In this document: one piece after another, positions 1 through 45,040 of the stretch
How positions within the stretch are numbered: the stretch's first letter is position 1
Layout: each line of letters begins with the position of its first letter
Source: Natrinema gari JCM 14663
GTDB lineage: Archaea; Halobacteriota; Halobacteria; Halobacteriales; Natrialbaceae
DNA: 45,040 nt
Direction: 5' to 3'
Assembly: GCF_000337175.1 (NCBI RefSeq)
Contig: NZ_AOIJ01000038.1
Coordinates: forward strand, 1-45,040
Translations under genes and position numbers: made by a program
The notes under the pieces: generated by a model
The model's database searches: none
What the model was told of the DNA's origin: nothing
Seen by the model: only the letters and a program-made list of their open reading frames with translations

Positions 1-1
1 T

Positions 2-64
2 ATCAGCTTTACCGATCATATCACGAATGTCATAATTCAGGAACACGGAGAGCGCGTTGGCCGC
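2..64 (+). pseudogene. Possible 3' remnant of a PIN-domain (VapC-like) protein
   Basis: The second frame is open from the left edge and reads SFTDHITNVIIQEHG, which resembles the C-terminal SFTD...E(R/H) segment of PIN-domain toxins. The sequence after it (to the stop near 514) is Arg/Ser-rich and unlike any protein I know. The match is only about 15 residues and the upstream part lies outside the window, so this is a weak call. A chance open frame is the main alternative. Confidence 0.2.
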
Positions 65-649
65 TTGCCAGTCGGATGGGTCTCGGCTGACCGAACACGT
101 ACCCCCGGCGACGGCCGCCGTGATCACGGTTTTCGACCGATTCGAAGCGAGGGCTCGAGACGCAACTCGTCGTCTCGCCGTCGCCATTGGGACCCGCCGG
201 TCGATCGCGGCGATCCACACGCTGATGTCCTGCCGAGCGTCCCTAACGACGACCTTCCGTTTCAGCGGCCGGTCTACTACCGGATCGATCCGGTGGCGTA
301 CTGGGTTCGTGGTGTGCCTACCGACGGCCGCGACCGGTCGGTGGGAGACCGTCTCGAGTCTCCCGGCGGCCCGGATGGGGCCACTATCGCTCCGGGTCGT
401 GGTCTCGATGTCACCGAATCGCTTCGGGCAGGTGGGCTACGACTCACTCGGCTGGGGACTGGCATGCGGTGGCGCGCGCTATCGACTGCCCGGGGAAGAC
501 AGAGCGTACTCTGACAGTAGATGAGCGAGCGACAGGAGCGAGCGAATCGGCTGGGGAGAACGTGGGCACCCCCTGCCACGAGAGGTAGACGCGTCGTTCC
601 CGTCAGTCTCAGTCGACCACCGCGCTCGAGACACTGGAATATCGTTCAC

Positions 650-689
650 GCGGTGCACTGCTGGTCTGCCGTGGCAGACAGTGCGCCGC
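650..689. repeat. Imperfect 40-nt inverted repeat (hairpin)
   Basis: GTCTGCC (664-670) and GGCAGAC (673-679) pair perfectly around a GT loop. Outer arms GCACT (655-659) and AGTGC (680-684) extend the stem past a 4-nt bulge, and a GC-rich flank (650-653 and 685-689) can extend it further. No gene is nearby on either strand, so its role (terminator, operator or decayed element end) is unknown. Confidence 0.6.
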
Positions 690-757
690 TCGGATCGGAC
701 TGGACTCGAGGCCCGTTTGCGAGCCGGCCGGCCGAACGATCGTGGCGGCGGAGTGGT

Positions 758-779
758 GTCGACGCCACGTGGCGTCGAC
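758..779. repeat. Perfect 22-bp palindrome with CACGTG centre
   Basis: GTCGACGCCAC (758-768) is followed directly by its exact reverse complement GTGGCGTCGAC (769-779). A gapless palindrome of this length is more typical of a protein-binding site than of an RNA hairpin, which would need a loop. It lies about 100 bp downstream of the stop of the minus-strand zinc-finger gene that ends at 880. Confidence 0.7.
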
Positions 780-879
780 GAAGTGGTGGTGTCGACAGCA
801 GGGTGTGGTGTGGTCGTGCGTTCGACTCGCGACGCCGACCGGCCGGCTGACCGCCGGGGCTCGAGCGCCGAGCCCCGGG

Positions 880-1068
880 TTACTCGTCGCTGCGGTCGGT
901 CTCGCGGTGGACCAGCCCGGGCGCGACCGAACAGCCACAGGGCCTGACGACGCCGGTGTGGGGACCGGTCGATGTCAGCGCAGTAATGGGCTGCCCGCAA
1001 CTGGGACACGAGAGCAGCGCCGAGTCGGCCACTCGGCCGTCGCCATCCCGCGTCTCCTCGCTACACAT
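880..1068 (-). CDS. Small CPxCG-type zinc-finger protein (62 aa)
   Basis: A 62-residue protein with paired cysteines, CPSCG at residues 21-25 and CGC at 44-46. This arrangement fits one zinc-binding site and matches the many very small zinc-finger proteins of haloarchaea. The N-terminal 15 residues are acidic and probably disordered. The ATG start at 1066-1068 and TAA stop give a compact gene. It stands alone, with the nearest upstream TATA-like sequence (GGATATAAAC on the minus strand, near 1141-1150) about 75 bp before the start. Function is unknown; such proteins often act through nucleic-acid or protein contacts. Confidence 0.7.
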   Translation of the reverse strand: MCSEETRDGDGRVADSALLSCPSCGQPITALTSTGPHTGVVRPCGCSVAPGLVHRETDRSDE

Positions 1069-1171
1069 CGCGATCGCACCTCCCGATCGAGAGCGGCGTC
1101 GACACTGATCGCGTCGGGCGATTCCGGCGTCGTGCGGGACGTTTATATCCCGGTAGAATTAACGTAATCAT

Positions 1172-1199
1172 GCTTCGAAACCCTCGCGGGTTTGGAAGC
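1172..1199. repeat. Near-perfect 12-bp hairpin
   Basis: GCTTCGAAACCC (1172-1183) pairs with GGGTTTGGAAGC (1188-1199) around a TCGC loop, with one mismatch. It begins about 27 bp downstream of the TATA-like TTTATAT at 1142-1148, so a transcript from that site would start with this hairpin. The sequence also recalls the half-palindromic haloarchaeal CRISPR repeats, but it is a single copy. Confidence 0.5.
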
Positions 1200-1280
1200 G
1201 AGTCTCGGGTGGTCACAGCACCCGGGGCATTTCGATACAGCCCCCGTGTCGCTGGAGACCAGCTTCCAGTTTTCAGTTTG

Positions 1281-1316
1281 ATGGGTTGGAACTTATATCT
1301 ACTGTTAACAACCCAT
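1281..1316. promoter_or_regulatory. 8-bp inverted repeat flanking a TATA-like site
   Basis: ATGGGTTG (1281-1288) and its exact complement CAACCCAT (1309-1316) enclose a 20-nt spacer with a TTATAT core near 1292-1297. Dyad arms bracketing a TATA element suit a site where a repressor would block the basal factors. No clear gene starts nearby, so the transcript it would control is not known. Confidence 0.3.
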
Positions 1317-1494
1317 AATGATGCCGCCTCGAGCGGCGGGGCTCGATGCGACTCTCGTGAACGCGAGCACGAACTCCGGCGTCGCCGTCACTCAGCCTCG
1401 AGTCGGGCCGGTCACGTGGTCGATACGGTCGCGTGGTCGACTCGACTACAGCGCATAAAAAAGCGAGCGTGGAACCGTTCGGAGAGCGACCGTC

Positions 1495-2256
1495 TCAGCC
1501 GGCGATGAGTGCGGCCAGCTTGCCGCTGAATGCGGACCCGGTGGCGGTCTGCCCGTTATTGTTGGACGCGTCGACCGACTGCTCCAGTGTCTGATTGAGC
1601 ATCTGGTTACCAACGGAACCTTCGATGGAGGTACCATCAGTAGTACCGTCGTCGTTGGAATTGCCGTTGTTGGACATGCTCTCAGCGGACGTGTCACCCG
1701 GGAAGTCACATTCGGTTGTGCCAGCTTTGACTACAACCTCCGAGATTGGCTCTTCAGATGTCCAACGGACGAGGTTTGGTTCGTTGGGTTCTTTGAACTC
1801 GACATCGGTAATCGTGACTCCCATAGCGTCGCCACCTTCTGGTTCGAACGAGGTCCCAGTCCATTCGAATTTCACGAGGAGGTTACCATCCGTATCGTAG
1901 AACTGGATGTTGCTAATCGCCGGACCGTCAGGATACTCACAGTTTGTGACCTCTCCTTGGAACAGCGCCCCGTTGCCATTATCGCCATTGTCGCCATCAT
2001 CGCCGTTTATATCGCCGAAGTCAATGTCGACCCCGGTCGCGTTCTGATCGGCGAACTGGAGCGCGTTCTGCTCGATCTGGTTCGCCTGCGAGACGTCTTG
2101 CCCCTGCTCGATGTTCACGCCTGCGATTCCCAGATCACCGGTCGGTTTGTCGTCGTGGTGATCCTCACCACCTGCAGCTGCCGTCCCTGCAAAGCCCATG
2201 ACCGCCAGGCTTCCAATTAACGCGAGCGTCAGTAGTACTGTGGATGTTCGTCTCAT
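1495..2256 (-). CDS. Secreted Q/N-motif protein with a beta-rich domain (253 aa)
   Basis: The first 28 residues form a Sec-type signal peptide ending in AGTAAAG. It is almost the same as the signal of the 129-aa protein at 2818-3207, which suggests common origin. Residues 49-72 read IEQGQDVSQANQIEQNALQF and then ADQN, a short version of the Q/N ladder of the 523-aa neighbour, followed by TGVDIDFGDI, close to the tail of the 129-aa protein. Residues about 100-190 look like a beta-sandwich with two cysteines (NCEY and ECDF) that could form a disulfide. The last part is Asn/Ser/Gly-rich and ends in a hydrophobic KLAALIAG. Base composition is less GC-rich than that of nearby genes, hinting at transfer. 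I infer a minor or accessory subunit of an extracellular assembly; function is unproven. Confidence 0.75.
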   Translation of the reverse strand: MRRTSTVLLTLALIGSLAVMGFAGTAAAGGEDHHDDKPTGDLGIAGVNIEQGQDVSQANQIEQNALQFADQNATGVDIDFGDINGDDGDNGDNGNGALFQGEVTNCEYPDGPAISNIQFYDTDGNLLVKFEWTGTSFEPEGGDAMGVTITDVEFKEPNEPNLVRWTSEEPISEVVVKAGTTECDFPGDTSAESMSNNGNSNDDGTTDGTSIEGSVGNQMLNQTLEQSVDASNNNGQTATGSAFSGKLAALIAG

Positions 2257-2817
2257 AGTTTGGTTTCTGTATTCGTCCAGGCGAGCGCACCGTGTACACG
2301 CGGGCTCGTCGATCGGACACGGATCGGTTCGATCACTTCACCGATTCCTCTGCTCTGTTACCGCGAATGCCCGTCTCACGATGCGTCACCTGTTCGATAG
2401 CGACCGCAGTGTTCCATATGAAGGCTGAATACCGTTCAGAACCATACTTCTGCCCTACATCGTCCTGCTCGAGCGTTCTCCGAAACTACTGCCAGTAGCT
2501 GCTTTTTAGTAGCCAATATGGATTGTCAACGCATCATCACCGATTCGGTGAGTCGGATACAGGCCGACGAGTGACACAGACGTGTGTACGCACCTCGCCC
2601 GTCGATATGCTGCCGAGTTGCAGATCCTTGCTGCAGACAGGGAATACGATAGTCAGCCATTGCGTGAACCGCTCTGAGAGATGGAGTAGATGTCCGCTCG
2701 TGGAGGATCGTGTCTTCGCACTGTACGACTACGCACAACGCACGAATACAACGAGTAGCCTATCTACTCGCCGCTAAAAATAAAAACGGACGCCGTTGCT
2801 GACTGAGGCTGCTCTCT
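2257..2817. other. Intergenic stretch between two secreted-protein genes
   Basis: No convincing gene is present. Short frames on both strands have no haloarchaeal protein character. A small stem CTACT (2486-2490) / AGTAG (2494-2498) followed by TTTTT (2503-2507) resembles a terminator on the plus strand, although no plus-strand gene precedes it. Upstream control for the minus-strand gene starting at 2256 must lie in the left part, but I see no strong TATA box. Confidence 0.4.
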
Positions 2818-3207
2818 TTACAGGGGCAGTTCGTCGAAGTCGATGTCGACGTCGGTGTCGATCCCGGTCGAATTGGCGTCGTTGTCGTTGGCCTGGTTCG
2901 CGGAGATCGTGTACACGTCGTCAACGACGTTGACGTTGTTCTGGTCGACGTCTTGGCTCTGGTACGCAACGGTCTTCGCGTAGCTCGTGTCCGAACTGGC
3001 GTACGATGATGCGAGCTGGGTCTGTGAGTTGCTGTTACTCTGATCGTTGTTTATCGTAGTCGTCGCGCTCGAGTCCTGATCGATATCCACGGAGGAATTA
3101 ACGTCTGGGTTGATCTGCGGCTGTGCCGCTGCTGTTCCGGCGAGCCCCATGAAAGCGAGGCCGCCGATCAATGCTACCGTCAGTGTGAGCGTGAGTGCGC
3201 GTTTCAT
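2818..3207 (-). CDS. Secreted Gln/Asn-rich small protein (129 aa)
   Basis: The chosen start is the ATG at 3205-3207, because translation from it begins directly with a 28-residue signal peptide (MKRALTLTLTVALIGG onward, ending GTAAAQ). The mature part is about 100 residues, rich in Asn, Gln, Ser, Asp and Thr. It contains both halves of the ladder repeat seen in the 523-aa neighbour: ATTTINNDQSNSNSQTQ and YQSQDVDQNNVN. The tail TGIDTDVDIDFDEL matches the TGVDIDF motif of the 253-aa neighbour. There are no cysteines and no membrane anchor. I infer a small extracellular subunit, perhaps a nucleator or cap, by analogy with curli-like systems; that role is not shown by sequence alone. Confidence 0.75.
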   Translation of the reverse strand: MKRALTLTLTVALIGGLAFMGLAGTAAAQPQINPDVNSSVDIDQDSSATTTINNDQSNSNSQTQLASSYASSDTSYAKTVAYQSQDVDQNNVNVVDDVYTISANQANDNDANSTGIDTDVDIDFDELPL

Positions 3208-3890
3208 AGTGGATTCGGTCACCGTGTCAGTCGGGCACCACGCGTCTGACCACACCGGAGCGCATCCATAGCGGAGGTGCCTCGTCGTCTGGCGGCGCTG
3301 TTGCTGGTCGCAACTAAGCTGCCTCCTCCCGGTAGCGTTCCGATATGGCGCGTTGCCCGGTCGCTACTCATCACAGGGACCCATTTGAACCCGGCAAACG
3401 GTTTCGGGCCGAATAGCGGCATTAGAGCACCTGATTGGTGAGGCTAGCGTTCGGGCGGATCGTTCAGCGGCCGGCAGTTGAGTACTTGCCCTCGTTTCGA
3501 GGACGCTACCGCGTGCGTCTTCGATCCGTCGCGTTCGACCGCCTCAGTCTCTCCAGTGCCCCTGTGAAACGATCGGCACGCGACCACGATGCGCTAATAT
3601 TCGACTTCGGCGGCCGAAACGGTCCGCGAATCGTGAGCGTTCGCGTCGGTTTGCTTCGGCGCTGCCACGACGGCCTGTGACTGCGTGAAGACGATTTTGG
3701 TTGCGGAACCATAGTCCGGTATCCGCTCGAGAAGCCACCGATTTCCGCGGATAAGCAGCGGCCTATGGATTCGAAGGCCGCTTCATACTGCTGCCAACCT
3801 GTCGATAACAAAGGGACTCATGCGGATAGGATGATTTGCATCGCGGAGACTCAGAAACGAAAGACCATCACGATACAGATCACACGATCA
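3208..3890. other. Divergent intergenic region of the Q/N-protein locus
   Basis: About 680 bp separate the divergent starts at 3207 and 3891. Overlapping short frames here are Arg-rich and not credible. Two dyads stand out: TTCGGC-G-GCCGAA at 3606-3618, and an 8-bp repeat AGCGGCCT (3757-3764) / AGGCCGCT (3775-3782) about 110 bp before the plus-strand gene. They may mark operators or a structured leader. No clear TATA box is seen at leaderless distance for either gene. Confidence 0.4.
3757..3782. repeat. 8-bp inverted repeat upstream of the curlin-like gene
   Basis: AGCGGCCT and its exact complement AGGCCGCT are separated by 10 nt. The element lies about 110 bp upstream of the start at 3891 and could be an operator or a leader hairpin. 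No other copy was noticed. Confidence 0.35.
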
Positions 3891-5462
3891 ATGACAACCA
3901 CTACAACGAGACGCTCACGAGCTACGACACTCTTTCTGTCCTGTATGATCGCCCTGTCGATGGTCGCGGCCGGCGTGCCGGCTGCGACCGCAGGCGGAGA
4001 GGGTGAGTTGAATGCCGGAACGGTACACGCACTCGAGCAGGGTGAGGAACTCTATCTCGTGTTCGGAGCCGATTTGAGCGAGCAGTCGCTCGAAGAGTAC
4101 GTCAACGAGCACGCGGACGACTCGAGTAATGCCGACACCGAGATCGTTCAATACCAGGACGTCGATCAGGTCAACATCAACGAGCAAGGCTCTGCGGTGT
4201 CGATCGCGATCGACGGCGGCGAGGCAACCGCCATCCAGGAAGCGAACCAGGAGAACGACAACGTCCAGAGCGGCGAGGCGGTCACCGAGAGCGGTGGCGT
4301 CGAGACCGCGACAACCCAGTTCGAGAACGTCGGCGACGTCAACATCATTATCGGCAACGGCGGCGACCAACAGTTCGATGGCTGGGGGATCAAGGACAAG
4401 AAGGGCGACGACAAGACGATCACACAGGAAGCGGTTGCCGGCGTCGCCCAGTCCCAGACGGTCGGGCAGGTCAACTACAACAACCAGAGTACCGCCTTCG
4501 CCTTCGCGATGAACGACAGCGACGCGACCGCCCTCCAGCAGTCCTACCAGCGAAACGAGAACCTCCAGGAGGGGATGGCCAACGCCTCGAACGTCTACCT
4601 CGGTGACGGCAAGGTCGGGCACAAGAAGGACAAGTCGGGCGACCACGGCGCTGGCTCGAGTACAGGACAGGACGCTGACGCGCTGCTCGAGCAGTCTCAG
4701 GACGTCGTTCAGGAGAACGTCAATGAACAGGGCGGTGCAGTCGCCATCGCTATCGGCGAGAACAGTACCGCCACGGCGATCCAGTTCACCGACCAGAGCA
4801 ACCTTAACGAACAGATCGGGAGCGCCGACGCCTCGAACCTGATGGCGACGGCCACCGGAATGAACGTCGCGACCGCGGGCGATGTCAGCGGTGACATCCT
4901 CTCGACCGAGACCGAAGTCAGCGAACCGGACAAGGAAGACAAGAAAGACGGGATCGACGGCGAACAGGTCGCGACTGCTGGCGTCGCCCAGCAACAGGGG
5001 GTCGAACAGCGAAACATCAACCTGCAAAACACCGCACTGGCCATCGCACAGAACGGTAGCGAATCCACCGCGATTCAGCTCGCCTACCAGCAAAACTACA
5101 ACGCACAGGTCGGCTACGCCGACGCCATCAACGTCTACGCGAGCCCCGGCTACGTCACCGACGACGTTACCCGGACCTCGAGTACGACCGTGACGGTCGA
5201 CGGCAACGCGGGCGAGGACAACCCCGGCACGTCGTACGACTACGCCGGTTCCGCGAACCAGACGAACGACGCCGAGCAGACCGCGAGCGCGGCGATCGAG
5301 CAGAGCCAACTCATCACACAGGAGAACATCAACGAGCAACACACCGCCGTCGCGGTCGCCGAAGACGGCGGCAGTGCCGGGAGCTCACAGATCAGCCTTC
5401 AGGAAAACGAGAACGTCCAGCTCACGTCCGTCGCCTCGACGAACGTCTGGGCCGGCGCGTAA
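3891..5462 (+). CDS. Secreted curlin-like Q/N-ladder repeat protein (523 aa)
   Basis: The start is set at the ATG at 3891, because the upstream in-frame codons from 3765 do not look like a signal and this ATG begins a 35-residue signal peptide ending VPAATAGG. The mature protein holds five copies of an about 40-residue unit at residues 87-126, 187-226, 268-307, 367-406 and 471-510. The consensus is QxQxVxQxNxNxQxxAxAxA, then a short turn, then ATAIQxxxQxNxNxQ. Regularly spaced Gln and Asn with alternating small residues is the hallmark of curlin-type beta-solenoid amyloid repeats. Spacers of 40-65 residues are acidic or Lys/Asp-rich (for example around 165-175 and 240-252). There are no cysteines in the mature part, no C-terminal anchor and no PGF-type sorting signal. 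The protein is probably secreted and may self-assemble. Two smaller relatives lie just upstream on the other strand. Self-assembly is inference; the repeats are directly visible. Confidence 0.8.
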   Translation: MTTTTTRRSRATTLFLSCMIALSMVAAGVPAATAGGEGELNAGTVHALEQGEELYLVFGADLSEQSLEEYVNEHADDSSNADTEIVQYQDVDQVNINEQGSAVSIAIDGGEATAIQEANQENDNVQSGEAVTESGGVETATTQFENVGDVNIIIGNGGDQQFDGWGIKDKKGDDKTITQEAVAGVAQSQTVGQVNYNNQSTAFAFAMNDSDATALQQSYQRNENLQEGMANASNVYLGDGKVGHKKDKSGDHGAGSSTGQDADALLEQSQDVVQENVNEQGGAVAIAIGENSTATAIQFTDQSNLNEQIGSADASNLMATATGMNVATAGDVSGDILSTETEVSEPDKEDKKDGIDGEQVATAGVAQQQGVEQRNINLQNTALAIAQNGSESTAIQLAYQQNYNAQVGYADAINVYASPGYVTDDVTRTSSTTVTVDGNAGEDNPGTSYDYAGSANQTNDAEQTASAAIEQSQLITQENINEQHTAVAVAEDGGSAGSSQISLQENENVQLTSVASTNVWAGA

Positions 5463-5482
5463 CGGTATCATAGTTCGTCACA

Positions 5483-5499
5483 CGGCCGATGTTCGGCCG
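5483..5499 (+). terminator. Hairpin after the curlin-like gene
   Basis: CGGCCGA (5483-5489) pairs perfectly with TCGGCCG (5493-5499) over a TGT loop, 20 bp after the stop codon. A pyrimidine-rich stretch follows at about 5511-5527, but no long T run. It could end transcripts from either side, as the next gene converges. Confidence 0.4.
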
Positions 5500-5610
5500 C
5501 AGTGACCGACAACTTTCGCTTCTTTCGACGCCACCACGAAGCCACCGGAGCGGTGCGTCTCATCGTTCCCGACGGACGTGAGTGCGGCCACGATGCCGGT
5601 AGGGACCCGA

Positions 5611-6378
5611 CTACGACTCGTCCTGGTCGTCCGGTGTCGCCGATCCGTCCCCGTCGTCTCGATGTTCGGCGAGGGCTTCGTCGACCGTCAGGTCGCCGGC
5701 GGCGACACGCCGAGCGAGCACCTCGTCGATCGCCCGGTTGTGTTCGCTTCGCTCCCGCGAGCGGTCCTTGATGACCTGCAGTTCACCCGCCGTCGGTTCG
5801 ATTTCGCGTGCGTCGACGACCTCGCCCTCGAGTCGGGCGATGTTGACCGCCGCCAGCACGTCGCCCATCCCCCGCGCACCCGTGCCGAGATAGGGGGTCG
5901 TCCCCGTCTCGTCGACGAGTTCGACCTGCACGGTATCGAGTTCGTTGACTAGTTTCGCGCTCTCGAGGCGGGAGCCGTCGCCGATCCGGACGACGGGCGA
6001 CGGGGCCTCGGCGGCCTCGCGTTGGATCACGTCGACCGCGTCGCCGAGGGGGACCTGAAACGTCGCGACGATGGTCTCGCCGGTCAGGACGGCGATCCCG
6101 GGTTTCTTTCCCGGATCGACGCCGATGACCGTCCGGCCGCCGTTGCCGCGAACCGCCGCCAGCGCCCGGTCGACCGTCCGTCGAGGGTCGTCGGGGTCGG
6201 CGACGATCGTCGGGACGTCCGCGAAGGCGTCGGCGTTGTCGGCGTCGGTGACGACGACGGTTGCCTGCTCGGGAAGCGCCGCATCGGGTTCGATAGTCGT
6301 AAACGTCGTTCCGCGGTCGCGGAGTTCGTTGACGACCCCGTGGTATACCTCGAAGTCCGTCGTAGCGACGACGATCAC
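5611..6378 (-). CDS. RNase H-like fold protein next to radB (255 aa)
   Basis: The open frame continues upstream, but that part is the mirror of radB; the GTG at 6376-6378 gives the natural start (VIVVATTDFEVYHG). Residues 83-94 read TVIGVDPGKKPG, the first-strand Asp motif of RNase H/RuvC-like nucleases, with D88 as candidate metal ligand. Later acidic positions in VRIGDGSRLESAK and in RGMGDVLAAVNIARL would suit the second and last ligands. The N-terminal about 70 residues form a separate alpha/beta region, and the C-terminus is acidic. It is divergent from radB with about 96 bp between starts, which suggests a DNA-repair or recombination link. Nuclease activity is inferred from fold motifs only. 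Confidence 0.7.
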   Translation of the reverse strand: MIVVATTDFEVYHGVVNELRDRGTTFTTIEPDAALPEQATVVVTDADNADAFADVPTIVADPDDPRRTVDRALAAVRGNGGRTVIGVDPGKKPGIAVLTGETIVATFQVPLGDAVDVIQREAAEAPSPVVRIGDGSRLESAKLVNELDTVQVELVDETGTTPYLGTGARGMGDVLAAVNIARLEGEVVDAREIEPTAGELQVIKDRSRERSEHNRAIDEVLARRVAAGDLTVDEALAEHRDDGDGSATPDDQDES

Positions 6379-6474
6379 GAATCGGACTTGGCTCCGGTGA
6401 GGAATAAACGTACCCGAACCGCGAGCGGCCGCCCGTTCCGGGGCCTTTTTGCGCATCCCATCCCAACTCGGACC

Positions 6475-7206
6475 GTGATCGACGAGGCGATTCCGACCGG
6501 CTGTGGCCCGATCGACGAGTTGCTCGGTGGGGGGTTCGAACGCGGCACCGTCACGCAGTTGTACGGCCCGCCGGCCGCCGGGAAGACGAACCTCGCGCTG
6601 TCGGCGGCCGTGGAAACGGCCGTCGAGGGCGGGACCGCGGTCTATATCGATACCGAGGGGGTGTCCGTCGACCGCTTCCAGCAGTTGCTCGAGGCCACCA
6701 CCGGCCGATCGTCGCGGGACGGGGCCGAGCCGGACGATATCGAGGCCGTCGCCTCGCGAATCGTCATCGAGGACGTACTGGACTTCGAGGAACAGGCCGA
6801 AGCCGTCCGCGACGCCGAGGAGTTCGCCGAGCGCGCGGACCTGATCGTGGTGGACAGCGCGACCGGCTTCTACCGTCTCGAGCGCACCGCAGACGGTGAC
6901 GAGGGCGAGGCGCTCCGGAGCGTCACCCGACAGGTGACGCATTTGCTCTCCCTGGCCCGCAAACACGATCTCGCGGTCGTCCTGACCAATCAGGTCTTCG
7001 CCGATCCCGACTCGGATCGCACCAAGGGACTCGGCGGCAACACCTTAGAACACTGGACCGGAACAGTCGTCCGGCTCGAGCGCTTCCGCGGCGGGAAGCG
7101 ACGCGCGACGCTGGAGAAACACCGCTCGAAGCCCGCCGGGGAGTCGGCGCAGTTCCGGATCACCGAGACCGGACTCGAAGGCGGAGACGACACGCGACGG
7201 GGCTGA
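6475..7206 (+). CDS. radB: DNA repair and recombination protein RadB (243 aa)
   Basis: RadB is the small archaeal RecA/RadA paralogue that helps the RadA recombinase. The Walker A motif GPPAAGKTN lies at residues 31-39, and ADLIVVDSATGFYRL carries Walker B. VVLTNQVFADPDSD and LGGNTLEHWTG match the L2 and C-terminal parts of the family. It lacks the N-terminal helix-hairpin-helix domain of RadA, as expected for RadB. The start is the GTG at 6475 (protein begins VIDEAIPTGCGPIDELL), because the longer frame upstream overlaps the divergent gene. Length is normal for the family. Confidence 0.93.
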   Translation: MIDEAIPTGCGPIDELLGGGFERGTVTQLYGPPAAGKTNLALSAAVETAVEGGTAVYIDTEGVSVDRFQQLLEATTGRSSRDGAEPDDIEAVASRIVIEDVLDFEEQAEAVRDAEEFAERADLIVVDSATGFYRLERTADGDEGEALRSVTRQVTHLLSLARKHDLAVVLTNQVFADPDSDRTKGLGGNTLEHWTGTVVRLERFRGGKRRATLEKHRSKPAGESAQFRITETGLEGGDDTRRG

Positions 7207-7407
7207 CACGCGGTTCGAGATGTCTCGACCGCGTTCGCTCGCCGCGATTCGCGGTCGGATCGCAATCGCAATTCGTCCCCGTTCCGGAACTGATCGGCGA
7301 GTGCGACGACCTACCGGCCCCCAGTCGCTCCGACTCGGGTTTTGGATCGTCGCTGCAAAAAAGACGCAACCTGGGGGAGCCGCGAGTTCGCACGCGGTGG
7401 TACCGAC

Positions 7408-8565
7408 TTAGATCTGGTTGAGCTTCCGCAGGAGCTGGCCGCGGTACTCCTCGTCGCTGGTGACGCCTTTGAGTTCCAAGACGTTGCGCTCGAGTTTGTC
7501 GAGCGCGACCCGGAACGAGTTCTCCGCGCCGTAGCCTTCACCGGTGCCGGCGACCTGATCCTTGTTCGTCCGCAGGCGGATCTGACACTGCACGAGCGGC
7601 GTCCCACGGAGCTTCTCGTTGTGCTCGTGGAAGCGGACGTGAGCGTGCATCACCTGCATGTCGGCGTACTTGTCCGCGACGTCTTCGATGCTCTGGACGA
7701 TCGACTCTCGAGTGATGGTATCGAGCATCGAGATGTTCGTGATCTGAACGTCCATGTGTTCCTCCTCGGTGAACGTCAGCGCGCGCAGGACGTCCGTCTT
7801 GGTGATGACGCCGGTGACGACGCGGTCGTCGTCCGCCGGCGTGACCATCAGCCCCGCGAAATCGTTCTCGAGCATCGTCTCGACGGCTTCCTTGGCGGTC
7901 GCGTCGACCGTCGTCGTCTCGACGGGACTCGTCATGATGTCGTAGATCGGCACGTCGAGCAGGCGCTGGGTGTCGCCGACCCGATCGCCGGTCGTCGTCG
8001 TGTGGTTCTCCCGGATGACGAAGTCGGCGATGTCGTGGGTCGTCACGACCCCGGAGAGGTAGCCGTTTTCGTTCATGATCGGCAGCCGGGAGACGCCGTA
8101 CTCGCGCAGGTGGTTGATCGCCTTCCCGACCCCGTCGTCCTCGGTGAGCGTGACCGGATCGGCGGTGTAGATGTCCGCGACGGTCAGCGTATCGAGGTTC
8201 TCCAAGACCGCCTTGAGAATGGCGTCGTTGGTGATGACGCCCCAGAGGTCGCCGTTCTCGAAGACCGGCGCGACCTTGGCGTTGCTCTCGACGAGCACGC
8301 GCGCGGTCTCTCTGACGTCTTCCTGCCGGTCGACCTTGGGCGACGGCGTGCTTCGACTCGGTTTGGTGAGTGCCGCGACCTTGGCGTCGTCCTCGACGTG
8401 GGATTGGAGGATCTCCCGCTCGCTGATGACGCCCTCGTACTCCCCGTCGTCGGTGACGATAATTCCCTTGGGGTTGCCGTTCTCAAACATCGAACGGACC
8501 TTCCCCATGCGTGTGCCGACGTCGACTTCGATGAACTCCGTGGTGGCGATATCAGCGATATTCAT
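7408..8565 (-). CDS. Four-CBS-domain protein with C-terminal ribosome-hibernation-like domain (385 aa)
   Basis: Four CBS modules occupy roughly residues 1-60, 75-130, 135-195 and 205-265; repeats such as GVISEREIL, GVITNDAIL, GVVTTHDIA and GVITKTDVL mark their ends. CBS pairs bind adenine nucleotides and sense energy state. The last about 110 residues (MDVQITNISML onward, ending in ALDKLERNVLELKG) resemble the HPF/RaiA (S30AE) fold, which binds the small ribosomal subunit and silences resting ribosomes. CBS-containing hibernation factors are known in archaea, so an energy-sensing ribosome inactivator is a reasonable inference. A TATA-like TTAAATA (minus strand, 8595-8601) lies 30 bp before the ATG, and a GAAGG stretch directly precedes it. 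Confidence 0.85.
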   Translation of the reverse strand: MNIADIATTEFIEVDVGTRMGKVRSMFENGNPKGIIVTDDGEYEGVISEREILQSHVEDDAKVAALTKPSRSTPSPKVDRQEDVRETARVLVESNAKVAPVFENGDLWGVITNDAILKAVLENLDTLTVADIYTADPVTLTEDDGVGKAINHLREYGVSRLPIMNENGYLSGVVTTHDIADFVIRENHTTTTGDRVGDTQRLLDVPIYDIMTSPVETTTVDATAKEAVETMLENDFAGLMVTPADDDRVVTGVITKTDVLRALTFTEEEHMDVQITNISMLDTITRESIVQSIEDVADKYADMQVMHAHVRFHEHNEKLRGTPLVQCQIRLRTNKDQVAGTGEGYGAENSFRVALDKLERNVLELKGVTSDEEYRGQLLRKLNQI

Positions 8566-8594
8566 CCTTCTAGGGATAGCTACTGTCGCAGAGG

Positions 8595-8601
8595 TATTTA
8601 A
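8595..8601 (-). promoter_or_regulatory. TATA box of the CBS/hibernation-factor gene
   Basis: The minus strand reads CCTTAAATACC here. It lies 30-36 bp upstream of the ATG at 8565, so transcription would start within a few bases of the start codon. Confidence 0.5.
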
Positions 8602-8670
8602 GGTACTGCCCGTTTTATCGATGGGGGATCACCCAGGGGGTTTTTGTACTAGCCGTTGAATCGGCGGCCG

Positions 8671-8982
8671 ATGCTCGATATCAGCGTCTTCGGTCGCTAC
8701 ACCTACCTCCTCACGGAGGTAGTCTGGGGTACCGTCGCCGCCCTCCTGTTGCGTCGCGCGAACGCGCTTCGAAAGGCGGCGGTGACCGTCCTCGCGCTCT
8801 ACCCGATCGCCTACGTCTGGGACCGGTATACCCTTGCCGTGGGCGTCTTCGATATCAAACTCCGGACGGGAATCGACATCGCCGGCATCCCGCTCGAGGA
8901 ACACCTGTTCATGGCAGTCGTCCCCGGACTCGTCATCGGGATTCACGAGACGATCTTCGGTGACGGAGCCGCGAACTGCTGA
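8671..8982 (+). CDS. Lycopene-cyclase-domain small membrane protein (103 aa)
   Basis: The protein resembles one half of the archaeal/fungal-type lycopene beta-cyclase (CrtY/CrtYc-CrtYd), with about three hydrophobic segments. The diagnostic motif is PLEEHLFMAVVPGLVIG near residues 75-90, corresponding to the P(I/L)EE(H/F)LF signature, and AYVWDRYTLAVGVF precedes it. Full haloarchaeal cyclases have two such halves, so this single-half protein may pair with another subunit or have a new role. I chose the ATG at 8671; a TTG at 8656 would add five residues. It stands apart from any carotenoid gene in this window. Confidence 0.7.
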   Translation: MLDISVFGRYTYLLTEVVWGTVAALLLRRANALRKAAVTVLALYPIAYVWDRYTLAVGVFDIKLRTGIDIAGIPLEEHLFMAVVPGLVIGIHETIFGDGAANC

Positions 8983-9096
8983 GCGGCCCGTTTTCCGTTC
9001 CCGACGGGGCCTGCTCGTCTCGTCATGTGGACACACCGTCTCACGACATGTAAGAGATCGTGACTGTCTTGTACCGGGGGACCGATACGTAAACTA

Positions 9097-9840
9097 ATGG
9101 ACGGTCCGCGGTCCACGGCGACGGCACCCGATACGGCGGAGCGCACTGACCGTGCGCTGCTTCGGGGCGTCGCGACGATTCTCGTCGCCGTCGCCCTCGT
9201 CTGCTCGCTCGCGCTCGGAACAGCGCTGTTCGCGCCCACCCTCATCAACGGCCTCGGATTCGAGGACGGCCCCTCGCCCAGTTCCGAGCCGCCGCCGGCC
9301 GGCGAACGCACCCCCGCGGTGACCGACCCGGACGACCCCGGGAACTCGAGTTACGAGACCGATATCGAGACGATCAGATCCCCCACCGTCGAGGACTTCG
9401 TCCACGCCGAAATCAACGAGCGCCGGGCCGAGCACGATCTTCCCCCTCTCGAGTGGGACGGGACGGTCGCATCAGTCGCCCGCGCCCACGCGTACGATAT
9501 GGCCTCCGACGAGTACTTCGAACATACGAACCCCGACGGCGAAGGACCCTACGACCGGTTCGAGGACGTCGACAGCTACTGCCGCGGGTACGGCGAGAAT
9601 ATCGCCATGACGTGGGTCGATCGGCGCGTCCAGCGACCCGACAGCAACGATGTCGTCCGCTATCAGACCGCCGAAGCCCTCGCGAACGGGCTGGTCGATC
9701 AGTGGATGAACTCCACGGATCACCGGCACGCGATCCTCGAAGCGGGCGAGACGCCCCGCTGGGATCGCGCTGGCGTCGGCGTCTACATCGCCGAGGACGG
9801 CTCCGTCTACGCGGGCCAGAACTTCTGTCGCGAATGGTGA
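9097..9840 (+). CDS. CAP (SCP/PR1)-domain secreted or anchored protein (247 aa)
   Basis: A hydrophobic segment at residues 24-47 (VATILVAVALVCSLALG onward) acts as an uncleaved anchor or signal. A Pro/Ser-rich linker follows, then a CAP domain at about residues 108-247. It shows the family hallmarks VHAEINERRAEHDLPPL, ARAHAYDMA, YFEHTNPDGEGPYDRF, GENIAMTW, WMNSTDHRHAIL and GVGVYIAEDGSVYAGQNFC. The His and Glu residues that line the CAP cavity are present. Two cysteines (SYC and NFC) could form a disulfide outside the cell. Role in haloarchaea is unknown. The gene is single, with spacers of over 100 bp on both sides. Confidence 0.88.
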   Translation: MDGPRSTATAPDTAERTDRALLRGVATILVAVALVCSLALGTALFAPTLINGLGFEDGPSPSSEPPPAGERTPAVTDPDDPGNSSYETDIETIRSPTVEDFVHAEINERRAEHDLPPLEWDGTVASVARAHAYDMASDEYFEHTNPDGEGPYDRFEDVDSYCRGYGENIAMTWVDRRVQRPDSNDVVRYQTAEALANGLVDQWMNSTDHRHAILEAGETPRWDRAGVGVYIAEDGSVYAGQNFCREW

Positions 9841-9959
9841 CCGGCGGTCGGACACACCGCCTCGAGCGGTTCCGGAGACGGCGACAACGTGACAGGTGAC
9901 CGGCTGTCGGCACGGCGAACCACGTACACGTTATTAGACCCGACCGTCGTACGGTCCGT

Positions 9960-10742
9960 ATGGAGGTTCCGGAGACACTCACCGCGATCTATCGGACGGC
10001 GAGCGACCGCGATCTCAGTTTTCTCGCCGCTGGCTTCGCCTACTACGCGTTCGTCTCGCTGATCCCGCTCGTCTTGCTCGCGCTCGTGGTCGGATCGGTG
10101 ATCGGCGGCGAGCAAGCAGCCCAGCGGCTGATCACCGCCGCCGGTGATGTCCTCCCGGCGTCGGGCGAACAGTTAGTCACCAACGCATTGACGACCGAAT
10201 CGGGCCGTGCCGAGGCGACCGTCGTCGCGTTCCTCGTCGCTACCTGGGGCGCGCTCAAGGTTTTTCGCGGCCTGAGCCTCGCGTTCGATAAAGTCTACGA
10301 CGAGATCGCCGAGGACACCCTCGTCGATCAGATCAGGGACGGGCTCACCGTGATCGTCGCCGGTGCAGTCGCACTCGCTCTCATGATCGGGATCGGCGCG
10401 GCCCTCCAGTTCGTCCCCGAGACCGTACCGTTCGTCGACCTGCTCGGCTGGGTCGCGTTACTGGCGGGGCTCGTCTTCGTCTTCCTTCCGATCTACTACG
10501 TCCTCCCGCCGATCCCGGTCACCCTCCGCGAGGTGCTCCCGGGCGCGCTCTTCGCGGCCGTCGGCTGGACGATCCTCCAGTTCGGATTTCAGCTGTACGC
10601 GTCGAACGCCGCCCAGTACGAGGCTTACGGGGCCGTCGGGGCCGTCCTCCTGTTCGTCACCTGGCTGTACTTCGCCGGCATCATCATTCTCGTCGGTGCC
10701 GTCCTCAACGTCGTCCGCGTCCAACCGCCGCTCGCCGATTAA
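9960..10742 (+). CDS. YihY/BrkB family membrane protein (260 aa)
   Basis: An integral membrane protein with six predicted segments. It begins with a short cytoplasmic helix and then DLSFLAAGFAYYAFVSLIPLV, the conserved family opening. GALKVFRGLSLAFDKVYD and the late VGAVLLFVTWLYFAGIIILV are also typical of YihY/BrkB (PF03631) proteins, formerly misnamed RNase BN. Length fits the family, and the start is the ATG at 9960. A run TTATTAGA near 9931-9938 is a likely TATA box about 27 bp upstream, which fits a leaderless transcript. Function is not established; transport or envelope roles are usually proposed. Confidence 0.88.
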   Translation: MEVPETLTAIYRTASDRDLSFLAAGFAYYAFVSLIPLVLLALVVGSVIGGEQAAQRLITAAGDVLPASGEQLVTNALTTESGRAEATVVAFLVATWGALKVFRGLSLAFDKVYDEIAEDTLVDQIRDGLTVIVAGAVALALMIGIGAALQFVPETVPFVDLLGWVALLAGLVFVFLPIYYVLPPIPVTLREVLPGALFAAVGWTILQFGFQLYASNAAQYEAYGAVGAVLLFVTWLYFAGIIILVGAVLNVVRVQPPLAD

Positions 10743-10978
10743 CGCGGCCTCGGGGACGACGCCGTCTCGCTCCGCTCGAGGTGTGGAACTGAATTCTGGC
10801 GGCTATCGTCAAGGCTCGGTTTCAGCCGTTGAGCGACGGCCACCTCGTCACGATCCCGCTGAGGTGGCTGATTTCTAGCAGAGAGACCCACGGAGTTTCT
10901 GCCAGTTTCCTCTCCGCTGAACAGTACCGCCGTGCCCTGGGGGAAGGATTATGTCCCCAGCAGCGACAGACCATCACG

Positions 10979-11668
10979 ATGAGCGACGAGCAATCGACCT
11001 CCACCGCGACCGACGACGCCGGCGCGGCCGACGAGACCGATTCGACGGGCAGCTCCGAACCCGGCGGCGGTCCCCAGCGCGTCGTCTCCGAGGAGAGCGT
11101 CGACGACATCCTCGAGTCGCTGGATTCGACGCCGTCGGAATCGGCGGCGTCGGCCGACGCGGCCGTCACGACGAGCGTCTCGAGCGAGTCCGTCACCACC
11201 GTGGCCGACGAAGACGGGACGCCCACGGCCGACGAGCCGACGAGCGACGACAGCGACCACTCGACGCCGGAGCCGACCGCCGAAGCGGACCCCGCCGACG
11301 GTGGGTCGGACGAGGGCTCGAACGCCACCGACGCCGCGACGGTCGACGCGGCCGCGTCGTCGCTCCCCGACGACGCCTCGCTCGAGGACCTCGCCGCTCG
11401 CGTCGAAGAGGGAACGGTCACCGGGGCGGACGTCCGCGCATCCGAAGCCGGCGACGGGCGGGCATCGACGCCCGAGATCGACGACGTCGACCTGTCGATG
11501 GACGACCTCGAGACGAGCCACCGCGGCGGGACCGAGACCGAGACAGCGGTGCCCGACGATGCTGGCCCGCTCGCCGGCTCGGTCGACCGGGACGCGGACA
11601 CCGAGACGAACGACGAGGACGAGAGTCCCGGACTGTTCGGTCGGCTCGCGCGACTCTTCTCGAGATAA
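10979..11668 (+). CDS. Acidic low-complexity protein with C-terminal amphipathic helix (229 aa)
   Basis: The start is the ATG at 10979; the frame is open for 50 codons upstream, but that part is unlike the rest. The protein is Asp/Glu/Ser/Thr-rich and mostly disordered. Short ordered-looking stretches are SEESVDDILESLDS (about 35-50) and ASLEDLAARVEEGTVTGADV (about 130-150). The extreme C-terminus, GLFGRLARLFSR, is a basic amphipathic helix, a sharp contrast to the acidic body, and could bind a membrane or a partner protein. I do not recognise a family. Confidence 0.6.
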   Translation: MSDEQSTSTATDDAGAADETDSTGSSEPGGGPQRVVSEESVDDILESLDSTPSESAASADAAVTTSVSSESVTTVADEDGTPTADEPTSDDSDHSTPEPTAEADPADGGSDEGSNATDAATVDAAASSLPDDASLEDLAARVEEGTVTGADVRASEAGDGRASTPEIDDVDLSMDDLETSHRGGTETETAVPDDAGPLAGSVDRDADTETNDEDESPGLFGRLARLFSR

Positions 11669-11782
11669 CTGGCCGATGCGGACGCTGTCCCGGCTCGCGC
11701 CGCTCGAGTCCGCGGGACCGATCCGACGGCGGGGTCCTGTCCATCGGAACAGTGATGAGACTACATTGAACACTAAGTCGCA

Positions 11783-11992
11783 ATGTCATCGGACGACACA
11801 CGTGAGTGGGCCGAGCGTCGGAAAACGACGAACCTGCTTCTCGGGACGAATATCGTGGTGCTCGCGGCCGGGTTCATTCGGCTCGGCAACGTCGGACCGT
11901 GGATGGTACAAGTCCTCTCGGAACTCGTCCTCGTCCTCGTCCTGGTCACTGCGGTGCTTCTCGTCTTCGGGAGTCTCTTCAATCACGAGTAA
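11783..11992 (+). CDS. Small two-segment membrane protein (69 aa)
   Basis: A charged N-terminus (MSSDDTREWAERRKTT) is followed by two hydrophobic helices at about residues 17-36 and 42-66. The acidic bias of the start and the hydrophobic pair are typical of conserved small haloarchaeal membrane proteins of unknown function. The gene ends with TAA at 11990-11992 and sits about 115 bp downstream of the acidic protein gene. Confidence 0.6.
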   Translation: MSSDDTREWAERRKTTNLLLGTNIVVLAAGFIRLGNVGPWMVQVLSELVLVLVLVTAVLLVFGSLFNHE

Positions 11993-12096
11993 CACCGATC
12001 GGGATCACAGCAGGGCTGGCCCCCATTCGAACCCGTCCGTACCCGCTCTCGTGACTCACGCACTCGCTCGCGGGCGGAGAATCGGGGACGAGCGCT

Positions 12097-12122
12097 AAAA
12101 ACGAACGCACCGCTCCGTTCGT
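12097..12122 (-). terminator. Hairpin plus T-run after tRNA-Val
   Basis: On the minus strand ACGAACG pairs with CGTTCGT over an 8-nt loop, and the stem is followed directly by TTTT(T). It starts about 20 bp downstream of the tRNA-Val 3' end, so it is well placed to end that transcript. Confidence 0.6.
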
Positions 12123-12141
12123 CGCGTTAGTTCGGAAGAAG

Positions 12142-12216
12142 TGGGTTGGAGCAGATTTGAACTGCCGGCCTCCTCCATGTCAAGGAGGTGTCGTAACCAG
12201 ACTAGACCACCAACCC
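12142..12216 (-). tRNA. tRNA-Val (anticodon GAC)
   Basis: Read on the minus strand, the acceptor stem GGGTTGG pairs with CCAACCC, the anticodon stem CCTCC/GGAGG encloses TTGACAT (anticodon GAC), and GGCAGTTCAAATCTGC forms the T arm. The discriminator is A and the CCA tail is not encoded. Length is 75 nt with no intron. Confidence 0.95.
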
Positions 12217-12404
12217 TGGTTTGGCTTTCATCCGTGGCCTGCGTCGCCACGCTTTCTGACTGCACTCGTTCGTTGCTCCCCACACCAGTTGAAGGTTTCG
12301 AATCGGCCGCCGTACGGGAGTCGGAACCACGCACCCGGTCGATACGCTTAAGATGATGTACTGATTTGGGCATTACAAGACAACTACGTACATTGGTGTG
12401 CACT

Positions 12405-13421
12405 ATGAAGGAATACGTCGAACGAGTCACGGACGGGGCGGATCTCACGCAATCGGACGCTCGAGCGGCCTCGGCGGCCGTTTTCGAGGGTGCGACGGAG
12501 GCACAGATCGGCGCGTTGCTGGCGGCGCTGCGCGCGAAAGGGGAAACGGAAGCCGAGATCGCGGGCTTTGCTGAAGGGATGCGCGACGCGGCCAGAACGA
12601 TCTCGCCCGACCGGGAGCCGTTAGTCGATACCTGTGGCACCGGCGGTGACGAGTACGATACGATCAACGTCTCGACGACGAGCGCGATCGTCGCGGCCGG
12701 TGCGGGCGTCCCGGTCGCCAAGCACGGCAACTACTCCGTGTCCTCCTCGTCGGGCAGCGCGGACGTCTTAGCGGAAGTCGGCGTGAACGTCGAAGCTGAA
12801 CCGCCGGCCGTCGAGGACGCCATCGAGGACGATGGCATCGGTTTCATGCTCGCGCCGGTGTTCCACCCGGCGATGAAGGCGGTCATCGGCCCGCGCAAGG
12901 AACTGGGCATGCGGACGGTCTTCAACGTCCTCGGGCCGCTCACGAACCCCGCCGGGGCGGATGCACAGGTCGTCGGCGTCTACGACCCGGCCCTCGTCCC
13001 CGTGCTCGCGGACGCCCTCGCTCGCATGGCCATCGAGCGCGCGCTGGTCGTCCACGGTTCAGGAACCGATGAGATCGCAATTCACGGCGAGACGGTCGTT
13101 GCGGAGGTCGACAGCGATTCCGTCGAGGAATACGCGCTCGAGCCGGCCGATCTCGGGCTCGAGGAACACGACATTACGGCCATTGCCGGCGGCTCGCCGG
13201 CGGACAACGCTGAGGACATGCGCGGCATCGTCGCGGGTGACGTGACCGGCGCGAAACGCGAAGTCATCCTCGCGAACGCCGGCGCGGCGATCTACGTCGC
13301 CGGCGAGGCCGACTCGCTCGAGGCCGGCGTCGACGTGGCCCGGGAGGCGATCGACTCCGGCGCGGCGGCCCGCAAACTCGAGCGACTCCGCGGCGCGACG
13401 GCACGGGCGGGGGGACAATGA
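12405..13421 (+). CDS. trpD: Anthranilate phosphoribosyltransferase TrpD
   Basis: The enzyme joins PRPP to anthranilate, the second step of tryptophan synthesis. The protein has 338 residues. The PRPP-binding loop is clear at about residues 66-75 (DTCGTGGDEYDT). KHGNYSVSSSSGSADVLAEVG matches the conserved K-H-G-N-R...S-G-S-A-D-x-L-E stretch, and GPLTNPAGA follows near residue 180. The chosen ATG at 12405 begins MKEYVERVTDGADLTQ, the usual N-terminal helix; the frame extends 13 codons upstream without family similarity. It overlaps trpF by four bases (ATGA) and heads a trpDFEG operon. trpC, trpB and trpA are not in this window. Confidence 0.95.
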   Translation: MKEYVERVTDGADLTQSDARAASAAVFEGATEAQIGALLAALRAKGETEAEIAGFAEGMRDAARTISPDREPLVDTCGTGGDEYDTINVSTTSAIVAAGAGVPVAKHGNYSVSSSSGSADVLAEVGVNVEAEPPAVEDAIEDDGIGFMLAPVFHPAMKAVIGPRKELGMRTVFNVLGPLTNPAGADAQVVGVYDPALVPVLADALARMAIERALVVHGSGTDEIAIHGETVVAEVDSDSVEEYALEPADLGLEEHDITAIAGGSPADNAEDMRGIVAGDVTGAKREVILANAGAAIYVAGEADSLEAGVDVAREAIDSGAAARKLERLRGATARAGGQ

Positions 13422-14068
13422 CGCGGGTCAAGATCTGCGGTCTGACCAGCGACGCCGATCTCGAGGCCGCGATCGAGGCGGGCGCGGACGCGGTCGGGAT
13501 CATCTGTGATGTTTCGGTCGACACGCCCCGTGAGGTCTCGATCGAACGGGCTGCGGCGCTCGCAGCGGCCACCCCGCCGTTCGTGACGAGCGTCCTCGTG
13601 ACGATGCCGGCCGGCCCCGAGGAAGCGATCGAACTGGTCGAGACGATCGAACCCGACGCGATTCAGATCCACAGCGACATCCGGACCGGCGACCTCGCGT
13701 CCCTGCGCGCGACCCTCGAGGCGGACCTTCTGCTCGCGGTCGACGCCGACGACGCGGCGACCGCGGCGGCCTACGACGACATCGTCGACGGCCTCATCGT
13801 CGACACGCCGGGCGAGGACGGGGGTGGCGGCACCGGGCGGACCCACGACTGGGACCGGACCCGGCTGGCTGCCGCCGACCTCGAGTCGCCGCTGATCCTC
13901 GCGGGCGGCTTGACGCCCGACAACGTCGACGATGCGGTCCGCACGGTCGATCCGTTCGCGGTCGACGTCGCGAGCGGCGTGGAAAAACGTGGCGGGGTCA
14001 AAGACGCCGAGGCCGTCCGAACGTTCGTCGATCGCGCCAAAAACGCCCGCAGACCGGCGGAGCCGTAA
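13418..14068 (+). CDS. trpF: Phosphoribosylanthranilate isomerase TrpF
   Basis: A 216-residue TIM-barrel enzyme that isomerises phosphoribosylanthranilate in tryptophan synthesis. The start VKICGLTSDADLEAA holds the catalytic Cys of the K-(I/F)-C-G motif. GADAVGIICDVSVDTPREVS, DAIQIHSD (the Q-(L/I)-H motif), LILAGGLTPDNV and FAVDVASGVEKRGGVKD, with the phosphate-binding loop, follow in family order. It starts inside the trpD stop codon, which implies translational coupling, and is followed after two bases by trpE. Confidence 0.94.
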   Translation: MTRVKICGLTSDADLEAAIEAGADAVGIICDVSVDTPREVSIERAAALAAATPPFVTSVLVTMPAGPEEAIELVETIEPDAIQIHSDIRTGDLASLRATLEADLLLAVDADDAATAAAYDDIVDGLIVDTPGEDGGGGTGRTHDWDRTRLAAADLESPLILAGGLTPDNVDDAVRTVDPFAVDVASGVEKRGGVKDAEAVRTFVDRAKNARRPAEP

Positions 14069-14070
14069 CC

Positions 14071-15759
14071 GTGACCGGACACGACTCCGTCTCGATGCCG
14101 GCCGACCGGCCCGCGTTCGACATCGATCGCGAAACCTTCCGCGACTACGCGGGCACGAGCGCGGACCGGACGGATCGACCCGTCGTCGTCCACGCCGTCG
14201 CGACGCTCGGGATCGAGACGACACCGCTGGCCGCCTACGCCGCGCTCACCGGTCGCTCCGAGGCGACCGATCGCGAGCGGTCGCCGTACGCCTTCCTGCT
14301 CGAGAGCGCGGAGAAGACCGCCTCGAGCGATCCGGATGGGGCGTTCCGACCCAGCGCTGCGGGGGCCGAACGGCACGCGCGATACTCCTACGTCGGGTAC
14401 GATCCCGAGGCCGTCGTGACGGTCGAATCCGGCACGGCCACCGTCGACGCACTGTCCGACGACGCGCCCCTCGAGTCGATTCGGACGGACGCCGAGGGCG
14501 ACACCGTCGACGCGCTTCGAGCCGCGATGCCGGACGTCCGCCTCGAGAACGCGCCCGACCACGACCGCCAGCATCTGGACGGCGGACTCGTCGGCTTCCT
14601 CGCCTACGACGCCGTCTACGACCTCTGGCTCGAGGAAGTCGGCTGTGAGCGGCCCGACTCGCGGTTCCCCGACGCGCAGTTCCTGCTGACGACGAAGACG
14701 CTCACCTTCGACGAGCGCGATGGGACAGTCTCGCTGGTCTGTACGCCGGTCATCGAGGCTGACGACGACCCGGACGACGTGTACGACGCGCTCGAAACGG
14801 AAGCCGCCGCTGTCGCGGCGACGCTGCGCGAGGCCGACGAGCCCCGGACCAACGGCTTCACCCGCGAAGGCGAGCGTGCCGGACCGAAAGCGGAATACGA
14901 GGAGAGCGTCCGGCGGGCGAAAGAACACGTCCTCGATGGGGATATCTACCAGGGCGTCATCTCTAGAACGCGAGAGCTCTACGGCGACATCGATCCCATG
15001 GGCTTCTACGAGGCGATGCGGGACGTGAACCCGTCGCCGTACATGTACCTGCTCGACCACGACGATCTCACCGTCGTCGGGGCCAGCCCCGAGACCCTGA
15101 TCTCGGTGCGCGGCCGTGAAGTCATGTCGAACCCGATCGCGGGCACCTGTGATCGGGGCTCGAGTCCCGTCGAGGACCGTCGACTGGCGGGTGAGATGCT
15201 GGCCGACGGGAAGGAACGCGCCGAACACACGATGCTGGTCGATCTCGCGCGCAACGACGTGCGCCGTGTTTCGGAGCCGGGATCGGTCCACGTCGACGAG
15301 TTCATGAACGTCCTCAAGTACAGCCACGTCCAGCACATCGAGTCGACCGTGACCGGGACGGTGGCCGACGACTCGGACGGGTTCGACGCGACTCGAGCCG
15401 CCTTCCCCGCGGGAACGCTCTCGGGAGCTCCCAAGATCCGGGCGATGGAGATCATCGACGACCTGGAGTCCGACCCGCGGGGGCTCTACGGTGGTGGCGT
15501 GGGCTACTACTCGTGGACCGGCGATACGGATTTCGCGATCGTCATCCGGACTGCAACCGTTGAGGACGACGGCTCACGGGATCGGATCACGGTCCAGGCC
15601 GGCGCGGGACTGGTCGCGGACAGCGACCCCACCGCGGAGTACGAGGAGACCGAACAGAAGATGGGTGGCGTCCTTGCGGCTCTCGAGAAGATCGAACGTC
15701 CGGCCGCGGAGCAGACGGCGGACGACGACACCGACGCGACGGCAGAGGTGAGCCGATGA
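14071..15759 (+). CDS. trpE: Anthranilate synthase component I TrpE
   Basis: The chorismate-using subunit (562 residues). Conserved elements include VGFLAYDAVYDLWLE, DIYQGVISRTRELYG, NPSPYMYLL, SPETLISVRG, NPIAGTCDRG, HTMLVDLARNDV, FPAGTLSGAPKIRAMEI, YGGGVGYYSW and QAGAGLVADSDPTAEYEE, which build the Mg2+/chorismate site. The GTG at 14071, two bases after trpF, is used as start; an ATG at 14095 (MPADRPAFD) is possible. It overlaps trpG by four bases (ATGA), fitting equal production of the two subunits. It is somewhat longer than many archaeal TrpE proteins because of acidic insertions. Confidence 0.95.
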   Translation: MTGHDSVSMPADRPAFDIDRETFRDYAGTSADRTDRPVVVHAVATLGIETTPLAAYAALTGRSEATDRERSPYAFLLESAEKTASSDPDGAFRPSAAGAERHARYSYVGYDPEAVVTVESGTATVDALSDDAPLESIRTDAEGDTVDALRAAMPDVRLENAPDHDRQHLDGGLVGFLAYDAVYDLWLEEVGCERPDSRFPDAQFLLTTKTLTFDERDGTVSLVCTPVIEADDDPDDVYDALETEAAAVAATLREADEPRTNGFTREGERAGPKAEYEESVRRAKEHVLDGDIYQGVISRTRELYGDIDPMGFYEAMRDVNPSPYMYLLDHDDLTVVGASPETLISVRGREVMSNPIAGTCDRGSSPVEDRRLAGEMLADGKERAEHTMLVDLARNDVRRVSEPGSVHVDEFMNVLKYSHVQHIESTVTGTVADDSDGFDATRAAFPAGTLSGAPKIRAMEIIDDLESDPRGLYGGGVGYYSWTGDTDFAIVIRTATVEDDGSRDRITVQAGAGLVADSDPTAEYEETEQKMGGVLAALEKIERPAAEQTADDDTDATAEVSR

Positions 15760-16403
15760 GCACTGCGAGGCCCGATCGCGACACGGACGCGGCGGCGGAT
15801 GAGCACAGCGACGCGGACCCGATCACAGTGCTGTTCGTCGACAACTACGATTCGTTCACGTACAACCTCGTCGAGTACGTCAGTCAGCAGGCCGGCACCG
15901 AGACCGTGGTGTTGAAAAACACCGCGTCGCTCGCGGACATCCGCGCCGTCGATCCCGACGCGATCGTCATCAGTCCCGGCCCTGGCCACCCGAAGAACGA
16001 CCGCGATGTCGGCGTGACCATGGACGTACTGCGGACCCTCTCGCCCGAGCTACCGACGCTCGGAATCTGCCTCGGCCTCGAGGCCGCCGTCTACGAGTAC
16101 GGCGGGACCGTCGGCCGCGCGCCGGCCCCGATCCACGGGAAGGCCTCCGCGGTCGACCACGACGGCGAGGGGGTCTTCGCGGGCCTCGAGCAGGGCTTTC
16201 GGGCGGGCCGCTATCACTCGCTCGTCGCGACTGCAGTGCCGGATTGTTTCACGATTTCGGCGACTGCCGAACACGGGGACGAGACGCTCGTCATGGGCGT
16301 CCGCCACGAGTCGTTCCCCCTCGAGTGCGTACAGTTCCATCCCGAGAGCGTCCTCACGGCCAACGGCCACGACGTGATCGAGAACTTCCTCGCGCGGGTC
16401 TGA
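15756..16403 (+). CDS. trpG: Anthranilate synthase component II TrpG (glutamine amidotransferase)
   Basis: A class I glutamine amidotransferase (215 residues) that feeds ammonia to TrpE. VDNYDSFTYNLVEYV lies near residue 27. SPGPGHPKNDRDVG, the nucleophile-elbow GICLGLEAAVYEYGG with the catalytic Cys, HGKA, YHSLVA and the His/Glu of FHPESVLT follow. The first 25 residues are an acidic extension. The more common CLGHQ after the nucleophile reads CLGLE here; these positions are not catalytic. It is the last gene of the trpDFEG operon. Confidence 0.93.
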   Translation: MSTARPDRDTDAAADEHSDADPITVLFVDNYDSFTYNLVEYVSQQAGTETVVLKNTASLADIRAVDPDAIVISPGPGHPKNDRDVGVTMDVLRTLSPELPTLGICLGLEAAVYEYGGTVGRAPAPIHGKASAVDHDGEGVFAGLEQGFRAGRYHSLVATAVPDCFTISATAEHGDETLVMGVRHESFPLECVQFHPESVLTANGHDVIENFLARV

Positions 16404-16405
16404 CG

Positions 16406-16422
16406 CGACCCTCTTCGGGTCG
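16406..16422 (+). terminator. Hairpin after trpG
   Basis: CGACCC (16406-16411) and GGGTCG (16417-16422) form a stem with a 5-nt loop directly after the trpG stop. No T run follows, so it is a weak terminator call. Confidence 0.35.
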
Positions 16423-16506
16423 TCCTCGAGACGGGGAGAAAAGCAGTGGGTCCGGCGCGGCGTCGTCCCCCGCGCCGGAAATCGGTCACCAGCCGCGCCG
16501 GTCTCG

Positions 16507-16692
16507 TTAGACGCCGGGGAGCAACTCGAGTTGCCCGACCGCATAGAGGGCCGCGAGGACGACTGCGGCGACGATACCGACTCGAACGGCGAGTTTGATC
16601 GCGATTCGGAGCGCGATGACGGCGACCGCGAAGGCGGCAAGTAGGGCCAACACCAGCAGGATCGGTGGTGCCGACGTTAGTGCATCGAACAT
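16507..16692 (-). CDS. Small membrane protein (61 aa)
   Basis: The ATG at 16690-16692 starts a 61-residue protein that is almost wholly hydrophobic, with two closely spaced segments (about residues 9-30 and 35-53) split by a few Arg/Lys residues. It converges with trpG. It resembles small conserved haloarchaeal membrane proteins, but I cannot assign a family. Upstream codons in the frame to 16794 look unrelated and are excluded. Confidence 0.55.
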   Translation of the reverse strand: MFDALTSAPPILLVLALLAAFAVAVIALRIAIKLAVRVGIVAAVVLAALYAVGQLELLPGV

Positions 16693-17107
16693 ACGCCAGT
16701 GGCCACGCCCCAGGGACGTAACCTTTCTGGATATCGTGACTGATCCGCAGCGACGACTGACTCTCGAGAACCCATTGGCGAAAGAAAAAATCACGGGACT
16801 GCGACCCCATCTCGTCGGTTACAGTCACTTTCAGTCCGGTCTGAAAATCGTTAAGACGGTCCGCGACGTAGCTATTGTTGACCACACAGGCGGCCGTTTC
16901 GGCGGTCGTGGGAGAGTGGATCACGATAGGTTATAGAGATATCTCTGAAACCACATTTGTACTACTACAAGAAAAGTAGGACAACAACACCACGTTTTAT
17001 GATGGATGCATGAATACCGAACCTTCGTCACGAATGATGTGCGCACGGAATCCGACTCACGCCAGAATCGACGCGCGGAAGCGGTATAGCGCCGGGGTGG
17101 CCCACAC
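16693..17107. other. Upstream region of the ribonucleotide reductase gene
   Basis: No gene is evident in these 415 bp. The stretch is more AT-rich than the coding parts. It holds the 24-bp dyad at 16929-16952, listed separately, and a TATA-like GGTATAGC near 17081-17088 at leaderless distance from the ATG at 17108. I looked for a cobalamin riboswitch because the enzyme uses B12, and saw no B12-box-like sequence. Confidence 0.45.
16929..16952. promoter_or_regulatory. 24-bp imperfect palindrome, possible operator
   Basis: The core AGAGATATCTCT (16935-16946) is a perfect 12-bp palindrome. Outer GGTT (16929-16932) and AACC (16949-16952) add four pairs on each side with two mismatched positions between. 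It lies about 155 bp upstream of the ribonucleotide reductase start. It does not match the NrdR box as I know it, so the binding protein is unknown. Confidence 0.35.
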
Positions 17108-20100
17108 ATGAGCGATGCCGAACTTTCCGCGGCGGATCTCACTCTCCCGATCAAACGCTCCGATGGGGAGACTCTCGAGGAGCGATTGACCGCCAACGCC
17201 TATCACAACATTCTACCGGCCCGCTATCTCCGCAAGAACGCCGACGGCGATCTCATCGAGGACCAGGAAGATCTCTTCGACCGCGTCGGCAAGAACATCG
17301 CGCTGGCTGAAGCCGTCTACGAAGCCAAAAACCGTGACCGCGAAATCACGGTCACGCCCGACCAGCTCAAGCCCGACCACCCGCGACGGGACGAACTCGC
17401 CGCCGAAGTGTTCGGCGCGGGCACCACCACCGAAGGCGACGCCGAAACCACGCTGTCTATCTACAACGTCAACAAGTTCGCCTACGACACCGTCGTCCCC
17501 GAACTCCCCGACGAGATTCGCGACCACGTCGAGTCGGTCGCCGACGAGTTCCAGGGCATGATGGAGAATCTGGACTTCATGCCGAACTCGCCGACCCTGA
17601 TGAACGCCGGCGACGAACTCCAGCAGCTCTCGGCGTGTTTCGTCGACTCCCCTGAGGACGACATCGACGACATCCATCAGACCGCCAAGGAGGCCGCACA
17701 GGTCTTCCAGAGCGGCGGCGGCATGGGCTATGCGTTCTGGCGGCTCCGACCCTACGGCGACGCGGTCGGCTCGACCGGCGGCATCGCCAGTGGTCCGATC
17801 ACGTTCATGCGCACGTACGACCAGATGTGCGAGACGATTGCCCAGGGCGGCGCGCGACGCGGCGCACAGATGGGCGTCATGCGCGTCTCCCATCCCGACG
17901 TCATCCAGTTCATCCACGCCAAGAACAAGGACGTCTCGCTGGCCGAGACGCTGCGCCTGAACGACCCCGACGACTACACGCACACCTCCTTCCAGGAGGC
18001 TCTGGCTGAGGCTCGCGAACTCATCGACGACGAGGGCCGAGTCCCCAAGCACCTCCGAAACGCCGTCGAGGGCCACCTCTCGAACTTCAACATCTCCGTC
18101 GGCATCACCGACGACTTCATGGACGCCGTCAAGAACGGCGAGGAGTTCACGTTCACCAATCCCCGAACGGGCGAGCCCCATATCGCCACGGCGGAGACGA
18201 AAGAACTCTACGAGATGTTCGGCCTCGGCGACCACGTCGAGGTCGGCGCGGAACTGTCGATCCCGGCCGAGGAACTCTGGGACGACATCGTCGAGGGTGC
18301 CCACGAGAACGGCGAACCCGGCGTGATCTACCTCGAGCGCGTCAACAAACAGCACTCCTTCGACGTCGAGAAACACCCCGACCACCGCATCCTCGCGACC
18401 AACCCCTGCGGCGAGCAGCCCCTCGAGGAGTACGAGGCCTGTAACCTCGGACATATCAACCTCTCGACGCTTGCGGATCTGGAGGCCCCCGACTGGCGCG
18501 TCTGGTACGACGACCACGGCGACGAGTACGAGTCGCTCGAGGCCGCCGTCGACGCCTTCCTCGAGGAGGCGATCGACTTCGAGGAGTTCGACCGCCGCAT
18601 CGAGATGGGCACGCGCTTTTTGGAGAACGTCGTCACGATGAGCGACTTCCCGGTCGAGAAGATCGAGCAGAAGGTCCGGGAGATGCGCAAGATCGGCCTA
18701 GGGATCATGGGACTGGCACAGCTGTACATCCAGCTCGGCATGGAGTACGGCAGCGAGACCTCAAACGAGGTCGCGCGCCAGCTGATGCGCCACATCAACC
18801 ACACCTCGAAGTGGACCTCCCACGAACTCGCCGAAGAACGGGGCAGCTTCGACGAGTGGGACAAGTCCAAGTACGCGAACCCGACCGAGTACCGCGAGTG
18901 GTTCGAGAAGCAAACGGGTCTCGATGCCGACGACTGGGCGGACGGATTCGCCATCCGGAACCACAACACGACCACCATCGCGCCGACCGGCACGACCTCG
19001 ATGGTCGGCAACACTACCGGCGGCTGTGAGCCGATCTACAACGTCGCCTACTACAAGAACGTCTCCGACGACGTCCAGGGCGACGAGATGTTAGTCGAGT
19101 TCGACGACTACTTCCTCCGCGTTCTCGAGGACAACGACATCGACGTCGACGCGGTCAAGGAAGAGGCCAAAGAGCAGATGGCGACCAACCAGTTCGACGG
19201 GGTCGAGGGGCTGTCGACGGTGCCCGACGCCATCGGCGAACTGTTCGTCACGACCGGCGATCTCTCGGCCAAAGAGCACGCCGGCATCCAGGTCGCCTGT
19301 CAGGAAGGTGTCGATTCCGCGATCTCGAAGACGGTCAACGCGCCAAACGACTCTACGCTCGCGGACGCCAAAGACGTGTTCGAGTACATCTACGAACACG
19401 GCGGCAAGGGCGTCACCTACTACCGCGACGGCACCCGCAGCAAGCAAGTGCTGACGACCCGCGCGGACAACGCCGACTTCGCCGACGAAACCGAGGCCGC
19501 ACAGGCCTTAGTCGAGCAGATCGACGAGATCTTCGGCGGTCTCGAGGCCTTCCTCGAGAGCGACGAAGTCGGGGACGTTCTCGACGCGGACGTCGGCTCG
19601 CTGGCCGACGACGATCGCCAGCCGGTCGAGATCGACTTCACCGAAAAGCGCGAGCGGCCGGACGCCTTACAGGGTGTCAGCCAGCGCATCGACACCGGCT
19701 ACGGGAAGATCTACGTGACGATCAATGAGGACCCCGAGACCGGCCAGCCGTTCGAACTGTTCGCGAACATCGGCCACTCGGGTGGCTTTACGAACTCCTT
19801 TACCGAGGCGCTGGCGAAGGTCATCTCGACCTCGCTGCGCTCGGGCGTCGATCCCGAGGAGATCGTCGACGAGCTCTGCGGAACCCGGTCGCCGAAAGTC
19901 GCCTGGGACAAGGGCGAACAGATCCAGTCCATCCCGGACGCCATCGGCACCGCGATGCGCCGCTACCTTGACGGCGAGATCGACAAACCGTACCCGAAAC
20001 AGCAGACGCTCGAGGAGTCGGCTGACGCCGAAATCGCCGACTACGACGGGCCCCAGACCGACGGCGGCGCGGCCGCCACGCAGGGCGGTGCGCCCGCGGA

Positions 20101-20230
20101 CGCCGACGACACGACCCAGGACCTCATCGACGCCGGCGAGTCGCCGGAGTGCCCGGACTGTGGCTCGATGACGCTGTACTTCTCCGAAGGCTGCAAGACG
20201 TGCGAATCCTGTGGCTGGAGCGAGTGCTGA
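17108..20230 (+). CDS. nrdJ: Adenosylcobalamin-dependent (class II) ribonucleoside-diphosphate reductase
   Basis: A single-subunit reductase of 1,040 residues that makes deoxyribonucleotides. LPARYLRKNADGDLIE opens the N-terminal region. QLSACFVDSPEDD near residue 175, GGGMGYAFWRLRP, GSTGGIASGPITFMR, NPCGEQPLEEYEACNLGHIN near 432-451 (loop with the active-site Cys and Glu) and APTGTTSMVGNTTGGCEP near 626-643 are diagnostic. The C-terminus has a zinc-ribbon-like tail (CPDCGSM and CKTCESCGWSEC), typical of class II NrdJ-type enzymes and probably used for thiol re-reduction. No small (R2) subunit gene is nearby, which fits the B12 class. The region around residues 795-870 is a lineage-specific acidic insertion. 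The start is the ATG at 17108. Confidence 0.95.
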   Translation: MSDAELSAADLTLPIKRSDGETLEERLTANAYHNILPARYLRKNADGDLIEDQEDLFDRVGKNIALAEAVYEAKNRDREITVTPDQLKPDHPRRDELAAEVFGAGTTTEGDAETTLSIYNVNKFAYDTVVPELPDEIRDHVESVADEFQGMMENLDFMPNSPTLMNAGDELQQLSACFVDSPEDDIDDIHQTAKEAAQVFQSGGGMGYAFWRLRPYGDAVGSTGGIASGPITFMRTYDQMCETIAQGGARRGAQMGVMRVSHPDVIQFIHAKNKDVSLAETLRLNDPDDYTHTSFQEALAEARELIDDEGRVPKHLRNAVEGHLSNFNISVGITDDFMDAVKNGEEFTFTNPRTGEPHIATAETKELYEMFGLGDHVEVGAELSIPAEELWDDIVEGAHENGEPGVIYLERVNKQHSFDVEKHPDHRILATNPCGEQPLEEYEACNLGHINLSTLADLEAPDWRVWYDDHGDEYESLEAAVDAFLEEAIDFEEFDRRIEMGTRFLENVVTMSDFPVEKIEQKVREMRKIGLGIMGLAQLYIQLGMEYGSETSNEVARQLMRHINHTSKWTSHELAEERGSFDEWDKSKYANPTEYREWFEKQTGLDADDWADGFAIRNHNTTTIAPTGTTSMVGNTTGGCEPIYNVAYYKNVSDDVQGDEMLVEFDDYFLRVLEDNDIDVDAVKEEAKEQMATNQFDGVEGLSTVPDAIGELFVTTGDLSAKEHAGIQVACQEGVDSAISKTVNAPNDSTLADAKDVFEYIYEHGGKGVTYYRDGTRSKQVLTTRADNADFADETEAAQALVEQIDEIFGGLEAFLESDEVGDVLDADVGSLADDDRQPVEIDFTEKRERPDALQGVSQRIDTGYGKIYVTINEDPETGQPFELFANIGHSGGFTNSFTEALAKVISTSLRSGVDPEEIVDELCGTRSPKVAWDKGEQIQSIPDAIGTAMRRYLDGEIDKPYPKQQTLEESADAEIADYDGPQTDGGAAATQGGAPADADDTTQDLIDAGESPECPDCGSMTLYFSEGCKTCESCGWSEC

Positions 20231-20344
20231 GCGCTGACTGAGGCCGTTTTGACGCCGTGTTTCTCGTTCGTGTTTTCGTTCGGGTCGCATGCGACGACTC
20301 GTTGAGACGCCACACTTAGCATCGGTCGCCGCGAACGCCGTCGT

Positions 20345-20521
20345 ATGACTGCCGACGGCGGGCGGGGAGCGGACGGTGGCGTCGAGACGGACGGCTCGAG
20401 CGACCGGACGGCCGCCGGCCCGCGCTGTCCACACTGCGATGCGGCGATGTACAAGCGCCACTGCAAGTACGTCTGTCCCCAGCACGGGGTCATCATCGAT
20501 TGCAGCGATCCCTTCCGCTGA
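20345..20521 (+). CDS. Very small cysteine-rich zinc-binding protein (58 aa)
   Basis: The ATG at 20345 opens 58 codons ending in TGA at 20519-20521. The first 26 residues are Gly/Asp-rich and probably flexible. The rest carries CPHC (28-31), C40, CPQHG (44-48) and C53 in the string MYKRHCKYVCPQHGVIIDC, a pattern strongly kept in haloarchaeal small zinc-finger proteins. It lies 115 bp after the ribonucleotide reductase gene on the same strand, though co-transcription is not certain. Function is unknown. Confidence 0.8.
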   Translation: MTADGGRGADGGVETDGSSDRTAAGPRCPHCDAAMYKRHCKYVCPQHGVIIDCSDPFR

Positions 20522-20576
20522 GCGCCCGCTCTCGAGTCCCGTCCGAGCGGCTGGCGGTGACGAGTACGCGGCGTCG

Positions 20577-21269
20577 TTAGCCGTCCGTCGGCGACCGGCT
20601 CGCCGTTCGAATCCGGCGGTACGCGGGCCCGGCAAGGAGGAGGACGGCAGCGGCGGCACAGGCAAGCGAGAGCGTCACGCCGACTTCCTCGAGCCCGCCC
20701 GCGGTGACCGTCGCCGCCGAGGCACCGACGACGACCGCGGCGATCGTCCACGGGAGTTCGCCGATCACCGTCCCGAGCACTAACTGGCGATACCCGACGC
20801 CGCTGACCGCCGCGGCACACGTCGCGACGTCAGAGGGAATCGGTGCCAACCGGGAGGCGGTGACGCCGCGCAGCGGGCCCGCCGTCTCGTAATAGCGCGC
20901 GACGGCCGCGCCGGCTCGCTCGAGGAGGGCCATGTCGGCGTCCTCGCCGGCCGCGCCGGCGGCCAGCCAGCGCGCCGCGACGAAGACAGGGAAGACGGTC
21001 ACCACGACGCCACAGAGCGCGATGGGGACGCCGACGGGGACGCCGACGCCGTAGCCGACGACGACCGCGAGCGGCGTCGTCGGCCACGCGAGGAGGGGGC
21101 GCACGAGGTAGAGGCCGGCGACGAGGAGGCCGAACAGGACCGGGTCCGCCGCAACGGCATCGACGGTCCCGATGATCGTCGACGGCGAGACGAGCGCGCC
21201 CGCGGCGACCGCGCCGCTGGCCACGATCGCCCCAATGAGCGCACGCGTTCGAACCGACCACAGCGACAT
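20577..21269 (-). CDS. TVP38/TMEM64 (SNARE-associated/DedA-like) membrane protein (230 aa)
   Basis: The start is the ATG at 21267-21269 (MSLWSVRTRALIGAIVA); the longer frame upstream is Arg/Pro-rich and excluded. Five or six hydrophobic segments are visible. The central motif FPVFVAARWLAAG...YYETAGPLRGVTASRLAPIPSDVATCAAAVSGV corresponds to the conserved R-(L/S)-x-P-(I/P)-x-P loop of VTT/DedA proteins, and YRQLVLGTVIGELPWTIA follows. These proteins probably flip lipids or support membrane homeostasis. Gene is single and converges with the small zinc protein. Confidence 0.85.
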   Translation of the reverse strand: MSLWSVRTRALIGAIVASGAVAAGALVSPSTIIGTVDAVAADPVLFGLLVAGLYLVRPLLAWPTTPLAVVVGYGVGVPVGVPIALCGVVVTVFPVFVAARWLAAGAAGEDADMALLERAGAAVARYYETAGPLRGVTASRLAPIPSDVATCAAAVSGVGYRQLVLGTVIGELPWTIAAVVVGASAATVTAGGLEEVGVTLSLACAAAAVLLLAGPAYRRIRTASRSPTDG

Positions 21270-21460
21270 CAGCCGACGATTCCCCTCGAGTATTGAAACC
21301 TTTGTGTCTCTCGCGAAGCGGCGGCCGCTCGGACGGGCCGACGGAGCGTCGACGGGACAGCGTCCGTCGCCCACCGGCGGACGAGCGACGGGAGTGACGG
21401 GCACTCGCGGGTCCGGTTCCCGTGGGAGCCGGCCGCAGTCGCCGACCTAAAGGAAAGGGC

Positions 21461-21470
21461 TTTTATAATC
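21461..21470 (+). promoter_or_regulatory. TATA box of tRNA-Leu
   Basis: TTTTATAATC is preceded by a purine-rich AAAGGAAAGGGC that can serve as BRE. It ends 36 bp before the mature 5' end of the tRNA, which leaves a leader of about 10 nt. Confidence 0.6.
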
Positions 21471-21506
21471 ACACTGGATACGAATGAGTGCAGACAGAGA
21501 CCGCGA

Positions 21507-21591
<85 letters not shown>

Positions 21592-21593
21592 TC

Positions 21594-21625
21594 GCATCGG
21601 TGGACAATGTCCACCACTTCGATGC
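21594..21625 (+). terminator. Compound hairpin after tRNA-Leu
   Basis: GGTGGACA (21599-21606) and TGTCCACC (21608-21615) form a perfect dyad. Outer GCATCG (21594-21599) and CGATGC (21620-21625) can extend or replace it. It begins three bases after the tRNA. There is no T tract, so it may aid tRNA end processing rather than termination. Confidence 0.45.
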
Positions 21626-21780
21626 AGGTGATCTCCCTCCGAGGACATCACCCACGCATAATCCTTTCAGAACTACACCGACGAGCGATAGCCCTGTCGA
21701 TCGGTACACGCTATCGAGTTGCTGTGATTGCCGATTAGGATACCCCAAACGGACGGTTTACGAGCTGTCGACAGGCCTCA

Positions 21781-22000
21781 TCATCCGACGGCGATAAACG
21801 CTCGATGTTCTCCCATCTCGAGGCGCTCGAGTCGGAACTCGACTTCCGCCGCAACGAGGTCCATAGCGCCTGTGTCGGCGAGGGCGTGGGCGTCGACGAT
21901 TGCCTCGAGTTCGCGGTGATACGGAAGCCAGCGGTCGTCGACGTAGCGCCGAACGGTGGCTTCGTCAGCCGGCAGCGAATAGAACTCCCATATGATCTTA
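21781..22000 (-). pseudogene. Remnant resembling the N-terminal part of a GNAT acetyltransferase
   Basis: The minus frame ending at TCA (21781-21783) reads WEFYSLPADEATVRRYVDD, RWLPYHRELEAIVDAHALAD, and VEFRLERLEMGEHRAFIAVG, then stops. This acidic, helical text has genuine haloarchaeal protein character and recalls the first helices of GNAT-family acetyltransferases. No start codon precedes it in frame before a stop near 22030, and the acetyl-CoA-binding half is absent. I read it as a decayed gene fragment; the family name is tentative. Confidence 0.4.
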
Positions 22001-22111
22001 GGATAACAATAATCCGTCAGCCGTTGCGGTTAGGGAGCGGTTTCACTCGATTGCTATCGGCAGTCGGTCAGAGACGGTAACCCCTTTCCCGTTCCGCTCG
22101 AACGAACAGCC

Positions 22112-22675
22112 ATGGAATACGTCCCTCGAGAGCGCGTGCGTCTCCTCACTGCCGTCTTGAGCGTCGTCTCGCTAGCGGTCGTCTTCGCTGCTGCAGGGGG
22201 ACGGATCCCCTCCACGAGCGTGCCGGCGGCTCCGGCGTGGGTTATCGAGACGATCCCGCTCGTTAACGCCGTGCTCAGCGCGGCTGCGATCGGCACGATT
22301 ACGCTCGGCTGGCGGGCGATCCGGCGCGACGATATCGAACGCCACCGCGTCGCGATGGTCACCTCGTTCGGGCTGTTCGTGGCCTTCCTCGCCCTCTATC
22401 TCTACCGGCTGACCGTGACCGGCGGCCCGCAGCCGTTCCACGGGCCCGACCCGGTCTATCAGTTCGTCTACCTGCCGCTGCTGGCGATCCATATCCTCCT
22501 CGCGATCGTCTGTATTCCCCTGCTCTACTACGTGCTCTTGCTCGTGCTCTCCCGCCCGATCGCGGAGCTACCCGAAACGAGCCACGCCCGCGTCGGCCGC
22601 GTCGCGGCGACGCTGTGGCTGCTTTCCTTTTCGCTCGGGATCGTCGTCTTCGGCCTCCTGCACGTCGTCTACTGA
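22112..22675 (+). CDS. DUF420 family membrane protein (187 aa)
   Basis: Five hydrophobic segments are predicted. The central signature is RRDDIERHRVAMVTSFGLFV followed by FLALYLYRLTV, then a His-containing FVYLPLLAIHILLAIVCIPL. Conserved histidines in neighbouring helices are a feature of DUF420 (YozB-like) proteins, which occur near heme-copper oxidase genes and may help oxidase assembly. No oxidase genes lie in this window. The start is the ATG at 22112. Confidence 0.85.
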   Translation: MEYVPRERVRLLTAVLSVVSLAVVFAAAGGRIPSTSVPAAPAWVIETIPLVNAVLSAAAIGTITLGWRAIRRDDIERHRVAMVTSFGLFVAFLALYLYRLTVTGGPQPFHGPDPVYQFVYLPLLAIHILLAIVCIPLLYYVLLLVLSRPIAELPETSHARVGRVAATLWLLSFSLGIVVFGLLHVVY

Positions 22676-22725
22676 GCCGGTCGCCCGAACCCCGACGGCG
22701 ACCGTCTCGGCTCCCGCAGGGCGGC

Positions 22726-22923
22726 TCAGTCGAGGATGTCACCGATCCGTCGGGGTTCTCCCTGGAGATTCGGCTGTTCGGCGACGATCTGGAGGACCTC
22801 GTGGTCGGTCACGTCGTAGTAGGACTTGTCGGTCGCGTCCTCGATGAGGGCCTGCTCGAGGCGGAACTCGGTGCCTTCGTAGACGACGTCGACGCCCTCG
22901 TCGTCGAATGCGAGCGTTGTCAT
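22726..22923 (-). CDS. Small conserved haloarchaeal protein, DUF5800-like (65 aa)
   Basis: The 65-residue protein MTTLAFDDEGVDVVYEGTEF... with KSYYDVTDHEVLQIV and a closing EPRRIGDIL matches my recollection of the short acidic DUF5800 family found across haloarchaea. It has no cysteines and no membrane segment. The start ATG at 22921-22923 and the stop TGA give a compact gene that converges with the DUF420 gene. Function is unknown. Confidence 0.8.
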   Translation of the reverse strand: MTTLAFDDEGVDVVYEGTEFRLEQALIEDATDKSYYDVTDHEVLQIVAEQPNLQGEPRRIGDILD

Positions 22924-23039
22924 GGTCGGACGTACGCAGTGGGATACTAAAAGCGAGGCGACTGTGATCGATGACTGATGCGATGCGAGCGCCGACGGCG
23001 ACGGACGGGCGTCCGACGGACGACTGACGACGCGCGAGG

Positions 23040-23047
23040 TTTATTAG
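23040..23047 (+). promoter_or_regulatory. TATA box of the bactofilin-like gene
   Basis: TTTATTAG is centred about 28 bp before the GTG at 23072. This spacing fits a leaderless transcript and supports that start over the TTG at 23060. Confidence 0.55.
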
Positions 23048-23071
23048 GCGGTACTCCCTTTGAGCCCGAGT

Positions 23072-23929
23072 GTGGCCTTCAGCAGGGATCCGCTCGACGA
23101 ACTCGTCGTCCCCGACGGCACGGAAGCCCAGGAACGCGACCTCGTTACCGACGGGGATGTCCTCGTCGGCGGGCGCTCGAGCGTCGAGTTCGGCGTTCGC
23201 GGTCGGAACGTGCTGGCCGGCGAATCGGCCGAGTTCGGCGGCGGGATCGAGGCCGAGGGCGACTGTCGGCTCGACATGTGGTGTGACGTTGCCGAGACCG
23301 TCCTGGTCGGCGAGGACGCGTACATCGGCGAACGCGTCCACATCGGCGGCCGACTGAAAGTCGCCGGGGACCTCGACATCGGCGACGACGTCGAGATCGA
23401 GGACGGGTTCGAAGCCAACGGCTGGATCGTCATCCGGAACCCGATGCCGACGATCGTCTTCCTGTTCGTTTACCTCAAACACCTCCTCTTGCTCGGCGAG
23501 GAAGATGCTGCCCAGCGGCTCGTTTCCGAAATCGTCGACGAGGAGGACGGCGACCCCGACACGGAGCCGCTGGTCATCCCCCGGAACGCGACCGTCGGCG
23601 ACGACGCCTGGCGCGTCTCGACGCCCGCGACGATCGGCGATGACTGTCGACTCCACGGGAACGTCCGTGCCGAGACGATCGATATCGGTGCGGATTGCAA
23701 CATCTTCGGGAGTCTCCGGGCGCGCGGCGATGTCTCCGTGGGAGAAACCACCCGTATCCACGGCGACGTGACGACCCGCAACGGCGATGTCGTCATCGAC
23801 CACGATGCCCGCGTCCTCGGTGACGTCTCCTGTGCGGACCTCGAGCTCGGCCCCGACGCGGAGGTCGACGGCACGATCCGGGCGGACGGCGAGATCACGA
23901 TGCGGACGACCGAACGCGAGCGCGAGTAA
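23072..23929 (+). CDS. Bactofilin-like polymer-forming protein with a central hydrophobic segment (285 aa)
   Basis: The sequence has two blocks of right-handed beta-helix repeats (about residues 25-120 and 170-275), rich in GxxxxxGxxxAxGDxxIGxxxxIxG motifs such as GRLKVAGDLDIGDDVEIEDG and GDVSVGETTRIHGDVTTRNG. This is the bactofilin fold, which polymerises into filaments without nucleotides. Between the blocks lies PMPTIVFLFVYLKHLLLL (about 124-141), long enough to sit in the membrane, then an acidic helix. Most bactofilins have one block and no such insertion. The GTG start at 23072 is preferred because of the TATA box. Role could be a membrane-bound scaffold; that is inference. Confidence 0.75.
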   Translation: MAFSRDPLDELVVPDGTEAQERDLVTDGDVLVGGRSSVEFGVRGRNVLAGESAEFGGGIEAEGDCRLDMWCDVAETVLVGEDAYIGERVHIGGRLKVAGDLDIGDDVEIEDGFEANGWIVIRNPMPTIVFLFVYLKHLLLLGEEDAAQRLVSEIVDEEDGDPDTEPLVIPRNATVGDDAWRVSTPATIGDDCRLHGNVRAETIDIGADCNIFGSLRARGDVSVGETTRIHGDVTTRNGDVVIDHDARVLGDVSCADLELGPDAEVDGTIRADGEITMRTTERERE

Positions 23930-24178
23930 CGCGGTTTGATTACGACGCCGACCGACTCTCTCGACACAGCGCCTTGAGCCGCTCGTTTCGTGGCTCTCGA
24001 GCCTGCACCGGCTCCGCCGAGAGGCGACGCTGTGACGACGCAGTCGGTATCGTTCTTTCCGAACCGAACACGGCAGTCACGATGACCGTCGCCATGTATC
24101 GGCGATTTTGACCCCTATTCTTAATACTGATAATCTGATAGGGGGCGACAGGCATGCTAAATATAGACATACACCCAC

Positions 24179-24186
24179 GGGAGGAG
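24179..24186 (+). promoter_or_regulatory. Shine-Dalgarno of fixA
   Basis: GGGAGGAG lies two bases before the ATG at 24189. It is one of the few strong ribosome binding sites in the window and decides the start against the upstream in-frame codons. Confidence 0.6.
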
Positions 24187-24188
24187 TC

Positions 24189-25055
24189 ATGCGATCAATC
24201 GTTCTGACCAAAGGCGTCCCGGACTTCTCCGAGGGGGCCGTCTCGTTCGACGAGGACGGTCATCTGGAGCGGGGGAAGACGCCGACAGTGATGAATCCGA
24301 ACGACGAGGTCGCGCTGCAGGCCGCGCTCCAAACGACGGTCCGCCACGGTGGCCACGTCAGCGGCATGAGCATGGGGCCGCCAGGGTACGGCGAGGTCCT
24401 ACAAGAGGCGATGGCGTCGGTCTACACCGACGACAGCTACCTGCTTTCGGACCGTGAACTCGCCGCCTCCGACACGTGGGCGACGGCGATCACGTTGAGC
24501 GCCGGCCTCGAGACGTACCAGGAGGAAGTCGCCGACATCGACCTCGTCTTTGCGGGGTTCAAGACGGCGGACGGCGAGACGGGGCAGACCGGCCCGCAGA
24601 CGTGCTGGGCGATGGAGTGGCCGATCGTCACGCACGTCATCGCCCTCGATATCGACCCGGACGAGCGGACTCTTCGTGCGAAACGACTCGTAGAGGGCGA
24701 TATCGACGAGGTCGAGACGGTCGAAGCGCCCCTGCCTTGTTTCGTCGTCACCGATCCCGAGTTCGAGCCGACCTATCGGACGGCCTCCCACCGGCTGACG
24801 CACAAGCGACTCCGGGCCGAAACCGAGGAGCGCGCGGCGAATCACGACGCCCACCTGACGACGTGGGATCACGCCGATCTGAACCTCGACCCCGACTACA
24901 TCGGACTCGACGGCTCGCCGACGATCGTCTCGTCGGTCGATCCGATCCCGAAGGCCCCGTCCGAACGCGAGGCGACGATGATCGATCCCGACGAGGACGA
25001 TATGGGCGACGTACTCGAGGAGATGCATCCCTTCGCCGCGGGGGCGGGTGATTGA
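24189..25055 (+). CDS. fixA: Electron transfer flavoprotein beta subunit (FixA/EtfB)
   Basis: A 288-residue ETF beta subunit that with EtfA carries electrons through FAD (and AMP or a second FAD). MNPNDEVALQAALQ and the signature VFAGFKTADGETGQTGPQTCWAMEWPIVTHV are typical. The tail ends in an acidic DEDDMGDVLEEMHPF. The start ATG at 24189 follows a good Shine-Dalgarno. Its stop is one base before the fixB start, so the two are coupled. It opens the fixA-fixB-fixCX operon. The FixC partner suggests delivery of electrons to quinone and possibly ferredoxin. Confidence 0.92.
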   Translation: MRSIVLTKGVPDFSEGAVSFDEDGHLERGKTPTVMNPNDEVALQAALQTTVRHGGHVSGMSMGPPGYGEVLQEAMASVYTDDSYLLSDRELAASDTWATAITLSAGLETYQEEVADIDLVFAGFKTADGETGQTGPQTCWAMEWPIVTHVIALDIDPDERTLRAKRLVEGDIDEVETVEAPLPCFVVTDPEFEPTYRTASHRLTHKRLRAETEERAANHDAHLTTWDHADLNLDPDYIGLDGSPTIVSSVDPIPKAPSEREATMIDPDEDDMGDVLEEMHPFAAGAGD

Positions 25056-25056
25056 A

Positions 25057-26646
25057 ATGACAGCGATCGATCCGGACGACCACACGGTCGACGAACTGAC
25101 TGCGGCACTCGAGACGATCGACGACGCGGACGAACTGCAGTCGGTGCTCGAGGCGGAGCGGGCCGGTCAGGACCGGGCGACGGCTCGCGAGGCGATCCAC
25201 CGGAAGCTCGAGGAGATCGCTCCCGCATCGGACGCCGAGAGCGACGCCGTCGAAGGGGACACCGAACCCGAAGGCGAAGACGAGGAGACGAAAGCTGACG
25301 TGGACGATGACGCCGAGCGCACGGACGGGGACGACGCCGAAGCCGACGACGCGGAGACCGAGCCGGGCGAGGAAGACGGGGAAGACCCGGGGGAGGACGA
25401 CGTCCTCTCCCACCCCACCCGTGACAAGCAACACGTCCGGGCGCTCGAGGACGGCGACTACGCGGACATGTGGATCTTCTGTGAGACGCAGGGCGGGGAG
25501 TTGCTCGACGTCTCGCGGGAGATGCTGGGCAAAGGCCGTGACCTGATGGATCAGTTCGAGGCGGACTACGGCGATCAGGAGGCGGTCGTCGCGTTCCTGA
25601 TGGGCGACGACTGCGAGGCCCTCGCCGAGGAGTGCATTGCCTCCGGAGCCGATGTCGCGGTCTATCACGAGGACGAGCGCCTCGAGCGGTTCCTGCACAA
25701 ACCCTACACCGAGATCGCGGCCCACATGGCTCGGGGAGAGGGGACCGTCGAGAGCACCGACTGGCGCGAGTACGACGAGCCGCGCTATATCCTGTTCCCG
25801 GCGACGAACAACGGCCGCGATCTCTCGGCGAAGGTGCAGGCCGAACTCGACTCCGGGCTCGCCTCGGACTGTTCGGACCTGTTCATCGAGGAAAGCGACG
25901 TTTCCAACCCGGTCAAGACCGGTGAACCGGGCGTCAAGAAGACCGTCGAGAAGGTGCTGCACATGAAGCGACCCGACTTCTCCGGGTTCGAGTACTCGAC
26001 GATCCTCTGTCTCGACAACCCGAACCGAGACTTCCACCCGCAGGGGTGTTCGGTCATCCCGGGCAGCTTCGACCCGATGGAGCCGGACGCCGACCGCGAC
26101 GGGCTGGTCGTCGAACACGACATGGAACTGGCCGACGACTGGTTCCGGGTCGGAATCGCCGAACACGACCGCCTCGAGGCCGGCATCGACCTCACGGGGC
26201 ACGACGTGATCGTCTGTCTCGGCCGCGGGATCGCCGACGCCCCGACCGAGGGGATGGAACTGGGTCTCGACCTCGTGGACGCGTTCGAGGACGCCGCCCT
26301 CGGCATCACGCGGGGGATCGTCACCTCCTCCTATCAGTTCGAGGGGCACGTCGAGGCGTACTCGAAGGAGGAACGACAGATCGGCGAGACCGGCCAGGTC
26401 GTCGCGCCGGACGTCTACATCGCCGCCGGCGTCTCCGGCGCGGTCCAGCACAAGGTCGGCATGGACGAGTCGGACACGATCATCGCGATCAACACCGATC
26501 CCGACGCCCGTATCAGGGACTTCAGCGATTACTTCATCCACGGGGATCTCTTCGAGGTCCTACCGCGGCTGACCGAGGCGATCGAAGCGGGCGAGACGGC
26601 CCTCGAGCCCGAGGCCGTCGCCGACGGGGGTGAGGGCGATGACTGA
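25057..26646 (+). CDS. fixB: Electron transfer flavoprotein alpha subunit (FixB/EtfA) with long acidic N-terminal extension
   Basis: The core (about residues 127-515) is a normal ETF alpha: DYADMWIFCETQGGELLDVSREML opens it, and GETGQVVAPDVYIAAGVSGAVQH with NTDPDARIRDFSDYFIHGDL is the FAD-binding signature near the C-terminus. The first about 125 residues are extra: a helical piece (VDELTAALETIDDADELQSV, with AGQDRATAREAIHRKLEEI after it) and then a very acidic linker. The ATG at 25057 follows the fixA stop by one base; a GTG at 25048 would overlap fixA. It overlaps the fixC start. The extension may bind another partner or simply reflect haloadaptation. Confidence 0.92.
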   Translation: MTAIDPDDHTVDELTAALETIDDADELQSVLEAERAGQDRATAREAIHRKLEEIAPASDAESDAVEGDTEPEGEDEETKADVDDDAERTDGDDAEADDAETEPGEEDGEDPGEDDVLSHPTRDKQHVRALEDGDYADMWIFCETQGGELLDVSREMLGKGRDLMDQFEADYGDQEAVVAFLMGDDCEALAEECIASGADVAVYHEDERLERFLHKPYTEIAAHMARGEGTVESTDWREYDEPRYILFPATNNGRDLSAKVQAELDSGLASDCSDLFIEESDVSNPVKTGEPGVKKTVEKVLHMKRPDFSGFEYSTILCLDNPNRDFHPQGCSVIPGSFDPMEPDADRDGLVVEHDMELADDWFRVGIAEHDRLEAGIDLTGHDVIVCLGRGIADAPTEGMELGLDLVDAFEDAALGITRGIVTSSYQFEGHVEAYSKEERQIGETGQVVAPDVYIAAGVSGAVQHKVGMDESDTIIAINTDPDARIRDFSDYFIHGDLFEVLPRLTEAIEAGETALEPEAVADGGEGDD

Positions 26647-28312
26647 CGACCACGAACACTACGAGGCCGTCGTCGTCGGTTGTGGACCCGGCGGGGCCGC
26701 GGCGGCCGCGCGGCTCGCCGATCACGGCGTCGAAACGCTCGTCCTGGAGCGGGGCCCCGAAGCGGGCTCGAAGAACGTCTCCGGCGGATTGGTTTACGCC
26801 GAGGAATCCGCGCCGTATACGCTCGACGACCTCTTCGACGGCTTCCGGGAGGCGGCGACCGAACGTCCCGTCACGGACTACTACATCCACAACGTGGCCG
26901 GGAACTCGGTCAAGACCTACGACCTGACTGATCTCCACGAGCACGACACTGACTGGTGTGATTCCGTGCTCCGACGTGACATGGACTCCTGGCTCGAGAC
27001 GCGGGTCCACGAGAAGACGAGCGCGACCGGCGGCGGCGTTCTGACGAACGTGCGGGTGAACGGCTTGCTCCGCGACCACGGCGAGATCGTCGGCGTCACC
27101 TGTGACGAACTCGAGCCGATCGAGGCTGACCTGATCGTCGCGGCCGACGGCGTCAACTCCGAACTCGCCCGCGACGCCGGACTGATGGACTGGGCGGAGC
27201 CCGAGGAGTGGTTCCAGGGGGTCAAGGCCGTCGTGGACATGGCTCCCGACGCGATCGATGACCGGTTCGACATCGGCCCCGAGGAGGGGGCCGCCCACCT
27301 GTTCTCGGGGGACCTCTTCGAAGATGTCCGCGGCGGCGGGTTCCTCTATACCAACGCGGACTCGCTGTCTATCGGGACCGTCTTTCACCTCGACAGTCTC
27401 GTCGAGCAATCGGCCGAACCCCACGAACTGCTCGACGCCCTGCTGACCCACCCGCTGCTCGCCGGCTGGTTCAAAAACGAGTATCACGAGCGCGAGTACG
27501 CGGCGAAGCTCGTTCCCGACTCGAAGAAGGTCGCCCACCGCCGGCCCTACCGCGACCGCCTCGTCCTCGTCGGCGACGCCGCCGGTCAGATGCAGGCCCA
27601 GGGACCGATTATCAAGGGGATGAACCACGCCGTCACCGCCGGCGCGCTCGCGGCCGACGCCTTCGCTATCACCCGCGGCACCGCCGACCCGGCGGCCGCC
27701 GGGCGGCGATACACCACACTGCTCGAGGACTCCGGCACGATGGCCAAACTCCGGCCCCGCCGGTACGATCTCGCCCGAACCGTCGGCGAGCGCGACACCG
27801 TGACCAACGCCGTCGAGCGAGTGCTCGCGTCGCCGATCGGCTCGCTCGCGGTCGGGAACCCGATCGCGGACCGCCTGCTCCAGCGAGCGTACAACTCGCC
27901 GTTTCTGGTATCGATGCTGCCGGATACGAAAACCGGCTACATCTCCCTGCCGACGCTGATCGCCGAGGAACACGGCAAGACCATCCACTGGGAAAGCGAC
28001 ATCGAACCGCCGACGCTCGAGGAGCGCATCGGCGACCTCACCTACGATACTGACGTCGGCAATCCCCACATCGAACTCAGAGACGAGTCGGCCGCGGCCA
28101 GCGGCGCGGCGGTCACCGCCTGCCCGGTCAGTGCGCGGGATTTCGGCGGCGGCTGCTACCGCTCGGAGGCGGTCACGACCAACGGGACCGAGGAAACGCT
28201 GGTCAGTCTCGACACCCAGCCCTGCGTCGAGTGTGGGACCTGTGCGATCGTCGCCGACACCGAGTGGGAACATCCCCGCGGCGGCAAAGGCGTCGAGTAT
28301 CGCGAGGGGTAG
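26639..28312 (+). CDS. fixC: FixC-type ETF-quinone oxidoreductase fused to a FixX-type ferredoxin (557 aa)
   Basis: The N-terminal part binds FAD (VVVGCGPGGAAAAARL, residues about 11-26). It continues with SGGLVYAEESAPYTL, LIVAADGVNSELARDAGL and LVLVGDAAGQMQAQGPIIKGMNHAV, as in FixC and ETF-QO. From about residue 493 the sequence becomes TACPVSARDFGGGCY, then CVECGTCAIVADTEWEHP and GGKGVEYREG. This is the FixX ferredoxin module, with four Cys (ACP and CxxCxxC) for one [4Fe-4S] cluster. In many organisms fixC and fixX are separate genes, so this is a fusion. The start ATG overlaps the fixB end. The enzyme probably passes electrons from FixAB to the quinone pool in the membrane. Confidence 0.9.
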   Translation: MTDDHEHYEAVVVGCGPGGAAAAARLADHGVETLVLERGPEAGSKNVSGGLVYAEESAPYTLDDLFDGFREAATERPVTDYYIHNVAGNSVKTYDLTDLHEHDTDWCDSVLRRDMDSWLETRVHEKTSATGGGVLTNVRVNGLLRDHGEIVGVTCDELEPIEADLIVAADGVNSELARDAGLMDWAEPEEWFQGVKAVVDMAPDAIDDRFDIGPEEGAAHLFSGDLFEDVRGGGFLYTNADSLSIGTVFHLDSLVEQSAEPHELLDALLTHPLLAGWFKNEYHEREYAAKLVPDSKKVAHRRPYRDRLVLVGDAAGQMQAQGPIIKGMNHAVTAGALAADAFAITRGTADPAAAGRRYTTLLEDSGTMAKLRPRRYDLARTVGERDTVTNAVERVLASPIGSLAVGNPIADRLLQRAYNSPFLVSMLPDTKTGYISLPTLIAEEHGKTIHWESDIEPPTLEERIGDLTYDTDVGNPHIELRDESAAASGAAVTACPVSARDFGGGCYRSEAVTTNGTEETLVSLDTQPCVECGTCAIVADTEWEHPRGGKGVEYREG

Positions 28313-28313
28313 A

Positions 28314-28715
28314 ATGAGCCGGTACGGCCCTCGCATCGCCGCACTCGCCCGCCGCGCCGAGCGCGAGCGGGCGGCGTTCGACGACCGCGGCCCCGACGAT
28401 TCGACGGACACGGACCCGGGCTCCGACAACGCCGAGATCTATCTTCGCGAGGGTGCTGGGCCGGCCATCTGGCTCTACGTCGAGGCCCGGACCGGCGGTC
28501 GCATGGTCCCGTTCACGCGATCCGAACTCGCCGCACTCGAGGACGCGATGAACCGCTGGCTCGAGTGTTATGCGCGCTGTCACGGCGTGGCCCTTGAGGC
28601 CGAGTTTACGGTCCGCGAGGCGGCCGAACTCCTGCTCGAGACGCGCAACGTCGTCGATACGGCCCAGTTGCTGACCCGCGTTCCGGAGCGACATCGGGGG
28701 ACAACCGCCGACTGA
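28314..28715 (+). CDS. Conserved-looking hypothetical protein downstream of fixC (133 aa)
   Basis: The ATG at 28314 begins one base after the fixC stop, so the gene is in the fix operon. The protein MSRYGPRIAALARRAERERA... has an Asp-rich linker at about 24-40. A globular part follows with IWLYVEARTGGRMVPFTR, LEDAMNRWLECYARCHG and EFTVREAAELLLETRNVVDTAQLLTRV. It has two cysteines and no membrane segment. I do not recognise a family. Its position suggests a link to the electron-transfer complex, but nothing in the sequence proves it. Confidence 0.65.
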   Translation: MSRYGPRIAALARRAERERAAFDDRGPDDSTDTDPGSDNAEIYLREGAGPAIWLYVEARTGGRMVPFTRSELAALEDAMNRWLECYARCHGVALEAEFTVREAAELLLETRNVVDTAQLLTRVPERHRGTTAD

Positions 28716-28856
28716 CGACCACTCCCTGTTCTCCTGAGCGACGCGACGCCAATCGGAATCCGAACCCGTCGAGAGGCTGCCTCAAACCGCCCCGTACTTG
28801 ACTCCCACGCAGTAGACGGGTATTCGACTATTCCCGTTGAGCGCAAAGTCAACTCG

Positions 28857-29471
28857 ATGGCACGAGACGATCGGTTATCCCGACGGCGAATGCTTCAGCT
28901 GACCGGTGTTGCGGCGTCGACGGCGTTCGTCGCAGGCTGTGGCGGTGGTGGCAACGGCAATGGGAACGGTAACGGCAACGGCGGCGGTAACGGCAACGGC
29001 GGCGGCGACGGGTACGAGATCGAACCCGACACGACGATCGAGTTCAGCGGTCAGACCAGCCACTGGGAAGGCCTTGCCCCGTCCGCTATCGAGGGCGAAG
29101 AGAACCCGACGCTCATCCTACAGGACGGCGAAAGCTACACGATCGGCTGGACAGAAGGCAACGGGCAGCCACACAACATGGAAATCAGGGACGAAAACGA
29201 CGAAGTGATCGGCGATCTCTCGACCGAAGTGGTGACCGAGCCGGACGACAGTCAGATGCTCGACATTACGGCGAGCAGCGAGATGTACCAGTACGTCTGT
29301 CAGCCCCACGAGGCCCAGATGCGCGGCGATCTGGAGATCGCGAGCGGCACCGGCGGTGGTGGCGGCAACGAGACCGGCGGGAACGAAACCGCCGGCAACG
29401 AAACCAGCGGGAACGAGACTAGCGGCAACGAGTCCGACGGGAACGAAAGCGGCAACGAAACGAGCGAGTGA
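28857..29471 (+). CDS. Halocyanin-like blue copper lipoprotein with glycosylation-rich tail (204 aa)
   Basis: A Tat motif (LSRRRMLQLTG) and a lipobox ending in Cys28 (FVAGC) mark an exported, membrane-anchored lipoprotein. A Gly/Asn linker follows. The cupredoxin domain spans about 53-163. The copper ligands are visible as H106 (GQPHNMEI), C148 and H151 (YVCQPHEAQM), with M155 as axial ligand. The tail (about 165-204) repeats NETxGNE and contains seven N-x-T/S sequons, so heavy N-glycosylation is likely. Such proteins carry electrons at the outer membrane face and could serve the quinone pool fed by the fix operon upstream. Confidence 0.88.
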   Translation: MARDDRLSRRRMLQLTGVAASTAFVAGCGGGGNGNGNGNGNGGGNGNGGGDGYEIEPDTTIEFSGQTSHWEGLAPSAIEGEENPTLILQDGESYTIGWTEGNGQPHNMEIRDENDEVIGDLSTEVVTEPDDSQMLDITASSEMYQYVCQPHEAQMRGDLEIASGTGGGGGNETGGNETAGNETSGNETSGNESDGNESGNETSE

Positions 29472-29510
29472 GACCGTTCGGTGTCCGGTGGGGCACCGTC
29501 CCCGACTTCC

Positions 29511-30182
29511 TCAGTAGATGAGTTCGTCGTCGTTCTCGACCATGTACAGGGTCCGCGCGGCGATGTTGACGGTGTGATCGCCGACGCGTTCCAAGTCACG
29601 GATCGTCAACAGGAGCCGCGACACGTCCTGTAGAATCTGTTCAACCTCCTCCGTCGAGGCGAGTTCGCGCTCGATGAGGTCTCGGACGACGATCTCGCTG
29701 GCCCGTTCGGCGAACTGGTCGAGTTCGTCGTCGCGGGCGGCGAGTTCGCGACAGCTGTCGGTATCCTCGGTGTCGTAGGCGAGCATCGCGTCCTCGAGCA
29801 TGTCGAGGGTCAACTCGCCCATCTCCTGGACGTCGACATCGGGGAACAGATCCCGCTTGGCGTCCATCGTGTACTCGCCGAGGTTGGTCGCCAGGTCAGC
29901 GATCCGCTCGAGGTCGGTGATGATCTTGAACGAGGCGGCGATGAACCGCAGGTCGCTCGCAACCGGCTGCTGCAGCGCGAGCAGGTCGATGCAGTCCTGT
30001 TCGAGATCGAGATACATCCGGTTGATCTCGCCGTCACCCTCGATCACTTCGCGGGCGAGAGCTTCGTCTTTCTGCTCGAGGGCGTCCATGCCCATTCGAA
30101 GCCGTTCCATGACGACCTCGCTCATGTAGAGGACGTCCTCACGGAGTTCCGTGAGCTTTTCCTGGTAGGATTGTCTGGCCAT
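29511..30182 (-). CDS. phoU: Phosphate signalling protein PhoU (first copy)
   Basis: A 223-residue all-helical protein with two PhoU repeats. Each has the metal-binding pattern E/DxxxD: MDALEQKDEALAREVIEGDGEIN and IITDLERIADLATNLGEY in repeat 1, and ELAARDDELDQ and IRDLERVGDHTVNIAARTLYM in repeat 2. PhoU restrains Pst-linked signalling when phosphate is plentiful. The ATG at 30180-30182 gives the typical MARQSYQEKLTELREDVL opening; codons further upstream are unrelated. It lies downstream of pstSCAB, separated by a membrane-protein gene (30312-30818). Confidence 0.93.
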   Translation of the reverse strand: MARQSYQEKLTELREDVLYMSEVVMERLRMGMDALEQKDEALAREVIEGDGEINRMYLDLEQDCIDLLALQQPVASDLRFIAASFKIITDLERIADLATNLGEYTMDAKRDLFPDVDVQEMGELTLDMLEDAMLAYDTEDTDSCRELAARDDELDQFAERASEIVVRDLIERELASTEEVEQILQDVSRLLLTIRDLERVGDHTVNIAARTLYMVENDDELIY

Positions 30183-30311
30183 ATTGGTTGCAACCTGCCC
30201 ATCCGCCATAAAGACTGCGTGCGATACCGCCTCTATCGCCGTCCCCACGGGCCCCGTGCTCGTCGTCTCCGACAGTCCCGATTGGCGGTTCCACCGACGG
30301 AGGGCGTTTGG

Positions 30312-30818
30312 TTATCGGAACCACTCGAGTATCGGCTTCGCCGTATATGACCCGGTTCGGGTCTCGAGGCCGTATTTCCTGCCGAGCAAGCCGCCGAGAA
30401 TGACGGTTACAGCGACCGCCGATGTCAGCGCGTTCAGGAGTAGCCAATCGAACGAAAGTCCGTACAGCGTTCGATCGAGGGGAGCAAGCAGTCGGACGCC
30501 GCCGGATAGGAAATCGAAGCCGACGTGGGAACCGAATCCGATGGCAGCGGGTCGCCACGGGCCGACGGACGAGAGGAGGGCGACCACGACGATCCCACCG
30601 AGCAGCGAGTGTGTCAGTCCCCGATGGCTCCACAGAACACCCTCGACGTAGCCGCTGTTGACCAGCGGCCGAAACACGAACGTGTCGCTATCGGGGACGG
30701 CGGCGGCGAGCGCCCCGACGAGGTATGGCTCGGGTCGTCCCGGCCGACGGAGAACCAAAATCAGTGCCAGACTGAGCAGGATGTGAACCCCGGTGGCGAC
30801 CATGGTTTTCGAGACCAT
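30312..30818 (-). CDS. YdjM/DUF457-type membrane-bound metal-dependent hydrolase (168 aa)
   Basis: A membrane protein with about four hydrophobic segments. It has the motifs of DUF457/YdjM proteins: VPDSDTF, WSHRGLTHSLLGG and GFGSHVGFDFLSGG, whose His and Asp residues could bind metal. Start choice is uncertain: ATGs at 30842, 30818 and 30803 are in frame, and I chose 30818 (MVSKTMVATGVHI). It sits between pstB and phoU, with gaps of about 150 and 130 bp, so it may have its own promoter. Substrate is unknown; a phospholipid substrate would fit a phosphate locus but is only a guess. Confidence 0.7.
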   Translation of the reverse strand: MVSKTMVATGVHILLSLALILVLRRPGRPEPYLVGALAAAVPDSDTFVFRPLVNSGYVEGVLWSHRGLTHSLLGGIVVVALLSSVGPWRPAAIGFGSHVGFDFLSGGVRLLAPLDRTLYGLSFDWLLLNALTSAVAVTVILGGLLGRKYGLETRTGSYTAKPILEWFR

Positions 30819-30965
30819 GCGATACCCGATAATAAGCGGCATGGTCAGCCAGATACAATTAGTCGCCCGCCAGAGGGTCTCGGTCGGGAGACTCCCACTC
30901 CCGCACGGGTGCGACGCGACGATGACTCGGTCGAAACCGCGACCGGACGGCACGCGACGAGCCGG

Positions 30966-31835
30966 TTATCCGAACTTACCGGTGATGTAGTCCTCGACGC
31001 GGTCGTGCTCGGGGTTCTCGAAGATTTTGTCGGTATCGTCGAACTCGACGAGTTCGCCGCCGGTCAGGAAGACCGCTGTCTTATCCGAGATGCGGGCCGC
31101 CTGTTGCATGTTGTGGGTGACGATAACGACCGTGTACTCCTCGGCCAAGTCCTCGATCAAGTCCTCGATTTTCGAGGTCGCGACCGGATCCAGCGCCGAG
31201 GCCGGTTCGTCCATCAGGATCACGTCCGGGTCCGGCGCGATCGCCCGGGCGATACAGAGGCGTTGTTGTTGCCCACCCGAGAGGTCCAGCCCGCTCGAGT
31301 CCAGTTGGTCTTCGACCTCGTCGAGCAGCGCCGCTCGCTCGAGGGCGGTGTGTACTTTCTCGTCGACGTTTTCCTGTTTCCCCTGGACTTTGAGTCCGTA
31401 GGCGACGTTGTCGCGGATCGACTTGGGGAACGGGTTCGGCGACTGGAAGACCATCCCGATCTTCCGGCGTAGGGCGACGGGATCGACGTCGTCGTCGTAG
31501 ACGTTCTTCCCGTCGAAGCACAGTTCGCCCTCGACACGAGCGCTGTCGACGAGATCGTTCATCCGGTTGATACACCGGAGGAACGTGGATTTCCCACAGC
31601 CCGACGGGCCGATGACCGCCGTGACCTGCTTTTCGGGAATTTCGATATCCACGTCGGCGAGCGCCCGCTCCTCGCCGTAGTAGACGCTCAGGTCCCGTGC
31701 CTCGAGTAGCGTTCGGTCGAACGTCGTTTCCCCGCCGGAATCGGCGGTATCGGCGAGGCCGTCGGTGCCCGGCGTCGGGGCGGTCTGGTCGTCGGTCGGT
31801 TCCGTTTCCGAGGAAGTCATCTGTTCGTTAGTCAT
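30966..31835 (-). CDS. pstB: Phosphate ABC transporter ATP-binding protein PstB (first system)
   Basis: The 289-residue ATPase of the high-affinity phosphate importer. Walker A is GPSGCGKST, the Q-loop is in [11 protein letters not shown], the ABC signature is LSGGQQQRL, and Walker B is [12 protein letters not shown], followed by the H-loop [11 protein letters not shown]. The first about 40 residues are an acidic haloarchaeal extension; ATGs at 31835 and 31820 both allow this. It starts two bases after the pstA stop, in the order pstS-pstC-pstA-pstB. Confidence 0.95.
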
Positions 31836-31837
31836 TG

Positions 31838-32725
31838 TCAGGTGCGCTGTTGATACCGGTTCCGGATGACGATCGCGATCGAGTTGATCGTAAGCAAGAC
31901 GACGAGTAGCGTGACGACGCCGGCAGCGACGACGCCGTACTGGAACTCCGTCTGGGGATATGACGCCCAGTTGTAGATCTGGAGCGGCATGGCGCTGACT
32001 TTGCTGAAGAAGCTATTGGGCAGCCCGAAGACCGTCGTCGGCGCGGCGATCATGATCAGCGGTGCCGTCTCGCCGATCGCGCGGCCGAGTGCGAGGATCG
32101 TCCCGGTCATGATGCCGGGCATCGCGCGGGGCAAGACGACGTTGCGGATCGTCTGCCACTTCGTCGCGCCCATCCCGTACGACGCCTGTCGCTGGGAGTC
32201 GGGGACGGCCCGAATCGCCTCCTGTGCGGAGATGATCACGATCGGCAGGATGAGCAAGGCGATGGTAAACGCGGCCGCCAGTACGTTCCCGTAGCCGATG
32301 TTGAACAAGCCCACGAACAGGCCCAGCCCCAACAGGCCGTAGACGACCGAGGGGACCCCCGCGAGGTTCGCGATATTAAGCTGGATGAATCGCGTGAGGT
32401 AGCCGTCGTTGGCGTACTCCTCGAGGTAGACCGCGGCACCGACGCCGAGCGGGAAGGTGACGAGCGCGATCATCAGCATGATCGCGATCGAGCCGACGAG
32501 CGCGGGCAGGAACCCGGCCTCGTAGGGGTTGGGGTGTGGCGGGTTCGTGAGGAACTGCCAGTCGAGCCAGCCGACGGCGTCGACGGCGACGTTCAACAGC
32601 AACGCCGCGAGCGACACGATGCCGATCAGCGTCGCCGCGAGCGCGAGCAGGCGGAATACGACGTCTTTCGTCCGACTGACGCGCCCGAAGCCGTCGGCGG
32701 GCGTCTCTCCGGTGTCGGCCGCCAT
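31838..32725 (-). CDS. pstA: Phosphate ABC transporter permease PstA (first system)
   Basis: A 295-residue inner permease with six hydrophobic segments. The conserved EAA-type loop appears as [20 protein letters not shown] and then [38 protein letters not shown] and [12 protein letters not shown] are typical PstA features. Its length is normal, unlike the second PstA. The start overlaps the pstC stop by one base. Confidence 0.93.
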
Positions 32726-33654
32726 CAGCGATACACCTCCCGGTACCGCGACGCGACGAGTTCACTGATCAGGTTCATGACGAAGGTGATGACGAACAGG
32801 GTCAGCCCGACCGCGAAGAGACTCTTGTACGCCGGGCCCTGCCCGACGATGTCGCCGGTGCCGATCTGGACCATCGCGGAGGTCATCGGCTGGATCGAAT
32901 CGAGGAACATCCCCGCCGGATCGGTCAGGTCGATCATCCGAGGCGTCTGGCCCGCGGCGATGGCGACGATCATCGTCTCGCCGATCGCCCGCGAGAGCGC
33001 GAGGATAAAGGAGGAGAAGATCCCCGACAGCGCCGCCGGTACGACGACCGACGTCGAGACGGTGAACTTCGTCGCGCCGAGCCCGTAACTGGCCTGGCGC
33101 AGCGAGTCCGGGACGGCGCTCATCGCGTCCTCGCTGATCGAGGACACCATCGGGATGATCATGATGCCGACCATGATCGAGGCCGACAGCGCGTTGAACG
33201 TCGAGAGATCGACCGGCAGGATCGCGTCGATCGCCGGCGTGACGTAGACCAGCGCGAAGTAGCCGTAGACGACCGTCGGGACGCCGGCGAGTACCTCGAG
33301 CGCCGGTTTGAGGTACGCCCGCCGTCGGTCGGAGGCGTACTCGCTGAGATAGATGGCGGTTAGCAGTCCGATCGGGAGCGCGACCATCGCCGACCCGATC
33401 GTGATGACCAGCGTCCCCGAGATCAGCGGGAGGACGCCGAAGGCGATCGGCTCGTTCGTCGGACTCCAGCGCGTGCCGGTGAGGAAGTCGACGAGCGAAA
33501 CCTGCGCGAAGAAGTCGACCGCGTCGACGAGCAGCGTCAGAATGATCGCGACGGTCGTCAGGATCGACAGGAGCGCACACAGCATGAAGAGATAGCGGAA
33601 CGCGGTGCCCCGCGCCGTGCGGATCCCGTCGTGGGAGAAGTCCGGCTGGCTCAT
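32725..33654 (-). CDS. pstC: Phosphate ABC transporter permease PstC (first system)
   Basis: A 309-residue permease that pairs with PstA. Conserved stretches are GTRWSPTNEPIAFGVLPLIS, IYLSEYAS, LAGVPTVVYGYFAL, SAVPDSLRQASYGLGATK and LSRAIGETMIVAIAAG. Its ATG overlaps the pstS stop by four bases. The order and spacing show one operon with the lipoprotein gene upstream. Confidence 0.93.
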   Translation of the reverse strand: MSQPDFSHDGIRTARGTAFRYLFMLCALLSILTTVAIILTLLVDAVDFFAQVSLVDFLTGTRWSPTNEPIAFGVLPLISGTLVITIGSAMVALPIGLLTAIYLSEYASDRRRAYLKPALEVLAGVPTVVYGYFALVYVTPAIDAILPVDLSTFNALSASIMVGIMIIPMVSSISEDAMSAVPDSLRQASYGLGATKFTVSTSVVVPAALSGIFSSFILALSRAIGETMIVAIAAGQTPRMIDLTDPAGMFLDSIQPMTSAMVQIGTGDIVGQGPAYKSLFAVGLTLFVITFVMNLISELVASRYREVYR

Positions 33655-34625
33655 GCCGTCACCTCCTCGATCGTGGTCTCGAGTGTCTCGAGGTTCTCGT
33701 CGCGTTTGTCCTCGGCGAGCGGTACATAGCCGACTTCCGAGACCAGGTCCGTCGCGGCCCGCTTCATGTAGAACCGGACGAAGTTACGGACGGCCGCCTT
33801 CTCGAGTGACTCCTTGGCGACGTAGATGAACAGGGGTCGCGAGAGGGGCGTGTATTCGCCGTTCATCGCCGTCTCGATCGACGGCTCGACACAGCCGTCG
33901 CCGTCGTCGACGGAGATCGCCTTGATCGAGTCCGGGTTCTCGCTGTAGTACGAGAAGCCGAAGTAGCCCATCGCGTACTCCGAGCCTTGTACCCCCTGAA
34001 CGATCGTTCGGTCGCGCTCGGTCGCGTGGTAATCGCTGCGGTGGTTTGCCTCCTCGCCGATGATGGCCTCGTTGAAGTAGTCGAACGTCCCCGAGGTCGT
34101 CGCGGCCCCGTACAGTTCGAACGGTTCGTCGGGCCACTCCTCGTTGATATCGCTCCAGTGGGTCGCACCGTCGGCGCGCCAGATCTCCCGGAGCTGTTCG
34201 ACGGTGAGACAGTCGACCCAGTCGGCGTTGGGGTTGGCGACGACCGTCAGCGCGTCGGTCGCGACCTGAAACTCTACCGGCGTGACATCGTTGTTCCCGC
34301 ACTGTTCGATCTCGGCGTCGGCGATCGCCCGACTCGCGTTGTTAATGTCGGTCCGTCCCGCACAGAAGAAGTTCCCGAACCCACCGCCGGTTCCGGTCTT
34401 ACTCAGCGAGAGGTTGATGGTGGGATTCGCCTCGGAAAACGAGGAAGCGATCGCCTCGGTCACGGGGAAGACGGTACTGCTCCCCGCGATGTTTACGTTG
34501 TTGCCCTCAGCGGCGAAAAGGCCGGTGCAACCGGCCAACCCGCCGGAGAGGCCAACACTTGCCGCGGCGAGAAAATCACGCCGACCGAGTCCGGCCGGCA
34601 AAGACGCCGTGGAATCTCTCGACAT
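33651..34625 (-). CDS. pstS: Phosphate-binding lipoprotein PstS (first copy)
   Basis: A 324-residue substrate-binding lipoprotein. The Tat motif GRRDFLAAASVGLSGG and lipobox LAGC place it outside the cell, anchored by lipid. The phosphate-binding loops are VNIAGSSTVFPVTEAI, TGTGGGFGNFFCAGRTDINN and YGAATTSGTFDYFN. The start is written as the ATG at 34623-34625; a GTG sits directly before it (GTGATG). It resembles the PstS at 35061-36083 more than the one at 40471-41562. The upstream element at 34657-34677 probably controls it. Confidence 0.94.
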   Translation of the reverse strand: MSRDSTASLPAGLGRRDFLAAASVGLSGGLAGCTGLFAAEGNNVNIAGSSTVFPVTEAIASSFSEANPTINLSLSKTGTGGGFGNFFCAGRTDINNASRAIADAEIEQCGNNDVTPVEFQVATDALTVVANPNADWVDCLTVEQLREIWRADGATHWSDINEEWPDEPFELYGAATTSGTFDYFNEAIIGEEANHRSDYHATERDRTIVQGVQGSEYAMGYFGFSYYSENPDSIKAISVDDGDGCVEPSIETAMNGEYTPLSRPLFIYVAKESLEKAAVRNFVRFYMKRAATDLVSEVGYVPLAEDKRDENLETLETTIEEVTA

Positions 34626-35060
34626 CACCGAATCGAAGTCACAGAGTAGGTAAGTAGACTACTATGATAGCTATATAGAGCTATGTACTGATGCGATCGT
34701 CCGATGGGGACCGGCCCAGCACCAGGAGCGGTGTATCGAACGCATACATATGACAATGGTTGTCCCCCACCAACCTAGCGATGCCTGTCGGAAATACAGT
34801 TCGCCCGCTATTCGGATGAATACAATATGGCATATATAGACGAGCGGGGCCGAAAACCGATCGAGACATGGCGGGCAGTCACGGGAGGCCAACGGTGTCG
34901 ACCTCGAGTCGAGAGCCGGACGACCAGGGATGAGTACCGCGCCCGCGGATACGCGATCGGAAAAACAGGACGGCGGCTCCGGCGTTGGCGAGCGTCGGCG
35001 AACCGTCGACCCTTGGCTAATCGAATCGCACCACAGCCGACGAATCCGGTACCACAGTGA
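34626..35060. other. Intergenic region between two pstS genes
   Basis: About 435 bp with the promoter of the first pstS at its left end. A short dyad GACAA-TGG-TTGTC lies near 34752-34764. The plus frame from 34827 to 35060 is Arg-rich and mirrors nothing recognisable, so I call no gene. Confidence 0.5.
34657..34677 (-). promoter_or_regulatory. Shared pstS promoter element, copy 1 (diverged)
   Basis: On the minus strand the 21-mer runs TATATAGCTAT then CATAGTAGTC. It matches the copy at 41594-41614 in 14 of 21 positions, keeping TATATA and CATAG, and begins 32 bases from the ATG as in the other two copies. The TATA part would place transcription start about 22 bases before the ATG. Confidence 0.5.
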
Positions 35061-36083
35061 CTAGTCGTCGACGATCGCTTCGAGACGCTCCAGGTTCGTC
35101 TCGGACTGGTCGTCGCTCGAGGGGACGTAGCCGATGTCGTCGGCGATCCAGTCGGCGGTGGCGTTCTCGAGATAGAAGCGGACGAACTCGGCGACCGGTT
35201 CGCGAGCCAGCGCCTCCTCGGAGGGGTAGATAAACAGCGGTCGAGCCATCGGATACGTGCCGTCGCGGGCCGCCCCGAGGCTCGGTTCGGCACACGAATC
35301 GTCGGGGCCGCGTTTGACCCGCAGCGCATCGATACGGTCGGCGTTCCGTGCGTAGTAGGAGTAGCCGAAGTAGCCGATCGCGTACGGGCTCTCCTCGAGG
35401 CCCTGCACGATCGTCTCGTCGTCTTCGGTGCTGACGTAGTCGGATCGATGGGGGCCGGCGCTGCTGACGACGGTCTCGGTGAACCAGTCGTAGGTTCCCG
35501 ACGTCGTATCCGGGCCGTAGCGTTCGAACGGTTCGGCAGGCCAGTCGGGATCGAGGTCGGCCCACGTCTCGGCACCGTTCTCGCTCCAGATCCGGGCCAG
35601 TTCGGCGAACGACAGGCAGTCGGCCCACGTGTTTTCCGTACTGATAGCCATCGTGAGCGCGTCGCCCGCGATCTGCAACTCGAGCGGCGTCACGCCGTTT
35701 TCACCACAGTGGTCGGTCTCGGCCGACGTGATCGGTCGCGAGGCACCGTTGATGTCGGATTCGCCCGGACAGAAGTGTCCCTCGAACCCGCCGCCGCTGC
35801 CGGTCGGTTCCACCCGAACGGTGACGTCGGGATGGGCTGCCATGAACCGATCGGCCATCTCCTTCGAGATCGGATAGACCGTACTCGAGCCGGTGACCGT
35901 GACCTCGCCCGAGAGAGTCTCGCCGTCGGTGTCGTCCGACTCGGCCGTTCCCGTCTCGTCGGCCCCGTCGGTATCGTCCCCGAGACAGCCGGCGAGCCCG
36001 GTCAGTCCGGTGCCACCGGTCGCCGCGATGAACGTCCGTCGCGATATCCCCCCACGAAACCGTCCGAGCTGCGTAGATCGCAT
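35061..36083 (-). CDS. pstS: Phosphate-binding lipoprotein PstS (second copy)
   Basis: A 340-residue lipoprotein. SRRTFIAATGGTGLTGLAGC gives the Tat and lipobox signals, and a Thr/Asp/Glu-rich linker follows. Phosphate-binding loops are VTVTGSSTVYPISKEM, TGSGGGFEGHFCPGESDING and YGPDTTSGTYDWFT. It is close to the first PstS in every motif. It lies downstream of phoU and has its own promoter element at 36115-36135, so it is probably transcribed separately as an extra receptor. A GTG lies directly before the ATG at 36081-36083. Confidence 0.93.
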   Translation of the reverse strand: MRSTQLGRFRGGISRRTFIAATGGTGLTGLAGCLGDDTDGADETGTAESDDTDGETLSGEVTVTGSSTVYPISKEMADRFMAAHPDVTVRVEPTGSGGGFEGHFCPGESDINGASRPITSAETDHCGENGVTPLELQIAGDALTMAISTENTWADCLSFAELARIWSENGAETWADLDPDWPAEPFERYGPDTTSGTYDWFTETVVSSAGPHRSDYVSTEDDETIVQGLEESPYAIGYFGYSYYARNADRIDALRVKRGPDDSCAEPSLGAARDGTYPMARPLFIYPSEEALAREPVAEFVRFYLENATADWIADDIGYVPSSDDQSETNLERLEAIVDD

Positions 36084-36114
36084 CACCTGAACGAGCCCAA
36101 AGCGGACAAAAATA

Positions 36115-36135
36115 GGATGCTATGTGCCATGTATA
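36115..36135 (-). promoter_or_regulatory. Shared pstS promoter element, copy 2
   Basis: The minus strand reads TATACATGGCA then CATAGCATCC. It matches the copy at 41594-41614 in 18 of 21 positions and begins exactly 32 bases upstream of the ATG. The TATA half is a likely TATA box; the CATAGCATCC half lies between it and the expected transcription start. Confidence 0.65.
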
Positions 36136-36165
36136 TCAATCAATAGATATATAGATACGAGAGCG

Positions 36166-36885
36166 TCAGGCGAGCAGCGACGCGTCGTTCTCGAGTGCGT
36201 ACAGCGTTCGAGCGGCGACGTTGACCGCGTGATCGCCGACGCGTTCGATGTCGCGGACGATCACGAGGGTTCGCGAGACGTCCGCGAGCAGTGGGCCAAC
36301 GGAGCGACGGTCGGCCCCGGTTCCGAGCGATCGGTTCCCGACGCTCCCGTCGGCATTGAGGCGTAACTCGATGAGCCGCCGGCCGACGCGCTCGGCCACC
36401 GCCTCACAGCGCCGATCAAGTTCTTCGTCGCGGTCGGCGACCCCTCGACAGGCTGTCGGTTCCTCGTCGAAGAACGCCTCGACCGCGGCCTCGAGTTGCT
36501 CGAGTGCCAACGCGGCGATCCGCTCGAAGTCTACGTCCGGGAGCGTCGGGTCCGAACCGGTCGTGTCGAGCGTGTACTCGGCCAGATTCGTCGCCAGATC
36601 GCCTACCCGCTCGAGGTCGGTGACGATCTTGAACGCGGCGACGACGGTCCGGAGGTCGCCGGCGACGGGCTGGTAGAGCGCCAGCAGGTCGAGACACTCC
36701 CGTTCGATCTCGAGATAACAGTCGTTGACGGTTCGGTCCCGCGCGATGACATCGTTTGCGAGGTCCTGATCGCCGGTAAACAGCGCCGAGCAGCCGTCGG
36801 CGAGCTGTTCGCGGACGAGATTACCCATCGCGACGACCGTCTCGCGGAGTCGGTCGAGGCGCTGTCGGTAGTCCTCGCGGGTCAT
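36166..36885 (-). CDS. phoU: Phosphate signalling protein PhoU (second copy)
   Basis: A 239-residue two-repeat PhoU. IVTDLERVGDLATNLAEYTL and IVRDIERVGDHAVNVAARTL are the conserved helices with the metal-binding E/DxxxD pattern. [21 protein letters not shown] at 36885 is the natural start; the long upstream frame mirrors pstB. Its ATG overlaps the pstB stop (ATGA), so it belongs to the second operon, unlike the first phoU. It is more diverged between its repeats (acidic insert with SVGNRSLGTGADRRSV). Confidence 0.93.
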   Translation of the reverse strand: MTREDYRQRLDRLRETVVAMGNLVREQLADGCSALFTGDQDLANDVIARDRTVNDCYLEIERECLDLLALYQPVAGDLRTVVAAFKIVTDLERVGDLATNLAEYTLDTTGSDPTLPDVDFERIAALALEQLEAAVEAFFDEEPTACRGVADRDEELDRRCEAVAERVGRRLIELRLNADGSVGNRSLGTGADRRSVGPLLADVSRTLVIVRDIERVGDHAVNVAARTLYALENDASLLA

Positions 36886-37817
36886 CACCCGAACTTGCCG
36901 GTGACGTAGTCCTCGACCCGGTCGCTCTCCGGGTTCTCGAATATCTTGTCGGTGTCGTCGTACTCGACGAGCTGGCCACCAGTGAGGAAGACGGCGGTCT
37001 GGTCGCTGATCCGCGCGGCCTGTTGCATGTTGTGGGTGACGACCACGACGGTGTACTCCTCGGCGAGCTGTTCGATCAGATCTTCGATCTTGGCGGTCGC
37101 GACGGGGTCCAGCGCGCTCGCGGGTTCGTCCATGAGGATTACGTCGGGGTCGACGGCGAGACAGCGCGCGATGCAAAGGCGTTGTTGCTGACCGCCGGAG
37201 AGTCCGAGCGCGTTGTCGTCGAGGCGGCCCGATACCTCGTCCCACAGGGCGGCCTGCTCGAGCGAGCGCTCGACGATCTCCCGCTCGACTTCGCGGTCGT
37301 CGTTCCCGAGCAAACGACCGAGGAGGCCGACGTTCACGTCGCCGTGCTTGCGCGGTCCGTAGGAGACGTTCTCGCGGATCGACTTCGGAAACGGGTTCGG
37401 ACTCTGAAAGACCATCCCGACCCGCTTTCGGAGTTGCACCAGGTCGGTGTCTCCCTCGTAGATGTTCTCGCCGTCGACCTCGACGGTCCCCTCGACCCGG
37501 GCGCTGTCGATTCGGTCGTTCATCCGGTTGAGACACCGGAGGAACGTCGACTTCCCGCAGCCGCTCGGGCCGATCAGGGCCGTCACGCTCCGCTCGGGGA
37601 TCTCCATCGAGATGCTGTCGATGGCGTGGTCGTCGCCGTAGTAGACGTCGAGGTCCTCGACCGTGATCGCGGCCTCGTCCTCGAACTCGTAGTCGGTCCA
37701 CGAGTCGACGAGTCGCTCGTCGGTCTCGACATCGACCGTAAGGCTGTTCGATCGCTGTTCCGTGCTGTCGTTCGATTGCTGTTCCTCGTTGGTCTGTGTC
37801 ACTGTCTGGTCGCTCAT
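36885..37817 (-). CDS. pstB: Phosphate ABC transporter ATP-binding protein PstB (second system)
   Basis: A 310-residue ATPase. It has GPSGCGKST (Walker A), [11 protein letters not shown] (Q-loop), LSGGQQQRL (signature), [12 protein letters not shown] (Walker B) and [11 protein letters not shown]. The first about 55 residues are an acidic Gln/Asn/Ser-rich extension. An insert after the Q-loop ([20 protein letters not shown]) is missing in the first PstB. The start ATG at 37815-37817 overlaps the pstA stop. Confidence 0.95.
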
Positions 37818-39367
37818 TGGTGTAGCTTCCTCCTGAAGTAGATCCGCGAGGCGATGCCGATGGCGTAGAAGCCAAGCACCACCAGCAGCAGTACGAGGGC
37901 GGTCCCCCATCCGAACGCCTCCTCCTGGCCGACGCCGGCGGTGATGACGGCGTACAGCTGGTAGGGGAGCGCGCTCGAGGCCTGTAGCAACGCCTCGTTC
38001 TGGACGAACGGCGGCGTCGCGACGAACCGGAACGACCCGAGAATGCTCGGCGCGCGAGCGGGGAACGGCTGACCGCTGGTAACTAGCAGGATGGGCGCCG
38101 TCTCCCCGGCGATCCGGCCAACACCGAGGATCACGCCGGTGACGACGCCAGGCATCGCGGCTGGCAGCACGACGCTCCGGATCGTCTGCCACTGATTGAC
38201 GCCGAGAGCGGCGCTGGCGTCCCGGTATTCGTCGGGGACGCTCTTGATCGACTCACGGCTCGTGATCACGACCAATGGCAGAAGCATAAACCCGAGCACG
38301 AACATCCCAGCGAGCAGCGAGTTGCTGTTGCCAAAGCGCGGGACGAGAAACGCGTAGCCAAAAAGGCCGTAGACGATGCTGGGCGTGCTCCAGAGCGCGT
38401 TGGTGGTGGTCTCGATGATCGCGGTAAACCGGCCCTGCTCGGCGTATTCGGTGAGGAACACGGCGGCTCCGATCCCGATCGGGACCGCCAGCAACACCGC
38501 ACCGATCACGAGCCAGATCGTGCCGACGATGGCCGGGAAAATGCCGTTGTACTGCTGGCCCAGCATGACGCCCTTCGTGAGGAACGGGACCGAGATGCCC
38601 AGTCCCGGACCGAACTGTGCGCCCTCGAGGAGCTTCGGCAGCCCCTTTTGGACGACGAAGAGTATCAGCAACAGCAGCACGGCGATCATGCCGAAGGCGT
38701 TCAGCCCGATCAGCAGGTAGGCGCCGTTCTGGCGGCCCTGACTGCCGAAGCCTTCCGCGACGATAGCGCCGCTCCAGGCGATGAGCAGACTGAGCGCGAT
38801 CGTCGCGAGCGGTACGACGATCGGCGCGTGGAACGTCGCGTCCAGTGACGGAGGGTTCCAGAACCAGCCAGCGTCGACGGCCCCCGTGACGAGCAGTCCG
38901 CCCCAGGCCAGTCCGAGTAGCCCGACGGGGAACGTCGTCCCCAGATCTTCCGGGAGGACGGCGACGCCTGACGTCACGACGAGCCCGACGACGAGCCCCA
39001 CGAGGACGCTACCGGTCGCGCCGACGCCGAACAAGATCGTTGTCGCCAGCCCGCCGACCGCGAAGCCGACGATGCCGAGCCCGAGGCCGGTGCCGATGCC
39101 GGTGTACCGATCGGCCGTCGTCTCGAAGGCACCGACGTACGACGCGATTCCGGAAACGAGCAGCCCGATCCCGGCGAGCAGGAACACCGCGCCGAACAGC
39201 GTAAACAGCGATAGTCCCGCCACGGCGGTGTCCGTCCCCGTGCGCTCGAACAGCGTCGTCCAGCCGAGCAGGAACGTCACGATCGAGAGACCGACGACGC
39301 CAAGCGCGATGCGGTCGAACAGGTCGACGGCCGGTGCGGCCGTTCGAGTTGCGGTCTGCTCGCTCAT
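37814..39367 (-). CDS. pstA: Phosphate ABC transporter permease PstA (second system) with extra N-terminal membrane domain
   Basis: At 517 residues it is much longer than the usual 280-300. The C-terminal about 300 residues are a normal Pst[72 protein letters not shown] and [12 protein letters not shown]. The first about 210 residues add roughly six hydrophobic segments (near 20-40, 50-75, 92-114, 117-137, 146-165 and 182-205) that do not resemble the permease core. Their role is unknown. The gene overlaps pstC upstream and pstB downstream. Confidence 0.92.
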
Positions 39368-40440
39368 GTGTCTCCCTGTAGCTGTATCTGCATGCGACGT
39401 TCGATGTACTGCGACGCGATCGACAGCACGGTGACGGTGACGAACAGCACGACACCGGCCGCGAACAGTGCGCTCATGTGCGTACTGCTTGCGACGCCGT
39501 ACTGGCTCGCGATGAGGCTTGTCAGCGTCTCGGTGTTGCCGAAGACGTCGTACAGCGGCTCCGGCAGGACCTGGGCGTGGCCCAGAATCACCGTCGCCGC
39601 CATCGTCTCGCCGATGGCGCGGCCGACGCCGAGCAACACGGCGGCGGAGACGCCCGAGAACGCCGCTGGAAGCGTGATGTTCTTGATCGTCTGCCAGTCA
39701 GTCGTCCCCAGCGCGAGCGATCCGCTCTTCATCGACTCGGGGACGCTGGAGATCGCGTCCTCGGCGACGGAGACCACGGTCGGCAGCGCCATCAGCCCGA
39801 CGACCAGCCCCACGATGACGAGGCTACCCGACGAGGGGAGGTCGAGGTTCTCCATCATGTAGTCGTTCAGGATGGTGAAGCCGATGAAGCCGTAGACGAT
39901 CGAGGGAATGCCCGCGAGCGTCTCGACAGCGGGCTTGACGATCTCGCGGACGGCGTCGGGCGCGATTTCGCTGATGAACAGCGCACCTGCGACGCCGAGG
40001 GGACCGGCAATCAGCATCGCCAGCACCGTTGTGACGAGCGTACCCCACATCATCGGGACGAGCGAGTACACTTCCTCGCCGCGGGTTATCCACATCCGCC
40101 CGGATGTCTTGGTGAACATCGCAAGGCCCATCTCCCGTATCGCCGGGAACGCCTCGATGATAAGGTAGACGGTGATCAACGCGAGGATCGCTCCCGTCGC
40201 AATCGTCGCGAGGAAGGTCAGTGCTTTCGCTGTCGTCGCCTGATGGTTCCACAGTCCGTACCCGACGGTGAACAGGAACCCGGCGAGGGGCAACGCCGTG
40301 AACGGGGACCCGATCAGGAACGCGACGGCCGATCCGAGTAGACACAGCGCTCCCACTGCTCCCAGCGTTACGACGCTGTCGTCGGCCGACTCGACTCCGA
40401 GGCGGTCCTTCAATTGTTCGTGTAGTTCTGTCGTTGACAT
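39364..40440 (-). CDS. pstC: Phosphate ABC transporter permease PstC (second system)
   Basis: A 358-residue permease. FTKTSGRMWITRGEEVYSLV, LFISEIAPDAVREIVKPAVE, TLAGIPSIVYGFIGFTIL, SVPESMKSGSLALGTTDW and GRAIGETMAATVILG are family motifs. An extra hydrophobic N-terminus (about residues 25-95) makes it longer than the first PstC. It starts 30 bp after the pstS stop and overlaps pstA by four bases. Confidence 0.93.
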   Translation of the reverse strand: MSTTELHEQLKDRLGVESADDSVVTLGAVGALCLLGSAVAFLIGSPFTALPLAGFLFTVGYGLWNHQATTAKALTFLATIATGAILALITVYLIIEAFPAIREMGLAMFTKTSGRMWITRGEEVYSLVPMMWGTLVTTVLAMLIAGPLGVAGALFISEIAPDAVREIVKPAVETLAGIPSIVYGFIGFTILNDYMMENLDLPSSGSLVIVGLVVGLMALPTVVSVAEDAISSVPESMKSGSLALGTTDWQTIKNITLPAAFSGVSAAVLLGVGRAIGETMAATVILGHAQVLPEPLYDVFGNTETLTSLIASQYGVASSTHMSALFAAGVVLFVTVTVLSIASQYIERRMQIQLQGDT

Positions 40441-40470
40441 ATGATAACAGTGGTTGAACGGCGACGCGCG

Positions 40471-41562
40471 TTAGTTCGACTGCTCGGGGAGCTTCGAGCG
40501 CTGCTCTTCGCGTTCCTCGGGCGGAAGCATGAAGTAGTTGTTCGGCTGGACGAAGTGTCGCTGGCCGAACTCGCTCAGCAGCATGTTGATGAACGCCGCT
40601 TCCTTTTCGCTGGTGCCCTCGTAGGTGTAGCAGTGGAGTTCACGGGAGAGCGGGTAGTCCTTCGAGCCGAGGTTCTCGCCGAGCGTGTAGGTCGTCCCAT
40701 CGAGTTCGAGCGAGATCGCGGGAACGCGGTCCATGTCCACGAACGCGAGCGCCATGTACGCGATAGCATTGTCAGAGTCCGCGACCGTCGTCTGGACCTG
40801 CTGGTTCTGTCCCTTTCGGATGTCGACGGACATCTCGGCCTCGGGGTCACCGAGCATGTTGGCGCGGAACGCCGTGTCCGTACCGGAGCCGACCGCGCGG
40901 CCGACCGCCTGAATCTCCTTGTCGGGGCCGTTGTAGCTGGAGATCTCGGACCAGTTCGTGATCTCGCCGGTGTAGATCCCGCGAACCTGATCGCCGGTCA
41001 GCTTCTCGACGCCGGCGTCCCAGATTTCCCTGCTCACGACGACGGGCTGGCCGTCGCGCGCGACGACGTGGTCGGTGTACTTGTCGAGCTCTCCTTGGCT
41101 GGCGTCGGGGAGCTCGTCGGCGACGCTCGAACTGGCGTCACCGATGTCGACCTGCTCGTTGGCGACCTTCTCGATGCCAGTTCCGGAGTGGCTCAGACCG
41201 ACGTTGACCGAGAACGGCGGCGCGGCGCCGTCCTTGGCCTCGAAGCCGTAGAGTCCTGCCCAGTAGTCAGCGAGGTTCTTGTTGTCGGGGTTGTCGATCT
41301 GACCGTAGCCGGGCGCGGTGCCTTCATCGTTGGAGCCCCAGTACTCGCCGTCGTCAGCGGGGTGGTTAGAGTTCCAGTAAGACGCCGCGTCGGACGTGAT
41401 CGGATAGACCGTCGAGGAGCCGTCCGCGGTCAGCGGTCCGCTGCCACTACTCTCTCCAGTGCTCCCCAGGCAACCGGCTGCTGCTACGGTACCGGTGATA
41501 CCGGCCGCAGCGATGAATTTCCGTCTCGATACGGCGTCGCGTCCGAACTGGTTGTCTGCCAT
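40471..41562 (-). CDS. pstS: Phosphate-binding lipoprotein PstS (third copy, heads the second operon)
   Basis: A 363-residue lipoprotein with a Tat motif (SRRKFIAAAGITG) and lipobox AAGC. LTADGSSTVYPITSDAASYW, LSHSGTGIEKVANEQVDIGD and AVGRAVGSGTDTAFRANMLG are the ligand loops. It belongs to a different PstS branch from the other two copies. It is first in the operon pstS-pstC-pstA-pstB-phoU and carries the shared promoter element at 41594-41614. A GTG lies directly before the chosen ATG at 41560-41562. Confidence 0.93.
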   Translation of the reverse strand: MADNQFGRDAVSRRKFIAAAGITGTVAAAGCLGSTGESSGSGPLTADGSSTVYPITSDAASYWNSNHPADDGEYWGSNDEGTAPGYGQIDNPDNKNLADYWAGLYGFEAKDGAAPPFSVNVGLSHSGTGIEKVANEQVDIGDASSSVADELPDASQGELDKYTDHVVARDGQPVVVSREIWDAGVEKLTGDQVRGIYTGEITNWSEISSYNGPDKEIQAVGRAVGSGTDTAFRANMLGDPEAEMSVDIRKGQNQQVQTTVADSDNAIAYMALAFVDMDRVPAISLELDGTTYTLGENLGSKDYPLSRELHCYTYEGTSEKEAAFINMLLSEFGQRHFVQPNNYFMLPPEEREEQRSKLPEQSN

Positions 41563-41593
41563 CACGTGGTTGATTCGTGATGGTATAAAAAAG

Positions 41594-41614
41594 GGATGCT
41601 ATGAACCATATATA
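41594..41614 (-). promoter_or_regulatory. Shared pstS promoter element, copy 3
   Basis: The minus strand reads TATATATGGTT then CATAGCATCC. It begins 32 bases upstream of the pstS ATG, as in the two other pstS genes. TATATAT is a likely TATA box and CATAGCATCC a candidate regulator site. Confidence 0.65.
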
Positions 41615-41912
41615 CTGGTCAGTGAACACATATTCCTATATAGTCCTATTTCGACGATAGAAGCGGTGTCGGAACGCGGTATCGTCGGTCGATGCTGCAC
41701 GCCGGTTCGAACGAGCCAGCGGCGAGTGTCGATGATCTCGTTTCATTTCGATACCCGCGGCATCGGCCTCGGCAGTTACAGCGAGTACTTGTCGTAGGTG
41801 CCCGCAGCCGGCGCCCGTCACCGCTGATTCGGTGCCATGAGACGATCTCGCTGCCAGTCTAGACGCTTGTCAACTGGCGGGGGTAGCACCCCTCACTCGG
41901 AGATACCCGAAC

Positions 41913-41961
41913 GCCACTGTAACTATATACTTCTATTTCTCCCTCCCGAACTAACAGTGGC
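41913..41961. promoter_or_regulatory. 8-bp inverted repeat around a TATA-like site
   Basis: GCCACTGT (41913-41920) and its complement ACAGTGGC (41954-41961) are separated by 33 nt containing AACTATATAC. It lies about 120 bp before the AbrB-PhoU gene and 350 bp before pstS, a suitable place for a self-regulating phosphate regulator. Confidence 0.35.
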
Positions 41962-42053
41962 AGAACGTATTACTCTATTCGGTGATCGATCCAAAACGCC
42001 CTGTAAGCGCTGATCTACCGATGTTCGGACACCACTCTATAGATCCATGTAGA

Positions 42054-42060
42054 TTTATCA
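42054..42060 (+). promoter_or_regulatory. TATA box of the AbrB-PhoU regulator
   Basis: TTTATCA is centred 26-27 bp before the ATG at 42083, which suits a leaderless transcript. Confidence 0.5.
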
Positions 42061-42082
42061 TTGCGCGGTCGAAAGCCAGTTT

Positions 42083-43078
42083 ATGGAGACGCGCAAGGTC
42101 CAGGTAACTGGCGGGTCGACCTACACCGTGTCGCTCCCGAAGACGTGGGCGACCGACAACGACGTCAGCGCCGGAACGACCGTCGAGTTCTATCCCGAGG
42201 ACGACGCGCTCTTGTTGACGCCCAAGAGTGACACCGAACGCCAAGAGGGGAGCCTCGACATCTCGAGTCTCGAGGGCGAGCGCCTGACTCGAGCCGTGAT
42301 GACGATGTACGTCAGCGGCTTCGATCTGATTCGACTCGAGGCGGGCCGGATCACGACGGATCAACGGCGGGCGATCCGCGATGCAACGCAGGGATTGGTC
42401 GGTGTCGAGGTGCTCGAGGAGACGACCGACAGCGTGGTCATTCAGGATCTGCTCGACTCCTCGGAGCTGTCGATCGTCAACGCCGTCACCCGCATGCGCC
42501 TGATCGCCCAGTCGATGCTCGAGGACGCCGTCCGGGCGCTGATCGAGAACGACGACGATATCGCCCACGACGTGATCGAGCGCGACGACGATGTCGACCG
42601 GCTCTGGCTGGTCGTCTCGCGGATCTTCCGCGCGACGCTGCGCTCGCCGCGCGCCGCCGAGGAACTCGGCGTCCCCCGGGAGGACTGTTTCGACTACCAC
42701 TCGAGCGCCCGCCAACTCGAGCGCGTTGCCGACCACGCCGCCAAGATCAGCAACATCGCGCTCAAACTCGACGCGATCCCGGAGCCCGTCGCCAGAGGGC
42801 TCGAGGAACTACAAGTCGATGCTTCGACGGTCCTCGAGAAGTCGATGGACGCGCTGTTTGCCGACGAGACCGCGGAGGCGAACCGTCTCGGGCACGACGC
42901 CCGCGAGGCCGTCCTCGAGATCGACGAACACACCCGGCAGATCGACGACATGCTCCGGGACCTCGAGCCGGTTCAGGCCCAGTCGCTGGGGTTGATCGTC
43001 GACTCGCTGTCCCGAAGCGCCGACTACGGCGGGAACATCGCCGAAACGGCGCTGCAGAAGGCCGCACCCCGGCCCTGA
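42083..43078 (+). CDS. AbrB/SpoVT DNA-binding domain fused to PhoU (phosphate regulator, 331 aa)
   Basis: Residues 1-50 (METRKVQVTGGSTYTVSLPK, then WATDNDVSAGTTVEFY) form a swapped-hairpin AbrB-type DNA-binding domain. The rest is PhoU-like, with helices such as MLEDAVRALIENDDDIAHDV, LERVADHAAKISNIAL and IVDSLSRSADYGGNIAETAL. Such AbrB-PhoU proteins are thought to be transcription regulators of archaeal phosphate genes. Its position, divergent from the second pst operon, supports this. It may bind the shared CATAGCATCC element or the inverted repeat at 41913-41961; neither is proven. Confidence 0.9.
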   Translation: METRKVQVTGGSTYTVSLPKTWATDNDVSAGTTVEFYPEDDALLLTPKSDTERQEGSLDISSLEGERLTRAVMTMYVSGFDLIRLEAGRITTDQRRAIRDATQGLVGVEVLEETTDSVVIQDLLDSSELSIVNAVTRMRLIAQSMLEDAVRALIENDDDIAHDVIERDDDVDRLWLVVSRIFRATLRSPRAAEELGVPREDCFDYHSSARQLERVADHAAKISNIALKLDAIPEPVARGLEELQVDASTVLEKSMDALFADETAEANRLGHDAREAVLEIDEHTRQIDDMLRDLEPVQAQSLGLIVDSLSRSADYGGNIAETALQKAAPRP

Positions 43079-43188
43079 GACCGCTCGGCTCGACGATCGG
43101 GACCGTCCCGACGTCGCGTGTCGGGTGCTCGAGCGTTGACGGGGAAACGGGTTTCACACGGGTCACCGTCAGTTGGGTTGGTGACACG

Positions 43189-43851
43189 ATGGCAGACAGT
43201 ACCCCACGGTGTGGCGCGGGCGAGCGGACGATCTCCCACCCCGCGTTCGCCGCGCTGTACGATCGGCTCGTGCCGGATCGGTTTCTGATCGGCCCCCACC
43301 GCGAGTATCTCGCGGCCGACCTCTCCGGACGCGCTCTCGAGATCGGTGCGGGAACCGGCGCGATGATACCTTACGCGGCCGACGCCGGCGACGACCTCGA
43401 GTACCACGCGATCGAACCGGATCCACACATGCGACGCCGGGCCGCCCGCGAGGCGGCGGGAACCGACCTCCAGCTCTCTCTCAGGGACGCTCGCGCTGAG
43501 TCGTTGCCCTACGTCGACGACGCCTTCGAGGCCGTGCTCTCAAGTCTGGTCTTCTGTACCATCGGTGACCCCGACGCGGCGCTCGAGGAGGTCGCCCGCG
43601 TTCTGACACCCGGCGGCGAACTGCGATTCCTCGAGCACGTCCGCAACGACGGCTGGCACGCGCGGGCACAAGAGCGACTGAATCCGATCTGGGAACGCGC
43701 CGCGGGCGGGTGCCAGTTGACCCGCGAGACGGTCGAGCGGTTCGTCGGACACGACGCGTTCGATGTCCTCGAGATGGAGCGGGTCGACGCCGGGGTGTTT
43801 CCGGTGACGCCGATCGTTCGCGGGCGGCTTCGACGCCGGCGGGACCCGTAA
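43189..43851 (+). CDS. Class I SAM-dependent methyltransferase (220 aa)
   Basis: The SAM-binding glycine motif is ALEIGAGTGAMIPYA (about residues 49-63). The acidic end of strand 2 is in EYHAIEPDPHM, and then come DARAESLPYVDDAFEAVLSS, FCTIGDPDAALEEVARVLTP and GGELRFLEHVRNDGW. The pattern is that of the UbiE/Methyltransf_11 group. The start is the ATG at 43189. The substrate cannot be told from the sequence and the neighbours give no clue. Confidence 0.88.
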   Translation: MADSTPRCGAGERTISHPAFAALYDRLVPDRFLIGPHREYLAADLSGRALEIGAGTGAMIPYAADAGDDLEYHAIEPDPHMRRRAAREAAGTDLQLSLRDARAESLPYVDDAFEAVLSSLVFCTIGDPDAALEEVARVLTPGGELRFLEHVRNDGWHARAQERLNPIWERAAGGCQLTRETVERFVGHDAFDVLEMERVDAGVFPVTPIVRGRLRRRRDP

Positions 43852-43990
43852 GGTTCGCAGCGGTCGGCGGGGCCGCGTTCCGGGCCCACTGTGCAGTTGT
43901 TGGGCGGGCGTGTTCCGGGTCGGACCGTATCCGCCCGGCGTGTGCGACGCAAACACATAGTGTCCCGCCGTCGTACGCTCGGACGGAACC

Positions 43991-44620
43991 ATGTTCGATG
44001 ACAGAACCGACGCGGGCGACCGCCTCGCAGCGGAACTCGAGTCCCGCGACCTCGTGGTCGATGTCGTCCTCGGGATTCCCCGCGGAGCCCTGCCCGTCGC
44101 GCGGCCCGTCGCCGACGCGCTCGACGCCGACCTCGACGTCGTCGTCGCGCGCAAGATGGGGGCACCGCAGAACCCGGAGCTAGCACTCGGCGCGGTCGCC
44201 AGCGACGGCAGCGTCTGGTACAACGACGACCTGATCGATCGGCTGGACCCCTCCGAGGAGTACCTCGCGGAGGTCCGGGCGGCGGAAGCCGAGAACGCGC
44301 GTGAGAAGGCGGACCGCTACCGCGAATCGGGCGGCGTGCCGGACCGTCGAGGCGAGCGAGTCCTGCTCGTCGACGACGGCGTCGCGACCGGCGCGACCGC
44401 GACGGCCTGCCTCCGCCAGGTCCGGGGGGCCGAAGCCGACTGGGTCGGTCTGGCCGTGCCAGTGGGCTCACCGCGGGCGATCGACGCCCTCGAGCGGGAG
44501 GCCGACGCGGTGATCGCCCTGCAGACGCCCGCGGACTTCCGTGCCGTCGGCCAGTTCTACCGGACCTTCGACCAGGTGAGCGACGAGGAGGCCCTCGAGT
44601 ACCTCGACCGAGACCCCTGA
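43991..44620 (+). CDS. Type I phosphoribosyltransferase (209 aa)
   Basis: The PRPP-binding loop VLLVDDGVATGATATACLRQ is unmistakable (about residues 118-137). VDVVLGIPRGALPVARPVAD and VVVARKMGAPQNPELALGAV are typical of the stand-alone archaeal and bacterial phosphoribosyltransferase group often annotated only by fold. The hood region is not characteristic enough to name a base. The start is the ATG at 43991, about 140 bp after the methyltransferase gene. Confidence 0.88.
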   Translation: MFDDRTDAGDRLAAELESRDLVVDVVLGIPRGALPVARPVADALDADLDVVVARKMGAPQNPELALGAVASDGSVWYNDDLIDRLDPSEEYLAEVRAAEAENAREKADRYRESGGVPDRRGERVLLVDDGVATGATATACLRQVRGAEADWVGLAVPVGSPRAIDALEREADAVIALQTPADFRAVGQFYRTFDQVSDEEALEYLDRDP

Positions 44621-44656
44621 GTCGTGTCTTCGCCGGCCCCGGGAGCCGACGCACCC

Positions 44657-45040
44657 TTACGGCCAGAGCCCGCGCGTCTCGTGGGAGTCACCGATGCGGT
44701 CGAGCGCGACCGCGTACGCGGCGTCGCGCCACGTCACGTTCCGGCGTTCGACGTCGTCCTTGAGCGCGTTCCAGGCCGTCTTCATCTCGGCTTCGAGTTC
44801 CTCGTTGACCCGCTCTTTGGACCACTGGCGGCGATTGATGTCCTGGAGCCACTCGAAGTAGGAGACGGTGACGCCGCCCGCGTTCGCGAGGATGTCCGGA
44901 ATCACGTGCACGCCACGTTCCTCGAGAATGGTGTCGGCGGCGAAGGTCGTCGGGCCGTTCGCGCCCTCGACGACGATGTCGGCGGCGATCGCGTCGGCGT
45001 TGTCCGCAGTAATGACGTTACCGACGGCCGCGGGAACGAG
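44657..45040 (-). CDS. gdhA: Glutamate dehydrogenase, C-terminal part (cut by window edge)
   Basis: The frame is open to the right edge and contains [54 protein letters not shown] and [15 protein letters not shown], the C-terminal signature of Glu/Leu/Phe/Val dehydrogenases. NAGGV(T)VSYFEW is diagnostic for glutamate dehydrogenase. Only the last 127 residues are in the window; the N-terminal substrate domain lies outside. It ends with TAA at 44657-44659. The coenzyme preference cannot be judged from this part. Confidence 0.93.

Follow-up and report, generated by a model that had tools for sequence, protein, structure and literature searches.

Genes and Features of the Locus

The window analysed was a stretch of 45,040 nucleotides of Natrinema gari JCM 14663 (contig 38, read from position 1), and the contig belongs to a haloarchaeal genome of 4.02 Mb. 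Three genes for secreted proteins lie divergently near the start of the window. The large protein (523 aa; ORF at 3891–5462, plus strand) carries its own signal sequence and five two-strand units rich in Q, N and A (4149–4289, 4449–4592, 4692–4838, 4989–5132, and 5301–5444, plus strand). Each of these ladder units spans about 46 residues, with strands of the form QxQxxxQxNxNxQ and QxxxQxNxNxQ, and long linkers separate the units. Two small companions are encoded on the minus strand, a 129-aa protein at 2818–3207 and a 253-aa protein at 1495–2256. Both were confirmed as real ORFs, as an earlier reading of the letters alone (the original prediction) had proposed. The 253-aa protein consists of an N-terminal ladder piece (about residues 45–79; 2020–2124, minus strand), a central domain with two cysteines (1687–1968, minus strand), and a C-terminal ladder piece (about residues 214–247; 1516–1617, minus strand). 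The central domain is called the cassette below, as it is exchanged between strains.

The signal peptides of the two companions are identical at 19 of 28 positions. The likeness that had been claimed for all three proteins thus held between the companions, but the 523-aa protein has a different signal sequence. All three proteins have signal sequences, and neither a membrane anchor nor a lipobox was visible by eye. In the stretch from the contig start to the 253-aa gene (1–1494), neither a secreted nor a ladder gene was recognised.

The three proteins were compared with Pfam and NCBIfam models, and nothing scored above the cut-off. A search of solved structures by sequence gave nothing meaningful for the large protein, and its AlphaFold model, built with eight close relatives in the input, was unusable (pLDDT 29). 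The genes around the locus were grouped by rough ORF clustering, which also groups shadow ORFs in this G+C-rich DNA. No export or assembly gene was recognised near the locus in this way; the neighbouring genes also seem to recur beside ladder loci in many genomes.

Ladder Pieces in the Large and Small Proteins

The predicted ladder pieces were present in both companions, as QGQDVSQAN in the 253-aa protein and QSQDVDQNN in the 129-aa protein. With a profile of the large-protein units, the 129-aa protein scored 6.9 bits and the 253-aa protein 2.3 bits; 13 and 73 of 2000 shuffled sequences, respectively, scored as well. In single companion sequences the ladder signal is therefore weak, barely above chance. 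Across relatives it was much clearer. With the unit profile, 74% of 100 small proteins scored above the 99th percentile of their own shuffles. A large-protein profile run through 391 Halobacteria genomes also matched small genes in other genomes, with E-values down to 2.9e-9. Conversely, a profile made from 12 small proteins only matched unit 1 of the large protein here (4089–4316; E = 1.7e-5) and in several other genomes; within the 253-aa gene it matched 2068–2256, which covers the N-terminal ladder piece and the signal peptide. Judged from these profiles, the ladder shared by large and small proteins is real and not a product of chance.

The genome of N. gari was also searched with the 129-aa protein. 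Besides one match at chance level, it returned the 253-aa gene (E = 3.3e-4) and, from the end of contig 37, a paralogue (E = 0.10). Since essentially only locus genes were returned, the likeness is specific to the locus. The motif TG(V/I)..DIDF, which had been put forward as a shared mark, does occur in both companions, but few relatives retain it (15 of 101; 9 of 28 in Natrinema loci). By sequence, it is a local likeness and is unsuitable for defining the ladder family.

Conservation and Co-Occurrence of the Divergent Genes

Of 391 Halobacteria genomes, 87 carried a relative of the large gene, and 79 of these belong to Natrialbaceae. The regions around 89 large genes were fetched and compared together with the N. 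gari locus, giving 90 loci. Almost all proteins found by profile near the large gene (102 of 103) were small secreted ladder or domain proteins encoded upstream and divergently. At least one divergent small gene lay upstream of the large gene in 63 of the 90 loci, at a median distance of 516 bp, and such genes often came as two or three tandem copies. In five loci (L080, L081, L085, L086, and L098), each of two to three tandem small genes has its own hairpin leader, which suggests that gene and leader were duplicated together.

There were 27 loci without a divergent small gene. Fourteen of these form a separate large-protein clade (L123–L136), mostly with a Tat-type signal (KRRGYLKG); some genomes have both kinds of large protein. 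Outside this clade, small divergent genes were present in 63 of 76 loci. Four genomes (G212, G223, G378, and G386) have no adjoining small gene and carry small genes 27–31 kb from the large gene. Genome-wide within Natrialbaceae, 77 genomes had both kinds of gene, two had the large gene only (G020 and G247), and one had small genes only (G370). These locus and genome counts are phylogenetically non-independent, though they span many genera. The original prediction had named independent carriage of the genes in related genomes as evidence against it; in this survey independent carriage was not the rule (63 of 90 loci; 77, 2, and 1 genomes). The survey supported the view that the locus is conserved, with a large ladder protein and one or more small ones encoded divergently. 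The pairing of large and small genes, carried by most of the family, is what is conserved in the proposed three-gene locus, whereas its members vary and no set of three is fixed.

Variation in Locus Membership

The 253-aa type was found in N. gari, N. pallidum, N. altunense, N. ejinorense, N. thermotolerans, some further Natrinema, and one genome of another genus (G246). No gene of this type was found next to the large gene in N. versiforme, N. mahii, or N. zhouii. The place of the 129-aa gene is occupied in N. altunense, N. ejinorense, and N. thermotolerans by a type of 150–164 aa. This type resembles the 253-aa protein without its central domain: an N-terminal ladder piece, a short linker, and a C-terminal ladder piece.

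A further member, of 205 aa, was located at the end of contig 37 (14404–14502 and below; L007, and L017:5886–6503). It has a signal peptide of the companion kind and the two-cysteine domain, and it has no ladder. Its orthologues in N. pallidum and N. altunense lie on the same contig as the 253-aa gene and beyond it. From this synteny, contig 37 very probably adjoins contig 38, which would give the N. gari locus four members.

Structure and Relatives of the Central Domain

The beta-rich domain with two cysteines that had been predicted in the 253-aa protein was borne out by AlphaFold, which placed it at about residues 98–190 with a pLDDT of about 90. In fold searches all top matches were immunoglobulin (Ig) variable-type sandwiches, close to background (best Foldseek E = 2.9e-3; best structural Z = 8.0, at 2.9 Å over 89 residues), and no family in the PDB fold list rose above the Ig-type background. 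The model gives a suggestion, and no more, that the domain is Ig-like. The cassette had no match above cut-off among Pfam and NCBIfam models, and a search of solved structures by its sequence gave nothing meaningful.

With a profile of the N. gari type, the cassette proved homologous to the C-terminal domain of FG-GAP surface proteins (L169, E = 9.8e-24; L170, E = 9e-23); the FG-GAP repeats of L169 were recognised at E = 1.1e-18. In other haloarchaeal families, relatives of the cassette occupy a place close to the C-terminus in FG-GAP surface proteins that have a hydrophobic tail. Two ladder-free relatives (L121, 4199–5266; L122, 12503–13570) hold two copies of the domain and have lost both cysteines together. 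This joint loss fits a disulphide in the two-cysteine domain.

Exchange and Circular Permutation of the Cassette

N. pallidum is the closest relative of N. gari in the large-protein tree (95% identity). Between these two species the N- and C-terminal flanks of the 253-aa protein are 88% and 85% identical; the middle is only 32% identical, in an alignment padded with gaps. The N. gari domain is instead 76–80% identical to that of G246, whose flanks match only at 48–61%. A second pair, N. thermotolerans (L051) and G091 (L055), showed flanks 91% and domains 29% identical. Since two pairs combine conserved flanks with divergent domains, at least two replacements of the domain block have taken place in a frame protein that was itself kept. 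The G+C content was 52.8% in the N. gari cassette and 58.8% and 61.0% in the two flanks. The domain is bordered by acidic Gly/Asp/Asn linkers, where crossover probably took place. The original prediction had considered an adhesion or capping part; the exchange between strains fits a variable part on display better than a cap.

The strand order of the domain was also compared. A GxVxxC strand, with the cysteine at its end, comes first in the N. gari and G246 domains and last in the others. Moving this strand to the end raised the profile score from 25.1 to 31.5 bits, a score reached by 2 of 1000 strand-shuffled versions. The N. gari and G246 domains therefore seem to be circularly permuted relative to their sister proteins. 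Further apparent strand orders were seen in L182 and L195 (AISFVAFC first, LLVKFEW last), so circular permutation may be frequent across the domain family.

Promoter-like Blocks and Leaders

A promoter-like block, GAAACCGTTTGCCGGGTTCAA, lies upstream of the 129-aa gene (3385–3405, minus strand) and has its sole exact match in the genome there. The small genes have such a block in common, with the consensus GAAACcGTTnnncGGGTTcAA, in which TTCAA stands about 28 nt before GGGCAACGCG (n = 66 leaders). From GGGCAACGCG to the start codon the leaders measure roughly 80–160 nt. The transcription starts of the locus genes are inferred from this kind of spacing only; they are predicted near 3358 (minus strand) for the 129-aa gene and near 3804 (plus strand) for the large gene.

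The leader of the 129-aa gene would form a hairpin at 3232–3359 (minus strand), with the basal stem CGGGCA-A-CGCG (3359–3349) / CGCG-UGG-UGCCCG (3244–3232). This stem is common to relatives in many genera. Among 18 related leaders, the stem GGGCA-A-CGCGUCAC / GUGAUGCG-UGCC closes the hairpin, and the interior varies widely yet stays paired. A single alignment-wide fold for all leaders was rejected, as the interior is too variable; the stem appears in the closer set. In a broader set of 20 leaders, changes on both sides were seen in 2 of 12 pairs and the covariation term was near zero, so leader covariation on its own is weak structural evidence. The folding z averaged −2.0 for 102 leaders and −0.34 for 120 control upstream regions, a contrast that favours structure but is inflated by kinship. 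From its predicted start the 129-aa leader folded at −66.4 kcal/mol, and the best structure contained the conserved basal stem; when truncated to 140 nt, and so lacking the 5' arm, it did not stand out (z = −1.5). The leader region of the 253-aa gene (2257–2400, minus strand) gave a stable hairpin of about −55 kcal/mol, with z = −3.1 over 140 nt. The region 2200–3960 was compared with the models of Rfam 15, and there was no match up to E = 1.

The large gene is preceded by a conserved non-coding leader of a different kind (3804–3890, plus strand), which starts with GATAACAAAG and is unique in the genome. ATAACAA stands 86 nt before the ATG in 43 of 68 cases, a distance nearly fixed across genera. 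A longer N-terminus in place of this conserved stretch was ruled out by an in-frame TAG in relatives. The GATAACAAAG motif was found in none of 102 small-gene leaders, so the two sides of the locus have no obvious common site. In Haloferax volcanii, 72% of protein-coding transcripts are leaderless (PMC4983044). The leaders described here would be long 5' regions, conserved and structured, in haloarchaea whose transcripts seem to be leaderless for the most part.

Proposed Function and Alternative Explanations

The locus may make an extracellular protein polymer that works like the major and minor subunits of curli, a proposal that we favour over the others and hold at slightly less than an even chance. 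The large protein would be the main building block, and its five two-strand units, with alternate Q, N, and A, would suit stacking into a beta ladder. The small companions carry one or two ladder pieces and would enter this polymer as minor subunits, initiating, terminating, or tuning it. In the 253-aa protein the two ladder pieces would sit in the polymer and the central domain would be held out as a variable surface part. Export would probably follow the general pathway, judging from signal sequences read by eye and from the fact that no anchor was seen.

The polymer proposal draws on the homology between large and small proteins in both directions, on the divergent neighbourhood together with the genome-wide co-occurrence, and on the presence of one many-unit large protein with several few-unit small proteins, as in major and minor subunits. 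It is also consistent with signal sequences without a visible anchor or lipobox in all three proteins, and with the cassette domain type in FG-GAP surface proteins. Conserved flanks around a swapped domain are expected if the flanks fit a fixed partner and the domain is free to vary. Other points count against the polymer: the large-protein units are spaced by long linkers, unlike those of CsgA; the large-protein model was unusable; no export or assembly gene was recognised nearby by the rough clustering; and large and small genes lie apart in some genomes. A fuller account would be a Natrialbaceae fibre unrelated to curli by sequence, with a strain-specific swapped beta domain on the fibres of some lineages, exchanged probably by linker recombination and once circularly permuted, and with dedicated control that includes the 5' hairpin leaders. 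Taken as a whole, this account is rather doubtful.

Homology, co-occurrence, and cassette exchange would also fit if the proteins coated the cell, attached to the S-layer or glycocalyx, without any polymer. The ladder units would then pair large and small proteins in a defined complex, and the variable domain would serve as a surface for recognition or as a decoy, under selection by viruses or rivals. The few, widely spaced units of the large protein suit such a coat; no anchor was seen, however, and the regular alternation of Q, N, and A in five units is what stacking needs. We regard the coat as unlikely. The likeness of large and small proteins might also be convergence of low-complexity, Q/N/D-rich secreted proteins that share their place by descent. 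The single-sequence scores (2.3 and 6.9 bits) are indeed weak, and the neighbouring genes seem to recur too, so that linkage alone could be inherited. Such convergence is nonetheless quite improbable, because each kind of profile finds proteins of the other kind (E = 2.9e-9 and 1.7e-5) and because co-occurrence holds where small genes sit 27–31 kb away.

The small and 253-aa proteins might instead be secreted antagonists of a halocin-like kind, with the variable domain as the active part and the large protein as a partner or carrier. Competition proteins commonly have a variable domain set in a conserved frame and occur in tandem copies. Haloferax mediterranei has a protease-activated secreted precursor (PMC12893001). 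That precursor acts through alpha helices, whereas the cassette domain is all beta; moreover, no immunity-like partner was noted beside the genes, and most small proteins lack the variable domain. An antagonistic role is thus very unlikely. The probability left after the polymer and these three alternatives goes to none of these readings.

The locus is a concrete candidate for the structural protein of an amyloid-like matrix in Natrialbaceae; it occurs family-wide, is compact, and could be deleted. The swapped domain offers a natural experiment on the pressures that make haloarchaeal surfaces vary, with attachment and the recognition of kin or viruses as candidates.

Comparison with Known Systems

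As in curli, with CsgA as the major subunit and CsgB as the nucleator, a secreted Q/N-ladder protein is encoded here together with a homologous minor partner, and the units are of the strand-turn-strand type with Q and N at alternate positions. The two systems differ in their units, the spacing of these, and gene arrangement. The ladder units here are about 46 residues long and separated by long linkers, whereas CsgA repeats are tightly spaced; the genes here are divergent single genes, whereas curli genes form csgBAC/csgDEFG. Curli by homology was ruled out. The curlin repeat (PF07012) had no match in the whole genome, with a control matched in E. coli, and none was found in the Pfam scan of the three proteins. 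The CsgG exporter (PF03783) likewise had no match in the whole genome, with controls matched in four bacteria. N. gari is an archaeon, without an outer membrane to cross.

The haloarchaeal FG-GAP surface proteins (among them L169, L170, and L171) share a C-terminal domain of the cassette type (E about 1e-22). There, a beta-propeller and a Thr/Pro-rich stalk come before the domain and a hydrophobic tail comes after it; in the 253-aa protein, unlike these, the domain lies between two ladder pieces and has the GxVxxC strand first. The halocin-like precursors (PMC12893001) were weighed as a further comparison and are not alike.

Amyloid-like proteins are also known from other archaea. The sheath proteins of Methanospirillum and Methanothrix are, like the proposed polymer, extracellular, structural, and amyloid-like, but these archaea are methanogens and their sheaths are ring-stacked (PMC10593813, PMC6242892). 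The sequence comparison covered Pfam, in which the ladder proteins had no match. The biofilm matrix of H. volcanii binds Congo red and thioflavin T, and the protein behind this binding has not been identified (PMC4180959). The evidence there is from dyes only and the ladder family is nearly confined to Natrialbaceae, so a link to that matrix is hypothetical. A curli survey mentions a single archaeal protein, unnamed, that has curli-like repeats (PMC3521004); it could be a ladder-family member or something else. No description of the family was found in the open literature on curli, amyloid, and Q-rich secreted haloarchaeal proteins. The conserved divergent genes and the swapped domain suggest that the ladder proteins may form a fibre-like, extracellular system so far undescribed.

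Follow-up and report, generated by a model that had tools for sequence, protein, structure and literature searches.

The main gene of the window (i.e., the whole stretch of 45,040 nt that we analysed) encodes a protein, P0001, whose sequence places it in a new family that lies outside curlin and, by the same measure, also outside FapC. We see an even chance that it is a secreted surface-matrix protein of Natrialbaceae whose Q/N layers stack into an amyloid-like fibre. Given that the curlin tests are negative while the architecture resembles that of FapC, we file the family as new and probably functional-amyloid-like. The original prediction that this haloarchaeal gene encodes a secreted protein of Q/N-ladder repeats is borne out by the translation, the signal peptide and ten copies of the repeat motif. 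The five units of about 40 residues that it had placed behind the signal peptide are confirmed as well, except that unit 3 is one residue longer and ends at residue 308. All features are listed in Table 1.

Table 1. Positions of the features discussed; coordinates refer to the window unless a locus is named.
Feature	Position	Strand	Remarks
P0002, second divergent secreted Q/N-rich protein	1495..2256	-	half-A match
P0003, divergent 129-aa secreted Q/N-rich protein	2818..3207	-	unit match of this copy weak
GATAACAAAG element	3804..3813	+	-87 from P0001 start codon; common to surface-glycan operons
P0001, main gene	3891..5462	+	523-aa secreted five-unit Q/N-ladder protein; conserved ORF
Sec-type signal peptide, residues 1-34	3891..3992	+	sequence and alignment; putative cleavage after ATA
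N-terminal segment LYLVFGADL..SLEEY, residues about 44-77	4020..4121	+	alignment and genome search
Unit 1, residues 87-126	4149..4268	+	motif count, profile (E 6.8e-22), 230-copy comparison
Unit 2, residues 187-226	4449..4568	+	motif count, profile, 230-copy comparison
Unit 3, residues 268-308	4692..4814	+	motif count, profile, 230-copy comparison
Unit 4, residues 367-406	4989..5108	+	motif count, profile, 230-copy comparison
Unit 5, residues 471-510	5301..5420	+	motif count, profile, 230-copy comparison
GATAACAAAG copies at glycan genes	L149 2038 and 6203; L150 6219		

The five-unit protein and its distribution

Behind its signal peptide and an N-terminal segment, P0001 consists of five units of 40-41 residues with linkers in between. 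We prefer the start at 3891 over that of a longer ORF from 3765, since several relatives carry in-frame stops directly upstream of the matching position. Identity is mostly 74-95% to the closest Natrinema and about 40-66% to other genera, and this conservation excludes the reading as a spurious ORF. Homologues (46-95% identity) are found in 28/28 other Natrinema genomes searched. The named collection comprises 47 relatives, all from Natrialbaceae (47/47), among them members of Natrinema, Natronorubrum, Haloterrigena, Halopiger, Natrialba, Halovivax, Natronococcus and other genera. A search of haloarchaeal genomes with the unit profile, as had been proposed along with the original prediction, was positive for 58/292 genomes of the class from 22 genera. 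Almost all of these are Natrialbaceae, with three positive genomes from two other families, and genome-wide counts yield five units per gene copy for most of the 58. About half of the loci retain the downstream conserved ORF together with the RadB-like and CBS genes, which suggests vertical descent of the locus.

One Natrinema copy (L017 from genome G010) carries an in-frame TGA in the signal-peptide region; the same genome holds a second homologue that is free of internal stops. For Natronorubrum bangense, matching copies of the region are present on the chromosome and on a plasmid (L040, L041), and the two 13.5-kb loci show the same coordinates and identical listed proteins.

P0001 has no NCBIfam or Pfam assignment; its match to HVO_0513_N (E 1) is below the cut-off, and one relative matches the same model with E 0.011. 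All export forms of the family share a strongly conserved N-terminal LYLVFGADL segment, and no other significant copy of YLVFGAD was found outside the family in the genomes searched. The segment may act as a cap, or else as a signal for assembly.

Each unit contains the motif QxxxQxNxNxQ twice, about 27 residues apart, with ten copies in P0001 (starting at residues 89, 116, 189, 216, 270, 298, 369, 396, 473 and 500), compared to a mean of 0.0025 and a maximum of 1 in 2000 shuffled versions of the mature protein. A comparison of 230 unit copies (46 proteins) gives unit lengths of 39-41 residues throughout, and linkers span 22-92 residues. Numbered by the unit profile, positions Q5, Q7, Q11, N13, Q17, Q35, Q39, N41, N43 and Q45 hold Q or N in 98-100% of these 230 units. 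Residues between them vary freely, and the remaining inward register is mostly A or V. Such near-invariant Q/N/A/V at every second residue is what would be expected of stacked beta layers. The unit profile reports exactly five copies in each of the main proteins (48/48) and no match among shuffled ORFs. Units at the same position share 62% identity across species vs. 46% across positions within one protein; the five unit positions are therefore old and have been kept separately.

For the structure prediction proposed along with the original prediction, we used AlphaFold2 (46 sequences). Within the model, every unit is all-beta, i.e., the units are predicted as strands only, with blocks of pLDDT 80-93, and the linkers are disordered. 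The confidence of the whole model is modest, with a mean pLDDT of 57.7 and a pTM of 0.53. A two-unit segment modelled alone was of lower confidence than the whole model (57.2, pTM 0.33). Because of the modest whole-model and the poor two-unit confidence, the layer model described below is based mainly on conservation. Fold searches in PDB and viral libraries gave nothing significant. In Foldseek, FapC was ranked first with E 1.1 and, in another search, second with E 2.5, and CsgA was a non-significant fourth (E 5.6). VIA-align yielded no Z of 2 or more. With respect to the Greek-key layer fold of FapC-type amyloids, the all-beta prediction of the units thus stands beside non-significant FapC matches and a poor two-unit model.

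Candidate partner genes, export and a shared upstream element

A heuristic search for divergent partner genes, which start 480-1,100 bp upstream of the main gene, was positive at 37-38 of the 48 loci. Their products are short, secreted and rich in Q, N, S and D, except that the copy of L069 is Gly/Asp-rich. Some partner proteins hold one unit of the P0001 type, i.e., two in L042 (E 5e-12 and 4e-10), two in L040 and L041, and others in L046, L054, L043 and L061. The unit copies in the window's P0002 and P0003 are more diverged. P0003 appears to be a single unit in which the two halves are exchanged; 3/2000 shuffles reach the score of its match to half-A (the first half of the unit). For P0002, which shows no significant Pfam family, the half-A match scores above 2000/2000 shuffles of the protein. 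Behind half-A, P0002 carries an inserted domain that is beta-like and contains two Cys, and its C-terminus is Q/N-rich.

The two-Cys domain of P0002-type proteins (ITFYNDDGDLEQ..TWTGDEF.., e.g., L031 188-808 and L068 266-1156) is also found solo or duplicated in nearby secreted proteins. Natrinema gelatinilyticum carries four tandem small secreted Q/N-rich genes (L036 788-5326), compared to one to three elsewhere. A third secreted gene recurs near the locus (L040 3491-4147, L042 3184-3816, L046 1377-1985); its product shows a repeated domain and then a VSQSTTVSQSSVNV-like C-terminus.

In most members including P0001, the signal is Sec-like and an anchor is absent. A PGF-CTERM-like tail is present in seven loci (L060, L064, L066-L068, L070, L077); in L068 it scores 45 bits vs. 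a cut-off of 24.5, and Pfam detects it in five members. Five loci (L072-L076) encode a canonical twin-arginine (Tat) signal of the RRGYLKG type, mostly along with Lys-rich tails. Both the PGF-CTERM tail and the Tat signals would be in accordance with display at the cell surface.

The GATAACAAAG element is located 85-87 or 98-99 bp 5' of the start codon in 37/48 loci. The window's own 4.0-Mb genome contains it five times vs. zero times for the reversed control, and three of the four other copies lie 35-186 bp 5' of surface-glycan genes in the same orientation. The first of these targets is a family-4 glycosyltransferase gene and the second a Gfo/Idh-DUF362-epimerase operon. The third begins with a gene which we take to encode a hexapeptide acyltransferase. 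Genes for a DegT aminotransferase, Gfo/Idh and a UDP-sugar dehydrogenase come next, and this set presumably resembles the wbp nucleotide-sugar pathway. Among ten genomes from six genera, GATAACAAAG sites were found for Gfo/Idh (10/10), the putative fibre gene (9/10), the acyltransferase (8/10) and the glycosyltransferase (4/10), where the tally counts fetched copies and further copies sit elsewhere in those genomes. That is, the element precedes surface-glycan genes in 10/10 genomes examined. Within the window, it was not found before the divergent small genes. Where it is 35-41 bp from the start codon, its role could be that of a core promoter or else that of a site for an activator. We infer that GATAACAAAG coordinates the expression of the main gene and the surface-glycan genes, whose glycans may form matrix or decorate proteins.

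Proposed fibre formation and its alternatives

For the fibre reading, we propose that each 40-residue unit forms one flat beta layer with its Q/N/A/V face inward, where the strands would be AxVxQxQxVxQxNxNxQ, AxAxA and ATAxQxxxQxNxNxQ. The five layers would stack via Gln/Asn side-chain ladders with the hydrophilic linkers looping outward. Open ends of the stack could join other molecules, such that stacking within the molecule is continued between molecules into an amyloid-like fibre comparable to those of FapC or CsgA, with an origin that would be independent of, or unrecognisably distant from, both. The divergent single-unit secreted proteins would nucleate, cap or decorate the stack. Export by Sec (Tat in one branch) would lead straight across the single membrane, and a CsgG-type channel would thus not be needed. 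PGF-CTERM anchors would tether some versions of the protein, and GATAACAAAG would tie its expression to surface-glycan synthesis. Glycan genes that serve N-glycosylation instead of a matrix could be a point against the matrix part of this reading.

As an analogy, FapC is a better architectural parallel to P0001 than curlin. FapC repeats are imperfect and almost invariably three, with long variable linkers, and each forms one layer, stacked by Asn/Gln ladders with conserved hydrogen-bond networks (PMC12822426). P0001 is likewise secreted with a fixed number of imperfect repeats, i.e., five units per homologue of length 39-41 with invariant Q/N in each, joined by variable linkers of 22-92 residues. 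FapC is also paired with a minor subunit, FapB, and both have a near-fixed repeat number (PMC12822426); small divergent secreted genes are found beside P0001. On the other hand, there are three repeats in FapC vs. five in P0001, which has its own motif QxxxQxNxNxQ, and the archaeal host has no outer membrane such that the FapF pore is not needed. Furthermore, no sequence homology to FapC was found, since the PDB sequence matches of P0001, A2 and A4 (E up to 10) include nothing relevant and no FapC.

The chief rival to the fibre reading is a discrete, non-polymerising surface beta-solenoid, i.e., one defined rod of five layers that would serve in adhesion, in glycan binding or as an S-layer-associated spacer. 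We consider it a serious contender, though rather doubtful. Five units in all homologues, in contrast to the 4 to 62 repeats of curlin (PMC10192328), as well as the separate conservation of the five positions argue for such a rod, but FapC and FapB are fixed in their repeat number, too (PMC12822426). Anchored forms and the co-occurrence of GATAACAAAG with surface-glycan genes would also suit a rod, while no binding domain was found in the NCBIfam and Pfam scans of the family's proteins. Finally, one-unit small proteins are hard to account for without stacking between molecules.

We regard it as improbable that P0001 is an acidic matrix protein, intrinsically disordered or glycosylated, in which loose beta association or a scaffold for glycosylation would be all that underlies the Q/N periodicity. 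While its linkers are acidic and predicted to be disordered and GATAACAAAG is shared with the presumably wbp-like nucleotide-sugar genes, the units are predicted as strands in high-scoring blocks. Moreover, alternating near-invariant positions and a near-constant length in 230 copies demand a precise fold.

The original prediction had noted a resemblance to curlin. Relatedness to curlin is not supported by any of the tests, and there is next to no chance that P0001 is a true CsgA/CsgB relative acquired by archaea via horizontal transfer. Both systems are secreted with Q/N-ladder repeats and small residues, combine a main gene with nearby partner genes, and P0001 has five repeats like E. coli CsgA. 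However, the proposed curlin profile search (PF07012) found nothing in the own genome, and no match exceeded the cut-off among 41 genomes, with E. coli as a positive control; a Pfam scan of 46 family members gave no curlin match. Direct comparison resulted in a blastp E of 4.0 and an hhalign probability of 0.1%. The curlin repeat has about 23 aa with the kernel N-x-psi-x-psi-x-Q-x-G-x-x (PMC10192328) vs. 40 aa for the P0001 unit. The full kernel is found 0 times in P0001 but 5 times in CsgA and 3 times in CsgB, and QX10Q occurs once compared to 7 times in CsgA. CsgG (PF03783) is absent from the own genome, just as no CsgG-like gene had been predicted. As all of these comparisons are negative, from the family model to the operon context, we reject curlin membership.

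An archaeal amyloid without the bacterial machinery had been put forward as a novelty. As such it is not new, because the SH/MspA sheath proteins of Methanospirillum and Methanothrix are already described as extracellular amyloids (PMC6242892, PMC10593813). Relatives of SH are reported from Methanotrichales, Methanomicrobiales, Alkanophagales and Thermofilales (PMC11576556), and HVO_1403 of Haloferax is an unconfirmed amyloid candidate (PMC12520557). These are archaeal extracellular proteins as well, amyloid (SH) or candidate (HVO_1403), but the reported SH/MspA lineages differ. We found no prior description of the family, its unit, its partner genes or the glycan link in the open-licence literature, and nothing relevant there on Natrinema secretomes or matrix proteins.

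A more specific form of the fibre reading, which we put forward tentatively and with less than even confidence, is a two-component haloarchaeal amyloid. Here, a five-layer major subunit would be complemented by a varying set of single-layer nucleating or capping subunits, co-made with surface glycans under one DNA element, with a layer chemistry of independent origin and no export channel dedicated to it.

Haloarchaeal biofilms are reported to stain with amyloid dyes, though no gene behind this is confirmed (PMC4180959). We provide a defined gene family, known here mostly from Natrialbaceae, with candidate partners and a candidate regulatory link to surface glycans. Genome editing is established in Natrinema gari J7-2 (PMC10433800). 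If fibres do form, Q/N-layer fibres would have arisen in archaea with a different unit, in molar salt and without an outer-membrane pore.
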